Source of the DNA: Oceanicola sp. S124
Lineage (GTDB): Bacteria > Pseudomonadota > Alphaproteobacteria > Rhodobacterales > Rhodobacteraceae
NCBI RefSeq assembly: GCF_000220565.1
Contig: NZ_AFPM01000017.1
Coordinates: 1 to 64,000, forward strand
Reading direction: 5' to 3'
DNA: 64,000 bases
Shown here: piece by piece, positions 1 through 64,000 of the stretch
Numbering within the stretch: the first letter of the stretch is position 1
Layout: each line of letters starts with the position of its first letter
Notes under the pieces: generated by a model
Seen by the model: only the letters and a program-made list of their open reading frames with translations
Databases searched by the model: none
What the model was told of the DNA's origin: nothing
Translations under genes and position numbers: made by a program

Positions 1-22
1 CGCGGCCCGGGACACCGTATGA

Positions 23-50
23 ACGGCGGGGGAAACCCCGCCGTCTCTCT
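23..50 (+). terminator. Rho-independent terminator before rpsJ
   Basis: A perfect 9-bp stem (ACGGCGGGG at 23-31, CCCCGCCGT at 36-44) with a GAAA-type loop is followed by a pyrimidine-rich tail. A TGA at 20-22 just before it could be the stop of an upstream gene that lies outside the window. It probably separates that gene from the S10 operon. Confidence 0.7.
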
Positions 51-120
51 TATCGGTGAATAAAGGTGTGATTGCCTCTGGACAGGCCGTCCGGAAGCGA
101 CTATCCCGCGCCAATTCCAA

Positions 121-190
121 ACGGCGGGCTGCCCTGTTCCGACAGGGTCCGCCGTAGGGTTCGACGAGGGACAGGGGTGAGCCCTGTTCG
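121..190 (+). promoter_or_regulatory. Structured 5' leader of the rpsJ operon
   Basis: Two hairpins precede rpsJ. The first pairs ACGGCGG (121-127) with CCGCCGT (149-155) and has an inner stem CCCTG (132-136)/CAGGG (143-147). The second pairs ACAGGG (171-176) with CCCTGT (182-187). The CCCTG/CAGGG elements are shared, so the alternative pairings 132-136/172-176 and 143-147/182-186 are possible. S10 operons in enterobacteria are regulated by L4 through leader RNA. A similar role here is inference only. Confidence 0.35.
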
Positions 191-225
191 TCCTATCAAC
201 TCCAATGCCGCGAAAGGCTATAAAA

Positions 226-531
226 ATGAGCCAGACCATTCGCATTCGGCTGAAGGCATTCGATTACCGCGTCCTGGATTCCAGCACGCAGGAAATCCTG
301 AACACGGCAAAGCGCACCGGCGCGACCGTCCGTGGCCCGATCCCGCTGCCCAACAAGATCGAGAAGTTCACGGTTCTCCGTGGCCCTCACGTCGACAAGA
401 AATCCCGTGACCAGTTCGAGATCCGCACTCACAAGCGTCTCCTGGACATCGTTGATCCGACCCCGCAGACGGTGGACGCGCTGATGAAGCTCGACCTCGC
501 CGCCGGCGTGGATGTCGAGATCAAGGTTTAA
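226..531 (+). CDS. rpsJ: 30S ribosomal protein S10
   Basis: The 101-residue product is a full-length S10, a 30S head protein that also acts with NusB in antitermination. The start chosen is ATG 226, which follows AAAGG at about 213-217 and gives the usual N-terminus [15 protein letters not shown]. An in-frame ATG at 205 would add seven residues unlike the family. It is the first gene of a tight S10 cluster, with rplC 14 bases after its stop. Confidence 0.97.
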
Positions 532-545
532 GGAGGGTCCAACTG

Positions 546-1271
546 ATGCTCCGTTCCGGTATCATCGCCAAAAAGGTCGGCATGACCCGTCTCTTCATGG
601 AAGACGGCAAGCAGATCCCCGTCACTGTCCTGCAACTGGAGAACCTCCAGGTTGTCGCGCAGCGCACCGCTGAATCCAATGGCTACACCGCCGTCCAGCT
701 GGGCGCCGGCAATGCCAAGGCCAAGCGCACCTCGCAAGCCATGCGTGGCCACTTCGCAGCCGCGAAGGTCGAGCCCAAGCGCAAGGTCGCCGAGTTCCGC
801 GTGGACCCCGAGAACCTGATCGAAGTGGGCGCAGAGATCTCTGCCGACCATTACTTCGAAGGTCAGTTCGTCGACGTCTCCGGCACCTCGATCGGTAAAG
901 GCTTCGCCGGTGGCATGAAGCGCCACAACTTCGGCGGTCTGCGTGCCTCGCACGGCGTGTCGATCTCGCACCGTTCGCACGGTTCGACCGGCCAGTGTCA
1001 GGACCCCGGCAAGGTGTTCAAGGGCAAGAAGATGGCCGGCCACATGGGCGCCGTCCGTGTGACCACCCAGAACCTGCAGGTCGTCAAGACCGACGCCGAC
1101 CGTGGCCTCGTGTTCATCAAGGGCGCCGTTCCCGGCTCCAAGGGTGGCTGGGTCACCGTCAAGGACGCCGTCAAGAAGCCGTTCCCCGAGAACGCCGTTC
1201 TGCCGGCAGCTCTGAAAACCGCCGCCGCTGCCGAAGCGCCCGCGGCTGAGCAGAAGGAAGGCGAAGAATGA
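546..1271 (+). CDS. rplC: 50S ribosomal protein L3
   Basis: This 241-residue protein is L3, an early 50S assembly protein that reaches into the peptidyl-transferase centre. The conserved GSTGQ loop is present at residues 147-151 region, with Gln150 matching the glutamine methylated by PrmB in E. coli. It is longer than the 209-residue E. coli protein because of an Ala/Glu-rich C-terminal tail (about residues 219-241). A strong AAGGAGGG ribosome-binding site spans the end of rpsJ. Its stop overlaps the rplD start (ATGA). Confidence 0.97.
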
Positions 1272-1885
1272 AACTCGACGTGATCAAACTGGACGGCTCG
1301 GCTGCCGGTTCTGTCGATCTCGGCGACGAGATCTTCGGCCTGGAGCCCCGTGCGGACATCCTGCACCGCGTTGTACGCTGGCAGCGTAACAAGGCGCAGG
1401 CAGGGACCCACAAGGTCCTGACCAAGTCTGAAGTCAGCTACTCGACCAAGAAGATCTATCGCCAGAAGGGCACCGGCGGCGCACGCCACGGTTCGCGCAA
1501 GGCACCGATCTTCCGCAAGGGTGGTATCTACAAGGGCCCGACCCCGCGTAGCCACGCCCACGAGCTGACCAAGAAGTTCCGCAAGCTGGGTCTGAAGCAC
1601 GCCCTTTCGGCCAAGGTGAAGTCCGGCTCGCTGGTCATCATCGACACCGCCGAGTCCGAGGGCAAGACCGCCGCACTGGCCAAGATGGTTTCGAACCTGG
1701 GCTGGAAGCGCGCTCTGATCATCGACGGCGCTGCCGTCAATGAGGGCTTCGCCCGTGCCGCCGCCAACATCGAAGGTCTGGATATCCTGCCGACGATGGG
1801 TGCAAACGTGTACGACATCCTGAAGCGTGACACCCTGGTGATCACGAAGGCGGGTGTCGAAGCTCTGGAGGCTCGCCTGAAATGA
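1268..1885 (+). CDS. rplD: 50S ribosomal protein L4
   Basis: The 205-residue product is L4 (uL4), which binds 23S rRNA and lines the exit tunnel with an extended loop. The loop is visible as the Gly/Arg-rich stretch [17 protein letters not shown] near residues 66-82. The gene overlaps rplC and rplW by four bases each (ATGA), so translation is probably coupled. In E. coli L4 represses its own S10 operon. Whether that occurs here cannot be seen, although the rpsJ leader is structured. Confidence 0.97.
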
Positions 1886-2178
1886 GTGCCAAGGCAAACC
1901 ACTACGACGTGATCCGCAAGCCGGTCATCACCGAGAAAGCCACCATGGCCTCCGAGGCCAACGCGGTTGTTTTCGAAGTCTCGATCGATGCCAACAAGCC
2001 GATGATCAAGGAAGCCGTCGAGGCCCTGTTCAACGTCAAGGTGAAGGCCGTGAACACGACCGTCACCAAGGGCAAGGTCAAGCGTTTCCGGGGCACCCTC
2101 GGCAAGCGCAAGGACGTCAAGAAGGCCTATGTGACCCTCGAAGAGGGCAACACGATCGACGTGACCACCGGTCTCTGA
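1882..2178 (+). CDS. rplW: 50S ribosomal protein L23
   Basis: The 98-residue product is L23, located at the tunnel exit and the docking site for trigger factor and SRP. The N-terminal [13 protein letters not shown] signature is at residues 8-20. It overlaps rplD by four bases and is the last gene of this transcription block: a terminator lies 40 bases after the stop. In most bacteria rplB follows directly; here it is about 2 kb away. Confidence 0.97.
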
Positions 2179-2184
2179 TCGTGT

Positions 2185-2206
2185 GGTGGGATGCTCCCAC
2201 CCTACG
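2185..2206 (+). repeat. REP-like palindrome, copy 1
   Basis: A GGTGGG/CCCACC inverted repeat followed by CTACG. The same core recurs at 6829-6851, 13949-13971, 14018-14040 (inverted), 21633-21654 and 21681-21702 (inverted), always outside genes. Confidence 0.6.
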
Positions 2207-2217
2207 CATGACAACAG

Positions 2218-2250
2218 GCCCCTCGCTGCAAGGCGGGGGGCTTTTCCTTT
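2218..2250 (+). terminator. Terminator after rplW
   Basis: The stem GCCCCTCGC (2218-2226) pairs with GCGGGGGGC (2233-2241) with one G-U pair, followed by the tail TTTTCCTTT. It closes the rpsJ-rplW block and confirms that the S10 operon is split here. Confidence 0.8.
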
Positions 2251-2289
2251 GGCGGGCCTGTGCGGCCCGCGACCTGAACGGAGGCGCAT

Positions 2290-2970
2290 ATGATCCCCTG
2301 GGAAGATCTGGCAGAGGCGCGTGCGCCCGAGGGCGACATCCTGCGCCTGTTCCGGCGCGGCACCGAGTATTCCATCCGTCTCGGCGACGGCAACGAGCTG
2401 ATGAACTCGCGCCTCGGCGGGTCAGAGATTGCGCTTGCGACCCTGTCCTTCGACTGTCTGGGCGCGCGGCCTGCGCCCCGCATCCTGATCGGGGGCCTTG
2501 GCATGGGCTTCACCCTGCGCGCGGCGCAGGAGCTGGCGCCGCCCGACGCGCGGATCGTGGTGTCCGAGGTGGTCCCCGAACTGATCGGCTGGGCGCGGAG
2601 CGAGATGTCTGCGGTCTTCGGAGACTGCCTCTCGGACCCCCGCGTCGAGCTGCGCCCCGGCGACGTGGCAGAGGAGATCGCCTCGGTCACCGCGGGCTGG
2701 GACATGATCCTGCTGGACGTGGACAACGGCCCGGACGGGCTGACGCGGGACGGCAACGATGTGCTCTATGGCGAGGCGGGCCTGGCGGTGGCGCACCGAG
2801 CGCTGACGGTGCATGGCGTGCTGTCGGTCTGGTCGGCGCATCCGAGCCGGGAATTTGCCAAGCGCTTTGCCCGGGCGAACTTCGATGTGAAGGAAGAGGG
2901 GGTCAGGGCCGGACGGACGAAGAGGGGGTCTCGGCATACCGTGTGGACGGGGGTGCGGAAGGGGCGGTGA
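2290..2970 (+). CDS. Spermidine-synthase-like SAM-binding protein
   Basis: The 226-residue product has the Rossmann fold of the spermidine synthase/SAM methyltransferase superfamily. A nucleotide-binding loop GGLGMGF is at about residues 68-74, an acidic strand-end residue falls in VVSEVVPEL, and DMILLDVDNGPDG is at about residues 138-150. The Asp-Asn-Gly-Pro stretch replaces the DxSDP gate loop of true spermidine synthases, so polyamine synthesis is unproven. The start has a good upstream GGAGG (2279-2283). It is inserted between rplW and rplB, with its own space on both sides. Confidence 0.7.
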   Translation: MIPWEDLAEARAPEGDILRLFRRGTEYSIRLGDGNELMNSRLGGSEIALATLSFDCLGARPAPRILIGGLGMGFTLRAAQELAPPDARIVVSEVVPELIGWARSEMSAVFGDCLSDPRVELRPGDVAEEIASVTAGWDMILLDVDNGPDGLTRDGNDVLYGEAGLAVAHRALTVHGVLSVWSAHPSREFAKRFARANFDVKEEGVRAGRTKRGSRHTVWTGVRKGR

Positions 2971-3120
2971 GGGGCGCCGCAATGCTGAGGGTCCAGTGCT
3001 CGTCTGCGGTACGCAACGGCGGCGGATCGCCTGTGCGTCTGTGCACTTTGTTCTGTGCCGCAGAACGCCCTATTTCGGGCATGAGACGAATTCGAGCCTC
3101 GCAAGAAAAGGAGTTTTGTC

Positions 3121-3885
3121 ATGGAATTCAAGGACAAGGTCGTCCTCGTCACCGGTGCTGCCGGTGGAATCGGCATCGCGGCGGCGCGCAAGTTCGCGGC
3201 CGAGGGCGCAAAGCTGGCTTTGGTCGACCTGAAGATGGAGGCGCTGGAGAAGGCTGCCGCCGGTCTGGATGAGGCGCTGCTGCTGACCGCTGATGTTGCA
3301 GATGAGGCAGACGTGAAGGCCTATGTCGAACAGACAGTAGCGCACTTCGGTCGCATTGATGTCTTCGTCAACAACGCCGGAATAAATGGCGACTTCAAGA
3401 ACATCGAAGAGCAGACGTTCGAGAACTACTCCAACGTGCTCAACATCAACGTGATCGGCGTCGCCATGGGGCTCAAGCACGTTGTGGCGCAGATGAAGTC
3501 CCAGGGCGGGGGCGCCATCGTCAACACGGCCTCCAATGGCGGCCTGCTGGGGGCCCCGGGGATGAGCGCCTATGTCGCCTCCAAGCACGCTGTGATCGGT
3601 ATCAACAAGTCCGTCGCTCTTGAGGCCGCGCCGCACAAGATTCGGGTGAACGCCGTTTGCCCTTCGGGGGTCGACACCCAGATGATGCGCTCGATCGAGG
3701 AGCGTGCGACGGCCAGCGGCGCCGAGAATGCGCGTGAAACCTTCGAGAGCTCGGTGCCCCTGGGGCGTTATGCCGAGGCCGACGAGATCGCCGACCTGAT
3801 GCTCTTCCTGGCCAGCGACCGGGCGAGCTTCATCACCGGGGCCTACTACCGCATTGATGGCGGCGGCGGCGCAACTTCGGTCTGA
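3121..3885 (+). CDS. Short-chain dehydrogenase/reductase
   Basis: This is a 254-residue classical SDR oxidoreductase using NAD(P)H. The cofactor motif TGAAGGIG is at residues 11-18 and NNAG at 84-87. The catalytic residues Ser138, Tyr151 and Lys155 (YVASK) are all present. Asp36 at the end of the second strand suggests preference for NAD(H). The C-terminus FITGAYYRIDGG is typical. The substrate cannot be deduced. AAAGGAG precedes the ATG. It is the second gene in the insertion between rplW and rplB. Confidence 0.85.
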   Translation: MEFKDKVVLVTGAAGGIGIAAARKFAAEGAKLALVDLKMEALEKAAAGLDEALLLTADVADEADVKAYVEQTVAHFGRIDVFVNNAGINGDFKNIEEQTFENYSNVLNINVIGVAMGLKHVVAQMKSQGGGAIVNTASNGGLLGAPGMSAYVASKHAVIGINKSVALEAAPHKIRVNAVCPSGVDTQMMRSIEERATASGAENARETFESSVPLGRYAEADEIADLMLFLASDRASFITGAYYRIDGGGGATSV

Positions 3886-3970
3886 CCGTGCAGGCAGGGC
3901 CACCGGGAGGAATATGCTCCGGCAGCCTTGCCACCCCTCCACCCCCCTGCTATACGCGCCCAATCCTGAC

Positions 3971-4004
3971 GGCCCCGGATTCGCTCCGGGGCCTTCGGGT
4001 GTTT
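3971..4004 (+). terminator. Hairpin terminator after the SDR gene
   Basis: A perfect 9-bp stem, GGCCCCGGA (3971-3979)/TCCGGGGCC (3985-3993), is followed by a moderately T-rich stretch. The rest of the 283-base gap before rplB has a smaller hairpin at 4054-4072 (GGCGGT/ACCGCC) and no convincing gene. It must contain the promoter for the rplB block, which I could not place. Confidence 0.55.
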
Positions 4005-4168
4005 GACGCCTGGGGACCTTCGGGGCCCTGTAACATCCGGGTAGTCTGTCAGCGGCGGTACTTCCAACCGCCCGGCAAATACCCAATACATAGCCGCCTC
4101 ACGTGGACCCCGGCCCGACTTTTCCGGACCAAACGAGGGCGGCGCTTGCTAAACGGAAGACAGAAAGC

Positions 4169-5008
4169 ATGGCACTCAAGTCGTATAAGCCGACGACGCC
4201 GGGCCAGCGCGGGCTGGTGCTGATCGACCGTTCGGAGCTGTACAAAGGACGCCCCGTCAAAGCCCTCACCGAGGGTCTGACGAAGTCGGGCGGCCGGAAC
4301 AACACCGGACGTATCACCTCCCGCCGTCGTGGCGGTGGCGCTAAGCGCCTCTACCGGATCGTCGATTTCAAACGCAGCAAGGTTGACGTCGAAGGCGTCG
4401 TCCTGCGGATCGAGTATGACCCGAACCGCACCGCGTTCATCGCGCTGATCCAGTATGTCGATGGTGAAAAAGCCTACATCCTCGCGCCGCAGCGCCTGGC
4501 CGTTGGTGACAAGGTCGTCTCTTCGCAGAAGGCCGACATCAAGCCCGGCAACGCAATGCCCTTCTCGGGCCTGCCGATCGGTACCATCGTTCACAACATC
4601 GAGCTGAAGCCCGGCAAGGGTGGCCAGATCGCACGCGCCGCGGGCACCTATGCCCAGTTCGTCGGCCGTGACGGTGGCTACGCCCAGATCCGCCTCAGCT
4701 CGGGCGAACTGCGCATGGTGCGCCAGGAATGCCTGGCAACCGTCGGCGCGGTTTCCAACCCCGACAACTCGAACCAGAACTACGGTAAAGCCGGCCGCAT
4801 GCGCCACAAGGGCATCCGTCCGTCGGTCCGTGGTGTCGTCATGAACCCGATCGACCACCCCCATGGTGGTGGTGAAGGCCGTACCTCTGGTGGCCGTCAC
4901 CCCGTTACCCCCTGGGGTAAGCCCACCAAGGGTGCGAAAACCCGCAAGAACAAGGCCACGGACAAGTTCATCATCCGTAGCCGTCACGCGAAGAAGAAGG
5001 GTCGCTAA
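4169..5008 (+). CDS. rplB: 50S ribosomal protein L2
   Basis: The 279-residue product is L2, one of the largest and most conserved 50S proteins, needed for subunit association and peptidyl transfer. The signature region [20 protein letters not shown] near residues 222-241 includes the functionally important histidine. The start chosen is ATG 4169 ([12 protein letters not shown]), which matches the family. In-frame upstream codons would add a non-homologous extension. It leads the second ribosomal block, with rpsS three bases after its stop. Confidence 0.97.
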
Positions 5009-5011
5009 CCT

Positions 5012-5290
5012 ATGGCACGTTCTGTTTGGAAAGGCCCCTTCGTTGACGCTTACGTCCTGAAGAAGGCCGAAGCGGCACGCGAAAGCGGTCGTAATGAAGT
5101 CATCAAGATCTGGTCCCGCCGTTCGACGATCCTGCCCCAGTTCGTGGGTCTGACCTTCGGCGTCTACAACGGCCAGAAGCACATTCCTGTCAACGTCACG
5201 GAAGACATGATTGGTCAGAAGTTCGGTGAATACTCGCCGAGCCGTACCTATTACGGTCACGCCGCCGACAAAAAAGCGAAGCGGAAGTAA
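5012..5290 (+). CDS. rpsS: 30S ribosomal protein S19
   Basis: The 92-residue product is S19, a 30S head protein that forms a complex with S13 near the A site. The family N-terminus [12 protein letters not shown] and the C-terminal [20 protein letters not shown] are clear. It lies between rplB and rplV with gaps of three bases on each side, so it is certainly co-transcribed with them. Confidence 0.97.
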
Positions 5291-5293
5291 GTC

Positions 5294-5674
5294 ATGGGTC
5301 AGGAAAAAAATCCCCGCCGCGTGGCAGACAACGAAGCCATGGCAAAGCTGCGCATGCTTCGGACCAGCCCGCAGAAGCTGAACCTGGTGGCTCAGCTGAT
5401 CCGTGGCAAGAAGGTTGATCGGGCTCTGACCGACCTGACCTTCTCGAAGAAGCGTATCGCGCAGGACGTGAAGAAGTGCCTTCAGTCCGCCATCGCCAAT
5501 GCCGAGAACAACCACGGCCTGGACGTCGACGAGCTGATCGTCGCCGAAGCCTGGGTCGGCAAGAACCTCGTGATGAAGCGTGGCCGTCCGCGGGCACGTG
5601 GCCGCTACGGCAAGATCATGAAGCCGTTCTCGGAAATCACCATCAAGGTGCGTCAGGTCGAGGAGCAAGCCTAA
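5294..5674 (+). CDS. rplV: 50S ribosomal protein L22
   Basis: The 126-residue product is L22, which binds all 23S rRNA domains and contributes the tunnel-constriction hairpin (basic loop [12 protein letters not shown] near residues 95-106). It has a short N-terminal extension ([10 protein letters not shown]) compared with E. coli. Its TAA shares one base with the rpsC ATG (TAATG), which suggests translational coupling. Confidence 0.97.
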
Positions 5675-6396
5675 TGGGTCAGAAAGTCAATCCGATCGGC
5701 ATGCGCCTGCAGGTCAACCGCACCTGGGACAGCCGCTGGTACGCCGATACCAAGGATTACGGTGATCTTCTTCTGGAAGACATCAAGATCCGCGAGTTCA
5801 TCAAGACCGAGTGCAAGCAGGCCGGAATTGCCCGCGTGATCATCGAGCGCCCCCACAAGAAGTGCCGTGTGACCATCCACACCGCACGCCCGGGCGTGAT
5901 CATCGGCAAGAAGGGCGCGGACATCGAGGTGCTTCGCAAGAAGCTGGCCAAGATGACCGATAGCGAGCTGCACCTGAACATCGTCGAAGTCCGCAAGCCG
6001 GAACTGGACGCCATGCTGGTTGCCGAGTCGATCGCTCAGCAGCTGGAACGCCGTGTGTCCTTCCGTCGTGCCATGAAGCGTTCGGTCCAGAACGCCATGC
6101 GCATGGGCTCGCTGGGTATCCGCGTGAACGTCGCCGGCCGTCTGGGCGGTGCCGAGATCGCGCGTACCGAGTGGTACCGTGAAGGCCGTGTGCCGCTGCA
6201 CACCCTGCGCGCAGACATCGACTATGCTCACGCCGAAGCAATGACCCCCTATGGTATCATCGGGATCAAGGTCTGGATCTTCAAAGGCGAGATCATGGAG
6301 CACGACCCGCAGGCCCGCGACCGCAAGTCGCAGGAACTGCAGGACGGTCCGGCTCCGCGTGGTGCCGGCGGTGGCCGCCGCGATCGCGACCGGTAA
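5674..6396 (+). CDS. rpsC: 30S ribosomal protein S3
   Basis: The 240-residue product is S3, at the mRNA entry channel of the 30S subunit. The start is ATG 5674 ([12 protein letters not shown]), overlapping the rplV stop by one base. A KH-type domain covers about residues 38-106, with GVIIGKKG at about 70-77. The C-terminal domain contains [11 protein letters not shown]. The tail is Gly/Arg-rich and ends RRDRDR. Confidence 0.97.
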
Positions 6397-6408
6397 GGAG
6401 ACAGAAAG

Positions 6409-6822
6409 ATGCTTCAACCGAAACGCACGAAATTCCGCAAGATGCACAAGGGCCGGATCCACGGCCAGGCAAAAGGCGGCTCCGACCTGAACTTCGGGAC
6501 CTTCGGCCTCAAGGCCACCCAGCCCGAGCGTGTGACTGCACGTCAGATCGAAGCAGCCCGCCGTGCCATGACGCGCCACATGAAGCGTCAGGGCCGGGTC
6601 TGGATCCGGATCTTCCCGGATACCCCCGTCACCTCGAAGCCCGTCGAAGTTCGTATGGGTAAAGGTAAGGGGTCGGTCGATTACTGGGCCTGCAAGGTCA
6701 AGCCCGGCCGGATCATGTTCGAGATCGACGGTGTCTCCGAGGGCGTCGCACGCGAGGCCCTGCGCCTGGCGTCGATGAAACTGCCCGTCAAGACCCGCGT
6801 CGTCGTTCGCGAAGACTGGTAA
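6409..6822 (+). CDS. rplP: 50S ribosomal protein L16
   Basis: The 137-residue product is L16, which helps position A-site tRNA and is added late in 50S assembly. The N-terminus [16 protein letters not shown] and the RMGKGKG loop (about residues 81-87) are diagnostic. AAGGAG lies 13-8 bases upstream. It is the last gene of the block: rpmC, its usual next neighbour, is 3.6 kb downstream after a terminator and five other loci. Confidence 0.97.
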
Positions 6823-6828
6823 GCGGAA

Positions 6829-6851
6829 GGCGGGATATCTCCCGCCCTACG
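6829..6851 (+). repeat. REP-like palindrome, copy 2
   Basis: GGCGGG ATATCT CCCGCC followed by CTACG. Both arms carry compensating changes relative to copies 1 and 3 (C/G in place of T/A), so the pairing is kept. It lies directly after the rplP stop. Confidence 0.6.
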
Positions 6852-6859
6852 AAATCGGT

Positions 6860-6894
6860 AACCCCCGGTGCCCATGGCGCCGGGGGTTTTCCTT
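6860..6894 (+). terminator. Terminator after rplP
   Basis: The stem AACCCCCGG (6860-6868) pairs with CCGGGGGTT (6880-6888), with further pairing inside the loop and the tail TTTTCCTTT. It ends the rplB-rplP block. Confidence 0.8.
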
Positions 6895-6971
6895 TGTACG
6901 GCCGGGGGCTGCCGCCCTCTGCCCCTGGTGGGGCCGGAGCAGTGCTTGCCATGGGAGGGGGCAGGAGGGTG

Positions 6972-7137
6972 CCGGGTTCGCCCGGCCCGGCACACCGAGG
7001 CATTCACAGACGGCCGAGCGGCCGAGGTCGAGACTTTCGACCAGCGCGCCGGTGTTCTGGCCGGGCTGGGGCAGCAGGGGCTGCAGCAAGTGGCGGGCGG
7101 GATGGGTGAGGGCCTGGAAGATGGTGTCAGCGAGCAT
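6972..7137 (-). pseudogene. ArsR-type regulator remnant
   Basis: On the minus strand from ATG 7137 the frame reads like the N-terminal two thirds of an ArsR winged-helix regulator: DTIFQALTHPARHLLQPLL, then a GQNTGALVESLDLGRSAV stretch, then CECLGV where families have SKHLxVL. After about 55 residues the similarity stops and the frame becomes low-complexity Pro/Arg sequence. Residues usually conserved, such as the arginines of the PTRRxIL motif and the recognition helix, are altered. I read it as a decayed fragment, divergent from the oxygenase gene at 7253. Confidence 0.4.
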
Positions 7138-7252
7138 GGAGCATGATGCGTCGGGATTGTCCGACATGTCGGCAGGTCCCGACGCATTCGCGCATTTGCA
7201 GCGCGTGGGAATCGCGGTAGGGCGGGGCAGATCCCGCTGCCGGAGGTATGTC

Positions 7253-7873
7253 ATGTCCGAGATCCGCTCTCTTTTCGCCACCCGTCTCTATCGCGCCGCC
7301 CTGAACGAGAAAGGGCCGGGCGTCGATGCCGAGGAGCTTGAGACCTCCTGCTATTCCATCGCCGAGGATGACGAGGCGGGGCAGGAGTGGTGCGAGGCCA
7401 ACGACTATCCGGGCTACACCTCCTATGCCTCGCTGACTGACCTGGCCTGGCGCTTTCCGATCTTCGAGGATGTGAAGGCGGCGCTGGATCTGCATGTCGC
7501 CGCCTTTGCCGATGACCTGGCCTTCGAGCTGGGAGAGGGCAAGCTTGAGCTGGAGGATCTGTGGATCAACATCCTGCCCGAGGGCGGCACCCACAGCTCG
7601 CATATCCACCCGCATTCGGTGATTTCGGGGACGACCTATGTGGCGATGCCCGAGGGCACCTCGGCGCTGAAATTGGAAGATCCGCGGCTTGCGATGATGA
7701 TGGCGGCCCCGACCCGCGCAAGGGATGCCCGGGAAGAGCTGAAGCCCTTCATCTACGTCAAGCCGGCGGTCGGCGAGGTCCTGCTCTGGGAGAGCTGGCT
7801 GCGCCATGAGGTGCCGATGAACATGACCGAAGAGGACCGCATCTCGGTCAGTTTCAACTACAAGTGGGTGTGA
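7253..7873 (+). CDS. TIGR02466-type putative 2OG-Fe(II) oxygenase
   Basis: The 206-residue product matches the family of small putative 2-oxoglutarate/Fe(II) oxygenases often called TIGR02466. The metal-binding cluster GGTHSSHIHPHSVISG is at residues 111-126 (His117 and His119 among its histidines). A distal His185 precedes Arg197 in the last strand, a usual 2-oxoglutarate contact. The start is ATG 7253, with CGGAGG at 7241-7246. The substrate is unknown. The hairpin at 7891-7913 may end its transcript. Confidence 0.75.
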   Translation: MSEIRSLFATRLYRAALNEKGPGVDAEELETSCYSIAEDDEAGQEWCEANDYPGYTSYASLTDLAWRFPIFEDVKAALDLHVAAFADDLAFELGEGKLELEDLWINILPEGGTHSSHIHPHSVISGTTYVAMPEGTSALKLEDPRLAMMMAAPTRARDAREELKPFIYVKPAVGEVLLWESWLRHEVPMNMTEEDRISVSFNYKWV

Positions 7874-7882
7874 GCACCGGTC

Positions 7883-7969
7883 CCGCAGGGCAAACCCTCC
7901 GGGGGAGGGTTTGAGGCGCGAACGGGCGGAGCCCCCTGCCGCCGATACCGCAGGGCAAACCCTCCGGGG
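7883..7969 (+). repeat. 22-bp direct repeat pair with hairpin
   Basis: The 22-bp unit starting CCGCAGGGCAAACCCTCC and ending GGGG occurs at 7883-7904 and 7948-7969. The first copy is part of a perfect 9-bp hairpin (CAAACCCTC 7891-7899/GAGGGTTTG 7905-7913), probably the transcript end of the upstream oxygenase gene. A shorter related piece, CCGCAGGGCTTTGCG, lies near 7987-8001. Confidence 0.5.
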
Positions 7970-8320
7970 ACAGGCTCCGCCGCGAACCGCAGGGCTTTGC
8001 GACGCCTGTCGAGGGCCGGCATCGAAATTGCGGAAAGACCCGTCCCGGTGGTGTTCCCCATGGGGCCACGTTCTTGCGGGCTGGTTGCCCGGCCGTGCCT
8101 CGCGACGCATAGGCCGGGCGGCTTCCCGGGCGCAGGGGCGCCCTGCGCGGACGGCCCGGCGCTGAGCCGGACCGAGAACTGCCTGGGCCCCCGTCGGCGA
8201 ACGAACCCCCGGCGTCCTGTGGTGGGCAGCCCTCACCACGGGCGTGGGGTGGATGGCAATCCACCTTCCCCTTGTCCTGTTTGCGCAGCCGAAGGTGGCG
8301 TCCGCCCGCCCTCCGCTGCG
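7970..8320 (+). other. No recognisable gene (351 bases)
   Basis: This stretch is GC-rich, and the open frames on both strands have Arg/Pro/Gly-rich translations without family features. I see no RNA gene or promoter in it. Confidence 0.5.
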
Positions 8321-8646
8321 TCAGATGAAGCGCGACAGCAGCACCATGGCCGCCAGGGCGCGGGCGAGCCCGGCCACCTCGCGCGGCCCCGGCATTTCCC
8401 GAACCAGCGTGCGCCGATCAGCGCCAGGGTTAGCAGCGTCACCATGGAACGGGCCACGCCCGCGGGGCTCAACAAGATGTGGCGGACCGACCAGAACCTG
8501 CAGACCGCGGAGAGAGCGCAACCCGCGAGCATCAGGGTTGACCAGCCTTTGTGCCCCAGGTCCGCTGCCAGCTTGAGGATGAAACCGCCCAGTATCACGA
8601 CACAGGCCGTCTGGGCTGCAATGGCGCGCCCGAAAAGGCAAGTCAT
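8321..8646 (-). pseudogene. Frameshifted small membrane-protein gene
   Basis: From ATG 8646 the minus strand encodes a hydrophobic protein of three or more membrane segments (TACVVILGGFILKLAADL, then STLMLAGCALSAVC, then MVTLLTLALIGAR). Near 8405-8415 this frame turns into Trp/Cys/Pro-rich nonsense. The -1 frame continues sensibly as LVREMPGPREVAGLARALAA and ends MVLLSRFI at a TGA at 8321. One missing base would restore a protein of about 108 residues. The family is not recognised. It could be a true pseudogene or a sequencing error. Confidence 0.5.
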
Positions 8647-8850
8647 CTGTTCCAACTAGTCATAAAACGATTAGAAACATGCGTGTGCAGGACGGTCCGG
8701 GCGAAATCTGCCCGCCGCCGGGATCTGCACCCCACCACTGCACCCTGGCTGACTCGTCCGTCGGTCATTGAATTTTGCCGCGGCCCCGGGCCTTGGCGTG
8801 AACCCGCTCCGGCCCTCAGTGGCCCTGCCAGCAAGGAAGACCTCTCTGCC

Positions 8851-9324
8851 ATGGATTCCCGCAAGCTCGAGATGACCGTCCTGATGACCCCCGACATGGC
8901 CAACTTCAGCGGCAAGGTGCATGGCGGTGCGCTGCTGAACCTGCTCGACCGCGTGGCCTTCTCCTGCGCCTCGCGCTACTCGCGCCAGTATGCCGTCACG
9001 CTCTCGGTCGACCAGGTGATGTTCAAGGAGCCGATCAACGTCGGCGAGTTGGTCACCTTCCGCGCCAGCGTCAACTACGCAGGTCGCACCTCGATGGAGA
9101 TCGGGATCCGTGTCGAGGCGCAGGAGATCCGCTCGGGCCGGTCCCGCCATACCAATTCGTGCTACTTCACGATGGTTGCGGTTGATGACCAGGGCAGCCC
9201 GGTCGAGGTGCCCGAGCTGCAGGTGCTGACCGAAGAGGAAGAGAAACGCCTGAGCGCCGCGAAGATCCGCAAGAAGCTGCGCCACGAGTTCGCCGAAGAG
9301 ATGCAGAAGGCCGCAAAAGGCTGA
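8851..9324 (+). CDS. Acyl-CoA thioesterase, hotdog fold
   Basis: The 157-residue product is a YciA/BACH-type acyl-CoA thioesterase that hydrolyses acyl-CoA to free acid and CoA in the cytoplasm. The hotdog helix GKVHGGALLNLLDRVAF (about residues 21-37) includes the catalytic Asp33, and the substrate-binding strands follow (DQVMFKEPINVGELV). The start is ATG 8851, with AAGGAAG at 8833-8839. Longer in-frame versions are unlike the family. It stands alone between terminators and the next promoter. Confidence 0.82.
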   Translation: MDSRKLEMTVLMTPDMANFSGKVHGGALLNLLDRVAFSCASRYSRQYAVTLSVDQVMFKEPINVGELVTFRASVNYAGRTSMEIGIRVEAQEIRSGRSRHTNSCYFTMVAVDDQGSPVEVPELQVLTEEEEKRLSAAKIRKKLRHEFAEEMQKAAKG

Positions 9325-9352
9325 CCCGCGCTCCGGTTGTCCCCGGTTGTTC

Positions 9353-9381
9353 TTGACCCGGCAGGCCGCCCCGGCTACCCC
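9353..9381 (+). promoter_or_regulatory. Promoter of a leaderless leader-peptide transcript
   Basis: TTGACC (9353-9358), a 17-base spacer and TACCCC (9376-9381). The predicted transcription start falls at about 9387-9389, on or next to the ATG at 9388. The leader peptide would then be translated from a leaderless mRNA, as known for the trp leader of Sinorhizobium. Confidence 0.5.
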
Positions 9382-9387
9382 AAGGGC

Positions 9388-9438
9388 ATGACGCATCAGG
9401 CCGCCTTTATCGCTCAAGCCTATTACCCGCTGTATTAA
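9388..9438 (+). CDS. Tyr/Phe-containing leader peptide (16 aa)
   Basis: The frame encodes MTHQAAFIAQAYYPLY and a TAA stop. It has one Phe and three Tyr, two of them adjacent near the end, and it stops 103 bases before a prephenate-dehydrogenase-like gene. There is no well-spaced Shine-Dalgarno, but the predicted mRNA start coincides with the ATG. The Tyr codons overlap the first of four alternating complementary segments. This fits an amino-acid-sensing attenuator peptide. It is inferred from sequence alone. Confidence 0.6.
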   Translation: MTHQAAFIAQAYYPLY

Positions 9439-9481
9439 CAGCGGACCCTTCACCTTGTCTCCGCTGTTTCCAAGCCAGCGG
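9427..9481 (+). promoter_or_regulatory. Candidate tyrosine attenuator (segments 1-4)
   Basis: Four segments alternate: CCGCTGT (9427-9433), AACAGCGGA (9437-9445), TCCGCTGTT (9460-9468) and CAGCGG (9476-9481). Pairing 1:2 is 7 bp, 2:3 is 9 bp and 3:4 is 6 bp. Segment 1 lies in the Tyr-Tyr-Pro-Leu-Tyr codons, so a stalled ribosome would free segment 2 to pair with 3. The 3:4 hairpin has no U-run, so termination is not obvious. Downstream, CCTGG/CCAGG (9512-9516/9528-9532) could hide the AGGA of the next gene. Two direct repeats AGACCGGACCC lie at 9483-9493 and 9503-9513. Confidence 0.55.
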
Positions 9482-9541
9482 TAGACCGGACCCCCACAGA
9501 TCAGACCGGACCCTGGCCCCTCTCCTACCAGGACCCCGATC

Positions 9542-10282
9542 ATGCCTCCTTCCCTCTCCCTGTTCGGTTTTGGCGCCTTCGGCCAGCTTCTGGCGCCGTT
9601 GCTGGCCACCGATACCCGCCTCACCATCTGCGATCCCCTCCGAGGCGCCGAGGCGCTGGCGGCGGGCTACGAGGTGGTCAGCACCGAAATCGCCGCCCGC
9701 GCGGATATCCTGCTGTTGGCAGTGCCGCTGCCTGTGCTGCCCGGGCTGTTGCAGCAGCTTGCCCCGCATCTGCGGCCCGGGCAGGTGGTGATCGACACCT
9801 GTTCGGTCAAGGAAGAACCGGCCCGGTTGATGCGCGCCCTGCTGCCCGATGGCGTGGTTCTGATCGGCAGCCATCCGATGTTCGGGCCGGTCTCGGCCCG
9901 CGAGGGGCTGCGCGGGTCGCAGGTGGTGCTCTGTCCGCTGAGGGGCGGCGGCGGGCAGCGCCTTGCGGCCTACCTGCGCGCCCGTCACGGCCTGCGGGTG
10001 ATCGTCACCACCCCGGAACAGCACGACGCCGAAGCGGCGCTGAGCCAGGGGCTGACCCATCTTCTGGGCCGCGCCATGGCCGGGATGGGGCCGGCGCCGC
10101 GCATCCGCACCCGCTCGTTCGAGCTGATGATGGAGGCGCTGTCCATGGTTGCCGGCGACGCCCCGGAGGTCTACGACGCGGTGACCGCCGGCAATCGCCA
10201 CCTCGGTCCGCTGCGGGCCCGGCTGGCGGCGGCCCTGGCCCCCGAGGGGGGAGGCGGCGCGCCGGACAGCACGGCGGGCTGA
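9542..10282 (+). CDS. Prephenate dehydrogenase-like protein
   Basis: The 246-residue protein resembles the NAD(P)-dependent prephenate/arogenate dehydrogenase family, which makes the tyrosine precursor. The Rossmann motif FGFGAFG is at residues 8-14. The family signatures DTCSVK (85-90) and GSHPMFGP (109-116) are present, with the catalytic histidine in the latter. The C-terminal dimerisation domain is shorter than in full-length TyrA (about 280-300 residues), so the exact activity is open. It is preceded by the Tyr leader peptide, which supports a tyrosine role, and followed by rpmC. Confidence 0.75.
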   Translation: MPPSLSLFGFGAFGQLLAPLLATDTRLTICDPLRGAEALAAGYEVVSTEIAARADILLLAVPLPVLPGLLQQLAPHLRPGQVVIDTCSVKEEPARLMRALLPDGVVLIGSHPMFGPVSAREGLRGSQVVLCPLRGGGGQRLAAYLRARHGLRVIVTTPEQHDAEAALSQGLTHLLGRAMAGMGPAPRIRTRSFELMMEALSMVAGDAPEVYDAVTAGNRHLGPLRARLAAALAPEGGGGAPDSTAG

Positions 10283-10427
10283 GGCTGCTCTGCCTTTTTC
10301 GCCCTTTCCGTGTTGACCCGCAGGGCGTTCGGGCGTATTGGCAGCGCTCATTGTTCTACATAACCCACCGGATTCGCGGGTCACCCAACCCAGGGGCCTA
10401 CCGGTGCAAGGAAGGAAAGGAAGCGCC

Positions 10428-10631
10428 ATGAGCGCCAAAGAGCTTCGCGAGAAGACTCCTGACCAGCTTCGTGAAGAGCTGGCAGAGCTGAAGAAAGCCC
10501 AGTTCAACCTTCGTTTCCAGCAGGCCACCGGCCAGCTTGAGAACGCTGCGCAGATGCGCAAGGCCCGTCGTGACGCGGCCCGCGTGCTGACCGTTCTGAA
10601 CGAAAAAGCTGCCCAGGCAGCTGGCGAATAA
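10428..10631 (+). CDS. rpmC: 50S ribosomal protein L29
   Basis: The 67-residue product is L29, a helical-hairpin protein at the tunnel exit next to L23. The start is ATG 10428 ([18 protein letters not shown]), with AAGGAAAGG at 10412-10420. The family motif [13 protein letters not shown] is at about residues 25-37. It begins the third ribosomal block and is followed by rpsQ after 11 bases. Confidence 0.96.
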
Positions 10632-10642
10632 GGAGCTTTCGA

Positions 10643-10972
10643 ATGCCTAAACGTATCCTTCGCGGCACCGTCACTTCTGACGCCAATGCCCAGACCGTTA
10701 CCGTGTCCGTCGAACGTCGCTTCACGCACCCGGTTCTGAAGAAGACCATCCGTAAGTCCAAGAAGTACCGGGCTCACGATGAGAACAACCAGTTCAAGGT
10801 CGGTGACATGGTCCGCATTCGTGAATGCGCGCCCAAGTCCAAGACCAAGCGCTGGGAAGTGATGACCGCCGAGATGATCGAAGCCGATCAGATCGAGCGG
10901 GCAGAAAGCGCCAAGGCCCAGCAAGAGCTGGACGCCAAGCGTCATGCAGAGCACGAGGCCGCGGCTCACTAA
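10643..10972 (+). CDS. rpsQ: 30S ribosomal protein S17, C-terminally extended
   Basis: S17 binds 16S rRNA early in 30S assembly. The OB-fold body ([13 protein letters not shown] to about residue 76) is normal, with [12 protein letters not shown] and [20 protein letters not shown]. The protein is 109 residues instead of about 76-87, because of a charged, Ala/Glu/His-rich C-terminal extension (about residues 77-109) predicted to be helical. An AAGGAGC site precedes the ATG. rplN follows after 70 bases. Confidence 0.95.
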
Positions 10973-11042
10973 GAGCCCCGGCCTCCCGTCGAAACCCTGG
11001 GGGGTCTAACCAGAACAACCCCCAAAGGTCGGGAGAAACCAC

Positions 11043-11411
11043 ATGATCCAGATGCAGACCAATCTGGATGTCGCTGACAACTCCGGCGCCCGCCGAGTTC
11101 AGTGCATCAAGGTCCTGGGTGGTTCCAAGCGTAAGTACGCTTCGGTCGGCGACATCATTGTCGTCTCCGTCAAGGAAGCCATCCCGCGCGGCCGCGTGAA
11201 GAAAGGTGACGTCCGCAAGGCCGTCGTCGTGCGCACCGCCAAGGAAGTCCGTCGCGAAGACGGCACCGCGATCCGCTTCGATCGCAACGCCGCCGTCATC
11301 CTCAACAACAACAACGAACCCGTTGGTACCCGTATCTTCGGACCGGTTGTTCGCGAGCTGCGCGCCAAGAACTTCATGAAGATCATTTCGCTGGCGCCGG
11401 AGGTGCTCTGA
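11043..11411 (+). CDS. rplN: 50S ribosomal protein L14
   Basis: The 122-residue product is L14, at the subunit interface. The N-terminus [20 protein letters not shown] and the C-terminus [19 protein letters not shown] are typical. A GGGAG site is at about 11031-11035. Its stop overlaps the rplX start by one base (TGATG). Confidence 0.97.
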
Positions 11412-11722
11412 TGGCTGCGAAACTCAAAAAAGGCGACAAGGTCATCGTTCTGTCCGGCAAGGACAAGGGCAAGACCGGCGAGATCACTTCCGTTGATCCC
11501 AAGGCCGGCAAGGCCGTTGTCGAAGGCCTGAACATGGCCGTCCGCCACACCCGCGCGACCCAGCAAAGCCAGGGCGGCCGTCTGCCCAAGGCCCTGCCGA
11601 TCGCCATCTCGAACCTGGCTTTCGTCGATGCCAACGGCAAGGCGACCCGCGTCGGCTTCAAGCTGGAAGGCGACAAGAAGGTTCGTTACGCCAAGACCAC
11701 GGGGGACGTGATCGATGCTTGA
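11411..11722 (+). CDS. rplX: 50S ribosomal protein L24
   Basis: The 103-residue product is L24, an initiator of 50S assembly. The KOW motif [20 protein letters not shown] is at about residues 5-24. It overlaps the rplN stop by one base and the rplE start by eight bases, which points to coupled translation across L14-L24-L5. Confidence 0.97.
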
Positions 11723-12278
11723 TACCGCGAACTACACCCCGCGTCTGAAGGCCGCCTACAAGGACAGCATCCGTGCCGCCCTGAAGGAGGAATTCGGCTA
11801 CAAGAACGACATGCAGATCCCGCGTCTGGACAAGATCGTTCTGAACATCGGCTGTGGCGCCGAAGCTGTCCGGGATTCCAAGAAAGCCAAGTCGGCCCAG
11901 GAAGACCTGACCACCATCGCCGGCCAGAAAGCTGTCGTCACCAAGGCCAAGAAGTCGATCGCCGGCTTCCGCGTACGTGAAGACATGCCGCTCGGCGCCA
12001 AGGTCACCCTCCGCGGCGACCGCATGTACGAATTCCTGGATCGCCTGATCACCATCGCGATGCCCCGGATCCGCGACTTCCGCGGCGTTCCCGGCAAGTC
12101 GTTCGATGGTCGTGGCAACTACGCCATGGGCATCAAGGAACATATCGTCTTCCCCGAGATCAACTTCGACAAGGTCGATGAAGTCTGGGGCCTCGATATC
12201 GTCATCGGCACCACCGCGAAAACCGACGCAGAAGCCAAGGCGCTGTTGAAAGCTTTCAACATGCCCTTCAACAGCTGA
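11715..12278 (+). CDS. rplE: 50S ribosomal protein L5
   Basis: The 187-residue product is L5, which binds 5S rRNA in the central protuberance. The family features [13 protein letters not shown] (about residues 35-47), [20 protein letters not shown] and [15 protein letters not shown] are all present. The start overlaps the end of rplX by eight bases. AAGGCGACAAGAAGG-type purine stretches serve as its ribosome-binding site inside rplX. Confidence 0.97.
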
Positions 12279-12299
12279 TCGCGCGAGGGAGATTTAGAT

Positions 12300-12605
12300 A
12301 TGGCTAAAAAATCCATGATCGAGCGCGAGAAGAAGCGGGAGAAGCTGGTTGCCCAGTACGCCGCTAAGCGCGCTGCACTGAAAGAGGTCATCTACGACCA
12401 GGACAAGCCGATGGAAGAGCGTTTCCGCGCCACCCTGAAGCTTGCCGAACTGCCGCGCAACTCGTCCGCGACGCGTCTGCACAACCGCTGCCAGCTGACC
12501 GGCCGTCCCCATGCTTACTACCGTAAGCTGAAGGTCAGCCGTATCATGCTGCGCGAACTGGGCTCGAACGGTTTCGTTCCCGGCCTCGTGAAATCGAGCT
12601 GGTAA
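12300..12605 (+). CDS. rpsN: 30S ribosomal protein S14
   Basis: The 101-residue product is S14 of the long, zinc-free type: the CxxC zinc motifs of short S14 are absent, and the conserved [20 protein letters not shown] region is near residues 62-81. It lies 21 bases after rplE with GAGGGAG upstream. Confidence 0.96.
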
Positions 12606-12619
12606 GGAGGGCATAGAAC

Positions 12620-13012
12620 ATGAACGATCCTATCGGCGATATGCTCACCCGGATCCGCAACTCGTCGCTGCGCGGCAAGTCCACCGTCTCGACGCCGGCT
12701 TCCAAGCTGCGCGCCTGGGTCCTGGACGTGCTGGCGGACGAAGGCTACATCCGCGGCTACGAGAAGGGCACTGATGCCAACGGTCACCCGACCCTGGAAA
12801 TCAGCCTGAAGTACTACGAAGGCGCACCTGTCATTCGCGAACTGAAGCGGGTCTCGACCCCCGGCCGTCGCGTCTACATGGGCGTCAAGGACATCCCGCA
12901 GGTCCGTCAGGGCCTGGGTGTGTCGATTGTCTCCACGCCCAAGGGCGTCATGTCCGATGCAGCGGCTCGCTCCAACAATGTTGGTGGCGAAGTTCTCTGC
13001 ACGGTCTTCTAA
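12620..13012 (+). CDS. rpsH: 30S ribosomal protein S8
   Basis: The 130-residue product is S8, which binds 16S rRNA helix 21. In E. coli it also represses the spc operon at the L5 start. The N-terminus [14 protein letters not shown] and the C-terminal GEVLCTVF are standard. It follows rpsN by 14 bases with AAGGAGG overlapping the rpsN stop. Confidence 0.97.
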
Positions 13013-13023
13013 GGAGGTCTGGA

Positions 13024-13557
13024 ATGTCTCGTATTGGTAAGAAACCGGTCGAGCTGCCCGCAGGCGTCACCGCCAGCGTCTCTGGCCAGACCGTCGAAGT
13101 GAAGGGCCCGAAGGGCACGCACAGCTTCACCGCCACGGATGACGTGAACATCGTTGTCGAAGACAACGCTGTGACCGTCTCTCCCCGCGGCACCTCGAAG
13201 CGCGCGCTTCAGCAATGGGGCATGTCCCGCACGATGGTCGCCAACCTGGTGACCGGCGTGACCGCCGGCTTCAAGAAAGAGCTGGAGATCACTGGTGTGG
13301 GTTATCGTGCCCAGGCGCAGGGCAACGTGGTCAAGCTGAACCTCGGCCTGTCCCATGACGTCGATTTCCCGGTTCCGGCAGGGGTCACCGTGACCACTCC
13401 GAAGCCGACCGAGATCATCATCGAAGGCACCGACCCGCAGCTTGTGGGCCAGGTCGCGGCGAACATCCGCGAATGGCGCAAGCCCGAGCCGTACAAAGGC
13501 AAGGGTATCAAGTACAAGGGCGAATTTATCTTCCGTAAGGAAGGTAAGAAGAAGTAA
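13024..13557 (+). CDS. rplF: 50S ribosomal protein L6
   Basis: The 177-residue product is L6, near the factor-binding site of the 50S subunit. It has the usual two repeated domains and the C-terminal signature [14 protein letters not shown] (about residues 155-168). AAGGAGG overlaps the rpsH stop at 13012, 11 bases before the ATG. Confidence 0.97.
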
Positions 13558-13568
13558 GGACCAGACAT

Positions 13569-13928
13569 ATGGCAAATACGAAACGTACCCTGTTTCTGAA
13601 GCGCCGTCTGCGCGTCCGGAACAAGCTTCGCAAGGTCAACGCAGGCCGTGTGCGCCTGTCGGTGCACCGCTCGAACAAGAACATCAGCGTCCAGCTGATC
13701 GACGACGTGCAGGGCGTGACCCTGGCCGCAGCCTCCTCCATGGAGAAGGACCTGGGCTTCGTCGGCAAGAACAACGTCGAGGCGGCCAAGAAGGTCGGCG
13801 AGGCGATTGCCGAACGTGCCAAGAAGGCCGGTGTGGAAGCAGCCTATTTCGACCGTGGTGGTTTCCTGTTCCACGGCTCGATCAAGGCCCTGGCCGATGC
13901 GGCCCGCGAAGGCGGCCTGAAGATCTGA
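13569..13928 (+). CDS. rplR: 50S ribosomal protein L18
   Basis: The 119-residue product is L18, a 5S rRNA-binding protein of the central protuberance. The basic N-terminus ([30 protein letters not shown]) and the C-terminus [27 protein letters not shown] are diagnostic. It ends a contiguous stretch from rpmC. A palindromic repeat element separates it from rpsE by 233 bases. Confidence 0.97.
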
Positions 13929-13948
13929 TCTTCGGCTCCGACCGTGGT

Positions 13949-14040
13949 GGTGGGATATCTCCCACCCTACGCCAAATGCGATGTCCGTCCCCGGTTTGCC
14001 CCGGGGTCGGACATGATCGTAGGGTGGGTGCCAACCCACC
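13949..14040 (+). repeat. Composite REP-like element (copies 3 and 4, inverted)
   Basis: Copy 3 (GGTGGG at 13949 to CTACG at 13971) and copy 4 (CGTAGGGTGGG at 14018 onward to 14040) face each other, so their CCCACCCTACG and CGTAGGGTGGG arms can pair across the element. Between them is another palindrome, ATGTCCG...CGGACAT (13981-13987/14008-14014), with an inner CCCCGG/CCGGGG stem. The layout resembles a bacterial interspersed mosaic element. It fills the rplR-rpsE gap. Confidence 0.6.
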
Positions 14041-14161
14041 ATTCGAGAGAGGGCCTCTTTGGGGGCCCCGATGATCCGGGAGACGCCGTTCCGACGCGCC
14101 TCACCTGGATTGGATAACCCGGGCGGTCAATGGACACGCCCAGAAGTGAAGGAATTGCCTC

Positions 14162-14734
14162 ATGGCAAGAGATGACAACCGGGGCCGCCGCGACCGCGAC
14201 GAAGCACCGGAATTCGCAGATCGCCTGGTAGCGATCAACCGCGTGTCCAAGACCGTCAAGGGCGGTAAGCGTTTCGGCTTCGCCGCGCTTGTCGTCGTGG
14301 GCGACCAGAAGGGCCGCGTCGGCTTCGGCAAGGGCAAGGCCAAGGAGGTCCCCGAGGCCATCCGCAAGGCCACCGAGCAGGCCAAGCGCCAGATGATCCG
14401 CGTTCCGCTGAAGGAAGGCCGCACCCTGCACCACGACATCGAAGGTCGTCACGGTGCCGGCAAGGTCGTGATGCGCACCGCACCGCAGGGTACCGGTATC
14501 ATCGCCGGTGGTCCGATGCGTGCCGTCTTCGAGATGCTGGGCGTTCAGGACGTGGTCGCCAAGTCGATCGGTTCGCAGAACCCCTACAACATGATCCGCG
14601 CCACCCTGGACGGCCTGACCAAGGAATCTTCCCCGCGTCAGGTGGCTCAGCGTCGTGGCAAGAAGGTCGCCGACATCCTGCCGTCCCGTGACGAAGCGCC
14701 CGCCGCTTCCTCGCAGGTCGCAGAAGAGGCGTAA
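14162..14734 (+). CDS. rpsE: 30S ribosomal protein S5
   Basis: The 190-residue product is S5, involved in mRNA unwinding and decoding accuracy. The double-stranded RNA-binding domain ([21 protein letters not shown], about residues 20-40) and the [20 protein letters not shown] region near residues 98-117 are clear. It has a charged N-terminal extension ([14 protein letters not shown]) and an Ala-rich tail. GGAATTG-type purines lie upstream, and rpmD follows after 12 bases. Confidence 0.97.
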
Positions 14735-14746
14735 GGAGGCTTCACC

Positions 14747-14932
14747 ATGGCAACCATCGTCGTCAAGCAGATCGGCTCTCCGATCCGTCGCCCCGCCATC
14801 CAGCGCCAGACGCTGATCGGCCTGGGTCTGAACAAGATGCACAAGACCCGCGAGCTCGAGGATACCCCCTCGGTGCGCGGCATGATCCGCAAGATCCCCC
14901 ACCTGGTGGAGATCGTCGAAGAGAAGGCCTGA
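14747..14932 (+). CDS. rpmD: 50S ribosomal protein L30
   Basis: The 61-residue product is L30. It has the short-family pattern [19 protein letters not shown] followed by [13 protein letters not shown] and a conserved NPxVRGMI-like segment, [22 protein letters not shown] overlaps the rpsE stop. In most bacteria rplO follows directly; here it is 1.4 kb away, behind a terminator and two small exported-protein genes. Confidence 0.95.
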
Positions 14933-14973
14933 GCCTTCCTTCACGGCCCCTCCCGGGCGGACAGTGAATGACG

Positions 14974-15004
14974 AAACGCCCCGGCCGCAAGGTCGGGGCG
15001 TTTT
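14974..15004 (+). terminator. Bidirectional terminator after rpmD
   Basis: A 12-bp stem, AAACGCCCCGGC (14974-14985)/GTCGGGGCGTTT (14992-15003), with TTTT on the plus side and AAA on the 5' side. It can serve both rpmD and the leftward gene ending at 15098. Confidence 0.8.
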
Positions 15005-15097
15005 GCGTCGTGACGATGGTCTTGTCGGCGTCGCCGGTCGTGCCCTGGCCTGCCAGGGCATCTGCCTGGTCGGGACTGCGCGAGGTCGGGAATTCTC

Positions 15098-15661
15098 CTA
15101 GTCTGGGATCTGCATGTGCCGGCGGATGGCGGCAGAGGACAGGTCGAGGAAAGGGAAGCCCTGTTCGGCTCCTTCATCCAGGTCGACGTTCAGGCGGATC
15201 TGATAGCGGCCGTTCGCGGGCACCTTCATCGGGGCGCTGATCGCTGCGGCCATGAAGCCTTCGGGGAAGGCGGCATTGCCATCGCTGTAGGCCAGTCGGA
15301 AGTCCGTGCCGGGGCGTACCGCCACCAGGGCCGGGAAGTCCGAGTCGAACTGGTCGCCGTTGGAGAAGTCGAGCGGGTGGAAGCCATGTTCATTGGCGAA
15401 GCCGACGGCAAAGGCCGAGGAATTGCCGGTGCTGCGGATGGTGCGCGTGCGCCTGGCGGGGACGGTCGTCCAGCCCTCGACCCGGATCTTGGCGTCTCCG
15501 CCCAATCCGGCGGGCTCGAGCGTCGCCGAGAAGACCTTGAAGTCGGTCTTGCCGCTGTTCTTGACCAGGATCTCGACGCCTGCGGCGGCGGACTGGCCGA
15601 CAAGCGCGAGGACGAGGGTGCAGAAAGAGGCGAAAAGGCCCCGTCGCATGGTGGAAAGCAC
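15098..15661 (-). CDS. Exported protein of unknown function
   Basis: The 187-residue product starts with a clear signal peptide (MRRGLFASFCTLVLALVGQSAAAG, cleavage after SAAA near residue 27). The mature part is beta-rich with no cysteines or catalytic motif I can name. Repeated hydrophobic strands such as VEILVKNSGKTDFKVFSATL suggest an immunoglobulin-like or DUF-type periplasmic domain. An internal ATG at 15649 (MRRGLF) is an equally good start. It is transcribed against the ribosomal genes, ending at the shared terminator. Confidence 0.65.
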   Translation of the reverse strand: MLSTMRRGLFASFCTLVLALVGQSAAAGVEILVKNSGKTDFKVFSATLEPAGLGGDAKIRVEGWTTVPARRTRTIRSTGNSSAFAVGFANEHGFHPLDFSNGDQFDSDFPALVAVRPGTDFRLAYSDGNAAFPEGFMAAAISAPMKVPANGRYQIRLNVDLDEGAEQGFPFLDLSSAAIRRHMQIPD

Positions 15662-15854
15662 GAAAATCTCCCTTGGAAATGGATGCCCGGGAAGACTAGG
15701 CAGCGGATCGCGCCATGGGCAGCAGAAAGCGCGCCCCGGGCTGAGTAGGCACCCAGACGCGAAAAAGCGTCACTTCCGCGCAACAGGCCGGCCTGTCCCT
15801 TGCTGCGGCGCGGAGCTGCCCCCATATCGAGGCGAAACCGAGGAGGGTTCTCTC

Positions 15855-16157
15855 TTGTCCCGTTTCCCTGCGCCTGACTTGTCCCGATCCGCCGGCCCGA
15901 GGCCAGGGGGGCGTCTGACGGCCCTGGCGGCCCTCTTGCTTGTGGCAGCCTGTGCCACGCCGCCGCGACCGACCCCGGCACCCGAGGCCCGCCCCATGTC
16001 CGGCGAGGTTCACGGCACGGTCGGTGTGGGGGTGAACAGTCAGCGCGGTGCGATCGGCAAGGCCGACCTCACGCTGACGATCTGCAACAACACCAGCCCC
16101 TTCTCGGTGGGGGTGCGCGGCTCGGACGGGCGCAATGCCGTCGAGGCCCGTTGCTGA
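15855..16157 (+). CDS. Small putative lipoprotein (TTG start)
   Basis: The 100-residue product has an Arg-containing N-terminus, a hydrophobic stretch RLTALAALLLVAAC and a lipobox (LVAAC, modified Cys near residue 34), followed by a Pro-rich linker. The mature domain contains GTVGVGVNSQRGAIGKADLTLTICNN. The start is TTG 15855, supported by a perfect AGGAGGG at 15841-15847; there is no suitable ATG. Family unknown. It lies between rpmD and rplO. Confidence 0.6.
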   Translation: MSRFPAPDLSRSAGPRPGGRLTALAALLLVAACATPPRPTPAPEARPMSGEVHGTVGVGVNSQRGAIGKADLTLTICNNTSPFSVGVRGSDGRNAVEARC

Positions 16158-16361
16158 TCGCGGATCGGGACGGCCTGCGACCTGATCCCGCAGGGCCCGG
16201 GGCAGGCCGCTGCGGCCTTGCATCGCGGGCCGCAACCCGCTACACGCGCCCGGTGGCCCTGCGCGCAGATTCCCTGCCGTGCGGTGCCGAATGACAAGCA
16301 ACCAAGAAAAGCCGTGGCCGTCCCATCCGCTTCGGGGACGTTTCCGGCAAGGAGAAGCGAA

Positions 16362-16832
16362 ATGAAACTGAACGAACTCCGCGACAACGCGGGCGCCGCC
16401 CCGAAGAAAAAGCGCGTTGCACGTGGTCCCGGCTCTGGCAAGGGCAAGACCGCCGGCCGTGGTATCAAGGGTCAGAAATCCCGCTCGGGCGTGGCCATCA
16501 AGGGCTACGAGGGCGGCCAGATGCCGCTCTACCAGCGTCTGCCCAAGCGTGGCTTCAACAAGCCGAACCGCAAGAATTTCGCCGTGGTCAACCTGGGCCT
16601 GATCGCCGCCTTCATCGAAGCCGGCAAGATCGACGCCAAGGCCACCGTGACCGAGGACGTGCTGGTCGCCTCCGGTCTGGTCCGCCGCAAGCTGGACGGC
16701 ATCCGCGTTCTGGCCAAGGGTGACATCACCACTGCCGTGAACCTGGAAGTCACCGGCGCCTCGAAGTCGGCTGTCGAAGCCGTCGAGAAGGCAGGTGGTT
16801 CGCTGAAGGTGGCAGCCGCAGCCGCGGAATAA
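16362..16832 (+). CDS. rplO: 50S ribosomal protein L15
   Basis: The 156-residue product is L15, a late 50S assembly protein. The N-terminus [30 protein letters not shown] and the [14 protein letters not shown] segment (about residues 48-61) identify it. The start is ATG 16362 after AAGGAG at 16349-16354; an earlier in-frame codon would give an atypical extension. The secY leader follows. Confidence 0.96.
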
Positions 16833-16883
16833 GGTTGTGAGCCGCCGGTCGGCGGCTTACATCTTGCCACGTCATTTCTCATC

Positions 16884-16921
16884 GAGCGCCGCCGAGCCTG
16901 GAAATGGCTTCGGCGGCGCTC
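16884..16921 (+). promoter_or_regulatory. Strong hairpin in the rplO-secY gap
   Basis: GAGCGCCGCCGAGCC (16884-16898) pairs with GGCTTCGGCGGCGCTC (16906-16921), with one bulged base. It lies directly upstream of the secY ribosome-binding region. A smaller hairpin, AGCCGCC/GGCGGCT, lies at about 16841-16858. There is no U-run, so it may stabilise or tune the secY message rather than terminate. Confidence 0.4.
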
Positions 16922-16940
16922 TGCCAAGAAAGAGAGCCAT

Positions 16941-18301
<1,361 letters not shown>

Positions 18302-18305
<4 letters not shown>

Positions 18306-18880
18306 ATATTATTCTGCTTGGACCGCCGGGGGCCGGCAAGGGCACCCAGGCCGGGATGCTGGTCGCGGAACGCGAGATGATCCAGCTGTCGACCGGGGAC
18401 ATGCTGCGCGAGGCCCGCACCTCGGGCACCGAGATGGGCAAGGTCGTCGCCGACGTCATGGATCGTGGCGAGCTGGTCACGGACGAGATCGTCATCGGCC
18501 TGATCCGCGAGAAGCTGGAAGGCCCGCAGAAGGGCGGTTTCATCTTCGACGGCTTCCCGCGCACCCTGGCCCAGGCCGATGCGCTCGAGGCGCTGCTGGC
18601 CGAGATGGGGCAGAAGCTGGACTATGCCATCGAGCTGCGCGTGCGTGACGAGGTCCTGGTGGACCGGATCGTCAACCGCGCCAAGGAGACCGTCGCGGCC
18701 GGCGGCACCGCCCGTGCCGACGACAACGAGGAAAGCCTCAAGAAGCGGCTGATGGAATACTACAAGAAGACCTCTCCGCTGCTCGGCTACTACCATGCCA
18801 AGGGCAACCTCGAGCGGGTCGACGGCCTGGCGGCGATGGATGTGGTCAAGGCCTCGATCGGCGCGATCCTGGATCGTTGA
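18302..18880 (+). CDS. adk: Adenylate kinase, short-lid form
   Basis: The 192-residue cytosolic enzyme interconverts ATP+AMP and 2 ADP. The P-loop [10 protein letters not shown] is at residues 7-16. STGDMLREA and [13 protein letters not shown] mark the AMP site. The LID segment is short ([21 protein letters not shown]) and lacks zinc-binding cysteines, unlike the long E. coli type. It overlaps secY by four bases, the common secY-adk arrangement. Confidence 0.96.
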
Positions 18881-18925
18881 TCCCCGGGCCCGGATTGCCT
18901 TGGGCCGGAGCACAGGAAAGACAGA

Positions 18926-18951
18926 GGGCGTCCCCGGGGGGGCGCCCTTTT
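18926..18951 (+). terminator. Terminator after adk
   Basis: The stem GGGCGTCCCC (18926-18935) pairs with GGGGGCGCCC (18938-18947) with one G-U pair, then TTTTG. Confidence 0.75.
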
Positions 18952-19009
18952 GCATTGATGTCGGGCCTTGTCATTTGACCGGCCGGGGAGGGGGCGGCAG
19001 GGTCAGGGC

Positions 19010-19402
19010 ATGACGCGCCCTGCCACGCTTCCCGCCCTTCTGCTGGCGCTGCTGCCCCTCGTGGCCGTGGCACAGGATGTCGCCTGGATCGACGATCCGG
19101 CCTATTGCGCCGCTTCGATCGCAGCCTGGGAGGAGCGCGAGCCGATGGTGCTGGAACGGCATCACATGGGCAATCACTACATGGGCTGCGACTGGGCCGC
19201 GCGCCTGCCCGACCTCGAGCCGGGGCAGCGCTTCACCATTCCGCAAGCCAGCTGCGCCGACAACCAGGCCATGCCACGCTCGCGCTTCTGGACGACGGAG
19301 ATCCGCGGAGCCTTCTCCCGTGACGGCAGGATCACGCTGCGCATTCCCGGATTCCGCCCGGCACGGGTGACATTCCGCCGCTGCCCCGGTGTCGGGTGGT
19401 GA
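19010..19402 (+). CDS. Small exported protein, unknown
   Basis: The 130-residue product has a signal peptide (MTRPATLPALLLALLPLVAVAQ, likely cleaved after VAVA near residue 20). Four cysteines remain in the mature part (CAAS, GCDW, SCADN, RRCPG), which suggests two disulfides. I recognise no family. The start is ATG 19010 after GGGGAGGGGGCGG. It sits in the adk-rpsM interval. Confidence 0.6.
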   Translation: MTRPATLPALLLALLPLVAVAQDVAWIDDPAYCAASIAAWEEREPMVLERHHMGNHYMGCDWAARLPDLEPGQRFTIPQASCADNQAMPRSRFWTTEIRGAFSRDGRITLRIPGFRPARVTFRRCPGVGW

Positions 19403-19539
19403 TGCCCGGTCTTGAACCCCGGGCCCGGGCACTGTACCCTGAGGAGACATTCCCATGGGCGTATCGCCGCCCGAACGGACGTGGCTTCGGGCCCCTGGTG
19501 GACAATCCGGGGGCGCTCCACGTAACCGTGAAAAATGGG

Positions 19540-19654
19540 TTGACCCTCCCTCGAATACAAAATACGCAGCCCTATCCCCGCGTGCGCGCCGATTCTGGCG
19601 TGTCCTGTGGGTGTCCGTTTCAGACATGGCCCAAGGTCGTAATACCTCGGGCCA
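19540..19654 (+). promoter_or_regulatory. Putative rpsM promoter and leader hairpin
   Basis: TTGACC (19540-19545) with TACGCA 17 bases on (19563-19568) is a possible promoter. Downstream, TGGCCC-A-AGGT (19627-19637) pairs with ACCT-C-GGGCCA (19644-19654) around a 6-base loop. It lies 58 bases before the rpsM start in a 309-base gap without genes. It may be an r-protein-responsive leader or a processing site. Confidence 0.4.
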
Positions 19655-19711
19655 TCCTGTTGTGAAAAAAGGATCTGGAGCTACGGATCCGCAACCAAAG
19701 GAAAGTGACCA

Positions 19712-20080
19712 TTGGCACGTATCGCCGGCGTTAACATCCCGACTGCAAAGCGGGTTCCCATCGCCCTCACCTACATCACCGGTATCGGCCCCGCATCGGC
19801 CAAGGCCATCTGCGAAGCCGTCAACATCGACCTGACCCGTCGTGTGAACGAGCTGTCCGATGCCGAAGTGCTCTCGATCCGTGAGCATATCGACGCCAAC
19901 TACACCGTGGAAGGCGACCTGCGCCGCGAAGTTCAGATGAACATCAAGCGCCTGATGGATCTCGGCTGCTACCGCGGCCTGCGCCACCGCCGCAACCTGC
20001 CGGTTCGCGGTCAGCGTACCCACACCAACGCTCGTACCCGCAAAGGCCCCGCAAAGGCCATTGCCGGCAAGAAGAAGTAA
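19712..20080 (+). CDS. rpsM: 30S ribosomal protein S13 (TTG start)
   Basis: The 122-residue product is S13, which contacts the P-site tRNA and S19 in the 30S head. The sequence M(A)[20 protein letters not shown] and the C-terminus [23 protein letters not shown] are typical. The initiation codon is TTG at 19712, with AAAGGAAAG at 19697-19705; there is no ATG at the conserved N-terminus. rpsK follows after 15 bases. Confidence 0.95.
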
Positions 20081-20095
20081 GGGGAGACCGCAGAT

Positions 20096-20488
20096 ATGGC
20101 ACGTGATACCCGTCGTGGGGGCAAGAAAAAGGTCTCCAAGAACATCGCAGCTGGCGTCGCACATGTGAACTCCAGCTTCAACAACACCAAGATCCTGATC
20201 TCGGACGTGCAGGGCAATGCGATTGCATGGTCCTCCGCCGGCACCATGGGCTTCAAGGGGTCGCGCAAGTCGACTCCCTACGCTGCCCAGATGGCTGCGG
20301 AAGATGCCGGCAAGAAGGCCCAGGAACATGGTGTGAAGACCCTGGAAGTCGAAGTGCAGGGCCCCGGTTCGGGCCGTGAATCGGCGCTGCGTGCGCTGGC
20401 TGCCATCGGCTTCAACATCACGTCGATCCGCGACGTGACCCCGATCGCACACAACGGTTGCCGCCCGCCGAAGCGCCGCCGCGTCTGA
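20096..20488 (+). CDS. rpsK: 30S ribosomal protein S11
   Basis: The 130-residue product is S11, on the 30S platform, with the conserved [14 protein letters not shown] (about residues 21-34) and the C-terminal [20 protein letters not shown] precedes the ATG. It is the middle gene of the alpha-type block. rpsD, usual in many bacteria, is absent before rpoA. Confidence 0.97.
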
Positions 20489-20509
20489 TCGGACGTACCT
20501 GATACGGGG

Positions 20510-20545
20510 GGTCGCGCCTTGGCGCGGCCTCTCTTTTCGTCTTTT
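20510..20545 (+). terminator. Possible attenuating terminator between rpsK and rpoA
   Basis: GGTCGCG (20510-20516)/CGCGGCC (20523-20529) with a 6-base loop is followed by TCTCTTTTCGTCTTTT. Since rpoA has only 60 more bases upstream, it is probably partial, allowing read-through. Confidence 0.5.
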
Positions 20546-20604
20546 GAACCTCGGGCGTGCCGGCCTACGGACATGGGGCCGGGACAGGAATTGAGGAGAC
20601 ACGC

Positions 20605-21621
20605 ATGATCCACAAGAATTGGGCCGAACTGATCAAGCCGACCCAGCTTGACGTCAAACCGGGCAATGATCCCGCGCGTCAGGCGACCGTCGTCGCCGAG
20701 CCGCTGGAGCGTGGCTTCGGCCTGACGCTCGGCAACGCGCTGCGCCGCGTGCTGATGTCCTCGCTGCAGGGTGCGGCCATCACCTCCGTCCAGATCGACA
20801 ACGTGCTGCACGAGTTCTCGAGCGTGGCCGGTGTGCGCGAAGACGTCACCGACATCGTGCTGAACCTCAAGGGCGTGGCCCTGCGCATGGAAGTCGAAGG
20901 GCCGAAGCGCGTCTCGATCTCGGCCAAGGGCCCGGGCGCCGTCACCGCCGGTGACATCGCCGAGACCAACGGCATCGAGGTTCTGAACCGCGATCACATC
21001 ATCTGCCATCTCGACGAGGGTGCGGACCTGTTCATGGAGCTGACCGTGAACACCGGCAAGGGCTATGTCCCCGCCGACCGCAACAAGCCCGAGGATGCAC
21101 CCATTGGCCTGATCCCGATCGACGCGATCTATTCGCCGATCAAGAAGGTGTCCTATGACGTGCAGCCGACCCGTGAGGGCCAGGTGCTGGACTATGACAA
21201 GCTGACGCTGAAGGTGGAAACCGACGGTTCGATCACGCCGGATGACGCCGTGGCCTATGCCGCCCGCATCCTGCAGGACCAGCTGTCGATCTTCGTGAAC
21301 TTCGAAGAGCCCGAGTCGGCCTCGCGCCAGGACGACGACGACGGTCTGGAGTTCAACCCGCTGCTGCTGAAGAAGGTCGACGAGCTCGAGCTGTCGGTCC
21401 GTTCGGCAAACTGCCTGAAGAACGACAACATCGTCTACATCGGCGACCTGATCCAGAAGACCGAAGCCGAGATGCTGCGCACCCCGAACTTCGGCCGCAA
21501 GTCGCTGAACGAGATCAAGGAAGTGCTCTCGGGCATGGGCCTGCATCTCGGGATGGACGTCGAGGACTGGCCGCCGGACAACATCGAAGACCTGGCGAAG
21601 AAGTTCGAAGACCACTTCTGA
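20605..21621 (+). CDS. rpoA: RNA polymerase alpha subunit
   Basis: The 338-residue product forms the alpha dimer that nucleates RNA polymerase. The start is ATG 20605 ([14 protein letters not shown]), after GAGGAG at 20593-20598. The N-terminal assembly domain (to about residue 235) contains [19 protein letters not shown]. The C-terminal DNA/activator-binding domain (about 255-325) contains [16 protein letters not shown] and the [14 protein letters not shown] helix. The order rpsM-rpsK-rpoA fits an alpha operon lacking rpsD. Confidence 0.97.
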
Positions 21622-21632
21622 TCCGCAGGGCA

Positions 21633-21702
21633 GGTGGGTTGCACCCACCCTACGCCGGACCGGACGGAGGGTGCGACAGGTGTAGGGTGGATGAAATCCA
21701 CC
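21633..21702 (+). repeat. Composite REP-like element (copies 5 and 6, inverted)
   Basis: GGTGGG...CCCACCCTACG (21633-21654) faces TGTAGGGTGGATGAAATCCACC, which starts at 21681. As in the rplR-rpsE gap, two copies in opposite orientation flank about 26 bases. It lies just after rpoA and before the rpoA terminator. Confidence 0.6.
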
Positions 21703-21728
21703 TTCGCCGCGCCTCGGAAGAAATAAAG

Positions 21729-21756
21729 AAGGGCAGGGCGCAGGCTCTGCCCTTTT
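21729..21756 (+). terminator. Terminator after rpoA
   Basis: AAGGGCAG (21729-21736) pairs with CTGCCCTT (21747-21754) and is followed by TTCGCTT. Confidence 0.75.
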
Positions 21757-21900
21757 CGCTTGCCCGAGGCCTGCGCCTGATGTCGGAGGCGCGTCGGCAG
21801 AGTCCTGACACGGCGGCGGCGCACCGCCCATTGCAGAACCTTCATTTCCGCCGGGCCGAACGGGGTGATAGCTCCGGGGCCAGCAATGCCCGGAGGCCCC

Positions 21901-22506
21901 ATGCCGCTTGTCCACTACCTCACCCATCCGCAGGTCCATATCGACGCCGAGGTCGAGGTGACCGACTGGGGCCTGTCGGATGTCGGCGCCGCCCGGCTGA
22001 CCGTACTGCTTGGGGCGCCGGCGCTTCTGGGCGTGACCCGCATCGTCAGCAGTGCCGAACGCAAGGCGATGGAGACCGCGACCCTGCTGGCCGCCGACCT
22101 CGGCCTTTCGCCAGAGATCCGCGCCGCGATGCACGAGAACGACCGCAGCGCCACCGGCTTCCTGCTGCCCGAGCAGTTCGAGGTGGCGGCGGATGCCTTC
22201 TTCGCCACGCCCGACGAAAGCTATCGTGGCTGGGAAACGGCTCGCGCGGCGCAGCACCGCATCCTTTCCGAGGTCGGTGATTGCCTCTCCAGCCAGGGCG
22301 ATGGCGACCTGCTGCTGGTCGGTCATGGCGGTGTCGGCACGCTGCTTTACTGCGCGCTGGCGGGTCTGGCGATCGACCGCTGCCACGATCAGGCGCGTGC
22401 CGGCGGCGCCCCGGGCGGGGGCAACTACTTCGTCTTCGACAGCGAGACCCGGCAGCCCCTGCACGGCTGGCGCCCGCTCGAGGCGCTGGTCGGTCTGGCT
22501 GCCTGA
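21901..22506 (+). CDS. Histidine-phosphatase-superfamily protein, atypical motif
   Basis: The 201-residue product aligns in layout with phosphoglycerate-mutase-like phosphatases: an N-terminal strand with a histidine, [17 protein letters not shown] (the usual SxxxRAxQTA region) and a C-terminal [12 protein letters not shown]. The usual RHGE motif is replaced by LTHPQV at residues 7-12, so the arginine is lost while the histidine (His9) is kept. GGAGG lies four bases upstream of ATG 21901. It separates rpoA from rplQ. Substrate unknown. Confidence 0.7.
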
Positions 22507-22748
22507 CGGCTCACCTGGCCCGCCCGCGAAAGGCTATCGAAAACAGAGCTGAAAGCCTTGCCTGCAAGGCCGCCTTCGGCTATTGCACGCGCACCGCGAG
22601 TCGGCTGGGCAGGTCTGCTGCCGTCGCCCGCGTGTCCGGGGCCGCAAGGCCCGTGGTTTTTCAGGGCATTCCGCCCCAAGGAGAGCTTCCCGACGCAGGG
22701 AGGCCGGACAAAGCAAAACCGCCCGTAGAGGGCACCAGGAGTAAGACA

Positions 22749-23171
22749 ATGCGTCACGCAAAAGGTTACCGCCGCCTGAACCGTACCCACGAGCACCGCA
22801 AGGCGCTGTGGTCGAACATGGCTGGCTCGCTCATCGAACACGAGCAGATCAAGACCACCCTGCCCAAGGCCAAGGAACTGCGTCCGATCGTCGAAAAGCT
22901 GATCACGCTGGCCAAGCGCGGCGGTGACGATCTGCACGCCCGCCGTCAGGCCGCATCCAAGCTGAAGCAGGACGCTCTGGTCCAGAAGCTGTTCGACGTC
23001 CTCGGCCCCCGCTACGCCGAGCGTCAGGGTGGCTACATCCGCATCATGAAAGCCGGCTTCCGCTACGGCGACATGGCCCCGATGGCGATCATCGAATTCG
23101 TCGACCGTGACGTCGACGCCAAGGGCGCAGCCGACAAGGCCCGCCTGGAAGCCGAGGAAGCCGCCGAGTAA
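22749..23171 (+). CDS. rplQ: 50S ribosomal protein L17
   Basis: The 140-residue product is L17. The N-terminus [29 protein letters not shown] and the [15 protein letters not shown] segment identify it. The start is ATG 22749 with AGGAG at 22737-22741. The 242-base gap upstream has no gene that I recognise. A strong terminator follows. Confidence 0.97.
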
Positions 23172-23197
23172 TCGCGCGCCCCTCAGCAGAGATCGCG

Positions 23198-23228
23198 AAC
23201 CCCCGTCGGTGCCTCCGGCGGGGGTTTT
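23198..23228 (+). terminator. Terminator after rplQ
   Basis: AACCCCCG (23198-23205)/CGGGGGTT (23219-23226), with extra pairing in the loop and a TTTT tail. Confidence 0.75.
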
Positions 23229-23345
23229 GCTTTGGCCGCAGCGCCGCAGTGGGATGCGCACGGGCAGGTGATCCCCGATGGCTTGCCTTCCGCGCCGCCG
23301 GTCCGCATATCTGGTCCCTGACCGCCGCGACAGAAAGGCCCCAAG

Positions 23346-24728
23346 GTGCTCCGGAAACTCGCCGCCCTGCTTCTTCTTGCCCTGCCTCTCGGCCAGCCCG
23401 CCCTAGCGCGGGTGCCCGGATCCCAGGCCGAGATCACCCTCAGCTTCGCGCCCCTGGTGAAGGAGGCCACCCCGGCGGTGGTCAATATCTACGCCAAGCG
23501 CATCGTCGAGAGCCGCGCCTCTCCCTTCGCCAACGACCCGATCTTTTCCGAGTTCTTCCGCAACTTCGCGCCGTCGCGACCGCGGGTGCAGAACTCTCTC
23601 GGCTCTGGGGTGATCCTGTCGGAGGACGGCTACGTGGTCTCGAACTACCATGTCGTCGGACAGGCGGACGAGATCCGCGTGGTGCTGAACGACCGGCGCG
23701 AGTTCAACGCCGAGGTGCTGCTGGCCGATGCCGCCTCGGATCTTGCCATCCTCAAGCTGGAGGGGGCCGAGGACATGCCCCACCTCGACCTGCGTGACAG
23801 CGACACCGTCGAGGTCGGAGAGCTGGTGCTGGCCATCGGCAACCCCTTCGGCGTCGGGCAGACGGTCAGCTCGGGCATCGTGTCCGGCCTCGCGCGGTCC
23901 GGCACGGCGACGGGCAACGAGCGCGGCTATTTCATCCAGACCGATGCGCCGATCAATCCGGGCAACTCGGGCGGGGCGCTGATCGACGTCTCTGGTCAGC
24001 TGATCGGGGTGAACACCTCGATCCTCAGCCGCTCGGGCGGGTCGAACGGCATCGGGTTCGCCATCCCCGCCGGGCTGGTGAAGGAATTCCTGTCGCAGGC
24101 GCAGGGCGGCGCCGGCCAGTTCCAGCGTCCCTGGGCCGGGATGACCGGGCAGGCGGTGGATGCGGACATGGCCGACCACTTCGGTCTGGACCGCCCCGAG
24201 GGCATCGCGGTGACGGCGCTGCACCCTGCCTCGCCCTTCGCCGAGGCCGGCTTCGAGGTCGGAGACGTGATCCTGGCCGTGGGTGGCCTGCCCGTCGCCT
24301 CGCCGCCCGAGATGATCTTCCGCATGACCGTGGCGGGGCTCGGCAATCAGGTGAAGGTCACCCGGCTGCGCAATGGCAAGACCCGCGACGTCAAGGTGCG
24401 GATGACCCCGGCGCCCGAGGATCCGCCGCGTGATCCGCTGACCACGGGCCGCGCGGGGCCGATCCCCGGCATGGCGCTGGTCACCGTGAATCCGGCCGTG
24501 ATCGCCGAGGCGACCCTGCCCAACGACGCCAGCGGCGCAATGATCACCGACCCGGGCGGCATCGGCCAGCGCGCCGGGCTGCGCAGCGGAGACGTGATCA
24601 CCGAGGTCAACGGCACCGCCGTCGCCAGCTCGGCGCAGGCCGAGGCGGCGCTGTCGGAGGCGCGTGATTTCCTTGCCCTGACCGTGCTGCGCGATGGCAA
24701 GGCAATGTCGATGCGGTTCCGACTCTGA
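23346..24728 (+). CDS. DegP/DegQ-type periplasmic serine protease
   Basis: This 460-residue HtrA-family protease/chaperone starts at GTG 23346 with a signal peptide (LRKLAALLLLALPLGQPALA). The trypsin-like domain has the full triad His102, Asp132 and Ser208 (NPGNSGGAL). Two PDZ domains follow (about residues 245-345 and 365-455). It should act in periplasmic protein quality control. Its TGA overlaps the rarA ATG, so the two genes are probably one operon. Confidence 0.88.
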   Translation: MLRKLAALLLLALPLGQPALARVPGSQAEITLSFAPLVKEATPAVVNIYAKRIVESRASPFANDPIFSEFFRNFAPSRPRVQNSLGSGVILSEDGYVVSNYHVVGQADEIRVVLNDRREFNAEVLLADAASDLAILKLEGAEDMPHLDLRDSDTVEVGELVLAIGNPFGVGQTVSSGIVSGLARSGTATGNERGYFIQTDAPINPGNSGGALIDVSGQLIGVNTSILSRSGGSNGIGFAIPAGLVKEFLSQAQGGAGQFQRPWAGMTGQAVDADMADHFGLDRPEGIAVTALHPASPFAEAGFEVGDVILAVGGLPVASPPEMIFRMTVAGLGNQVKVTRLRNGKTRDVKVRMTPAPEDPPRDPLTTGRAGPIPGMALVTVNPAVIAEATLPNDASGAMITDPGGIGQRAGLRSGDVITEVNGTAVASSAQAEAALSEARDFLALTVLRDGKAMSMRFRL

Positions 24729-26062
24729 TGGCGGATCTGTTCGGCTCTGATCCCGCGCCCGGCGCGGCACAGGACAGTTCGGCGGGCCCGCGCCCGCTGG
24801 CTGATCGGCTGCGCCCGCAAAGCCTGTCCGAGGTCATCGGCCAGAGCCAGGTCATCGGCCCGGATGCGCCGCTGACGGTGATGCTGGCCTCGGGCGCGCT
24901 GTCCTCGCTGATCTTCTGGGGCCCGCCCGGCACCGGCAAGACCACCATGGCCCGCCTCCTGGCCCATGAGACGGATCTGCATTTCGTGCAGATCTCGGCG
25001 ATCTTCTCGGGCGTGGCGGATCTGAAGAAGGTCTTCGAGGCCGCCCGCCAGCGCCGTCGCATGGGGCAGGGGACGCTGCTGTTCGTCGACGAGATCCACC
25101 GTTTCAACAAGGCCCAGCAGGACGGCTTCCTGCCGCATATGGAAGACGGCACGATCCTTCTGGTCGGCGCCACCACCGAGAACCCCAGCTTCGAGCTGAA
25201 CGCGGCGCTTCTGTCGCGTGCGCAGGTCATGGTGCTGGAACGGCTCAGCCTGGACGACCTGGAACTGCTGGCACAACGCGCCGAGGCGGCGCTGGAGCGC
25301 ACCCTGCCGCTGAACCCCGACGCCCGCGCGGCGCTTCTGGGCATGGCCGACGGCGACGGCCGCGCCTTCCTGAACCTCGTCGAGCAGGTTGCGGCCTGGA
25401 AGGTCGGCGAACCGCTGGACCCCGAGCAGCTGGCCAAGCGCCTGATGCGGCGGGCGGCGAAATACGACAAGTCCGGCGATGAGCACTACAACCTGATCTC
25501 GGCGCTGCACAAGTCGGTGCGCGGCAGCGACCCGGACGCGGCGCTCTACTGGTTCTGCCGGATGCTGGAGGGCGGCGAGGATCCGCGTTACCTGGCCCGC
25601 CGCATCACCCGGATGTCGGTCGAGGATATCGGCCTGGCCGATCCGCAGGCCCAGACCATCTGCCTGGATGCCTGGCAGGTCTACGAACGCCTCGGCTCCC
25701 CCGAGGGCGAGCAGGCGCTGGCCAATGCGGTGATCTACCTGGCGCTGGCGCCCAAGTCGAACGCGACCGAGATGGCCTATCTCGCGGCGCGGGCCGAGGC
25801 GCGCAAGACCGGCTCTGTCATGCCGCCGAAGCACATCCTGAATGCGCCGACCAAGTTCATGGCGGGGCTGGGCTATGGCGCGGATTATGCCTATGACCAC
25901 GATGCCGAGGACGGGTTCTCGGGGCAGAACTACTTCCCGGAGGGGATGAAGCGCCCGGGCTACTACCAGCCGGTGGAACGGGGCTTCGAACGCGACCTGA
26001 AGAAGCGGATCGAGTATTTCGCCCGGCTGCGCGCCAAGCGGGCCGGAGACCCGGGGACGTGA
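24728..26062 (+). CDS. rarA: Replication-associated recombination protein RarA (MgsA)
   Basis: The 444-residue AAA+ ATPase acts at stalled replication forks. Walker A GPPGTGKT is at residues 65-72, and Walker B with its following arginine-containing stretch (LLFVDEIHRFNKAQQ) is near residue 117. The sensor GATTENPSFELN and the C-terminal tetramerisation region (PPKHILNAPTKFM) are present. The start overlaps the degP stop by one base. Confidence 0.93.
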   Translation: MADLFGSDPAPGAAQDSSAGPRPLADRLRPQSLSEVIGQSQVIGPDAPLTVMLASGALSSLIFWGPPGTGKTTMARLLAHETDLHFVQISAIFSGVADLKKVFEAARQRRRMGQGTLLFVDEIHRFNKAQQDGFLPHMEDGTILLVGATTENPSFELNAALLSRAQVMVLERLSLDDLELLAQRAEAALERTLPLNPDARAALLGMADGDGRAFLNLVEQVAAWKVGEPLDPEQLAKRLMRRAAKYDKSGDEHYNLISALHKSVRGSDPDAALYWFCRMLEGGEDPRYLARRITRMSVEDIGLADPQAQTICLDAWQVYERLGSPEGEQALANAVIYLALAPKSNATEMAYLAARAEARKTGSVMPPKHILNAPTKFMAGLGYGADYAYDHDAEDGFSGQNYFPEGMKRPGYYQPVERGFERDLKKRIEYFARLRAKRAGDPGT

Positions 26063-26149
26063 TCCAGGGACCTGGGCCGACGCAGGGCGCAACGCGGCCA
26101 TAACCCTGTAAAGCTTGACATTGGAGGGCGCGCAAGCGACAGACGCCGG

Positions 26150-26533
26150 ATGTTTCTGACACTGCTTAAAGTTGCTGCCGGGGGCGCCATCGGTGCCTCG
26201 CTCCGTTACCTTTCGGGGGTGGCGATCCTGCGCCTTGCGGGGCCGGGGCTGCCGATGCCGCTCGGGGTGGTCTTCGTGAACATCCTCGGCTCGTTCCTGA
26301 TGGGGGCGCTGGTGGTCTACATCGGCGAGAAGGGACTTGGTCACTGGAACCCCTTCCTGGCGACGGGGATTCTGGGCGGCTTCACGACCTTCTCGTCCTT
26401 CTCGCTCGAGGCCTTCACCCTCTACGAGCGGGGAGAGCCCGGTCTGGCGGCGCTTTATGTCGGTGTCTCTGTGGTGGTCTCGTTGGCGGCAATCGTCGCC
26501 GGGACCTACGTGATGAAAGGTGTCCTGGCATGA
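26150..26533 (+). CDS. crcB: Fluoride channel CrcB/Fluc
   Basis: The 127-residue membrane protein of four helices matches the dual-topology fluoride exporter family. Signatures are GGAIGASLRYL (residues 12-22), the pore asparagine in FVNILGSFLMG, and GFTTFSSFSLE with the two conserved phenylalanines. I looked for the crcB fluoride riboswitch in the 87 bases upstream and did not find its conserved pattern. It overlaps rluC by four bases and probably shares its transcript. Confidence 0.93.
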   Translation: MFLTLLKVAAGGAIGASLRYLSGVAILRLAGPGLPMPLGVVFVNILGSFLMGALVVYIGEKGLGHWNPFLATGILGGFTTFSSFSLEAFTLYERGEPGLAALYVGVSVVVSLAAIVAGTYVMKGVLA

Positions 26534-27582
26534 GCGGCGTGCAGCAGATCGAGATTCCGGCAGGCGATGCCGACATGCGGCTGGACCGCTGGCTGCGGCG
26601 GACCTTCCCGCAGCTGACCCAGGGCCGGATCGAGAAGATGTGCCGCAAGGGAGAGCTGCGTGTCGACGGCGGGCGGGTGAAATCCAGCACGCGCCTGTCG
26701 CCGGGCCAGATCCTGCGCGTGCCGCCGATCCCGGTGGGCGAGGCGCCCGAGCCCGAGTCCGGGCCGCGCATCTTGGATGCCGACGTGAAGATGATGCAGG
26801 CGGCGGTGCTGTGGAAGGATGATCACATCATCGCCCTGAACAAGCCGCCGGGCCTGCCGGTGCAGGGCGGTTCGAAGCAGACGCGCCACGTTGACGGCCT
26901 CTCCGAGGCGCTGAAGTTCGGCTATGACGAAAAGCCCCGGCTGGTGCACCGCCTCGACAAGGATACCTCGGGCCTGCTGTTGCTGGCGCGCACCCGCGAG
27001 GCGGCGGCGAAGCTGACGGCGGCCTTCCGGTCGCGCGAGACCCGCAAGATCTACTGGGCGCTGGTCGCCGGGGTGCCCCATCCCTACATGGGCACGATCA
27101 AGTTCGGGCTGGTGAAGGCGCCGGGCCATGGCTCGGGCGGTGAGGGCGAGAAGATGATCTGCGTCCACCCGCGCGACATCGAGAGCACCCCGGGTGCCAA
27201 GCGCGCCGTCTCCGACTACTCGGTCCTGTGGCGGCTGGGTCAGCGGGCGGCCTGGGTCGGGCTGGTGCCGGTGACGGGCCGCACGCACCAGCTGCGCGCC
27301 CATATGGCCGAGATCGGCCACCCGATGATCGGCGATGGCAAGTACGGCGGGTCCAGCCAGGAAAACCTGGGCGATGGCTGGGGCGCGCAACTGGGCGGAG
27401 AGATTTCCCGCAAGCTGCACCTGCATGCCCGGCTGCTGCGCTTCACCCATCCCTTCACCGGCAAGCCGGTCGAGCTGGAGGCACCGCTGCCCGAGCACAT
27501 GAAACGCTCCTGGGATCACTTCGGCTGGTCCGAGGATACTGTGCGCAAGGATCCCTTCGACCTCGACGAACCGCTGGGATAA
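26530..27582 (+). CDS. rluC: 23S rRNA pseudouridine synthase, RluC-type
   Basis: The 350-residue enzyme isomerises uridines in 23S rRNA. An S4 RNA-binding domain covers about residues 16-65 (RLDRWLRRTFPQLTQGRIEKM). The catalytic motif HRLDKDTSG is at 140-148, with Asp143 as nucleophile, and GRTHQLRAHMA lies near 250. RluC rather than RluD is chosen from the S4 start and the genomic context. It overlaps crcB (ATGA) and the HAD gene follows four bases later. Confidence 0.85.
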   Translation: MSGVQQIEIPAGDADMRLDRWLRRTFPQLTQGRIEKMCRKGELRVDGGRVKSSTRLSPGQILRVPPIPVGEAPEPESGPRILDADVKMMQAAVLWKDDHIIALNKPPGLPVQGGSKQTRHVDGLSEALKFGYDEKPRLVHRLDKDTSGLLLLARTREAAAKLTAAFRSRETRKIYWALVAGVPHPYMGTIKFGLVKAPGHGSGGEGEKMICVHPRDIESTPGAKRAVSDYSVLWRLGQRAAWVGLVPVTGRTHQLRAHMAEIGHPMIGDGKYGGSSQENLGDGWGAQLGGEISRKLHLHARLLRFTHPFTGKPVELEAPLPEHMKRSWDHFGWSEDTVRKDPFDLDEPLG

Positions 27583-27586
27583 GCCG

Positions 27587-28264
27587 ATGAGTGACCTGCG
27601 ACTGGTGATCTTCGACGTGGACGGCACGCTGTCCGATTCGCTGGGCGAGATCCGCGCCGCCATGGCCGAGGCCTTCGACGAGATCGAGCTGACGCTGCCC
27701 TCGCGCGATGAAATCAAGCGAATCATCGGCCTGTCGCTGGATCAGGCGATGGTCCTGCTGGCGCCCGAGGTGCCGGCCTCGACCCATGCGCGGCTGGTGG
27801 CGGCCTACAAGGCGGCCTACCAGCGCAATCGCCTGGCCGCCGGACCCGAGCATTCGCCGCTGTTTCCCGGCATGAAGGCCCTGGTGCGGCGCCTGGCCGG
27901 CGAGGATGAGACGCTGCTGGCCGTGGCCACCGGCAAGTCGCGCCGCGGGCTGGAGGCCCTGCTGGATGTGCATGGGCTGCGCGGCTATTTCCAGTCGATC
28001 CAGGTGGCGGACGATCACCCCTCCAAGCCGCATCCCTCGATGATTCTCACCGCCCTGGCCGAGACCGGGGTGGCGCCGGCGCGCGCCGTGATGATCGGCG
28101 ACACGCGCTATGACATCGACATGGCACAGGCGGCGGGCGTGGCCTCGATCGCGGTCGGCTGGGGCTACCATCCGCTGACCGAAATGACCCATTCCAGCGC
28201 CACGGCGGAGACCGCCGAAGAGCTGGCCGCAGCCATCGACAGACTGACCGGAGAGACCCGATGA
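27587..28264 (+). CDS. HAD-IA family hydrolase
   Basis: The 225-residue haloacid-dehalogenase-type phosphatase has motif I FDVDGTLSDS (Asp10 and Asp12), an alpha-helical cap (about 18-85), motif III Lys near the KPHPS segment, and motif IV IGDTRYDIDMA. It resembles the phosphoglycolate phosphatase group, but the substrate is not determined by sequence. It overlaps the ATP12 gene by four bases. Confidence 0.85.
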   Translation: MSDLRLVIFDVDGTLSDSLGEIRAAMAEAFDEIELTLPSRDEIKRIIGLSLDQAMVLLAPEVPASTHARLVAAYKAAYQRNRLAAGPEHSPLFPGMKALVRRLAGEDETLLAVATGKSRRGLEALLDVHGLRGYFQSIQVADDHPSKPHPSMILTALAETGVAPARAVMIGDTRYDIDMAQAAGVASIAVGWGYHPLTEMTHSSATAETAEELAAAIDRLTGETR

Positions 28265-28983
28265 GCGACTGGAAACCGCGCGTCTTCTGGACCCGTTCCG
28301 AGGCCGTGCCGACCGAGGGCGGCTACACCGTGCAACTGGACGGGCGTCCGGTCCGCACCCCGGCCAAGGCGCCCCTCGTGGTGCCCTCCGAGCCATTGGC
28401 ACAAGCTTTGGCTGGCGAATGGGCGGCCCAGGCCGAGGTCGTCGTCCCGGCCACGATGCCGCTGACGCGGACCGCCAATTCCGCCATCGACAAGGTCTCG
28501 GTGCAGCGCGCCGAGGTGGCCGAGATGCTGGCCGAATACGGCGACGCCGACCTGCTCTGCTACCGGGCCGAGAGCCCCGCCGAACTGGTGGCGCGACAGC
28601 AGCAGGCCTGGGACCCGATGCTTGACTGGGCCGCCGATGAACTGGGCGCCCGGCTGGCGCCCCGGCAGGGGATCCTGCATGCGCCGCAGGACCCCGAAGC
28701 CCTGTCGCGACTGCGCGCGCGGGTCCATGCGATGACCCCCTTCGAGCTGGCGGCCTTCCATGACCTGGTGTCTCTCACCGGCTCCCTGGTCCTGGGCTTT
28801 GCCTCTTTTTTGACCACCCGGTCGGACGAGGACCTGTGGCAGCTCTCGCGGATCGACGAGACCTGGCAGGAAGAGCAATGGGGCGCAGATGAAGAGGCGC
28901 AGGCCGTGGCCGCGCTGAAAAGGGTCGCTTTTGAAGACGCACGACAATTCGTGTCGCTCCTGGCACCTGACTCGCGCCCCTGA
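28261..28983 (+). CDS. ATP12-family F1-ATPase assembly chaperone
   Basis: The 240-residue product belongs to the ATP12 family, alphaproteobacterial homologues of the mitochondrial chaperone that helps assemble the F1 alpha subunit. Visible signatures are YTVQLDGRPVRTPAKAPLVVP near residues 22-42, LAGEWAAQ, and a D-L-L-C-YRAESP segment. It ends the crcB-rluC-HAD-ATP12 operon. GC-rich hairpins (GCCGGGC/GCCCGGC at 28988-29009) follow the stop. Confidence 0.85.
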   Translation: MSDWKPRVFWTRSEAVPTEGGYTVQLDGRPVRTPAKAPLVVPSEPLAQALAGEWAAQAEVVVPATMPLTRTANSAIDKVSVQRAEVAEMLAEYGDADLLCYRAESPAELVARQQQAWDPMLDWAADELGARLAPRQGILHAPQDPEALSRLRARVHAMTPFELAAFHDLVSLTGSLVLGFASFLTTRSDEDLWQLSRIDETWQEEQWGADEEAQAVAALKRVAFEDARQFVSLLAPDSRP

Positions 28984-29207
28984 GGGGGCCGGGCAGGGGC
29001 TGGCCCGGCGCCGCCGACGCCCGCCCCGATCCATTCCAGTTTGGAAATTCGACGTTCGCTTTTCGTGATGAATGGCTTGACCCCTCCAGGTGAATCCGCT
29101 CAGTGTTTAGGCATTGTTAAGGGGGAGCACCCTTAGCGAATTCGTCCCCGGCTCTGTGTCGGTAAACCGCCGCAGAGGACAAGGCGGACCATCAGGAAGA
29201 GGTAAAC

Positions 29208-30227
29208 ATGAAAAAATCCGTATTTCTTGGCGCGCTGACCGTCGCTGGCCTGGCCGCCGGCGTTGCCGGTGCTGCCACCCTCGATGACGTGAAAGCTCGC
29301 GGCAAGCTGAACTGCGGCGTCACCACCGGCCTTGTCGGTTTCGCGGCCCCCGACGCCAACGGCGAATGGGAAGGCTTCGACGTCGGCGTCTGCCGCGCCG
29401 TTGCCGCCGCCGTGCTGGGTGACCCGACCGCGGTCGAGTTCGTCCCCACCACCGGCAAGACCCGCTTCACCGCGCTGGCCTCGGGCGAGATCGACATCCT
29501 GCCCCGCAACACCACCTGGACCTTCTCGCGCGATGTCGACCTGAAGTTCACCTTCATCGGCGTCAACTACTACGACGGTCAGGGCTTCATGGTTCCCAAG
29601 GAGCTGGGCGTTTCCTCGGCCAAGGAACTGGACGGCGCCACCGTCTGCATCCAGACCGGCACCACCACCGAGCTGAACCTGGCCGACTTCTTCCGCGTCA
29701 ACAACATCACCTACGAGCCGGTTCCGATCGAGACCAATGCTGAAGCTCAACAGCAGTTCCTCGCCGGCGCCTGCGACGTCTACACCACCGACGCCTCGGG
29801 CCTCGCCGCCACCCGCGCGACCTTCGAGAACCCGGGTGACTACGCGGTTCTGCCCGAGATCATCTCGAAAGAGCCGCTGGGTCCGCTCGTCCGTCACGGC
29901 GATGACGAATGGGCCGATATTGCCCGCTGGACGCTGAACGCCCTGATTGCGGCCGAAGAATACGGCGTGACCTCCGCCAATGTCGACGAGCTGGCCTCGG
30001 CCCCGACCGACAACCCGGAGATCAACCGTCTGCTCGGCACCGAAGGCGAACTGGGCGCGATGTTCGGCCTCGAGCCGACCTGGGCCGTCGCGGCCATCAA
30101 GGCCGGCGGCAACTACGGTGAACTGTTCGAGAAGAACATCGGCGAGAACACCCCGATCGGTCTCGCCCGTGGCCTGAACGCCCAGTACACCGATGGCGGC
30201 CTGCTCTACACGCCGCCGTTCCGCTAA
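29208..30227 (+). CDS. bztA: Amino acid ABC transporter, periplasmic binding protein
   Basis: The 339-residue product has a signal peptide (MKKSVFLGALTVAGLAAGVAGA) and a type-II periplasmic binding fold. It resembles BztA/AapJ, which bind glutamate, glutamine, aspartate and related amino acids. The family stretch GFAAPDANGEWEGFDVGVCRAVAAAV is near residues 44-69. AGGAAGAGG precedes the start. The 224-base upstream gap holds a hairpin at about 29116-29136. An intercistronic hairpin follows the gene. Confidence 0.9.
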   Translation: MKKSVFLGALTVAGLAAGVAGAATLDDVKARGKLNCGVTTGLVGFAAPDANGEWEGFDVGVCRAVAAAVLGDPTAVEFVPTTGKTRFTALASGEIDILPRNTTWTFSRDVDLKFTFIGVNYYDGQGFMVPKELGVSSAKELDGATVCIQTGTTTELNLADFFRVNNITYEPVPIETNAEAQQQFLAGACDVYTTDASGLAATRATFENPGDYAVLPEIISKEPLGPLVRHGDDEWADIARWTLNALIAAEEYGVTSANVDELASAPTDNPEINRLLGTEGELGAMFGLEPTWAVAAIKAGGNYGELFEKNIGENTPIGLARGLNAQYTDGGLLYTPPFR

Positions 30228-30236
30228 GATCTGAGC

Positions 30237-30270
30237 GAGGAGGGGCGTGGCAGAAGTCGCGCCCCTCCTC
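30237..30270 (+). promoter_or_regulatory. Intercistronic hairpin between bztA and bztB
   Basis: A perfect 11-bp stem, GAGGAGGGGCG (30237-30247)/CGCCCCTCCTC (30260-30270), without a U-run. Such structures after binding-protein genes usually protect the upstream message and lower expression of the permease genes. Confidence 0.6.
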
Positions 30271-30352
30271 CACATCTGGTCCCGCAAAGGGACAGACCCG
30301 GCCACGCGCGAAGACGCCCTGATAGAAACGGCCGGACACGGGGAAGATTTAC

Positions 30353-31609
30353 ATGACAACGCTTACTGATCCGCCGGCGGAGTCCTTCAAGCTATCCATG
30401 CTTGTCTACGACACGCGCTACCGGTCCTACACCTTCCAGATCATCGCGCTGATCGGCGTTCTGACGTTGTTCGGCTGGCTGACGAACAATACGGTCCAGA
30501 ACCTGAACGACCTGGGCAAGGAGGTCGATTTCGGCTTCCTGAGCACGCCCGCCGGTTACGACATCAACCAGCGCCTGATCGAATACGACAACCAGGACAC
30601 CCATTTGCGCGCCGCCTTCGTCGGGCTGCTGAACACGCTTCTTGTCGCTGTCCTCGGCTGTGTCACCGCCACCATCATCGGGGTCATCGTGGGCGTGCTG
30701 CGCCTGTCGAGCAACTGGCTGGTCGCCCGCCTGATGACCGTCTACGTCGAGATGTTCCGCAACGTGCCCGTGCTGATGTGGATCGTCCTGGCCATGGCCA
30801 TCCTGATCGAGAGCCTGCCCTCGCCGCGCGACTTCAGGGGGGACACCCCCGAGGCGACGATGAAGCTCTTCGACACGGTCGCCTTCACCAACCGCGGCGT
30901 CTACGTGCCGGAGCCGCTCTTCTCGCGCGGGATCGGCGACCTGTCGGTCTTCGGTGCCTTCGGGATCAGCCTCGACCTGATCGCCATCATCGTGGTGCTC
31001 ATCGGCTCGTTCTGGGTGGCAAAGCGGATCGGACGCAAGGCGGACGCAACCCAGGAAGCCACCGGCGTGCGGCCGCGGACCTGGCATGTGCAGACCGCCG
31101 TTATCATCCTGCCGGTCGTCATCCTGCTGGTCCTGCTCGGCTTCCACCTGGGCTACCCCGCGTTGCAAGGCTTCAACTTCCAGGGCGGCACCCACATGCG
31201 GAACTCGCTGATCGCCCTGTGGCTGGCGCTGTCGCTCTATACCGCGGCCTTCATCGCCGAGAACGTGCGTGCCGGCATCCTGGCCATCTCGAAGGGCCAG
31301 ACTGAAGCCGCCGCGGCGCTTGGCCTCAGATCCAACCGGATCATGAACCTGGTCATCCTGCCTCAGGCGCTGCGGGTGATCATCCCGCCGCTGATCTCGC
31401 AGTATCTCAACCTGACCAAGAACTCGTCGCTGGCGATCGCCGTGGGCTACATGGACATCACCGGCACGCTGATGGGGATCACCCTGAACCAGACCGGACG
31501 AGAGCTTGAGACCGTGCTTCTGGGCATGCTCATCTACCTGGTGATCTCGCTGATCATCTCGGGCGTGATGAACATCTACAACGAGCGCAAGAAACTGGTG
31601 GAGCGTTGA
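30353..31609 (+). CDS. bztB: Amino acid ABC transporter permease (BztB/AapQ)
   Basis: The 418-residue inner-membrane protein has the enlarged periplasmic insertion typical of BztB/AapQ, between the first helices and the permease core. The coupling-helix motif AAAALGLRSNRIMNLVILPQALRVIIPP is near residues 320-347. It pairs with the next gene to form a heterodimeric pore. The ATG follows GGGGAAG. bztC begins one base after its stop. Confidence 0.9.
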   Translation: MTTLTDPPAESFKLSMLVYDTRYRSYTFQIIALIGVLTLFGWLTNNTVQNLNDLGKEVDFGFLSTPAGYDINQRLIEYDNQDTHLRAAFVGLLNTLLVAVLGCVTATIIGVIVGVLRLSSNWLVARLMTVYVEMFRNVPVLMWIVLAMAILIESLPSPRDFRGDTPEATMKLFDTVAFTNRGVYVPEPLFSRGIGDLSVFGAFGISLDLIAIIVVLIGSFWVAKRIGRKADATQEATGVRPRTWHVQTAVIILPVVILLVLLGFHLGYPALQGFNFQGGTHMRNSLIALWLALSLYTAAFIAENVRAGILAISKGQTEAAAALGLRSNRIMNLVILPQALRVIIPPLISQYLNLTKNSSLAIAVGYMDITGTLMGITLNQTGRELETVLLGMLIYLVISLIISGVMNIYNERKKLVER

Positions 31610-31610
31610 T

Positions 31611-32918
31611 ATGAGCGATACACACGCAGAAACGGTCCTCTTTGTCCGTGAAACCATGCTGGAGCAGCAAGAGCCGCCATCCTCGATCGTGGGGCCGGTT
31701 GGCTGGGCGCGGAGCAACCTGTTCAACGGCTGGAAGAACAGCCTGCTGACGGGGCTTTCTCTGGCCTTCGTCCTCTTCCTGCTCTCGGGGCTGCTGCCCT
31801 GGTTCTTCTCGCCGACCTGGAATGCAACCTCGCTGACCGAATGCCGCGAGATCCTCGCCGGACATGAGGGCGCATGCTGGGGGGTGATCCGCGAGCGCTG
31901 GCTGCAGCTGCTCTTCGGCTTCTATCCCTCCGAGCTCTACTGGCGTCCCATCCTGACGCTGATCCTGCTGCTGGTGGCCCTGGGCCCGGTGCTCTACACC
32001 GATTACTTCCCGCCCAAGCTGCTGTACTTCTCGGCCGCCTTCCCCTTCCTGATGCCCTGGCTCCTGTGGGGCGGCAGCATCTGGATGCCGATCATGGTCG
32101 CCGCAGGTTTCGCCATCGGGTACTTTGTCTTCGTGGCGCTGATGAAGGTCGTGAATGCCGGGATCTCGCTTTTCGTTGCCGCAGTGGCGGCGATCGTGTG
32201 GTGGATCTTCCTGGCGGCCCTGGTCACCAATGGCATCGCCTCCGTGGTGCCGCTGGTGACGCTGGAGCCCGTGCCCTCGCGGAACTTCGGTGGCTTCATG
32301 CTGTCTGTCACCATCGGCGTCACGGCCATCGGCTGCTCGCTTCCCATCGGGATCGTGCTGGCGCTTGGCCGTCGCAGTGACCTGCCGCTGGTCAAGCTGC
32401 TCTGTGTCTGCTTCATCGAGTTCATCCGCGGCGTGCCGCTGATCACGCTGCTCTTCGTGGCCTCGGTGCTGCTGAACATCTTCCTGCCGCCGGGTACCAA
32501 CTTCGACATCATCCTGCGGGTGATGATCATGGTGACGCTGTTTGCCTCCGCCTACATGGCCGAGGTGATCCGCGGGGGCCTCGCTGCCCTGCCCAATGGC
32601 CAGTACGAAGCGGCCGATGCGCTTGGCCTCGACTACTGGAAGGCACAGCGCCTGATCATCATGCCCCAGGCCCTGAAGATCTCGATCCCCGGTATCGTCT
32701 CGACCTTCATCGGCGTGTTCAAGGACACGACGCTGGTGTCGATCATCGGCCTCATCGACCCGCTGGGCCTGGCTAATGCGATCCGCGCCGACACCGCCTG
32801 GAACGGTGTCTACTGGGAGCTGTTCATCTTCATCGGTGCCGTCTTCTTCATCTTCTGTTTCTCCATGTCCCGTTACTCGATGTATCTGGAGCGCAAGCTT
32901 CAGACCGGGCACCACTGA
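31611..32918 (+). CDS. bztC: Amino acid ABC transporter permease (BztC/AapM)
   Basis: The 435-residue second permease has a long N-terminal cytosolic tail, several extra helices and the permease core with EAADALGLDYWKAQRLIIMPQALKISIPG near residues 338-366. It starts at ATG 31611, one base after the bztB TGA. bztD follows after 13 bases with GAGGAG upstream. Confidence 0.9.
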   Translation: MSDTHAETVLFVRETMLEQQEPPSSIVGPVGWARSNLFNGWKNSLLTGLSLAFVLFLLSGLLPWFFSPTWNATSLTECREILAGHEGACWGVIRERWLQLLFGFYPSELYWRPILTLILLLVALGPVLYTDYFPPKLLYFSAAFPFLMPWLLWGGSIWMPIMVAAGFAIGYFVFVALMKVVNAGISLFVAAVAAIVWWIFLAALVTNGIASVVPLVTLEPVPSRNFGGFMLSVTIGVTAIGCSLPIGIVLALGRRSDLPLVKLLCVCFIEFIRGVPLITLLFVASVLLNIFLPPGTNFDIILRVMIMVTLFASAYMAEVIRGGLAALPNGQYEAADALGLDYWKAQRLIIMPQALKISIPGIVSTFIGVFKDTTLVSIIGLIDPLGLANAIRADTAWNGVYWELFIFIGAVFFIFCFSMSRYSMYLERKLQTGHH

Positions 32919-32931
32919 GGAGTAAGTCAAA

Positions 32932-33723
32932 ATGACCAATACTGCTGTCGAAACGCCCGTGAACACCTCGGCCATGAAGGTCTCGGACGAGGTCGCGATC
33001 GAGATCTCCAACATGAACAAGTGGTACGGGTCGTTCCACGTTCTGCGGGACATCAACCTGACCGTGAACAAGGGCGAACGCATCGTCATCGCCGGCCCCT
33101 CGGGGTCGGGCAAGTCCACGATGATCCGCTGCATCAACCGCCTGGAAGAGCACCAGTCGGGCAAGATCATCGTCGACGGGACCGAGCTGACCTCGGACCT
33201 GAAGAACATCGACAAGGTGCGCTCCGAGGTCGGCATGTGCTTCCAGCACTTCAACCTCTTCCCGCATCTGACGATCCTGGAAAACTGCACCCTGGCGCCG
33301 ATCTGGGTGCGCAAGACGCCGAAGAAGGAAGCCATCGAAACCGCGATGTACTTCCTCGAGAAGGTGAAGATCCCCGATCAGGCCAACAAGTACCCCGGCC
33401 AGCTTTCGGGCGGCCAGCAGCAGCGTGTGGCCATCGCCCGCTCGCTCTGCATGCGTCCGCGCATCATGCTGTTCGACGAGCCCACCTCGGCGCTCGACCC
33501 CGAGATGATCAAGGAGGTGCTGGACACTATGATCCAGCTTGCCGAGGAAGGCATGACCATGCTCTGCGTGACCCACGAGATGGGCTTCGCGCGCCAGGTC
33601 GCCAACCGGGTGATCTTCATGGACCAGGGCCAGATCGTCGAACAGAACGAGCCCGAAGAGTTCTTCAACAACCCGCGCTCGGAACGCACCAAGCTGTTCC
33701 TCAGCCAGATCCTGGGTCACTGA
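32932..33723 (+). CDS. bztD: Amino acid ABC transporter ATPase (BztD/AapP)
   Basis: The 263-residue ATPase powers the Bzt permease pair. Walker [10 protein letters not shown] is at residues 55-63. The Q-loop lies in [11 protein letters not shown], the signature is LSGGQQQR, Walker B is [13 protein letters not shown], and the switch histidine is in CVTHEMGFA. The start ATG 32932 fits the GAGGAG site, although the first 20 residues are unusually long for the family. A terminator follows. Confidence 0.93.
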
Positions 33724-33758
33724 TCCAGCGACAGGCACCGGCGACCGGCGCAAAGACC

Positions 33759-33785
33759 AGGGCTCCGCTTCGGCGGGGCCCTTTG
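33759..33785 (+). terminator. Terminator after bztD
   Basis: GGGCTCCGC (33760-33768), loop TTCG, GCGGGGCCC (33773-33781), then TTTG. It ends the bztABCD transcript. Confidence 0.8.
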
Positions 33786-34046
33786 CATTTCAGCCGCCGT
33801 CACGTCGCGGTCCGGCAGCCCTCCGCCACCCGGTCACGCGGATGTGAGCCATTTGGGCGACAAACTCTGACAGGGCGGGCAAATTCAACGGTTCGGAGCC
33901 CTCCGTTACAACGGTGGTGACAATGGTCCTTCGTCACAAGCGCTGCAGTGATGACGGTGGCCGAGGCGTCCTTCGAATACCGGAGGGGCGGGCCGCAGGC
34001 ATCCCATTGAAGGCCCCGTTGGGCCGTGTTGACGAAAGGATACCTG

Positions 34047-34484
34047 ATGAAATTTGCACTCCTCGCCGCCGCCGCCCTCGTCGCGGGCACCTCGGGGGCC
34101 GTCTGGTCCGCAGGCTATGGCCAACCCAATGCCCATGCCGGCTACGGCACCCATGCGCTGACCTATACGCCGCAGGCGCTCGAGCCGCTGAAGGTCTCGG
34201 GCCCGGCGATCCTGGTCGATGACAAGGGCATGACCCTCTACACCTTCGATATCGACCAGGGCGGGGCCTCGAAATGCTATGATGGCTGCGCCGTCGACTG
34301 GCCGCCCTACCTCGCCGGGGCCGATGCCTCCGCGAGCGGAGATTTCAGCACCGTGGCCCGTACCGATGGCACCTCTCAATGGGCCTACAAGGGCGCACCG
34401 CTCTACTACTGGATCGGCGACGCCGAGCCGGGCGACACCAATGGCGACGGCATCGGCGGTGTCTGGCACGTCGCGGTGAAGTGA
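34047..34484 (+). CDS. Secreted-repeat (DUF/PF03640-type) protein
   Basis: The 145-residue product has a signal peptide (MKFALLAAAALVAGTSGAVWSAG) and two tandem copies of the secreted-repeat motif: LVDDKGMTLYTFDIDQGG..CYDGCAVDWPP, and a second with WAYKGAPLYYWIGDAEPGDTNGDG. This family occurs in exported or lipoprotein form with no firm function. The paired cysteines of CYDGC are kept. The start is ATG 34047 with GAAAGGA upstream. The 320-base gap before it holds no recognisable gene. Confidence 0.8.
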   Translation: MKFALLAAAALVAGTSGAVWSAGYGQPNAHAGYGTHALTYTPQALEPLKVSGPAILVDDKGMTLYTFDIDQGGASKCYDGCAVDWPPYLAGADASASGDFSTVARTDGTSQWAYKGAPLYYWIGDAEPGDTNGDGIGGVWHVAVK

Positions 34485-34533
34485 CATCCGAATTCGCGGG
34501 CAAGCCGGCTCCCCGAACGGATCCCCGCGTCTC

Positions 34534-34561
34534 GCCCGGTCTGCTCCCCAGCAGGCCGGGC
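34534..34561 (+). terminator. Shared hairpin between convergent genes
   Basis: GCCCGG-T-CTGCT (34534-34545) pairs with AGCAG-G-CCGGGC (34550-34561). It sits between the stop at 34484 and the convergent stop at 34564, so it may serve both strands. Confidence 0.6.
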
Positions 34562-34563
34562 AC

Positions 34564-35058
34564 TTAGGTTTCCAGCTCTCGCGGAACGACGAAGTCGACG
34601 ACCCGACCGGTTCCGGGGCGCAGGGCCGACCAGTCGGCGATGTCGAACTCGGCCACCAGCGTCGCGCCGGTGGGGTAATCGGCAAAACGCGGATGCGCGG
34701 GGGGCTCGCGCAGAAGGCGCGCCGCAAAGAGCCCGATGCCGGGATTGTGCGCCAGCACCAGCACCACGCCGCCGCTCGCCCTCTGCAGGCTGTCCAGCAG
34801 CTGCGGCGGCTCGGCATGGTAGAGATCCTCGTGGAGCTCGGGCAGCAGGCCCAGGCCAAGCCCGTCCCAGCTTTCCCGCGTGCGCAGGGAGGTGCTGACA
34901 AGCGCCTGGTCCGGCAGGGGGGCATGGGCGCGCAGCCAGTCGCCCAGCAGATGCGCCGCACGCCTGCCCCGGCTGTTCAGAGGCCGCTCGTGATCCGGCA
35001 GCTGCGGATCGCCCCACGAGGACTTGGCATGGCGCATCAGGATCAGGCGTCGGGTCAT
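34564..35058 (-). CDS. SixA-like histidine phosphatase
   Basis: The 164-residue product belongs to the histidine phosphatase superfamily, SixA branch. It has the RHG-type motif as LMRHAKSSW (residues 7-15), a SLRTRES segment and VLVLAHNPGIG with the second catalytic histidine. E. coli SixA acts on phosphorylated histidines of phosphotransfer proteins; the target here is unknown. The start ATG 35058 overlaps the stop of the preceding gene (ATGA). Confidence 0.85.
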   Translation of the reverse strand: MTRRLILMRHAKSSWGDPQLPDHERPLNSRGRRAAHLLGDWLRAHAPLPDQALVSTSLRTRESWDGLGLGLLPELHEDLYHAEPPQLLDSLQRASGGVVLVLAHNPGIGLFAARLLREPPAHPRFADYPTGATLVAEFDIADWSALRPGTGRVVDFVVPRELET

Positions 35059-35735
35059 GTCACCCCCAGGAACTGTCGCATGTGATAGGCGGAATGGGCA
35101 GGCAGGCGCGCGCCGGGCGTCGCGGCAGGGCAACTGCGGCGGGCCAGGCAACCGCCCCTCAGGCAGCCCTGCCCCTCGGGGCGCCGCAGGTGGGCCTTGC
35201 AGGCGGCCACGTCATAGCCCTCGGCGCCGCCGAGCGCATCGACCGGGCAGGCGGTGGTGCAGGGGGCGGCACAGGCGTCGCAGGGGCGCGGGGTGGCGGC
35301 GGGTGGCGTGACCTCCCATGACAGGGCAAGGGCGCCACGGAACGAGGTGAACAGCCCCATGCCGCGATGCACCAGCATGCCCACGGGCGAGGCATGGACC
35401 GCGCCGCTGGCCTGGGCCCAGCCGAGGAAGGGCAGCCAGGGTGGCCCGCCGAAGGGAAAGAGCGCCTCGGCGCCGATCTCGGCCGCCCAGTCCGAGATGA
35501 CCCGGCGCGACCAGCGATCCATCGGATCCGCCGCGCCGTCCCGCCACTCGGAGCTGGCGGTGAAGCCGGGCCAGAAGGCGGGTTGGGCCGGGGACAGCAG
35601 CAGCAGGCTGCGCGTGCCCTGAGGCAGCACGGGCCAGAGCGCGCATTGCGCGGCATCCAGCCCGCAGGAAATCGTCAGCAGGCGGCTTTTTGCCGCCGCT
35701 TCGAGGTCGTGCAGATCCCGCGCCTCACTCGGCAC
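35055..35735 (-). CDS. Ferredoxin-like protein related to epoxyqueuosine reductase region
   Basis: The 226-residue product carries one 4Fe-4S motif, C152-x2-C155-x3-C159-x3-C163-P, followed by four further cysteines (Cys179, 191, 196, 202). The front half contains [18 protein letters not shown], resembling the cobalamin-binding/4Fe-4S region of QueG-like proteins, but the protein is much shorter than QueG. Its role is not known. The start overlaps the end of argB by 11 bases, and the stop overlaps the sixA-like start. Confidence 0.6.
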
Positions 35736-36591
35736 GGATCATCGAGCCGGCACCATGTTCGGTGAACAGCTCGAGCAGGACGGCATTGGGCGCCCGCCCA
35801 TCCAGGATGACCACGGCCCGCACACCGCGCTCGATGGCATCCAGCGCGGTCTCTGTCTTGGGAATCATGCCGCCGGCGATGATGCCCTCGGCGGTCATGT
35901 CGCGAATCTGCTGGGCGGTCAGGGCGGTCACGACCTCTCCGCTGCCATCCTTGACGCCGGCGACATCGGTCAGCAGCAGCAGGCGATCCGCCCGCAGGGC
36001 CCCGGCAATGGCCCCCGCAGCGGTGTCGCCGTTGACGTTGAAGGTCTCGCCGGCCCGGCCCATGCCGATCGGAGCGATGACGGGGATGATGTCGCTGCGG
36101 AACATCGAATGCAGGATGGTGGTGTCCATCTCGTCCGGGGTGCCGACCAGGCCCAGCTCGGGGTCATCCTGGCGACAGATCATCAGGTTGGCGTCCTTGC
36201 CGGACAGGCCCACGCCCTTGCCGCCCTGCTCGTTGATCGCGGCGACAATGCGCTTGTTCACCTGCCCCGAGAGCACCATTTCCACGACATCCATCGTGGC
36301 GGCATCGGTGACCCGCTTGCCCTTCACGAAATCGGATTTGACCTGAAGCTTGTCCAGCATCTCGTTGATCATCGGGCCGCCGCCATGGACGATCACCGGG
36401 TTCACCCCGACCTGCCGCATCAGCACGATGTCGCGGGCGAAGGTTCGCAGCCCCTCGGCGTCGGTCATGGCGTGGCCGCCGAACTTGACCACGACAATGG
36501 CCCCCTCGTAGCGCTGCAGGTAGGGCAGGGCCTCCGAAAGGGTCCGGGCGGTGGCGATCCAGTCTCGGTTCATGGCTGTCTGCTTCTTCAT
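35725..36591 (-). CDS. argB: Acetylglutamate kinase
   Basis: The 288-residue enzyme phosphorylates N-acetylglutamate in arginine synthesis. Signatures: VVKFGGHAM near residues 34-42, [10 protein letters not shown] (65-74), the substrate-binding [14 protein letters not shown] and [13 protein letters not shown] 36591 has GAGGA at suitable distance; ATG 36573 (MNRDWIATA) is an alternative start. It leads a leftward operon of three overlapping genes. Confidence 0.95.
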
Positions 36592-36918
36592 CTCTGCGTC
36601 CTCGTTTCAAGGCTTGATACGATGTGACCGCGGCTCTGCCAAGCCCGCTGCGGATGGAGTGGCTTTCGCCGGTTTCAAGGGGGCCTCACGCAAATCGTTA
36701 ACGCTGTTGCAGACTGCGGCGGGGAATTGCCGTCGTCAGGGGGCGTCGCAGGCGCCTGCTGGCCGATGCCCCCGGGGCATTGCCAAGACCCATGGAACTT
36801 TCCGCGATTCTCACCAGTTAGTGCAGCGAGAACGCGGCGGGCTCCGCCGTGTTCACCGCTTTACACGAGGCGGCAGTGCCGGGACCCCCGCCCGGAAAAG
36901 GAAACGAAGGAGACAACA
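36592..36918 (+). other. Divergent intergenic region argB / outer-membrane gene
   Basis: No gene is recognisable in 327 bases. It must hold promoters for argB (leftward) and the beta-barrel gene (rightward). An 11-bp hairpin with one G-U pair, GAACGCGGCGG (36830-36840)/CCGCCGTGTTC (36844-36854), lies in the 5' leader of the rightward gene. Confidence 0.5.
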
Positions 36919-37500
36919 ATGTTTCGCAACACGATGATCGCAGCAGTGGCCGCAAGCGCCGTCGCAGTCCCCGCCTTTGCAGGCGCCTACACCGAAGCGC
37001 CCGCCGACCCCGTCGTCGCGACCCCCGCGCCGGTCTACACCGCCGGCACCGACTGGACCGGCGGCTACGTCGGTGCCCAGCTGGGCTACGGCAATGTCGA
37101 CGTGAACGGCGTCGGTGAAGAAGATGGCGCCGTCTACGGTGTCCAGGGTGGTTACGACTACGACTTCGGCACCTTCGTGCTGGGTGGTGAAGTCGACTAC
37201 GTCGGCGCAGAAGACGGCATCCTGGCCGGCGCTGACCTGGATTCGATGACCCGCATCAAGCTGAAAGCCGGCTACGATGCCGGCCCGGCGCTGATCTACG
37301 GCGTGATCGGTGCAGCCTACGCCAACACTTCGGCAGGCGACGACAACGGCATGGTCTACGGCGTTGGCGCCGACTACATGGTCAACGACACGGTCTCGGT
37401 CGGTGCAGAATACCTGTACCACGAGTTCGAAGACTTCAACGGTTCGGGCACCGACATCGACGCCGGCACCCTGGCGGCACGTGTGAACTACCGCTTCTGA
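36919..37500 (+). CDS. Small outer-membrane beta-barrel protein
   Basis: The 193-residue product has a signal peptide (MFRNTMIAAVAASAVAVPAFAG) and eight alternating amphipathic strands ending in VNYRF, the C-terminal aromatic signature recognised by BamA. GGYVGAQLGYG marks the first strand, as in the OmpA-like/Opa-like porin superfamily. It is acidic and cysteine-free. The start ATG 36919 has GAAGGAG upstream. A strong terminator follows. Confidence 0.85.
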   Translation: MFRNTMIAAVAASAVAVPAFAGAYTEAPADPVVATPAPVYTAGTDWTGGYVGAQLGYGNVDVNGVGEEDGAVYGVQGGYDYDFGTFVLGGEVDYVGAEDGILAGADLDSMTRIKLKAGYDAGPALIYGVIGAAYANTSAGDDNGMVYGVGADYMVNDTVSVGAEYLYHEFEDFNGSGTDIDAGTLAARVNYRF

Positions 37501-37534
37501 TCCGCGTCACCGCGTATCGAACCGACGATCAGAG

Positions 37535-37564
37535 AGGCCCGGGCATGCGCCCGGGCCTTTTCCG
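37535..37564 (+). terminator. Terminator after the beta-barrel gene
   Basis: AGGCCCGGGC (37535-37544), loop ATGC, GCCCGGGCCT (37549-37558), then TTTCC. Confidence 0.85.
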
Positions 37565-37707
37565 TCGGGACAGTGGTGGTCCGGGTCCCCAGCTGGCCGA
37601 CCCCTGAGCTGATCGGGCGTCCGGCCCTGTCCTCGCGTCATTGGAGCCCTGATTTTACCGCGAATTTTGCGGTTTCCGGCCCGCTAAATGAACTTTTAGG
37701 GCGACTC

Positions 37708-38238
37708 ATGTGTTCTGTTTCCATGGAACGCAAACACGCCCATCTTCTTTTCCCGGTGCTGCTGGCCATTTGCCTGGCTTTTGCGGGACGTCCCGTCGAT
37801 GCCCGCGATCTCTTCGCCGGCGTCTATGTCGGCGCATCCCTCGGGGTGGCGACCTCGGCGGACAATGACGCGCTGCAAAGCCTCAATGCGGGGATCAACA
37901 GCCGTCGCGGTTCGATCGTCCTCGGAGCAGAGGGCGAGATTGCGCGCACGGGGATCGACACCTCTGCCGGCCGGATCGACCGCATCACCCGGCTCAAGAG
38001 CCGCGTGGGCCTGGTCGATGGCGGTACGCAGTACTACGCGGTCGGCGGCGTGGCCGAGGCCAGCGGTGATTTCGGCAGCTCGGTCGGCTACATCCTCGGC
38101 CTCGGGGTCGAGACCCATGTGCGCGACAATGTCACCATCGGCGCCGAGCTGCTGCATCACGGGTTCCGCGATGTCGGTGGCGCGGCGCGGGATATCGAGG
38201 TGAACACCCTGACGGGGCGGGTGAACTACATGTTCTGA
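37708..38238 (+). CDS. Second outer-membrane beta-barrel protein
   Basis: The 176-residue product is shorter than, but similarly organised to, the protein encoded at 36919: a signal peptide (LLFPVLLAICLAFAGRPVDA), FAGVYVGASLG as the first strand, and the C-terminus VNTLTGRVNYMF. The start chosen is ATG 37708 (MCSVSMERK), seven bases after AGGG; ATG 37723 is the alternative. The two genes may be diverged duplicates. Confidence 0.75.
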   Translation: MCSVSMERKHAHLLFPVLLAICLAFAGRPVDARDLFAGVYVGASLGVATSADNDALQSLNAGINSRRGSIVLGAEGEIARTGIDTSAGRIDRITRLKSRVGLVDGGTQYYAVGGVAEASGDFGSSVGYILGLGVETHVRDNVTIGAELLHHGFRDVGGAARDIEVNTLTGRVNYMF

Positions 38239-38299
38239 TGCGGTCTCTGGCCGCGCCGGCACCCCTGGGGGCGCACCCGGATGGGGTGACAGATAAAGA

Positions 38300-38953
38300 T
38301 CAGGTCAGGCTGGCGATAATGCTGCGCAGGCTGGCGATGCCATCGCCCTTCTCGGACGACGTCAGCACCAGCTCCGGGAAGGCGGCCGGGTGCTTGGACA
38401 GGGCGCCACGCACCTGGTTCAGGACACGCTCCCTGTCTGCCAGCTTCACCTTGTCGGCCTTGGTCAGGACGCATTGGAACGTCACCGCGGCGCTGTCCAG
38501 CAGCTTCATGATTTCTTCGTCGACAGCCTTCACACCATGACGCGCGTCGATCAGGACGAAGGCGCGGCGCAGGGTCTGACGGCCCTGCAGGTATTGCTTC
38601 AACAGGCGCTGCCACTTCTCGACCACCGAAAGCGGCGCATTGGCATAGCCATAGCCGGGAAGGTCGACCAGGTAACGCTCTTCGCCAAGGGTGAAGAAGT
38701 TGATTTCCTGCGTGCGACCCGGGGTGTTCGAGGCGCGGGCGATGCCCTTGCGCCCGGTCAGCGCATTGATCAGGCTGGACTTGCCGACGTTGGAGCGCCC
38801 GGCGAAGCAGACTTCGATGCGGTCGGCAGGAGGCAGGCCATCCATGGCGACAACGCCCTTCAGGAAGTCCACCGGACCGGCAAAGAGCTTGCGGCCGACC
38901 TCTGCCATATGCGGATCGGGTTCCTCGGCGAGGGGGAAGGGCAGACGTTCCAT
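38300..38953 (-). CDS. engB: Ribosome-assembly GTPase EngB/YihA
   Basis: The 217-residue GTPase is needed for 50S assembly. The G1 motif GRSNVGKS is at residues 52-59, G2 is within NTPGRTQ, G3 is DLPGYG and G4 is TKADK. The start overlaps the stop of the MOSC gene by one base. It is the last gene of the leftward yidC-MOSC-engB cluster. Confidence 0.94.
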   Translation of the reverse strand: MERLPFPLAEEPDPHMAEVGRKLFAGPVDFLKGVVAMDGLPPADRIEVCFAGRSNVGKSSLINALTGRKGIARASNTPGRTQEINFFTLGEERYLVDLPGYGYANAPLSVVEKWQRLLKQYLQGRQTLRRAFVLIDARHGVKAVDEEIMKLLDSAAVTFQCVLTKADKVKLADRERVLNQVRGALSKHPAAFPELVLTSSEKGDGIASLRSIIASLT

Positions 38954-39690
38954 CAGATCACCTCCAGCGGGGCGTGGACGGTAATCGTGCCGCCCTTGAG
39001 GACCCTGGCCTTCACGCCAAAGTCGATGTGACCCCAGGTCCGGCGCAGCACCTGCAGGGTCTGCACGTCCTCTGCGCCGGTCTCGGGGTTGATCTGGGTG
39101 GCGCGGCAGCGGTCGATACGCTCGACCACCTCAAGCTCGACCTCACCGATACGCAGGCGGCGGCCGGGCCAGTCCAGCTCCTCCCAGGGTTCCAGGCCCT
39201 TGACCCAGAGGTTGCCCCGGAAACGGCGCGGATCCAGGTCTGACCCGCAGGCCTCGGAGAGCGCACCAAGCGAGGCGCGGCCGAGGATCGACAGGCAGGC
39301 GTAGGGCGCATCCGACATCCCCTCGTCGGGGGCCGCGATGAGCTGGCCGAGGGGCGGACGCTCCTCGGGCCAGAGCGGGCGCACCCAGTCGGCAAGGCGC
39401 GCGCCCTCGGTTGCGGGATCCACCTGGATCTCGCCGGCGCGGGGGTGCGACAGCGCGATGCGGCCATCCGGCAGCGTCTGCGCCGTGATCGCCATCAGCT
39501 CGGGGCCGTAACAGCCCCGGGCAAAGTTGCGGCAGCTCTGCCAGGCGCCCGTGTCGCGCGCCTCTCCGGTCAGCAGGGCCCAGGCCCGGTCACCCGGCAG
39601 CGGGCGACCGGCGGACAGGTCCACCTGGTCGAGAGGCTCGGCTCCGATCCCCTTGATCGGATGCCGCCAGATATGCGCGACGCGGCTCAC
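38953..39690 (-). CDS. MOSC-domain protein
   Basis: The 245-residue product has the beta-barrel MOSC N-terminal start (VAHIWRHPIKGIGAEPLDQV) and a MOSC core with CRATQINPETG near residues 193-203, which carries the conserved cysteine. MOSC proteins bind molybdopterin-type cofactors or sulfur and act in detoxifying reductases. The partner is not in view. It starts at 39690, directly abutting the yidC stop at 39691. Confidence 0.8.
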   Translation of the reverse strand: MSRVAHIWRHPIKGIGAEPLDQVDLSAGRPLPGDRAWALLTGEARDTGAWQSCRNFARGCYGPELMAITAQTLPDGRIALSHPRAGEIQVDPATEGARLADWVRPLWPEERPPLGQLIAAPDEGMSDAPYACLSILGRASLGALSEACGSDLDPRRFRGNLWVKGLEPWEELDWPGRRLRIGEVELEVVERIDRCRATQINPETGAEDVQTLQVLRRTWGHIDFGVKARVLKGGTITVHAPLEVI

Positions 39691-41493
39691 TTACTTCTTC
39701 GCCTCGGCCTTCTTGCGCGAGAAGGACCCGCGGATATTGCCGAAGACGTCAGGCGTGTAGCCGTGGCTGCGCATGATCAGGTACTGCTGGCAGAAGGTGA
39801 TCGTGTTGTTGGTGATCCAGTAGAGCACCAGGCCCGAGGCGAAGTTGCCGAGCATGAACATGAACACCCAGGGCATCCAGGCGAAGATCATCTGCTGCGC
39901 GGGATCGGCGGGCGCCGGATTGAGTTTCTGCTGCAGCCACATCGAGATACCCAGCAGGATCGGCAGGACGCCCAGGTTCAGGATCGCCAGGAAGCTTTCC
40001 GGCGGGAAGGCATCCCAGGGCAGGGCGCCGAACAGGTTGACGATCGAGGTCGGATCCGGCGCGGAAAGGTCGTGGATCCATCCGATCCAGGGCTGGTGAC
40101 GCAGCTCCAGCGTGACGAAGATCACCTTGTAGAGCGAGAAGAAGATCGGGATCTGCAGCAGGATCGGCAGGCAGCCCGCGGCGGGGTTCACCTTTTCCTT
40201 CTTGTACAGCTCCATCATCTCTTTCTGCAGCTTCTGGCGATCGTCGCCGGCCTTGGCCTTCAGCTCTTCCATGCGGGGCTGCAGTTCCTTCATCTTCGCC
40301 ATCGAGGCGTAGGACTTGTAGGCCAGCGGGAAGAGGATCGCCTTGAGGAAGATCGTCATCGCGATGATCGACCAGCCCATGTTGCCGATGAAGCTGTGCA
40401 GCCAGTGGATCAGCCAGAAGATCGGCTTGGTCAGGAAGAAGAACCAGCCCCAGTCGATCGAGTCGAAGAAGCGGGTGACGCCGGCATCCTCGTAATCCTT
40501 GATGGTCTCGCCTTCCTTGGCGCCGGCGAAGAGCTGGGTCGCCACTTCGACGGTCGCGCCGGGGGCGGCTTCGACGCCGGCCAGCACGGCTTCGGTCTGG
40601 TAGACATCGGGATCGGGGTAGTATTTCGCGGTCGAGCGGAAGGCGCGGTCGCCGGGGATCAGCGTCGCCATCCAGTAGTGCTCGGTGAAGCCGACCCAGC
40701 CGCTTTCGCTGACGTCGATGCGTTCGGCCGGGGCGCCTTCGCGGGGGTCGACGTCGAAGTCGACCATGTCGTCGTAGCCCTGTTCTTCCAGCTCGCCGTC
40801 GGACATGCGCACCAGGCCCTCGTGAACGACGAAGAAGTTCTGCAGGTCAGAGGGTTCGCCATGGCGGCGCAGCAGGCCGTAGGGGCGCAGGGCAATGGTG
40901 CTGTCAGCGGTGTTCTCGACCGACTGGGTGACCGTGAACATGAACTTGTCGTCGACGGCGTAGGTCTGGCGGAAGATCTGGCCGGCGCCGTTGTCCCAGG
41001 ACAGGGTCACCGGGGTCTCGGGGGTGAGCACCTCGCCGCTGTCCAGCGACCAGAGGGTTTCGGCGTCGGGCACGGCCTCGATGTTGGTGCCGGCGACCCA
41101 GCCGTAGAGGGCGTAGTAGCCGCCGGGCTGACCCTGCGGACGGAACAGGGTCACGTCGGGCGAGCCCTCTTCCTGGGTGACCTTGTAGTCGGTGAGCTGC
41201 AGGTCGTCGATGCGACCACCGGCCAGCGAGATCGAGCCGGAGAGGCTGGGCGTGGCGATCTGCACGCGCGGAGCATCGGCGGCAGGGCCGGCGTCGATCA
41301 GCGGCTGGGCCGTTGCGGTCTCGGCAGCGCCGGCGGGGGACATTGCGCCCCCGGTGCCCTCGGACTGGCTCTGCGCGACGGGGTCATCCGTCGTCGGGGC
41401 CTGTTCCTGGGGCGGGAAGAGAAGGAACCATACAAGGACCACGATGAAGCTGAGCACCGTGGCCAGGATGAGGTTCTTGTTCTGATCGTCCAT
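39691..41493 (-). CDS. yidC: Membrane protein insertase YidC
   Basis: The 600-residue inner-membrane insertase acts alone and with Sec. It has an N-terminal anchor (NLILATVLSFIVVLVWFLLF, about residues 6-25), a large periplasmic beta-domain (to about 355) and the conserved core with five helices. The core hydrophilic groove arginine lies near YKSYASMAKMKELQPRMEEL. The start ATG 41493 (MDDQNKN) matches the family. It lies upstream of MOSC and engB in the same direction. Confidence 0.95.
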   Translation of the reverse strand: MDDQNKNLILATVLSFIVVLVWFLLFPPQEQAPTTDDPVAQSQSEGTGGAMSPAGAAETATAQPLIDAGPAADAPRVQIATPSLSGSISLAGGRIDDLQLTDYKVTQEEGSPDVTLFRPQGQPGGYYALYGWVAGTNIEAVPDAETLWSLDSGEVLTPETPVTLSWDNGAGQIFRQTYAVDDKFMFTVTQSVENTADSTIALRPYGLLRRHGEPSDLQNFFVVHEGLVRMSDGELEEQGYDDMVDFDVDPREGAPAERIDVSESGWVGFTEHYWMATLIPGDRAFRSTAKYYPDPDVYQTEAVLAGVEAAPGATVEVATQLFAGAKEGETIKDYEDAGVTRFFDSIDWGWFFFLTKPIFWLIHWLHSFIGNMGWSIIAMTIFLKAILFPLAYKSYASMAKMKELQPRMEELKAKAGDDRQKLQKEMMELYKKEKVNPAAGCLPILLQIPIFFSLYKVIFVTLELRHQPWIGWIHDLSAPDPTSIVNLFGALPWDAFPPESFLAILNLGVLPILLGISMWLQQKLNPAPADPAQQMIFAWMPWVFMFMLGNFASGLVLYWITNNTITFCQQYLIMRSHGYTPDVFGNIRGSFSRKKAEAKK

Positions 41494-41995
41494 TGCGCTG
41501 CGCCACCTTTGGTCTTTGCAATACTTGGAATTCGGTCTTGGGGCGTTCAACCCGTCGCGGGGCCAAAGGTCAAGGGGCTATAGGGTCTTCGCCTCGGTTT
41601 GCAGGGAGGATCGCCAGGTCGTGATCCGGGGCGTGGGCCGGGGCAGACCCAGGCCCAGAGGCCTTGCCCCGGCCGCAGGGGGCGGTGTCGCGCCCCGGGG
41701 CTTCAGGGTGGCCGGCCGAGGTCGGACCCTCGGGAAACCCGGCGGTCCGGCGCAGGGGCCGGGGCGGCGGATCCCGGTTGCAGCGGAATGGCGCGTCCTG
41801 CCGCGCGTCCGCAGGGCGATCCCGGGACCGGGTGCTAGGCATGAGGGTCCGCTGCGCGCTTGGCTCATCCATGCGCCTGTTCCGCCCCGGTGCCCTGTCA
41901 CATCCGGTCACCCGTCGCGACCCAAGGCCCGGCGCGGTCAGAGGATTCCGGTGCCGAAAGCCCGCCTTCGGGCGATGCCCTGTCCTGAGGCGAGG
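41494..41995 (-). other. No recognisable gene (502 bases) upstream of yidC
   Basis: Open frames on both strands are Arg/Pro/Gly-rich without family features. The yidC promoter is expected here. A TTGAAC box lies near 41548-41553 on the minus strand, but no matching -10 is convincing. Confidence 0.5.
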
Positions 41996-43552
41996 TCAGC
42001 CGGACCGGCGACCGAACTTCGGCGCTTCAATCAGCCCGTCGTGGTAGGCGCGGACCCATTCGAGAGTCTGTTCGAAGGGCATCGGGCGGGCGATCTCGAA
42101 GCCCTGCACGTGGTCACAGCCAAGCTGCGCCAGCATCGCATGTTCGCCGGGGGTCTCGACCCCTTCGGCGAGGGTCGTCAGGCCCAGCCGTTCCGCCATG
42201 GTCAGGATCGCGGCCACCATGCGCTGCTGTTCGATGTCGCGGTCGACCTTCATCACGAAGCTGCGGTCGATCTTCAGCCGTTCGACCGAGAAGCGGCGGA
42301 TGGAGGAGATCGAGGCATGGCCGGTGCCGAAGTCGTCCAGGTCGATACGGCAACCCATCCGGGCCAACCCGTTGATATTTCGCGTGATCACGTCATCAGG
42401 AGAGCTTGCGACAACGGTTTCCAAGACCTCGACGGTCAGACGCGATGGGTCCAGCCCGTACCTGTCGAGCTGCCAGCGGACCTTTTCCACCAGCTGCGGG
42501 TTCAGCAGTTCATCCGTGGCGAAGTTCACCCCGATCTGAGGCACGGTCACACCGGCCTCGTCCCACCGTCGCAACGCGATGAGCGATTGTACCAGCATCT
42601 TGTCGCCAAGCCGTTCCATCAGGCCAGCCTGTTGCACCAGGGGCAGGAAATCCCCGGGCGGGATCATGCCGCGTTCGGGGTGGCACCAGCGCGCCAATGC
42701 CTCGAACCCCGTCACCAGACCCGTGTCGGTCGAGACCTGGGGCTGGAAGAAGGGCAGGATCTGGTTGTTGTCCAACGCGCGGGTCAGTTCGTCCGTGGAC
42801 AGGGCGCCGCCCTGGCGGTGGCGCTGCATCTCGGTCGAGAAGGAGCGGATGGCCGAGGGGGCGAAGCGCGCCGCCTCGGCCAGGGCGGCCTGGGCGGCAG
42901 AAATCAGCGAGGCCCCTGTCGGCAACGGGCTGCGGGTGCCAAGGCAGAAGCCAATGGAGCAGGAGAGATAGACGGTCGTCGCATCCAGCGAGAGGGGATC
43001 CTCGACGGCGGATTGCAGGCGCGAGGCAAGCTGGATCGCCGCCTCGAGGTCCAGCAGTGTTACCGGGCCGATAGCGATGCCGTAGCTGGCCTCGCCCATC
43101 TTGCAGACCAGGTCGCCGTCGCGCAGCGCCCCGCGCAGCCGGTCGGCGATCCGGTGCTGGGCATCGTCGGCAGCGGAGGGGCCGTGACGATCGCGGAATG
43201 CCGGGAATTCATCGAGACGCAGCATGAAGCAGGCAGTCTTGCCACTGACGGGCTCTTGCCCCCGTAGCGCGTGGTCCAGCACCAGTTCGAGCGAATCCCG
43301 CAGCGGCAGCCCGGTCACCGCGTCGCGTGCGGTCGAGGGCGCGGCACGCTGCGAGACCTCGGCCCCCGCGAGGATGTAGAGCACCGGCAGCAGCAGCGCG
43401 CCGAGAACCAGCGCGGCCTCGCCGGCGATCCAGAAGCCGGTCAGGCAGATCGCGGGCAGGATCGCCGCGATCTGCGGACCGGCGAGGGCCCGGCGCATGC
43501 GACCCCGGACCCTCGCGTAATCGTACCCTTTGAAGCCCGGCATGGCGGTCAT
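41996..43552 (-). CDS. EAL-domain phosphodiesterase with degenerate GGDEF
   Basis: The 518-residue membrane protein has two N-terminal helices (about residues 27-63), a GGDEF-type domain (about 75-230) and an EAL domain (about 255-505). The GGDEF signature is replaced by MGEAS (152-156), so cyclase activity is unlikely. The EAL site looks intact: E284-A-L, GVNFA, DDFGTG, KIDRSF and AEGVE are all present. It should hydrolyse cyclic di-GMP. ATG 43543 is an alternative start. Confidence 0.87.
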   Translation of the reverse strand: MTAMPGFKGYDYARVRGRMRRALAGPQIAAILPAICLTGFWIAGEAALVLGALLLPVLYILAGAEVSQRAAPSTARDAVTGLPLRDSLELVLDHALRGQEPVSGKTACFMLRLDEFPAFRDRHGPSAADDAQHRIADRLRGALRDGDLVCKMGEASYGIAIGPVTLLDLEAAIQLASRLQSAVEDPLSLDATTVYLSCSIGFCLGTRSPLPTGASLISAAQAALAEAARFAPSAIRSFSTEMQRHRQGGALSTDELTRALDNNQILPFFQPQVSTDTGLVTGFEALARWCHPERGMIPPGDFLPLVQQAGLMERLGDKMLVQSLIALRRWDEAGVTVPQIGVNFATDELLNPQLVEKVRWQLDRYGLDPSRLTVEVLETVVASSPDDVITRNINGLARMGCRIDLDDFGTGHASISSIRRFSVERLKIDRSFVMKVDRDIEQQRMVAAILTMAERLGLTTLAEGVETPGEHAMLAQLGCDHVQGFEIARPMPFEQTLEWVRAYHDGLIEAPKFGRRSG

Positions 43553-43599
43553 CCCAATCGTAACCGGGACGACGCTAGGCCCATAAGTTCAATAGCCGC

Positions 43600-44472
43600 T
43601 TAACGCAGGGAGGGAATCGAATCCTCTTCGCGCGGTTTCTCCCCCAGGGCGAGACCGGCGAAATCGAACAGCTTCGGGTCCAGAAGGTGCGAGGGGCGCG
43701 CATTCATCAGCGCCCGGAACATCACCTGCCGGCGTCCGGGAGAGTTACGCTCCCAGCCGTCGAGGATCTGTTTCACCTGCTGGCGCTGCAGCCCGTCCTG
43801 GCTGCCGCAGAGATCGCAGGGAATGATCGGGTAGTTCATCGCCTTGGCGAATTTCTCGCAGTCGACCTCGGCCACATGGGCCAGCGGGCGATAGAGGAAC
43901 AGGTCGCCCTCTTCATTGACCAGCTTCGGCGGCATGGTGGCCAGCCGCCCGCCGTGGAAGAGGTTCATGAAAAAGGTCTCGAGGATGTCGTCGCGGTGGT
44001 GGCCCAGCACCAGGGCGGAACAGCCCTCTTCGCGGGCGATGCGGTAGAGGTTGCCGCGCCGCAGCCGCGAGCATAGGGCGCAGTAGGTGCGGCCCTGGGG
44101 CACCTTGTCCATGACGACGGAATAGGTGTCCTGGTACTCGATCCGGTGCGGGACGCCCATCTTTTCAAGGAATTCGGGCAGGACGGTCGCCGGGAAGCCG
44201 GGCTGACCCTGGTCGAGGTTGCAGGCCAGCAGATCGACCGGCAGCAGCCCGCGCCATTTCAGCTCGTGCAGGACGGCCAGCAGCGTGTAGCTGTCCTTGC
44301 CGCCCGAGAGGCAGACCAGCCAGCGCGCGCCGGGCTCGATCATGCCGTATTGCTCGACCGCCTCGCGGGTCTGGCGGACGATCCGCTTGCGCAGCTTCTT
44401 GAACTCCGTCGATTGCGGAGCACCGTGGAAAAGCGGGTGGATATCGTCACTGTCATCAAGCATGTCCCGCAC
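43600..44472 (-). CDS. ttcA: tRNA 2-thiocytidine synthetase TtcA
   Basis: The 290-residue enzyme thiolates cytidine 32 of tRNAs. The PP-loop SGGKDS is at residues 56-61. The catalytic cysteine pair CALC and the further CDLCG motif bind the iron-sulfur cluster. The LGHHRDD stretch is typical. ATG 44463 is an alternative start. It is followed after 47 bases by the EAL gene on the same strand. Confidence 0.93.
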
Positions 44473-44533
44473 ATAGAGGAGGCGCGGAGATGCGGCAAGA
44501 GCCTTGCGGGGCAGGGCCCGGGCCCCCGAAGGG

Positions 44534-44574
44534 GCTCCGGCCGGCCGGGGCGCGACCCCGCAGCCGGCCGGAGC
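44534..44574 (-). terminator. Long GC-rich hairpin near the DUF1127-like gene
   Basis: GCTCCGGCCGGC (44534-44545) pairs perfectly with GCCGGCCGGAGC (44563-44574), with an inner GGGG/CCCC stem. It lies directly after the stop of the gene ending at 44578 (minus strand). No U-run follows, so termination strength is uncertain. Confidence 0.55.
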
Positions 44575-44577
44575 GGT

Positions 44578-44841
44578 TCACCGCATCAGCTCCACCAGGG
44601 GAGGAGCGGTTTGGGCGGGCCCGAGGCCGATGTCCCGGCGCAGATGCGCGCTGAGCTCGGCGGCGGGGATCTGGCGCAGCTTGCGCTTGCGCCCGGTCAG
44701 CAGCACGCCGAGGGCGGCGAGCAGGACGCGCCGGCTGCCATGGCGGCCGATGATGGCCTCCATCGCGGTGGTCAGGTCATTGAGCTGGACGCTTCGACCC
44801 GGGGTATCCAGGGGAAGGGCCAGGGGGCGGGTGGTCTGCAT
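44578..44841 (-). CDS. DUF1127-like small protein
   Basis: The 87-residue product is basic in the middle and ends with LSAHLRRDIGLGP, the C-terminal signature of DUF1127-type small proteins. Some of these bind RNA and affect phosphate or stress physiology. ATG 44841 (MQTTRPLALPLDTP) is the most plausible start, though no strong ribosome-binding site is visible. Moderate certainty. Confidence 0.5.
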   Translation of the reverse strand: MQTTRPLALPLDTPGRSVQLNDLTTAMEAIIGRHGSRRVLLAALGVLLTGRKRKLRQIPAAELSAHLRRDIGLGPAQTAPPLVELMR

Positions 44842-45082
44842 GGGTCTGTCCGGCCGCGGTGCGGTCCGGTCCTTTGCTGTTGAGGGGGTTTGACAGCCAG
44901 GGTCCGAACGTCGACGCGGCATCAGGCAGGCAGAACCTGTCCGGAGGCCGGTCACCGGGCAGGCGATACGCTGCGCGCAGGCCAGCCGAAGGGACGTTCG
45001 GAAGCATGGATGTCGGGTTGAAGACCAGGATGAACGGAGATCGGACCGGCTATCGCGCGGTCGTGTCCCCGAAGAGAGCGGC

Positions 45083-45151
45083 TTAGCCGGTGATACGGGC
45101 CAGTCGGTCTCGTCGTGCCACGGCGGGCTGGGCGTATGCGAATGCAGTCAT
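45083..45151 (-). CDS. 22-residue micro-ORF downstream of yidD
   Basis: ATG 45151 follows a strong GGAAAGGGAGGG site (about 45155-45167) and encodes MTAFAYAQPAVARRDRLARITG, then TAA. The RRDRLARI segment resembles the start of DUF1127-type proteins. It may be a truncated member, a genuine small protein or a leader for the downstream DUF1127-like gene. Confidence 0.4.
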   Translation of the reverse strand: MTAFAYAQPAVARRDRLARITG

Positions 45152-45275
45152 CTTGCCCTCCCTTTCCTGGCTGTGGCGCGATGTCGCATCGCTAGCCGGT
45201 CGCGGCCGAGGCGCCAAGGTCAAATGTGCCGTACCGCGCTGTCGGGCGAAATTGCGGCCTATCGGCAACAGCGGC

Positions 45276-45515
45276 TCAGCGATCGCGGTGGCGGGGCGGG
45301 GGCACGTCATCGACCCCCATGCCGCCCCAGGGATGGCAGCGCGACACCCGGCGCAGCGACAGCCAGAACCCCCGCCAGGCGCCATGCTTGTCCAGCGCCT
45401 CGAGGATATAGGCCGAGCAGGTGGGGTCGTAGCGACAATTGTGCCCGACCCAGGGCGAGAAGATCAGCCGGTAGGCGCGGATCGGCAGGGCAAGGAGCCG
45501 GGCAGCGGGGCTCAT
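45276..45515 (-). CDS. yidD: Membrane protein insertion efficiency factor YidD
   Basis: The 79-residue product has the family signature YRLIFSPWVGHNCRYDPTCSAY (two conserved cysteines, about residues 15-36) and RVSRCHPWGG. YidD helps membrane insertion alongside YidC. It overlaps the rnpA stop by four bases, the classical rpmH-rnpA-yidD order. Unlike many genomes, yidC is not next but 3.8 kb downstream on the same strand. Confidence 0.93.
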   Translation of the reverse strand: MSPAARLLALPIRAYRLIFSPWVGHNCRYDPTCSAYILEALDKHGAWRGFWLSLRRVSRCHPWGGMGVDDVPPPRHRDR

Positions 45516-46063
45516 CTGTCTTGCGGAGAGGTCTTGGACGGTGCCGTCTTTGACGGTTCGGGCCGTGATGAATCGGGCCTGGGCGCTCGCGGCGCGTGCA
45601 TGCGCGTCAGGGCCTGCTCCAGGTCGGCCTTGAGCAGCTCGAAGGGACGGGCGGCGGTCTGGTCGGCGCGGCCGATCAGCACGTAGTCCCAGCCGGGCCG
45701 GCCGAGGTGCGGCAGCATCGCGCGGGCGGCCTCGCGCAGGCGGCGCTTGGCGCGGTTGCGGGCCACGGCATTGCCGACCTTCTTCGAGCAGGTGAAGCCC
45801 ATGCGGATCTGGGCCGGGGCAGGGCCCTCGTCCTCGGCCCGTCGGCGGCCCTGCAGCATGAAGGAGCCGGCTGCCTGGCGGCGTGCCCGGGCGGCGGCCA
45901 GGAAATCCGACCGCTTGGCCAGGACGACCAGCGGCAAGGTCCCGTCCTGAGGGGGGGAAGCCTCCTGCACAGCGGAAGGCCCCTGCGAAGACGAAGAAGC
46001 CGCCGACGTTTCCGCCCGCGATGCCTTTTCGGCGGTTGCGGGTGGGACAGTCGGCGGCGTCAT
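45512..46063 (-). CDS. rnpA: RNase P protein component, extended
   Basis: The protein subunit of ribonuclease P helps the catalytic RNA mature tRNA 5' ends. The core (about residues 48-160) has the signature SKKVGNAVARNRAKRRLREAAR near residues 96-115. The 183-residue length exceeds the usual 115-130, because of a Ser/Ala/Pro-rich N-terminal extension (about 45 residues) and a Pro/Ser/Arg-rich tail. ATG 46063 was chosen with AGAGG upstream. A later start is possible, but none is at the core. Confidence 0.88.
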   Translation of the reverse strand: MTPPTVPPATAEKASRAETSAASSSSQGPSAVQEASPPQDGTLPLVVLAKRSDFLAAARARRQAAGSFMLQGRRRAEDEGPAPAQIRMGFTCSKKVGNAVARNRAKRRLREAARAMLPHLGRPGWDYVLIGRADQTAARPFELLKADLEQALTRMHAPRAPRPDSSRPEPSKTAPSKTSPQDR

Positions 46064-46144
46064 ATCTTCAGACCTCTGGTCGCTGGTCCGGGGTCTAGCC
46101 CCGATCCGGGCGGCAGGCACGATGGCCGCCGCTCCGGGCGCGAA

Positions 46145-46279
46145 TTATGCGCTCAGCGACTTCCGGCCGCGGGCGCGGCGGGCGTTGAGGATCTTGCGGC
46201 CGGCCTTGGTGGCCATGCGTGCGCGGAAACCGTGGCGCCGCTTGCGGACCAGGTTCGAAGGTTGGTAGGTGCGTTTCAT
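46145..46279 (-). CDS. rpmH: 50S ribosomal protein L34
   Basis: The 44-residue product is L34, with the invariant start [20 protein letters not shown]. It is first in the rpmH-rnpA-yidD transcript, with a 130-base leader from a near-consensus promoter. GGAGCG lies just upstream. Confidence 0.97.
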
Positions 46280-46417
46280 CGCTCCGTCTCCGTTTCTATC
46301 CCGCGGTGGCGACCGGGGTTTCTGTTCACTCGCCACACCACCGGAGAAGCCGGACTGGCAGGGCTGCACGGGATGGATCCGGGAATCGGCTCCGGCCCGT
46401 GGATGTTCGAAGCCCGG

Positions 46418-46446
46418 TCTATAAGAAGGAGGGGGCGGCTTGTCAA
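46418..46446 (-). promoter_or_regulatory. Near-consensus promoter of rpmH-rnpA-yidD
   Basis: On the minus strand, TTGACA (complement of 46441-46446), a 17-base spacer and TATAGA (complement of 46418-46423). Transcription should start near 46411. The rest of 46280-46738 between rpmH and the kinase gene holds no gene that I recognise. Confidence 0.8.
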
Positions 46447-46738
46447 ACGCAAGTTGGCCTTCCGGCGGAGGTTCTTGGCGAAGGTCTCCATCTCTGCCGC
46501 CGAATGCCCCGGAACCTGGACCTTGCCCTGAGCCTTTTCACGCTTCGAGGCTTCGCTTTGCGGAGCGCGCACCCCCGCGGGCGCCCGACGCAGCGGCATG
46601 CCGCGGGGAACCCGCCGATGCGGCCGGCCGACGCGACCGGATGACTGTGCAATTGTCTTTCGGGCGCGTAAACTTACATCTGTGTGAACTCAACCCCCGC
46701 GCGGGCCGGCGCGGGATGGTAAGGAGGTGGCCGCCCCC

Positions 46739-48139
46739 ATGCTGCGTTCCCTGTCAGGGCGTCTGCTGATCCTCACCGGGATCTTCGTGATCCTGGCCGA
46801 GCTGTTGATCCTCGTGCCCTCGGTGGCGCGTTTCCGCGAGGACTACCTGACCTCGCGTCTCGAACGTGCGCAGATCGCCTCGCTGGCGCAGCTGGCCGGC
46901 GACATGATCACCGAGGACCTCGAGCAGGAGCTGTTGCGCAACGCCGGGGTCTACAACGTGGTGCTGCTGCGCGATGAGGCCCGCCAGCTCGTGCTGTCCT
47001 CGCCCGTGCCCTCCGAGGTCGTCGACACCTACGACATGCGCGAGCCCTCGATGGCGCGACTGATCCACGAGGCCGTGCAGGCCCTGTTCACCCGCGAGGA
47101 TCACGTGATCCGGGTGATCGGCAACCCGGTGCGCGAGGCCGGGCTGCTGATCGAGGTCACAATGCCCGCCGCGCCGCTGCGGGTCGCGATGGTGGATTAC
47201 CTGCGTTACATGGTGCTGATCTCGACCCTGTTCTCCGTATCGACGGCGCTGCTGCTGTTCCTCGCGGTGCGCTACCTGATCCTGCGCCCGATGAAGCGGG
47301 TGATCGGGCTGATGCGCGCCTATGCCGAGGATCCCGAGGACAGCCGCCGGATCATCACCCCGAGCGCCTCGGTCTCGGATCTGCGCGAGGCCGAGGAGGC
47401 CCTGCGCGAACTCGAGACCCAGCTGACCGGCGCCCTGCGCCAGAAGGAGCGGCTGGCCCAGCTCGGCTCTGCCGTGGCCAAGATCAGCCACGACCTGCGC
47501 AATATCCTGACCTCGACCCAGCTCTTTGCCGACCGGCTGGAGGGCTCGCAGGATCCAACGGTGAAGCGGCTGGCGCCGAAGGTGGTGAATTCGGTCGCGC
47601 GGGCGGTGAACCTGTGCGAATCCACCCTGGCCTTCGGTCGGGCCGAGGAACCGGCGCCGCGCCTCTGCCTGGTGGCCCTGGCGGATGTGGTCGGCGACGT
47701 GATCGACGGCGAACGGCTGGCGCTGGGCAGCGAGAGCATCTCCTTCGCCGAGGATATCCCCGCCACCCTGCGCCTGCGCGCCGATCCCGAGCAGCTTTAC
47801 CGCGTGCTGGGCAACCTCGTGCGCAACGCCCGCCAGGCGATCGAGGTGACCGGCACCGAGGGCGAGATCGCGGTGGCTGCCGAGGAAAGCGACAGCCACT
47901 GGCTCATCCGGGTCTCCGACACCGGCCCCGGCCTGCCACCCAAGGCGCAGGAGAATCTCTTCACCGCCTTCACCGGCGGCGCCCGCAAGGGCGGCAGCGG
48001 CCTGGGCCTGGCGATTGCCGCCGAACTGGTGCGCGGCCATGGCGGCACCATCGAGCTGGAGCGCACCGGCGCCAGCGGCACGGTCTTCGTGATTCGCTTG
48101 CCGAAGGAGATCGGGTTGCAGCCTTTGGCGGCACAGTAG
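46739..48139 (+). CDS. Orphan sensor histidine kinase
   Basis: The 466-residue membrane kinase has two helices (about residues 8-30 and 156-182), a periplasmic sensor domain between them and a HAMP-like linker. The dimerisation helix carries His251 (AKISHDLRN). The ATPase domain follows, with an N-box NLVRNARQAI, DTGPGLPP and GGSGLGLAIAAELV. Start ATG 46739 lies 11 bases after AAGGAGG; GTG 46727 overlaps that site and is less likely. No response regulator adjoins it. Confidence 0.88.
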   Translation: MLRSLSGRLLILTGIFVILAELLILVPSVARFREDYLTSRLERAQIASLAQLAGDMITEDLEQELLRNAGVYNVVLLRDEARQLVLSSPVPSEVVDTYDMREPSMARLIHEAVQALFTREDHVIRVIGNPVREAGLLIEVTMPAAPLRVAMVDYLRYMVLISTLFSVSTALLLFLAVRYLILRPMKRVIGLMRAYAEDPEDSRRIITPSASVSDLREAEEALRELETQLTGALRQKERLAQLGSAVAKISHDLRNILTSTQLFADRLEGSQDPTVKRLAPKVVNSVARAVNLCESTLAFGRAEEPAPRLCLVALADVVGDVIDGERLALGSESISFAEDIPATLRLRADPEQLYRVLGNLVRNARQAIEVTGTEGEIAVAAEESDSHWLIRVSDTGPGLPPKAQENLFTAFTGGARKGGSGLGLAIAAELVRGHGGTIELERTGASGTVFVIRLPKEIGLQPLAAQ

Positions 48140-48895
48140 CCCCTGGCGTCGCTGCCTTCGCTGGCCTGCCTTCGTTGGTCCGCCGTCACTGGTGGCCCGC
48201 CGTCACTGGTAGCCCGGTGATCCCTGCCGGGCTTGCCGTCGCGCACCACCGGGAAAACCCCGGACCGTCAGCCCTGCCGGTGGCCCGGACGCTCCCCCGG
48301 TGGCGCGAGGCGCGCTGCCGCATGCGTCGGCCTCGTACTCCCTGTGGCCCGGCCACCCCCGACTCACCCGCGTCAGAGACCTGATCAACCGGGGCGGGGG
48401 CTGCCCTCGACAGCGTCCTGGACCCGGTGGGGAGAGGCTGCCCCCGCCGCACTTGGCCACTATATTGAGCCCCTGCCCATTGGTCTCGGTCCTTTGGGTC
48501 CTGTTCAGCGCCCTCTGCCCGTTGTTTCCGGTCGGGTGGGCCCAGTCCGGTGCCTCCCCGTCGGGTTCCGGTTTATCCTTGGCCCGTTGGTCGCGCTGGT
48601 GTCCGCTACGCAAACTCGCTTCGGCTGCGGGCGCCTGTCTCTTCGTTCCGACGGGCCGAGACCTCCCGAGTCCATTCGTCCACCCCGGCAGCGACGCGTT
48701 TCGCCGAACCGCGCCCGTGCTTCCCTCTCCTGAGGCGGCGCCGCCCTGTCCAGGTGGTCTGTCCGTTGCCGTACCCGCCGCGCTGTACCGACGACCCCTC
48801 ACCCGGGCCAGGCCGCATCACCGTTGTTTTCAACGCTCCGCCGGGAGGCCTCTTCAAGAGAGCGAAAGACCGTCACGAAATTTTCGATTTTGCGC
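48140..48895 (+). other. No recognisable gene (756 bases)
   Basis: The stretch between the kinase and tRNA-Arg is C/G-rich with short imperfect repeats (for example CCGCCGTCACTGGT near 48180-48210, twice). The open frames translate to Arg/Pro/Ser-rich sequence with no family features. No RNA structure stands out. Confidence 0.5.
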
Positions 48896-48924
48896 TTGCA
48901 TCCCCCTGACCCCCGGGCTACATC
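48896..48924 (+). promoter_or_regulatory. tRNA-Arg promoter
   Basis: TTGCAT (48896-48901), a 17-base spacer and TACATC (48919-48924). The predicted start is about 48931, six bases before the tRNA. Confidence 0.65.
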
Positions 48925-48936
48925 GCCCCCCACGAC

Positions 48937-49013
48937 GCACCGGTAGCTCAGCTGGATAGAGTACTTGACTACGAATCAAGGGGTCGGGGGTTCGAATCCT
49001 CCCCGGTGCGCCA
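48937..49013 (+). tRNA. tRNA-Arg(ACG)
   Basis: A 77-base tRNA with encoded CCA. The acceptor stem GCACCGG/CCGGTGC, the D-arm, the anticodon stem CTTGA/TCAAG with loop CTACGAA (anticodon ACG, read as ICG) and the TTCGAAT T-loop are all intact. Its 3' half is the probable attachment site of the element that follows. Confidence 0.95.
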
Positions 49014-49077
49014 TAAATCTCAATAACTTACCAGCTGGATCACTTGGGTCATAACCGAGTGTTGTGTTGAGGTTGTG

Positions 49078-50340
49078 TCAGGCGGTTCTGCCTGCGTTCC
49101 GAAGTTCGACCACCTTGGCGATGGAATCGCTTCTCCCTCGGATGTACCGATCAGTTGTGCTGACCTGGCTGTGGCCCGCGGCGTCACGCAAGATGAACGG
49201 GTCGAGCCCCAGCTTGCCGGCTTCGGTCAGGCCGCCGGAGCGGGTATCCATCATCTTCACCGTCTCAGGAATGCCGGCCGCCCGGCGGCACCGGATGAAC
49301 GCCTCGGTCCAGCCGTTGCGCGTGTAGGGCATCTCCTTGCGCTCCCCGACGATGACCGGGCCGATCCGGCCGCGCGTCGAGAGCATGAAGAGCCGGCTGC
49401 GCAGCTCGGGCGCGTGGGTCAGGTCGAACCAGAGCGGTTCCGGCATCGACTTCGAGGTCTTCGAGATCGTCTTGCTGAAGCCGGTCAGCCCTTCATCGAA
49501 CATGTCCCAGGTCAGGCCGTCCTGCCACCGCTCGAACTTCCGGGGCAGGTGGAGCTGCCGGCGGTTCCGGGCCAGCTCGCGCACCACGCCCCCTGCCTTC
49601 GGGTCGCACTCCAGCCAGTGACCACGCACGTCGACCGCGCGCAGGCAGAAGACCCATTGCAGCAGCAGGCCGGTGGCGAAGGCGAAGAGGCCCTGCTCGT
49701 CCGCCTGGTCCACGATCGCACGGATTTGCTCGCGGGTCGGGGCAGATGACTTCTTCGGCGGGGACTGGATCCGCATACCGGAGAGGATGCTTGCCACCTT
49801 CACCGCTGGCTCATGCTCGATCAGGGCGCCGTAGTTGGCGAGGATCCGAAGGTGCGTGAAGATCCGCTTGATGTAGCTGGCGGACCGGCCCTTGTCCCTC
49901 ATGCCGTCCCGCAGATCGCAGAGGACGGTGTAGTTGGTGGCCGCGATCGAGACCTTGCCGATGGCGCCGTCTAGCTTGTCCATGAAGATCACGTAGCCCT
50001 GCCGGGTGTTCGCCTTGACGCCATGGATCGGGCTGTGCCGGTCGGTCTTGTAGCGGTGGATCAGCCAGCCCCAGGTGCCGACCTCGTGGGCGCTCATGTC
50101 GGCGCCGAAGAAGGCCAGCATCTCGCGGGTCAGCTCGCGGGCCTCGCGGGCCCGGACGAGATCCTGCCCGTCACCTTCTTCGCCGGTCAGGCGGACGGAG
50201 GTCTTGGGGTAGCCCATCTTGCGGAACTTGGCGGTGGGCTTCCAGTACCACCAGTTTCGGGATCTCACGGCGCCCGGGGCGTAGGACGGGTCCGAACCGT
50301 CCCACAGGGCTTCCTTGTAGGCCATGTGTTTCACTTTCAC
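49078..50340 (-). CDS. int: Tyrosine-recombinase integrase
   Basis: The 420-residue product is a phage-type tyrosine recombinase. The N-terminal core-binding region (about residues 70-200) precedes the catalytic domain with an Arg-containing segment LQWVFCLRAVD, the second Arg in DTRSGGLTEAG and the C-terminal AGHSQVSTTDRYIRG with the nucleophilic tyrosine. The stop lies 65 bases from the tRNA CCA. ATG 50325 (MAYKEALWDG) is an alternative start. It ends the leftward early operon. Confidence 0.92.
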   Translation of the reverse strand: MKVKHMAYKEALWDGSDPSYAPGAVRSRNWWYWKPTAKFRKMGYPKTSVRLTGEEGDGQDLVRAREARELTREMLAFFGADMSAHEVGTWGWLIHRYKTDRHSPIHGVKANTRQGYVIFMDKLDGAIGKVSIAATNYTVLCDLRDGMRDKGRSASYIKRIFTHLRILANYGALIEHEPAVKVASILSGMRIQSPPKKSSAPTREQIRAIVDQADEQGLFAFATGLLLQWVFCLRAVDVRGHWLECDPKAGGVVRELARNRRQLHLPRKFERWQDGLTWDMFDEGLTGFSKTISKTSKSMPEPLWFDLTHAPELRSRLFMLSTRGRIGPVIVGERKEMPYTRNGWTEAFIRCRRAAGIPETVKMMDTRSGGLTEAGKLGLDPFILRDAAGHSQVSTTDRYIRGRSDSIAKVVELRNAGRTA

Positions 50341-50358
50341 TGTGGAGCATCACGGGTT

Positions 50359-50619
50359 TCAGAGGGCGTCGAGATTGATGCTCGGCCTCTCGCCGCCAAC
50401 GGTCACCTTATCCGAGTCGGAGACCCGGCGGCGTTTTTCGAGCCAAGCCCTGACATCGGCCTTCAGGTAGCGGCCGAGGAGGGGATCAGGCTCAGGGAAG
50501 CCCTCGGCCTCCAGGGCGGATCGCTTGTCGCGGAACGCGCGCGGGGACATGCCGAGGTGCTGTGCCGCCCAGGACGCGCTGCCACAGGCTGCTTCCTTGG
50601 TGAGGGTGTGGTCAGCCAT
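50359..50619 (-). CDS. Probable excisionase / small DNA-binding protein
   Basis: The 86-residue product has a winged-helix-like layout: CGSASWAAQHLGMSPRAFRDKRSALEAEGFP at about residues 12-42 and a conserved LKADVRAWLEKRRR region. That pattern is typical of small MerR/AlpA-type excisionases and regulators. Its place directly before the integrase supports excisionase. The start ATG 50619 overlaps the next upstream gene by eight bases. Confidence 0.6.
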   Translation of the reverse strand: MADHTLTKEAACGSASWAAQHLGMSPRAFRDKRSALEAEGFPEPDPLLGRYLKADVRAWLEKRRRVSDSDKVTVGGERPSINLDAL

Positions 50620-50863
50620 CGGCAGGGCCCTCCTGCATGTCTTGCCCGAAGCGGGTTTCGGCCAGAAGATTGAGAAGACGGTCATACTGACTACGCGGCA
50701 GGCACAGGACCGGGCGCTGACCGGCGCCCAGCAGGTTCTCGGCCGTGGGGATGATCTGGACCTTTCCTGCTTGCGCTAGTGCGATCACGGCGGTCAGGAA
50801 GCGATCTTGGCCCGCCTGGATCTCGTCGGCGAACGCGCGAATTGCTTTGAGCTGATCATCCAT
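50612..50863 (-). CDS. Hypothetical small prophage protein
   Basis: The 83-residue acidic product is largely helical (MDDQLKAIRAFADEIQAGQDRFLTAVIALAQ) with no recognisable domain. It overlaps the putative excisionase gene by eight bases, so the two are translated together. Confidence 0.6.
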   Translation of the reverse strand: MDDQLKAIRAFADEIQAGQDRFLTAVIALAQAGKVQIIPTAENLLGAGQRPVLCLPRSQYDRLLNLLAETRFGQDMQEGPADG

Positions 50864-50866
50864 CCC

Positions 50867-51775
50867 TCAGCCCTCCTTCTCGATCAGGGCGAGGATAGCG
50901 TCGGCAGTCGCGTATGCTGATTCGGCACATTCTGGGTCCTGACGATAGAGGTCTGTGTCTACGCCGAAATCACTAAGCAACTGCAGGTGGTCTAGAGTAA
51001 TAATTCTTGCTATCGCGTGTCGATCAATAGCGCCGGAACTTCTCGCCTCCTCCAGCCCTTCCCTGTGACCCTCTGCCTTTGCCGCGTCGATCTGGCGCTG
51101 GAGGGCGGCGGCGGCGTCATCATCTGCGCCGTAGTGGTCCAGTGCTGCGGCGTAATACTTCCAGGCGTCCCTTAGTGCTGCGCGAACCTTGAAGAGGTCG
51201 AACCTCAGCAGGGGATCACCATTCGGCTTCTTTGCTTCGTACCTCATGTTGTGCGCCGACTGTTCAAGGGCCGACTTGCACCGCGCTCTTTCAGCCGCCA
51301 CCATCGCGTCGGCCTCTTCCCGCGAGAGCATGGCGGGCTGGGGGTCGAGGGCAGGGGCGATGTGCCGCTGGAAGGCTTCCTGACAGGCCCCCTTCGCCTC
51401 GGCCATGTCGCCGTAAACCAGTCCCGTATTGCGACAGAGGACTTTCCCGTCCGGCAGACCCTCCAGACGACGGTGAAACCCACACATGTCGGCAACCGAG
51501 CCCGGGTAGGAGGCTTTGTAGTCGTACCATTCCAGCGGCTTGACCTTCACCCCCACAGGCTGCGGGGCGGGGCGGGCGAGGTCGGCGCGGATGTTCCAGG
51601 CGCTGATGGCTTGCCTGATGTCGTGGTCGTCAGCCCACAAGTCATCATTCCCACGACAACCTCGCGTCGCGCACGAAACGATTGAATAGTTATATCTATC
51701 GCCCGACGAACAGGTCACGCCACTTGGCGCTTCCCCACAAAACGGGCACGGCTTCAGCTCCGGTGCGTCAGTCAT
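50867..51775 (-). CDS. Lar-like zinc-ribbon protein with long C-terminal region
   Basis: The 302-residue product begins with a Lar-type zinc ribbon: LKPCPFCGEAPS at about residues 7-18, a second pair CATRGC near 35-40 and AISAWN. Lar proteins of phages counteract type I restriction by stimulating modification. The rest (about 60-302) contains helical stretches without a known fold. It overlaps the next upstream gene by eight bases. Confidence 0.65.
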   Translation of the reverse strand: MTDAPELKPCPFCGEAPSGVTCSSGDRYNYSIVSCATRGCRGNDDLWADDHDIRQAISAWNIRADLARPAPQPVGVKVKPLEWYDYKASYPGSVADMCGFHRRLEGLPDGKVLCRNTGLVYGDMAEAKGACQEAFQRHIAPALDPQPAMLSREEADAMVAAERARCKSALEQSAHNMRYEAKKPNGDPLLRFDLFKVRAALRDAWKYYAAALDHYGADDDAAAALQRQIDAAKAEGHREGLEEARSSGAIDRHAIARIITLDHLQLLSDFGVDTDLYRQDPECAESAYATADAILALIEKEG

Positions 51776-51956
51776 CGCTCAGCTCCCTGCTGCTCTCGAC
51801 CAGCTCGCCGCGCAGGAGGGTCCCGCCGGCGGAGATGGTGGCGATCTCGACATGCTCCAGCTCCCAGCTGGTTTCTTTCCGGCGGCGCAGGGTCTGCTCG
51901 ATCGAGACCACGGCGCCCTGAGAGAGGACGGTGCCGGTGCGGATGGTGCGGATCAT
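51768..51956 (-). CDS. Hypothetical small prophage protein
   Basis: The 62-residue product (MIRTIRTGTVLSQGAVVSIEQ...) is beta-rich and basic and has no family I recognise. Its ATG overlaps the preceding stop (TGATG), and its end overlaps the Lar-like gene by eight bases. This overlap pattern is the main support that it is a real gene. Confidence 0.55.
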   Translation of the reverse strand: MIRTIRTGTVLSQGAVVSIEQTLRRRKETSWELEHVEIATISAGGTLLRGELVESSRELSDD

Positions 51957-52354
51957 CAGACCAGCTCCCCGTCCGGCACCTCGATGATCCCGTGGGCGAA
52001 GAGCATCGCCTGGGTCTCGATCAGCGACTTGAAGAAGCGATCCGCCACCGCGTGCGGATAGAGTTCCAGCTGCGCCTGTTCGCGCGGGCTGGGCTGGTCG
52101 AGCAGCTGGTGGCAGCGGTGGCAGGCGCAGACGGTGGCCAAGTCCGTCACCTTGGTGCCGGTGCCCTTCCCGGGGCCGGGCAGGTGCGCCATGACGTTGG
52201 TCGCTTCGTCGCTGCAGCGCTCCCCGAGGATCGAGCAGATCCGCAGGGTGCAGGGCATCATGACCCCGGTCTTCTGGCGGATGAGGTTCGGCGCCGCCAT
52301 GATCCGTGTCGACCGGACCTTCGGGAGCATGTGGGGGCGGAAGTCGGTGATCAT
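51956..52354 (-). CDS. DUF1364/YbcO-like putative nuclease
   Basis: The 132-residue product has the cysteine/histidine pattern of the YbcO/DUF1364 family: CTLRICSILGERC, VMAHLPG, and CACHRCHQLLD, which resembles an HNH-type zinc site. Related E. coli prophage proteins are suspected nucleases linked to recombination. ATG 52354 overlaps the preceding gene's stop (ATGA). It fits a lambda-nin-like set of recombination accessories next to recT. Confidence 0.65.
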   Translation of the reverse strand: MITDFRPHMLPKVRSTRIMAAPNLIRQKTGVMMPCTLRICSILGERCSDEATNVMAHLPGPGKGTGTKVTDLATVCACHRCHQLLDQPSPREQAQLELYPHAVADRFFKSLIETQAMLFAHGIIEVPDGELV

Positions 52355-52692
52355 TTCGTGCCCTCCGGCTTGCCACCGAGGCCGCAGTAGCCCCGGTCGG
52401 TCTCGTTGGGATAGGTGAACGCGGCGGGATCTGCCGCGACACGGGCCACGGCTTTCTTGTGGAGGCCGTCCTTGCTCTTCGTGGGCTCCTCGGCCTGCAG
52501 GGCGGCAATCTCGCGCTGCACGGCCGACATGAAGCGGGGATCGTTGGCCGCCATCGGCATCCAGCGCCAGACCGCGCAGTCGGCGCCCTGGCAGTAGTTC
52601 GATGCCTTGGTAGAGCCGAAGGTGCGGGCGAGGGGGCACTTCCACTGCTTGCCGGCCTCGTCGGGGTGAAGGCTGGTCATGGGGAGGCTCAT
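52351..52692 (-). CDS. Cysteine-motif prophage protein, unknown
   Basis: The 113-residue product has KCPLARTFGSTKASNYCQGADCAVWRW (Cys at about 19, 34 and 39), which suggests a metal site, and a C-terminal NETDRGYCGLGG. I recall similar unnamed proteins in other Rhodobacteraceae prophages but no function. It overlaps both neighbours by four bases. Confidence 0.6.
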   Translation of the reverse strand: MSLPMTSLHPDEAGKQWKCPLARTFGSTKASNYCQGADCAVWRWMPMAANDPRFMSAVQREIAALQAEEPTKSKDGLHKKAVARVAADPAAFTYPNETDRGYCGLGGKPEGTK

Positions 52693-53015
52693 GCGGACCC
52701 CTCCGTCGTCTGGCGCTCGAACGACGAGACGATCTTCTTCAGGATCTCCGACTGCCTCGCGACATAGCGGTGGAAATCCTCGCTTCCGATTTCGGGGAGA
52801 GGGTCCTGCAGGGAAGCAACCAGATCGGCAGTTGCCTCCGAGTCCACGGTGTCAAGGAAGCACAGGCCCGTCTTGATCAGGTTCACCGCGGCGCTGACCG
52901 GGTGCTGCCTGGTGGTCGAGACACAGGCGCCGACGGCTGCCGTGTGGATCCTTTCGACCATCATGCCCGTGGGCCCGTCGCTGAACTCGACGCCTTCTTG
53001 AAAACCTTCCATCAT
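52689..53015 (-). CDS. Hypothetical prophage protein
   Basis: The 108-residue acidic product has no recognisable domain. The start overlaps the recT stop by four bases (ATGA), and the end overlaps the next gene by four bases. Its position between recT and the cysteine-motif gene suggests a role in phage recombination or host takeover, which is inference only. Confidence 0.55.
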   Translation of the reverse strand: MMEGFQEGVEFSDGPTGMMVERIHTAAVGACVSTTRQHPVSAAVNLIKTGLCFLDTVDSEATADLVASLQDPLPEIGSEDFHRYVARQSEILKKIVSSFERQTTEGSA

Positions 53016-53941
53016 GCCTCGTCCTCCTCGCTGCGGGCCTTCTCCTCGGCCGAGTACCAGCCGCCGGTCCAGTTGAAGCGCTCATCGCCGTCCTCGTAGG
53101 GGCAGTCCTCCAGAGCGACGCCTTGCTCTGCTGCGGTGCGCCCCTCGGCGAACTCGAAGCTGTTCTCGTCGGGCCCGGCCCCATCCTCGGCGCTGCCCTC
53201 GATGGTGTCGGCGTCCTCGACCTGCTGCTGGTCCTCGGCTTCCGGCTCCTCCTGCTGGCGGGCGGCCTCGCGGGCGGCGGCGGCCCGGGCGGCGAGGCCC
53301 CCGGCTTTCGGCTCGTCGGGGGTCACGTCGCGCATCCGCGGCGCCTGCTCGATCTCCTCGCGCTCGTACACGCCAAGGAGGACGTCAGGGAAATGGCGCC
53401 GGCACATGGCCCGGGCGGAGTAGTACCAGAGCTGCTGGTCAGGGTCGGATTTCCAGAGCGGCGAGTTCTTGGTGCTGATGCTGCCGATCTCGGGAGAGCT
53501 ATAGACGATCTCCTCACCATCCTCCGAGCTCACCGCGCGCAGCACGCAGACCCGCTTCGCGCCCTCGCCCTCGAAACCACCCTTCAGCCGCCCCTTGATC
53601 GGCGCCCGCTGTTCGATGACGGCGTGGATCAGCTGGGCCTCATAGGCCACCCGGTCGTTGACCATGTAGCTCTTGTTGGCCACGGCAAAGGGATCCATCC
53701 GCCAGTTCAAGGCCTGCAGGCTGACGGCCATACAGGCGCCCGGCTGCCCGCGCAGGTGTTTCGGCACCGCCTGACCGGCCACGGACATGAGTTTGGAAAA
53801 CTCCATGACCTGGCCCATGTCCTTGAAGGCGAGGCCGCCGACGCTGGCGGATACCTCGGTGCCGTGCGCGATGGTCAGATCGGTCTTTTCGCGAATGCGG
53901 TCCTCGATCGAGGTGCTGCTGTTCTGCTTGGTGTTGCTCAT
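53012..53941 (-). CDS. recT: RecT-type single-strand annealing protein
   Basis: The 309-residue product is a RecT/Redbeta-class annealing protein. It has an ordered core (about residues 25-205), with GQVMEFSKLMSVAGQAVPKHLRG and GMxRHxFPD-like CRRHFPDVLLGVY. An acidic Glu/Gln/Ala-rich C-terminal third follows. ATG 53941 overlaps the nuclease stop, so nuclease and annealing protein form a classical phage recombination pair. Confidence 0.88.
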   Translation of the reverse strand: MSNTKQNSSTSIEDRIREKTDLTIAHGTEVSASVGGLAFKDMGQVMEFSKLMSVAGQAVPKHLRGQPGACMAVSLQALNWRMDPFAVANKSYMVNDRVAYEAQLIHAVIEQRAPIKGRLKGGFEGEGAKRVCVLRAVSSEDGEEIVYSSPEIGSISTKNSPLWKSDPDQQLWYYSARAMCRRHFPDVLLGVYEREEIEQAPRMRDVTPDEPKAGGLAARAAAAREAARQQEEPEAEDQQQVEDADTIEGSAEDGAGPDENSFEFAEGRTAAEQGVALEDCPYEDGDERFNWTGGWYSAEEKARSEEDEA

Positions 53942-54906
53942 GGCGCTTCTCCTGCCAGGTTCATCTCTTCGAGGATCTGCTCCCGCAGGCCCTCGCTCAT
54001 GTGGTAGGCGCCCAGCACCTCGCCGGCGCCCGGCCAGTGACCGGCCTCCAGGCACTCGTGGAAGCGGTAGAGGGCGCGGTGGTTCCTGAAGCGGCCCATG
54101 GCCAAGGCTTCTTCCTGGATCTCGCGGATGATCACGTCGTGGGGCGGCTCGTCCTCCTGGAAGACCAGCCCGACCTCGGTCGGCGGGTGCCCGGTCAGCT
54201 GCTCCCAGCCCTCGGCGGCGAAGGCCATCTGCATGAAGTAGCCGTGCTTCTCGATCAGCGTGTCGACGAAGGCGCCCGTGAAGGCGCGGCCCTGCGTGTT
54301 GACCTTCTTGTAGTCGGAGAGCAGCCCGTCAGTGCGCAGGTTGTCCGGCCGCGAGAGGCACCAGATGCCGGTGCGCTCGTCCCGCCATGCCATCGTGATT
54401 TCAGGCTCGCCGCCGAGGGCGTAGGCCGCCGCCGGGTCGTTGGCCAGCACGCCGCCCATGTTCACCAGCAGCTCGTAGTCGGTGTCGGTCAGCACGTCGC
54501 GGCCATCCTTCTCCACCGCGCTCCAGAAGGTGATCGACTTCTTCGCCGACGCGCTCTCCCGGCCCTCTGCAAAGGCGCGCAGCTGAGGCTTGGTCGGGCG
54601 AGACGGGCGGTTCTCGGGCAGCACCTGGAAGTGCTTCTCCAGCTCCTCTGTGCCACCCTCCACCAGCGCGGCCATGGCCCGGCCGAGGCGCAGCGCATCG
54701 CTGTCCTTGTCGGGCCAGCGGTTCTCGTTCAGCGCGCTGGTCGCCCAGGTCTTCGAGGGGGCGTGCCCGTCCATCTTGCGGAGGACGCCGCTGGTGACGC
54801 TGGGGCCGTTGCAGGGCTGGTTGTGGTGCCGATCGAGGCTGAGGCGATAGAAGCCGGGTTCCGAAATGAGTTCGCCCTTGGGGAGGTCGATGATCTCGAT
54901 GGTCAT
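53938..54906 (-). CDS. RecE-type PD-(D/E)XK exonuclease
   Basis: The 322-residue product resembles the RecE C-terminal/PDDEXK-like phage exonucleases that create 3' overhangs for RecT. The active-site pattern PEITMAWRDERTG..CLSRPDNLRTDGLLSDYKK near residues 166-200 supplies the conserved Glu, Asp and Lys. The start ATG 54906 overlaps the ASCH-like gene's stop by four bases. Confidence 0.83.
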   Translation of the reverse strand: MTIEIIDLPKGELISEPGFYRLSLDRHHNQPCNGPSVTSGVLRKMDGHAPSKTWATSALNENRWPDKDSDALRLGRAMAALVEGGTEELEKHFQVLPENRPSRPTKPQLRAFAEGRESASAKKSITFWSAVEKDGRDVLTDTDYELLVNMGGVLANDPAAAYALGGEPEITMAWRDERTGIWCLSRPDNLRTDGLLSDYKKVNTQGRAFTGAFVDTLIEKHGYFMQMAFAAEGWEQLTGHPPTEVGLVFQEDEPPHDVIIREIQEEALAMGRFRNHRALYRFHECLEAGHWPGAGEVLGAYHMSEGLREQILEEMNLAGEAP

Positions 54907-55520
54907 GCTGCCCCCATCCGGTCGATGTTAATTTTCTCGACACGAAATGAGTAGGCGGCCACCCACGGGTTCGCGTCCCAGCCGAAGCCTCGCTTGGCGT
55001 TGAGGCTGTCCCAGAGGGAGCGGAACTCCTCGCTCGGGCTCTCCCCGTCCTCGCCGTTGCTAGACACGTATCCGGCACTGCCCTCGGCCGCCGCGTCGGC
55101 CTCGCTGATCTCCTGCAGACGCTGCACCCGCACATCGGTAACGATCAGCGTCAGGCGCGAGGCCCAGCGGGGCATGAACATGCCAGGGCGGTATTTGCCT
55201 GCATTGCTCCCGAGGTTCGGGATGTCAGGTGTCGCCTCGTAGGCGACATGCGTCCCTGCTTCGAGTGCGCGAGGCGGGAAGGGGTCATATTGCGCCCATG
55301 TCCGCCACGCTTCTCGCACCCAAAGGAGGTCGCCGACGCCGTGGGTCTTCGGCAATTTATAGGCCGCGTCGTTCTCGTCGTAGGCGTAGATACCTTCCCG
55401 GAAGATGAAGGCTGGCGGCTCCTCGCACCAAGGGTTCAGCACCCGCCGGGTCTGGGTCTTCCGGCCTTCCAGCAGCGCGCGGACCATGGGGCCGAAGAAG
55501 GGGATGGGACGGTCAGACAT
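54903..55520 (-). CDS. ASCH-like phage protein
   Basis: The 205-residue product starts MSDRPIPFFGPMVRALLEGRKTQTRR, a signature of the ASCH-related phage family that often ends LW(D)SLN..GW..NPWVxxxxF. Here the end reads RSLWDSLNAKRGFGWDANPWVAAYSF. ASCH domains are thought to bind RNA or nucleotides. ATG 55520 is preferred over the upstream 55556. It overlaps the DUF5131 gene by eight bases. Confidence 0.7.
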   Translation of the reverse strand: MSDRPIPFFGPMVRALLEGRKTQTRRVLNPWCEEPPAFIFREGIYAYDENDAAYKLPKTHGVGDLLWVREAWRTWAQYDPFPPRALEAGTHVAYEATPDIPNLGSNAGKYRPGMFMPRWASRLTLIVTDVRVQRLQEISEADAAAEGSAGYVSSNGEDGESPSEEFRSLWDSLNAKRGFGWDANPWVAAYSFRVEKINIDRMGAA

Positions 55521-56274
55521 GCCGCACCTCCGGGTATCCGTCATGCACGACGCCATCCAGCTCGCGGCCCATGGCCTCGATCTGCTTCTGGGTCTTCCCC
55601 TCCCATTGCTTGAACAGGAACGGCACCCCGGCGTCAGCGCATTGGTCGCGCAGGGACCGGAACCAGTCAGGATCTGCGTGACGGAAGTTCGGGCCGCTCT
55701 CGCCGCCGGTGATGACCCATTCCAGCTTGCTGGTGTAGCGCCGGATGCTCACCGGTCCCAGCAGGGGTTCGCAGGAGAGGAACCGGACCCGCGCCGGGCA
55801 TTGGATCAGGTGCGGGATGCGCCGGTCGGCTTCCTCTTGGTTCTCGACGGTGGTGCCGAGCCAGACGTTGCGAGGGATGCCGCCGATGAACCAACGCTCG
55901 GGCGCAAACTTCACGATGTTCTGCGGCCGCTTCGTCAGCAGCAGCCAGTCGATGTTTGGCGTCTGGTCGATCAGATGCCACAGATCCAAGCGCCAAGCGT
56001 CCTCGATACTGCGGTGGTTGTCGAAGACATCGGCCAAGCTGGCACAGAAGACGCGCGGGCGCTCGGCGGCACCCTCGGCCGCCTTGTTCCAGCGCACCGG
56101 ATTGCCCCACGTCTTCGTGCGGCGGCGGGCGCCGTGCGGCCCCCATTGGACATGCCCGCTGCGCTTCGCCCAGCCCTCAGCATAGCAGTGATCGCAGGCC
56201 GGGCTGACTGCGGTGCAGCCAGTCCACGGGTTGAAGGTGTGGGTGGTCCACTCGATGCCACTGTTCTCAGCCAT
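55513..56274 (-). CDS. DUF5131 (phage Gp37/Gp68-like) iron-sulfur protein
   Basis: The 253-residue product matches the Gp37/Gp68 (DUF5131) family. The start SGIEWTTHTFNPWTGC leads into a cysteine triad Cys20-x6-Cys27-x2-Cys30, which may hold an iron-sulfur cluster in a TIM-barrel. LLLTKRPQN, CEPLLGP and ITGGESGPNFR follow. Function is not established; a radical-SAM-like nucleotide-modifying role is suspected. It overlaps the ASCH-like and coiled-coil genes. Confidence 0.82.
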   Translation of the reverse strand: MAENSGIEWTTHTFNPWTGCTAVSPACDHCYAEGWAKRSGHVQWGPHGARRRTKTWGNPVRWNKAAEGAAERPRVFCASLADVFDNHRSIEDAWRLDLWHLIDQTPNIDWLLLTKRPQNIVKFAPERWFIGGIPRNVWLGTTVENQEEADRRIPHLIQCPARVRFLSCEPLLGPVSIRRYTSKLEWVITGGESGPNFRHADPDWFRSLRDQCADAGVPFLFKQWEGKTQKQIEAMGRELDGVVHDGYPEVRHV

Positions 56275-57313
56275 CGAGGTAGACCTTCACATGGGGGATC
56301 TCGCCGGCCATCATCGCCTCGACCATGCCGGCCACGCTGCGGGGCTCGACCTTGCCGAGGGCGGTGACGATGGTCGCCTTGACCCGTTGCCGGTTCTCCG
56401 CGTCCGCCAGCGCGGCGGCCTCGGCCTCTTCCTTCTCGCGCTGTTCCTGGGCGATCCGGTCGCGCTCCCGCTGGGCGGCCTCGTCCTCGCGGCGCTTGGC
56501 CTCTTCCAGCTCACGGGCGTGGCGGGCTTCGGCTTCCTGGCGCTGCTGTTCCGCCCGGGCCTCGGCCTCCCTGGCGGCGCGCTCCTGCGCCTCCTTGGCC
56601 TCCTGCTCGCGCCGGGCTTTCTCCTCGGCCTCGCGAGCCTTCCGCTCCTCCTCGGCCTTGGCGGCGGCCTCCTTCTCGGCCCGTTCCCGATCCTGGCGCT
56701 CGCGCTCTTCCTTCTCGGCGCGCAGGGCGGCCAGCTCGCGCTCGTTCTCCTCGCGCTGCTGGGCCGTCTGCAGGTGGGCGCCGTAGACCTTCAGGGCCTC
56801 TGCCTTCAGCGCCTCGGCCTCCTCGGTCTTCTCCTGGAAGGTCTCCTCGGTGACCTCGACGGCGGTGATCTTGTCGATCAGGGCCTGCAGTTCCTCCGAA
56901 GAGGCGGCCGCGTTCAGCTGGTCGGTGTCGAAGGTCAGCATCAGCTGCAGGATCGCCCGCACCCGTGCCTCCTCCTTCTCCTCCCATTCCTTGACCGGCG
57001 CCTTGGTGTCGTCGCGCAGCTTTTCCAGCCGCTCGACGGCGCTGTTACGCTTGGCGTTCACGTCGGCGATCTTCTTGCGCGCGTCCTCGGTCAGATCCTT
57101 GGCCGTCTTCTCGATCAGAACCTTCGAGCTCGAGACCTTGGCGGCCAGGCTGGTGGCCGCCTTCCGGCCCTTGGGCGTGGTCACGTCGATGACCTCGGAC
57201 TTCACGCGCTTCTCGATGCTGGTGATCAGCTCGTCCAGTTTGCCAGCTTCGGTGAAGACGGCCGGCAGATCCTTGGCGTCGGGCAGCAGGGACAGTTCAG
57301 TGGTGTCGGACAT
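56267..57313 (-). CDS. Long coiled-coil phage protein
   Basis: The 348-residue product has an ordered N-terminal region (about residues 10-150, DUF1351-like appearance) and a Glu/Arg/Ala coiled coil (about 165-310). The C-terminal domain (VKATIVTALGKVEPRSVAGMVEAMMAGEIPHVKV) resembles the helical bundle seen next to phage recT/exonuclease operons. ATG 57313 has GAGGAGA upstream. It may support single-strand-DNA or recombinase assembly. Confidence 0.65.
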   Translation of the reverse strand: MSDTTELSLLPDAKDLPAVFTEAGKLDELITSIEKRVKSEVIDVTTPKGRKAATSLAAKVSSSKVLIEKTAKDLTEDARKKIADVNAKRNSAVERLEKLRDDTKAPVKEWEEKEEARVRAILQLMLTFDTDQLNAAASSEELQALIDKITAVEVTEETFQEKTEEAEALKAEALKVYGAHLQTAQQREENERELAALRAEKEERERQDRERAEKEAAAKAEEERKAREAEEKARREQEAKEAQERAAREAEARAEQQRQEAEARHARELEEAKRREDEAAQRERDRIAQEQREKEEAEAAALADAENRQRVKATIVTALGKVEPRSVAGMVEAMMAGEIPHVKVYLDG

Positions 57314-57323
57314 GGGGTTCTCC

Positions 57324-57533
57324 TCAGCGGCTGAAGGTTTGGGCTGCTTCGGTTTCTCGCACCCAGCCGATGTTGTGCTTCTTGCGAAGGGCTTTTGCCT
57401 CATCGCCAACGCCGTAGTTCAGCAGCCAAGTGTTTCTGCCGTCGTGATCTTCTGGCAGTTGAAGAATGAGCCCTTCAGCGTGTTTCACACGGCTACTTCC
57501 GGACTGAATTTCGTGGTGGGTCGGCTTGTACAT
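57324..57533 (-). CDS. Hypothetical small prophage protein
   Basis: The 69-residue product (MYKPTHHEIQSGSSRVKHAEG...) has no family I recognise. AGGAGAACCCCC precedes ATG 57533, so translation is well supported. It lies 10 bases before the coiled-coil gene. The 208 bases upstream (57534-57741) hold no gene I can support. Confidence 0.55.
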   Translation of the reverse strand: MYKPTHHEIQSGSSRVKHAEGLILQLPEDHDGRNTWLLNYGVGDEAKALRKKHNIGWVRETEAAQTFSR

Positions 57534-57741
57534 GGGGGTTCTCCTGGTGGGCTTCATCTTGGGAATGCCGGCGGCCCTAAGCCTCGACCGCCGGCTGACC
57601 AAAGGTGACGCCTCTTTCTGGCGCGCCGGGTCTTTCGCCTCCGGCCAGGGCATCGCTGTCGCTACATGGCGGCCTCCATGGTTGGCGCCGCGCCTTCGAG
57701 GGCGCTTCTGGTGGCGCTGGGGGAAAGGGTGCTCGACGGCT

Positions 57742-57918
57742 TCAGGCCATGACCTGAAGGGTGAAAGCGATGGAGCCGATCAGCATGGCGAGGATGATGC
57801 TGAAGAGACCGGCCAGCTTGCGTCCGCGGCTTTCGCCAGCCCGATACCCTGCGCCGACGAAGAGGAGGATCGCCACGGCCCAGAGCAGCGCCGCGAGGAT
57901 GTGCAAGAGCAGGGTCAT
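57742..57918 (-). CDS. Small two-helix membrane protein
   Basis: The 58-residue product is MTLLLHILAALLWAVAILLFVG, then a short basic loop (RAGESRGRKL), then a second hydrophobic segment (AGLFSIILAMLIGSIAFTLQV). It overlaps the preceding gene's stop by three bases (ATGA). Two-helix topology could fit a superinfection-exclusion or antiholin-type membrane protein, but nothing here decides. Confidence 0.55.
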   Translation of the reverse strand: MTLLLHILAALLWAVAILLFVGAGYRAGESRGRKLAGLFSIILAMLIGSIAFTLQVMA

Positions 57919-58448
57919 TCGCTGGCCCTCACGTCGACCACCACCGGCGGCGTGTAGGTCCAGGGGAAGGTCACGGGCAGTCGGCTGTCTCGGGAGGTGT
58001 AGGTGGCACCGTTCGGTTCACGGAAAACGCGGCCCTCGATGTTGTAGGTACAGCCGTCCTCGTCGCGGAAGATGGCGGAGAACCGCTTGTTCTGCTGAGT
58101 TCCATCCTCGCCGTAGGGCTCGCCCCATTCGTCATCCTCGCCAGTCAGGGGCGTGAGGGGGCGGAACATGCAGACTGTCTGGGCCAGGTTGCTGGCGATC
58201 CCGGCCGACATGCCGGAATGTCCTTCGATGCTGAACAGACGGACCTGGCGCATGACTGCGTTACCCATCATGTCGCCGTACAAGGCGTCTTCCTTGAACC
58301 AGCCGGCCCGGCGCAGCTCTTCCTCGGCATAGGCGGTGATGTTGCCGTTGGCGTCGGGATGAAGCTTCAGGATGCGGTCAAGCAGCCAGTCGCAGACGCG
58401 GGCAGGCGCCCGCTGGAAGAGGAAGCGGATGCGGTGGTAGCGGATCAT
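57915..58448 (-). CDS. Hypothetical prophage protein
   Basis: The 177-residue product begins MIRYHRIRFLFQRAPARVCDWLLDRIL and has no domain I recognise. ATG 58448 follows GGAGGT (58453-58458). An in-frame ATG at 58460 overlaps that site. The end overlaps the small membrane-protein gene. An intergenic hairpin lies upstream. Confidence 0.55.
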   Translation of the reverse strand: MIRYHRIRFLFQRAPARVCDWLLDRILKLHPDANGNITAYAEEELRRAGWFKEDALYGDMMGNAVMRQVRLFSIEGHSGMSAGIASNLAQTVCMFRPLTPLTGEDDEWGEPYGEDGTQQNKRFSAIFRDEDGCTYNIEGRVFREPNGATYTSRDSRLPVTFPWTYTPPVVVDVRASE

Positions 58449-58473
58449 GATGACCTCCATCTGAGCTGTGGGT

Positions 58474-58508
58474 GGGCGCCCGCGGTTCTGCTGTGGGAGC
58501 GGGCGCCC
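58474..58508 (-). terminator. Perfect 10-bp intergenic hairpin
   Basis: GGGCGCCCGC (58474-58483) pairs with GCGGGCGCCC (58499-58508). It lies between the gene ending at 58732 and the start at 58448, both leftward. There is no U-run, so it may only attenuate. The rest of 58509-58731 holds no gene I can support. Confidence 0.45.
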
Positions 58509-58731
58509 TGGTGAGGCCGGTTCCGGTCGGCCGATCGCGTGAGTGGTGGTGCCGAGGACGCCATGACATCGGGTTGGAAAAAGGCGCCCTCGGCGGTGCC
58601 CCCGCTACGAGGCTGTGTGTGTCAGGTGCGGGGAACCTCTTGCCCCGGCCGGCTGGGAAGGAGTGGGGACGCCGGCCGGGGTGACAGCGCGCGACTGCGG
58701 GGGAGCAGGGGACAACGCGCGCTATTCGAAA

Positions 58732-59010
58732 TCAGGGGGTCATCAGCACCCCGGCGAAGGTCCCGAGCGCCAGAGCAAGCAGGGTGATCGTCGCGCAGGC
58801 CCGCTTCGAGAAACCGATGCGCGGCCCGGGGCTGCGATCCGCAACCGCCACGAGGGCCCGGGCCATCAGGGTCTCGACGTCGTCGGCCGAGTTGTTCGCC
58901 AGGTACAGCGCCGCGTTGCGGATCCTGTGCGACGGGTGCGCGCCCGGGTTGCCGAGGACATGGCGTGCACGCTCCAGCGGGGGCTTGTAGGCGGTGACGT
59001 GATCCCTCAT
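58732..59010 (-). CDS. Hypothetical membrane-anchored prophage protein
   Basis: The 92-residue product has an amphipathic N-terminal half (MRDHVTAYKPPLERARHVLGNPGAH) and a single C-terminal membrane segment (ACATITLLALALGTFAGVLM). The start ATG 59010 overlaps the preceding gene's stop by four bases. Confidence 0.55.
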   Translation of the reverse strand: MRDHVTAYKPPLERARHVLGNPGAHPSHRIRNAALYLANNSADDVETLMARALVAVADRSPGPRIGFSKRACATITLLALALGTFAGVLMTP

Positions 59011-59318
59011 GCGGCTTTCTCCTCGGGCTTGATGCCGAACCGGCGCCACCACATCAGTTCGATCTGGTCGGCGGTCAGCGGGGAGCCAGTGACGCGCTTG
59101 GGGAAGCCGAGGGCGATCAGCTGGCGGAAGGTTTCAGGGGACGGGTCGCGGTAGGTGTTGAGGTCCAGCTCGTGCATCTCCTCGCGCTCCTGGTGGACCG
59201 CGTAGAAGATCCGCTTGGGCTTCTCCTTGGTGCCGACCTCCTCGACCATGCAGGTCCACGGATCGACGCTGAAAAGCTCGTCGGCAAAAGGCGCCTTATT
59301 GGTGCCGGTATTCTGCAT
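59007..59318 (-). CDS. First gene of the leftward early operon, unknown
   Basis: The 103-residue acidic product (MQNTGTNKAPFADELFSVDPWTCMVEEVG...) has no recognised domain. ATG 59318 follows GGGAAG; ATG 59339 (MRGLGSK) is the alternative. It is the first gene behind the operator-controlled promoter at 59352-59380, so it should be expressed early after induction. Confidence 0.6.
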   Translation of the reverse strand: MQNTGTNKAPFADELFSVDPWTCMVEEVGTKEKPKRIFYAVHQEREEMHELDLNTYRDPSPETFRQLIALGFPKRVTGSPLTADQIELMWWRRFGIKPEEKAA

Positions 59319-59351
59319 TTTGCTTCCCAAACCTCGCATTTCTCGACATCA

Positions 59352-59404
59352 GGCTTAGTGTTCATATTGAATACCGTCAAGATAAAAATATTCAAATTGA
59401 ACAC
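59352..59404 (-). promoter_or_regulatory. Left promoter with two operators
   Basis: On the minus strand, TTGACG (complement of 59375-59380) and TAAGCC (complement of 59352-59357) are separated by exactly 17 bases, all of which are operator copy a (GTGTTCATATTGAATAC, 59358-59374). Operator copy b (ATATTCAAATTGAACAC, 59388-59404) lies just upstream of the -35 box. Repressor bound at a would cover the promoter of the whole leftward operon. Confidence 0.7.
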
Positions 59405-59455
59405 CCACCCTTAGAGTGAGTGCGTAGATCGGGGGCGAAACCTAGGGAGAGAGGG

Positions 59456-59653
59456 ATGACGGAAAGCGAAAAGATCGCGCTTCTCGTGCGGGCGGCCGAG
59501 AGGGGGCTGCCCTTGGAGAGGGTCTATAGGCTACTGATCGAGCGAAAGAAAATCGCCCGAAGATTTCAGTGCTTGAAGATCTGGGGGAGGCGCGCTTCCT
59601 GGCCGACCAGGAGGTATTCCATGGGAACACCGTGGACCAGGAAGCAACGATAG
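59456..59653 (+). CDS. Possible small ORF overlapping the repressor gene
   Basis: ATG 59456 follows AGGGAGAGAGGG and encodes 65 residues starting MTESEKIALLVRAAERGLPLE. The last 88 bases run antisense to the repressor gene end. The first 37 codons look protein-like; the rest could be by chance. It may be a small regulator or a false call. Confidence 0.35.
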   Translation: MTESEKIALLVRAAERGLPLERVYRLLIERKKIARRFQCLKIWGRRASWPTRRYSMGTPWTRKQR

Positions 59654-59841
59654 AGCTGGTCGACCGTAAGCATTCGGTTGCCCTGTTCCACCTGCGAGTA
59701 GTTGGACTTCGTGATTCCAATCGAATCCGCGAAGTCCTTCTTCGTCAGGCCGAGCTTCTCACGAACGAACGTCACGCGGCGGGCAAACGCCTCCCGGTCA
59801 ACGGACTGATTTTCACGCGGAATCTTGGGTTCAACAGCCAT
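59566..59841 (-). CDS. XRE-family repressor (CI-like)
   Basis: The 91-residue product contains a single helix-turn-helix of the XRE/Cro-CI family (VREKLGLTKKDFADSIGITKSNYSQVEQGNRML, about residues 25-57) and no C-terminal self-cleavage domain. Induction would then need another signal or protein. ATG 59841 (MAVEPKIPRENQ) is the preferred start; 59883 is possible. It faces the Cro-like gene across the operator region and is the best candidate to bind the 17-bp operators. Confidence 0.8.
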   Translation of the reverse strand: MAVEPKIPRENQSVDREAFARRVTFVREKLGLTKKDFADSIGITKSNYSQVEQGNRMLTVDQLYRCFLVHGVPMEYLLVGQEARLPQIFKH

Positions 59842-59893
59842 GCACGCATCATGGCGCCACTGGACGGCAAGTGAAGGCATCAAATCAAATCCG

Positions 59894-59923
59894 TTGACAA
59901 GTGTTCATATTGAATACTATCGC
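59894..59923 (+). promoter_or_regulatory. Right promoter with operator
   Basis: TTGACA (59894-59899) and TATCGC (59918-59923), 18 bases apart, enclose operator copy c (GTGTTCATATTGAATAC, 59901-59917). It drives the Cro-like gene starting at 59931. The layout mirrors the left promoter. Confidence 0.7.
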
Positions 59924-59930
59924 TCAGACC

Positions 59931-60140
59931 ATGAAGAGCGTTTCGGAAATCGTACAGGCCTTCGGTGGTCCGACCGCATTCGGTCGGATCTTCGAAATTC
60001 CCTACAACTCGGTGCAGACCTTCCGGCGCCGAAACCAGATTCCGGCTGACCGGGATGTGGACCTCGTTCGCGAGGCGAAAAGGATGGGTATTACCCTTAG
60101 CTATGAGCACCTTGCGAAGATCCGTCATGGGAAAAAGTGA
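59931..60140 (+). CDS. Cro-like DNA-binding protein
   Basis: The 69-residue product contains AFGGPTAFGRIFEIPYNSVQTFRRRNQIPADRD (about residues 10-42), a helix-turn-helix typical of Cro/YdaS-type antirepressors. The start is ATG 59931, close to the predicted transcript start, so the leader is short. It is divergent from the XRE repressor and first in the rightward operon. Confidence 0.7.
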   Translation: MKSVSEIVQAFGGPTAFGRIFEIPYNSVQTFRRRNQIPADRDVDLVREAKRMGITLSYEHLAKIRHGKK

Positions 60141-60159
60141 CTTCGGATACTCGCCATTT

Positions 60160-60176
60160 GTGTTCAAACTGAACAC
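60160..60176 (+). promoter_or_regulatory. Operator copy d (perfect palindrome)
   Basis: GTGTTCA AAC TGAACAC, a perfect 7-3-7 palindrome 20 bases after the Cro-like stop. On the minus strand TTGAAA (complement of 60178-60183) lies one base from it, echoing the left promoter, although no good -10 is visible. Confidence 0.65.
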
Positions 60177-60204
60177 GTTTCAAGGGCACGGGTCGCGCGG
60201 GCAG

Positions 60205-60429
60205 TCAGTACGTCGTGCAACTCATGGCGCCGCCGGTGTCGATGCAGCGTGTGACGGTTCCGCCAGCCTGACGGGCCATCTCCTCATGGTAGGCCGCCTG
60301 GCAGGCCCTCGTGTGCGCCTGACCCAGCTCGGTCAGCATGATCTTGCAACCCTCGGCGGTCTTCATGCTCTCGGCAGAGCAGGCCGCAAGAGCGCCAACA
60401 AGTCCAACAATCAAAGCAGTTTTCATCAT
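60205..60429 (-). CDS. Small putative lipoprotein
   Basis: The 74-residue product has a lipobox (GALAAC, modified Cys17) after a hydrophobic segment (TALIVGLVGALAAC), then a short helical domain with four further cysteines (CKIM, ACQA, RCID, SCTTY at the end). It may be anchored in the host envelope. ATG 60426 is an alternative start. It is the only leftward gene right of the immunity region. The 201 bases before 60631 hold no further gene. Confidence 0.55.
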   Translation of the reverse strand: MMKTALIVGLVGALAACSAESMKTAEGCKIMLTELGQAHTRACQAAYHEEMARQAGGTVTRCIDTGGAMSCTTY

Positions 60430-60630
60430 CCCGGATCCTCCTGGGGCGACGAAATCAGGTTCCCGGAAAAAAGCAATACCGACCTCGGTACTTTCTCAGC
60501 TGCCCCGTGAGGCTGCGACGACGGCATCGGGCCGAGGCTCGGTGAGGACGTGGAAACCCGCAATGCCGTCACCAGGCGCTCAGTGCTGGAGCGAGATCCG
60601 GCACACCCCCCCCAACGAAAGGAGCTGACC

Positions 60631-61122
60631 ATGGAAGACCCGACGAACAGCGAGCCCGAATTCGGGCATGACCAACTTCTGGGCCAAATCCAGGCCCGGT
60701 CGGACGAGGAGTACGAGCGGCAGAGCGATGCCGGCGAGAGCGCGGCCAAGCTGACCGAGTTCCTGGACGAGACCGGCATGAATGGCCAGGCGTTTGGCTG
60801 GCTGAAGAGCATCGTGAAGAAGCTGCCGAAGAAGAACGGCCAGGCCAAGGCGATGGACATCATCAGGTCCCTCAAGAAGGGCCTGCCGATGGTCGAGGCC
60901 CATGTCCAGGGCCAGGGCAGCGGGGAAATGGACCTGGGCGATCCCGCTGACTACGAGAGCGAGGACGAGACCGCCGATGCCGCGCTCGACGAGGGCGACG
61001 ACGTGGTGCCGATGGGCGACGAAGAGCTGGCCGAGGATGCCGCCGACTTCGAGGCGAACCTGGCTGACCTCGACGAGGATGAACCCTCGAACGTCACGCC
61101 CATGACGCGGGCGGCCGAGTGA
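60631..61122 (+). CDS. Acidic prophage protein, unknown
   Basis: The 163-residue product has an ordered middle (AKLTEFLDETGMNGQAFGWLKSIVKKLPKK, about residues 39-70) and a strongly acidic C-terminal third. No family is recognised. AAAGGAG precedes ATG 60631. The stop overlaps the next ATG by one base. It opens the rightward gene set. Confidence 0.6.
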   Translation: MEDPTNSEPEFGHDQLLGQIQARSDEEYERQSDAGESAAKLTEFLDETGMNGQAFGWLKSIVKKLPKKNGQAKAMDIIRSLKKGLPMVEAHVQGQGSGEMDLGDPADYESEDETADAALDEGDDVVPMGDEELAEDAADFEANLADLDEDEPSNVTPMTRAAE

Positions 61123-61415
61123 TGCAGCTCTTCAAATCACTCGCGGCCACGTTCGCCCTGATGAGGATCACCACGGCACCGATCCCCTCGCCGCAGCCCA
61201 AAGCTACCCGGCGGTTTCCCGGTGACGGCGTGCGCCGCGCCGAGGCCCGTCTGGCGGCCAAGCGTAAGGCCAACACCCTGATCCCGGATTGCCCGATCGA
61301 GACCCGGCAGCGGCGGCGGGCGGAAGAGCGCGCGCGGGCCAAGGCCTATCGGTTGGTGCTGAAGCGGGAGGCTATGAAGAACAAGCTGCCCGGCGGCGCG
61401 GCGGTGATCCGGTGA
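61122..61415 (+). CDS. Small basic prophage protein, unknown
   Basis: The 97-residue Arg/Lys/Ala-rich product (MQLFKSLAATFALMRITTAPIP, then a long basic helix) has no recognised family. ATG 61122 overlaps the preceding stop (TGATG) and its end overlaps the next gene by four bases, which supports translation. Nucleic-acid binding is plausible from charge only. Confidence 0.55.
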   Translation: MQLFKSLAATFALMRITTAPIPSPQPKATRRFPGDGVRRAEARLAAKRKANTLIPDCPIETRQRRRAEERARAKAYRLVLKREAMKNKLPGGAAVIR

Positions 61416-61939
61416 AGGTCATGGCCTTCGATATCGCCACCTCCACGGGGGTGGCCTTCGGGCTCGCGGGGAAAACTCCGCGGGCCACGACGATTGCCCT
61501 TGGCAAAAGGGGCGCCACGCAAGCCGCCCGGTTCGCCAAGGCCATTCAGATGACGCGCCACCTGGTGCGCAAGTATGAGCCCGACCACGTGTTCTTCGAG
61601 GCTGCCATCGGCGGGGCCCATGCCAATGCGTTCCTGATCGGGCTGGCCGCGTGCGTGACCGGCACCGTGGCCGACGAGGGGGTGCTGGTGCAGGAGGCTA
61701 GGATCCAGTCCGTCCGCAAGCACTTCTTGGGCAAGCACCTGACGGCCAGGGACTTCCCCGGTCTCAGCGCCAAGGATTCCCGGCTGGAGATCAAGCAGCG
61801 TGTGATCGCCCGGTGCAACCAGCTCGGATGGCAGCCTCGGAATGACGACGAAGGCGATTCACTCGCTCTGTGGGACTATGGCTGCGCGACCCTGCGCGCC
61901 GCCCAGAGCGCGCCGCTCGGGGGGCTGTTCAATGGCTGA
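61412..61939 (+). CDS. RuvC-like Holliday junction resolvase
   Basis: The 175-residue product starts at GTG 61412 (ATG 61421 is possible). It has the RNase H-like fold of RuvC resolvases: FDIATSTGVA with Asp7, FFEAAIGG with Glu63, and NDDEGDSLALWDYG near residues 149-162 with the last acidic residues. Phages use such enzymes to resolve recombination and replication intermediates. It overlaps both neighbours. Confidence 0.78.
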   Translation: MKVMAFDIATSTGVAFGLAGKTPRATTIALGKRGATQAARFAKAIQMTRHLVRKYEPDHVFFEAAIGGAHANAFLIGLAACVTGTVADEGVLVQEARIQSVRKHFLGKHLTARDFPGLSAKDSRLEIKQRVIARCNQLGWQPRNDDEGDSLALWDYGCATLRAAQSAPLGGLFNG

Positions 61940-62105
61940 TGTGGACCCGCACCTGGTGCGCGACCTGATCGCCCGGGGCGAGGGCGTCGAGGATATCGCG
62001 GTCGCTCTGGAGTGGCCGGTGGAGGAGATCCGCAAGGTGGTCTCCCAGATGCGCGCCGAGGGCGTGATCGAGCAGATTTTCAAGAAGGAGGCGAGCGATG
62101 CGTGA
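61932..62105 (+). CDS. Small helix-turn-helix-like protein
   Basis: The 57-residue product (MADVDPHLVRDLIARGEGVEDIAVALEWPVEEIRKVVSQMRAEG...) fits a helix-turn-helix. It overlaps the resolvase gene by eight bases and the next gene by eight. It may regulate or assist replication; no closer match is known to me. Confidence 0.55.
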   Translation: MADVDPHLVRDLIARGEGVEDIAVALEWPVEEIRKVVSQMRAEGVIEQIFKKEASDA

Positions 62106-62382
62106 GCAGATCAAGAGGCGTGCTCTCAAGGAGCAAAGGAACATCTCCGCCGTCACAAAGCTGGTCGGCGGAGAGGAGAGGATGAAAGTCCTGTCCTATT
62201 CGTTTGTGCACTCCAAGTCAGAGCACTTCAGGTTGCACGACGACGATGAGGACTGCGGTCTGTACCGGATCAACATCAAGAAAATGGCGGCAGAGACAGG
62301 CCTTACGAAGCGTGAGGTCAGGAAGGCTCTGTCGGACTACTGGTCCGATATGTCGGCGCGCCAGAAGGGGAAGCTGCAATGA
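62098..62382 (+). CDS. Hypothetical prophage protein
   Basis: The 94-residue product is basic at the N-terminus (MREQIKRRALKEQRNISAV) and has a winged-helix-like end (MAAETGLTKREVRKALSDYW). It overlaps the preceding gene by eight bases and the replication gene by four. A small transcription or replication factor is possible. Confidence 0.5.
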   Translation: MREQIKRRALKEQRNISAVTKLVGGEERMKVLSYSFVHSKSEHFRLHDDDEDCGLYRINIKKMAAETGLTKREVRKALSDYWSDMSARQKGKLQ

Positions 62383-63179
62383 GCCTTCACCAGTTCGATC
62401 CTGATGTTGCCAAGAAGGTCGGTGTCAACGCCGCGATCCTGTACCAGAACATCGTTTTCTGGACCCGGCACAACATGGCCAACGGCAAGCATTTCCATGA
62501 CGGCATGTGGTGGACCTACAACTCGCGCAGGGCCTTCGCGGCGCAGTTCGAATACCTCAGCGAGAAGCAGATCCGGCTCTGCCTGGACAAGCTCGTCGAC
62601 GCCGGGCTGGTCGCTCGCGGGAACTTCAACAAGGAGGGATACGACAACACCTCCTGGTGGGCGCCAACCTGTTCAAGTGGTTGGAAAACAACGCTGGCCC
62701 AAAAGGGCCAAGGGCTGGCCCAAAAGGGCCAAGGGCTGGCCCAAAAGGGCCAACCAATACCAGATAGTAAACCAGATACTAAACCAGATGATTCCCCCAA
62801 ACCCCCACAGGGGGCTGGAGAGGATCTTTTCTCGGACAATGACCAGCCCGCCGAAGCGGTGCCGAAGGTCGCTGACAGGTTCTCCGACTTCTACGAGGCC
62901 TACCCGCGGAAGATCGCCCGAGGGAACGCCGAGAAGGCATGGGCCAAGGCCGTGAAGAGCGCGCTGCCGCACGCAATAATCGACGGGGCCAGGCGCTATG
63001 CGGCCCTCTGCCGGCAGAAGGGCACGGAGGCGCAGTACATCGCGCACCCGGCCTCCTGGCTGAACGCCCAGCGATGGGCAGACGAGGAGCTTCGCGGCGT
63101 GCGGCTCCCGGAAGAGATCACTCCGCAGGACCGGGCCGCCAAGTTCCGGCCGCCCAACTGGCAGACGGTGATCCGATGA
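62379..63179 (+). CDS. Phage replication-initiation protein (O-like) with variable linker
   Basis: The 266-residue product has an N-terminal winged-helix domain typical of phage replisome organisers (VGVNAAILYQNIVFWTRHN and NSRRAFAAQFEYLSEKQIRLCLDKLVDAGLV, about residues 14-80). A repetitive linker (residues 106-136) follows, then a C-terminal domain with FYEAYPRKIARGNAEKAW and HPASWLNAQRWADE. It is expected to bind the phage origin and load the following DnaB. The linker carries a 21-bp tandem repeat. Confidence 0.8.
   Translation: MSLHQFDPDVAKKVGVNAAILYQNIVFWTRHNMANGKHFHDGMWWTYNSRRAFAAQFEYLSEKQIRLCLDKLVDAGLVARGNFNKEGYDNTSWWAPTCSSGWKTTLAQKGQGLAQKGQGLAQKGQPIPDSKPDTKPDDSPKPPQGAGEDLFSDNDQPAEAVPKVADRFSDFYEAYPRKIARGNAEKAWAKAVKSALPHAIIDGARRYAALCRQKGTEAQYIAHPASWLNAQRWADEELRGVRLPEEITPQDRAAKFRPPNWQTVIR
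62694..62753 (+). repeat. 21-bp in-frame tandem repeat
   Basis: CTGGCCCAAAAGGGCCAAGGG at 62694-62714 and 62715-62735, with 18 bases of a third copy at 62736-62753. It is the coding form of LAQKGQG repeats. Each unit contains the palindrome GGCCC-AAAA-GGGCC, and copy number can change without a frameshift. Confidence 0.85.
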
Positions 63180-63334
63180 ACGAACTCCTCCCCAAGATCG
63201 ACACGTATCTGCGCGTCATCGAAGGCCTCTCGGAACAGGTCGGTGGTGAGCTGGGGGAGAAGATCCAGATCGAGACGCGGCTGGTTCGCGCCTTGATCGC
63301 CAAAGCCACAGCGAAAGGGACGAAATCCAGATGA
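63176..63334 (+). CDS. Small prophage protein between replication genes
   Basis: The 52-residue helical product (MNELLPKIDTYLRVIEGLSEQVGGE...) overlaps the replication gene (ATGA) and the dnaB-like gene (four bases). Its place between initiator and helicase suggests a loader or adaptor, which is inference only. Confidence 0.55.
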   Translation: MNELLPKIDTYLRVIEGLSEQVGGELGEKIQIETRLVRALIAKATAKGTKSR

Positions 63335-64000
63335 ACCTCGACCACAAGGAATTCTACACGCCAGAGGCTGAGCAGCAGCTGCTCGGCGCGCTTCTGACGG
63401 ACAACGGCAAGCTGGCGATGGTGGGGGATTTCCTCCTGCCTGAGCATTTCCATGACCCGGTGCACCGCCGGATCTACGAGGTGATCCGGGGGCGGGTGGC
63501 CAAGGGGCACATCGCCTCACCGGTGACGCTGAAGATGGCGATGGAAGGCGATGAAGGGCTGAAGGAGCTGGGCGGCGCGCGTTACCTGGCGAAGATGGCC
63601 GGTGCCTCGGTCGCGAGCTACGCGCTGCGGGACTATGCGCGGGTGGTCGTGCAGGACGCAGCCCGCAGGACGCTCAGAGACGCCGCGCAAGGGGCCATGT
63701 CGGGTCTGTCTGGGGGTGGTGAGCCTCAAGAGGTAGCCTTGCGCCTCCTGCACGCCCTGCAGAGCCTCCCGGAAGATGCGGGTCAGGAAAGCTCGGTGTC
63801 GCTAGGGAGGGCGGTGATCGAAGCTGTGACCGAGGCCAAGGAGATCTACGAGGGCACGCGCAGCTTCTTCAAGACTGGCATCCGCGCGTTGGACCAGGTG
63901 CTGAAAGGTCTGGCGCCGGGCGACTTCTGCCTGATCGGGGGTGCTACGAGTGCCGGGAAGACCTCTCTGGCGCTGGAGATCGCGAAGAACTCGGCTTTCA
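63331..64000 (+). CDS. dnaB: Replicative helicase DnaB-like (partial)
   Basis: The visible 223 residues are the N-terminal part of a DnaB-type helicase. The N-terminal helical domain (TPEAEQQLLGALL at 10-22, PEHFHDPVHRRIYEVI at 37-52) is followed by the linker and the start of the RecA-like domain, with Walker A GATSAGKTS at 204-212. The gene is cut by the window end. A phage-encoded helicase next to an O-like protein indicates a self-contained replication module. Confidence 0.9.
   Translation, partial: MNLDHKEFYTPEAEQQLLGALLTDNGKLAMVGDFLLPEHFHDPVHRRIYEVIRGRVAKGHIASPVTLKMAMEGDEGLKELGGARYLAKMAGASVASYALRDYARVVVQDAARRTLRDAAQGAMSGLSGGGEPQEVALRLLHALQSLPEDAGQESSVSLGRAVIEAVTEAKEIYEGTRSFFKTGIRALDQVLKGLAPGDFCLIGGATSAGKTSLALEIAKNSAF

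Follow-up and report, generated by a model that had tools for sequence, protein, structure and literature searches.

A conserved tyrosine-codon leader upstream of a TyrA-type gene in Oceanicola sp. S124 and related Alphaproteobacteria: a probable translational attenuator

The TyrA gene and its leader in Oceanicola sp. S124

The window, the whole stretch of 64,000 nucleotides that was analysed (contig NZ_AFPM01000017.1, positions 1 to 64,000), carries on its forward strand, at 9542-10282, a gene for a short TyrA of 246 amino acids. The protein was assigned to the prephenate/arogenate dehydrogenase family by a match to the prephenate-dehydrogenase nucleotide-binding domain PF02153 (E 3.6e-20). 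It also matched NF006409 (E 4.3e-33), below the cut-off of that family. The closest solved structure was soybean prephenate dehydrogenase 1 (profile E 1.2e-34). In the available part of PMC5681985, the TyrA proteins of plants, spirochaetes and some alpha- and deltaproteobacteria form one clade, and the two bacterial clade members assayed there, both with an acidic residue at 222, proved specific for arogenate. Asp206 was invariant in 12 aligned proteins and aligns with index 222 of the soybean chain, the chain numbering being assumed to be that of the paper. The TyrA of the window is predicted to be an arogenate dehydrogenase. In the seven other gene carriers of the genus a second, weaker match of the TyrA search was found elsewhere in the genome (26-35% identity), and the gene would therefore seem to encode an isozyme induced by starvation, alongside a housekeeping enzyme.

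The gene is located in an S10-type ribosomal-protein operon (6409-10631), which is split between the rplP-like and rpmC-like genes by a thioesterase gene, the TyrA gene and other non-ribosomal genes. By eye, rpmC also adjoins the gene at two loci of relatives (L002, L006), and other sequence lies upstream at two more (L007, L008). The Rfam ribosomal protein leader L2-Alphaproteobacteria (RF03142) was found at 4012-4166 of the window with 47.3 bits.

Upstream of the TyrA gene, and like it on the forward strand, lies a leader with a predicted promoter at 9353-9381, consisting of TTGACC (9353-9358), a spacer of 17 nucleotides and TACCCC (9376-9381). The promoter is a weak match to the consensus, and a promoter scan of the window listed none at the leader. 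The ATG of a short open reading frame, MTHQAAFIAQAYYPLY, begins seven bases past TACCCC. The frame (9388-9438; ATG 9388-9390, TAA 9436-9438) has 16 codons, including one for Phe and three for Tyr, and is leaderless if transcription starts as predicted. The promoter, the reading frame and the letters of four alternating RNA segments described in an initial annotation of this DNA were all found in place when the window was checked. In 66 leaders compared, a TTGA beginning 35-39 bases 5' of the leader ATG was the first such match in 62, a count that includes leaders collected by a rule requiring a nearby TTGA (18 of the 66). From this spacing, transcription is expected to start on the leader ATG or immediately beside it. 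Together with the recurrence of the peptide upstream of orthologs, the spacing supports the leaderless peptide that had been predicted. Peptide length was 15-17 in 63 of the 66 leaders. Folding of the window leader on its own was mildly better than that of shuffled sequences (z -1.86; 9 of 200 shuffles equally good).

Distribution of the leader and conservation of its tyrosine codons

A protein search identified the ortholog in 8 of 22 genomes of the genus; the seven besides that of the window were the next best matches, with 48-82% identity. All eight carriers have the leader, in each case with YYPL before the last residue of the peptide. In the family, represented by 394 genomes nearly all of different genera, the gene was present in 25 and the leader in 24 of these (22 with Tyr-Tyr, one with Tyr-Arg in L051 and one with Tyr-Phe in L052), the exception being L068. 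At the level of the class, 13 of 385 genomes carried the gene and five of these the leader, three of which had already been counted in the family search. A second family had the gene in 34 of 199 genomes; four carriers yielded no locus, and the leader was present at 21 of the 30 loci viewed. The nine leaderless loci (L134, L138, L142, L144, L145, L147, L151, L152 and L155) all belong to one genus, g695. At several of them a small lipoprotein-like reading frame with Cys residues was observed by eye upstream of the gene, in the place of the leader.

Further loci were opened by name, and the leader was present at 10 of 17, from Pseudooceanicola, Maritimibacter, Paracoccus, Shimia, Pseudophaeobacter, Methylobacterium, Thalassospira and further relatives. 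It was not seen by eye at L040-L045 and L047, which are six Acidobacteria-like or spirochaete loci and one distant Paracoccus paralog. The loci from Acidobacteria-like genomes and a spirochaete hold looser relatives of the TyrA. Plasmid copies of the gene in Paracoccus, Roseibium and Haematobacter carry the leader, which was present at five of six plasmid loci opened from 20 records. Thalassospira belongs to the Rhodospirillales and Roseibium to the Hyphomicrobiales, and thus the leader also occurs in other families and orders. From the counts across genomes it follows that the gene is patchy and that the leader usually travels with it. The initial annotation had named a lack of conservation of the peptide and segments at orthologous loci as grounds for giving up the idea; the comparison was run and the conservation is there. 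The role in tyrosine synthesis given to the target gene is also supported.

Several loci were outside the set of 66 leaders for want of a leader (L068, L075-L082, the nine g695 loci and L164). L071 was excluded because it lies at a contig edge, and its leader was counted as L100. Duplicates were counted once (L031 as L003, L032 as L002, L033 as L005, L046 as L004 and L039 as L049), and re-fetched loci likewise.

A covariance model built from 35 leaders found 27 loci outside the training set at 33-62 bits, among them three close relatives of training rows (L127-L129), and L163 at 14 bits. It gave no match in the nine g695 loci or L164. Searched against the family, the model matched nine genomes beyond the 24 carriers at E 1e-5 or better. 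The weak family matches were set aside as cases of this leader: L113 and L114 proved to be leaders of a different kind, L116-L119 resemble chance matches when inspected by eye, and five further matches gave no locus. The genome of Oceanicola sp. S124 has 12 weak places, of which the one read, L084, looks coding. Because of its conservation upstream of orthologs, the covariation of helix 1:2 described below and the loci found by the covariance model, the leader is a real feature and far from a chance observation.

Two Tyr codons of the window leader (TAT TAC, 9421-9426) form the predicted sensor of tRNA-Tyr. A Tyr-Tyr pair stands directly before segment 1 in 59 of the 66 leaders; in the other seven the second Tyr is absent, and Tyr is accompanied by R, R, H, F, N, S or P. 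The 66 leaders were gathered for having at least one Tyr in the leader, and a less biased figure for Tyr-Tyr is therefore 22 of 24, from the family carriers with a leader. The pair is 3 or 4 codons from the stop codon in all 66, and the first Tyr codon lies 105-130 nucleotides (median 116) from the gene start, a near-constant distance that fits an output at that start. As in trp-type attenuators, the reading frame holds codons for the end-product amino acid, here ahead of a TyrA-family gene. The leader had been annotated as a Tyr/Phe sensor. The Tyr part stood, whereas the Phe position is not fixed and Phe is absent from several leaders (e.g. L002, L007); "Tyr/Phe sensor" is too wide a term, and the conserved element is Tyr-Tyr.

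Two alternatives that do without sensing of charged tRNA bear on these codons. The sequence of the peptide itself might arrest the ribosome, for example through free tyrosine bound in the tunnel. Pro-rich ends can stall ribosomes, and in many leaders Pro directly follows Tyr-Tyr (YYPL). However, the kept part of the peptide is Tyr-Tyr only, while the residues after it vary widely (PLY, PLP, PQLR, APSS, TLTT, GPAT, RRVP) and the 1:2 pairing is retained, so that nascent-peptide arrest is highly improbable. Even less probable is a protein-bound or trans-acting RNA element in which ribosomes sense nothing and the short reading frame is incidental. The Sinorhizobium meliloti RNA rnTrpL does act in trans, according to the part of PMC7298713 available, but here the Tyr codons are conserved in frame, and both codons are used at the second position (TAC in 37 leaders, TAT in 22).

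Six alternating segments and the ribosome-binding site

Segment 1 (CCGCTGT, 9427-9433) pairs with segment 2 (AACAGCGGA, 9437-9445), which can pair instead with segment 3 (TCCGCTGTT, 9460-9468). Segment 3 is in turn an alternative partner of segment 4 (GCCAGCGGT, 9474-9482), which extends the CAGCGG at 9476-9481 of the initial annotation. Helix 1:2 covaries. In 35 leaders 86.4% of its cells were paired, compared to 74.8% in shuffled alignments, and 24 cells showed double changes compared to 6.3; the covariation of 0.328 (0.110 shuffled) was reached in 0 of 500 shuffles, and slid versions of the helix gave at most 0.086. Helix 3:4 had 14 double-change cells compared to 5.5 in shuffles (0 of 500 shuffles; 35 leaders), with a covariation of 0.194 in register and a similar 0.196 when slid by +3. 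The pair counts of 3:4 are probably too low, as segment 3 of one group is out of place in the MAFFT alignment A3. Consensus folding of A3 yielded 7 pairs only.

An alignment-free partner-swap test was also performed, in which the own segment pair of each leader was compared with pairs whose partners had been swapped among 28 dissimilar leaders. Own partners were clearly favoured for 1:2 (z -6.1) and 3:4 (z -4.9), and no covariation was detected for 2:3 (z -0.9, p 0.17). Pairing of 2:3 is strong, with -13.2 kcal/mol for own and -12.8 kcal/mol for swapped partners; swapped partners that fit nearly as well, without covariation, are as expected for an invariant core. The leader thus combines mutually exclusive 1:2, 2:3 and 3:4 helices of the trp type, of which 1:2 and 3:4 covary and 2:3 is invariant, and the alternating segments 1-4 proposed from the window alone are borne out by recurrence and compensatory changes.

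Taken together with the Tyr pair, segments 1-4 show the geometry of a classical trp-type attenuator of transcription; 3:4 would then serve as an intrinsic terminator despite a poor tail, and one leader, the Thalassospira-like L073, has a convincing T6 after 3:4. No intrinsic-terminator-like site was found around the window leader, and the lack of a U-run at 3:4, pointed out in the initial annotation, was confirmed. A lax T-rich tail after 3:4 was present in 7 of the 66 leaders and absent in 59. What a U-run version looks like can be seen at L114 (about 1440-1700, G134:C142), another leader of the family, where a peptide with a Tyr triplet, MTTHSRSNFYYYPRSS, precedes a hairpin and ATTTTTAT ahead of a GNAT-like acetyltransferase gene; judged by these letters, it appears to be a tyrosine attenuator that acts on transcription of a different gene. 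An attenuator that ends transcription at 3:4 is therefore very unlikely at the TyrA gene, and, as the terminator is lacking, the leader is not classed as a trp-type transcription attenuator.

Two further segments, absent from the initial annotation, connect segment 4 with the start of the gene. Segment 5 (ACCGGACCCTGGCC, 9505-9518) is complementary in the window to segment 4 (GCCAG-C-GGU). A part of it, CCUGG at 9512-9516, is also complementary to CCAGG at 9528-9532, within segment 6 (CCAGGA, 9528-9533), which includes the Shine-Dalgarno sequence AGGA of the gene. Segment 5 is the partner of segment 4 in the proposed ON state and of segment 6 in the OFF state. A 5-bp hairpin that had been noticed near the gene start corresponds to the 5:6 helix. 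A repeat pair, AGACCGGACCC, also noticed, fared less evenly: the first copy (9483-9493) is not kept in L004-L008, and the second (9503-9513) overlaps the kept segment 5. As an element of its own the repeat pair was dropped, since its first copy is not conserved.

Examples of the 4:5 pairing are CGACCGCUGGC with GCCGGCGGUCG in L160 (11 pairs including one G-U) and GCGACGCUGGCC with GGUCAGCGGUUGC in L054 (one bulge); the 31 leaders displayed for this pairing are hand-chosen examples of one pairing type. In L007, CCGG is present in segments 4, 5 and 6 alike. Fifteen leaders from two families, picked because they show the Shine-Dalgarno helix, have GACCU(U/C) opposite (A/G)AGGUC over the Shine-Dalgarno sequence, with 97.8% paired and with U-A, U-G and C-G at one pair. 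In L130, L135, L136, L139 and L146 the start codon itself is paired, by eye, as CAUCG(CG) with (CG)CGAUG.

Both new helices covary. In the swap test with 28 dissimilar leaders, 4:5 gave z -2.7 (p 0.003) and 5:6 z -5.5 (p 0.0002), compared to p values of 0.053 or more for six non-adjacent control pairs. With GC-matched swaps of 26 leaders, three window choices and ten controls, the adjacent pairs held (4:5 p 0.002-0.01). Among those controls, 3:5 was also significant in all three window sets (p 0.002-0.035) and 1:4 in one (p 0.045), and relatedness therefore inflates the swap test somewhat. Shuffling of the segment 5 zone lowered the number of 5:6 pairs (p 1e-8), and more such pairs formed with 3:4 forced than with 2:3 forced (p 2e-6), both over the 28 dissimilar leaders. 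A hairpin that would sequester the ribosome-binding site of the TyrA gene, as in translational attenuators, is thus supported by the 5:6 swap test, the shuffle comparison and the pair counts in the 15 leaders picked for the helix. For 4:5, pairing compared with shuffles gave p 0.025 over 66 leaders and 0.08 over the 28 dissimilar ones. When the partner region was shuffled, 4:5 and 5:6 each reached p <0.05 in 11 of 38 leaders; combination over 26 dissimilar leaders by Fisher's method, which assumes independence, gave p 2e-5 for 4:5 and 1e-5 for 5:6. The 4:5 pairing was weak in one subgroup of the Rhodobacteraceae (L055, L059-L061, L064, L065 and L067; p 0.38-0.78).

Accessibility of the ribosome-binding site was calculated with one or the other helix forced. 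In the window, the unpaired fraction from the Shine-Dalgarno sequence to the start was 0.75 with 2:3 forced and 0.30 with 3:4 forced. Over the 66 leaders the mean opening shift was +0.057 (45 positive, p 0.0015), and with the segment 5 zone shuffled it was -0.017. In the 28 dissimilar leaders 16 shifts were positive, which was not significant (p 0.12). When the downstream RNA was folded without constraint, the two conditions did not differ (0.455 starved and 0.437 replete; higher in 17 of 36). The relay architecture is thus well supported; good support for a thermodynamic switch is limited to the window and a part of its relatives. The order of folding during transcription is expected to matter.

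The same Tyr sensor could also act through Rho, which would load on free C-rich RNA (9482-9529) and terminate transcription before the gene. In the stretch from segment 4 to the Shine-Dalgarno sequence, C outnumbers G in 62 of the 66 leaders (mean 0.38 and 0.22; window 0.48 and 0.19), and the accessible part of PMC12218461 puts Rho forward as a candidate in the attenuation by uORFs of S. meliloti. C-rich stretches are, however, frequent in GC-rich genomes, and termination by Rho leaves unexplained both the covariation of segment 5 with segment 4 and the Shine-Dalgarno sequence and the nearly fixed distance to the gene start. As the sole explanation Rho is rather unlikely. It may act jointly with a translational switch, because untranslated RNA invites Rho, and Rho-dependent termination is a possible helper of that switch as well as its main rival.

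Proposed regulation and comparison with known systems

A tyrosine-codon leader-peptide attenuator with translation initiation as its output is the likely reading of the locus. The ribosome-binding site is tied to 3:4 by the two extra segments, and control is therefore more likely exerted at translation initiation. The most likely form uses six segments, with 2:3 plus 4:5 as the ON state and 3:4 plus 5:6 as the OFF state. In the model that we infer, the transcript would begin on the leader AUG or right beside it, and a 70S ribosome would initiate there. With sufficient Tyr-tRNA, the ribosome would proceed to the stop codon and cover segments 1 and 2, so that 3:4 could form; segment 5 would then be available to segment 6, and the Shine-Dalgarno sequence, or the start codon in some relatives, would be hidden. 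When Tyr-tRNA is short, the ribosome would wait at the Tyr pair and cover segment 1, allowing 2:3 and then 4:5 to form, which would leave the ribosome-binding site of the tyrA-type gene open. The positions of the ribosome, the direction of the switch, the response to tyrosine and the translational output all belong to this model. In these marine and soil bacteria the gene is probably switched on when ribosomes run short of tyrosine.

A possible sister system was found before cysS. The weak model match L113, from another genus, is a Cys-Cys leader, MTRDAIRICCITR, that ends in CGC TGA before cysS, and the genome of Oceanicola sp. S124 has MNGSIAIITGCCITC upstream of cysS (L165, G000:C207). A Cys-Cys reading frame was present upstream in 19 of 30 cysS loci from a search of 36 genomes. 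Within the genus it was found at 17 of 22 cysS loci, all 17 ending in TGC TGA (e.g. MKTARIIICCICAC); besides L165 these are L167, L168, L170-L174, L176, L177, L179-L181, L184-L186 and L189. Two cysS loci outside the genus (L183, L194) have Cys-Cys frames unlike those of the genus. No U-run was seen by eye at the leaderless-looking Cys-Cys leaders. The Cys-Cys leader before cysS is possibly a cysteine translational attenuator.

With somewhat less confidence, though on balance in favour, we propose an Alphaproteobacterial class of leaderless codon-pair leaders in which a six-segment relay acts on translation initiation. It would comprise Tyr-Tyr leaders with plant-type TyrA, spread over three or more orders and present on plasmids, and Cys-Cys leaders at cysS, and would include the first tyrosine leader-peptide attenuator, a Gram-negative, translation-level counterpart of trp attenuation. 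A conserved tyrosine version acting on translation would show that, with two segments added, trp-type attenuation logic can be redirected away from RNA polymerase and towards the ribosome-binding site. The leader and gene form a portable unit, and the covariance model is able to find new cases.

No tyrosine leader-peptide attenuator was recognised in the full-text literature searched, from which most subscription journals lie outside, and no tyrosine case was recognised there among amino-acid translational attenuators. Rfam 15 gave no match in the leader at gathering score, and three matches below the threshold were at chance level. In the translational attenuators of erm and cat genes, a ribosome that stalls in the leader reading frame shifts the RNA to an alternative pairing and so frees a ribosome-binding site that was sequestered. 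The same is proposed here; the stall in erm and cat comes from a drug together with the nascent peptide, and not from a lack of charged tRNA. Among the Actinobacteria, the LEU element and an ileS T-box that sequesters the Shine-Dalgarno sequence are similar as candidates for leader-peptide or tRNA sensing with Shine-Dalgarno control, but they use a pseudoknot or a T-box (PMC1262725, available part). The same part of that source gives no conserved RNA structure for the tyrosine genes covered there and names T-boxes as their RNA control elsewhere.

The trpLE(G) leader of S. meliloti is also Alphaproteobacterial, with a leaderless uORF of 14 codons, codons for the product amino acid and two exclusive RNA structures, as described in the accessible parts of PMC7298713 and PMC10117765. 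It differs in having Trp codons and a transcription terminator, compared to the Tyr codons and the Shine-Dalgarno-sequestering hairpin found here. The leaderless poly-Cys uORFs of mycobacteria have contiguous codons and respond to the amino acid (Canestrari 2020, as cited in the available parts of PMC9031893 and PMC13236596), and they are said to act by translation attenuation (PMC13236596, in part). They belong to another phylum and concern another amino acid, and the likeness is drawn from the description in the citing papers only; on that description they appear closest in spirit to the Tyr leader. By analogy, the Tyr leader would work like a trp attenuator at its sensor and like an erm-type attenuator at its output.
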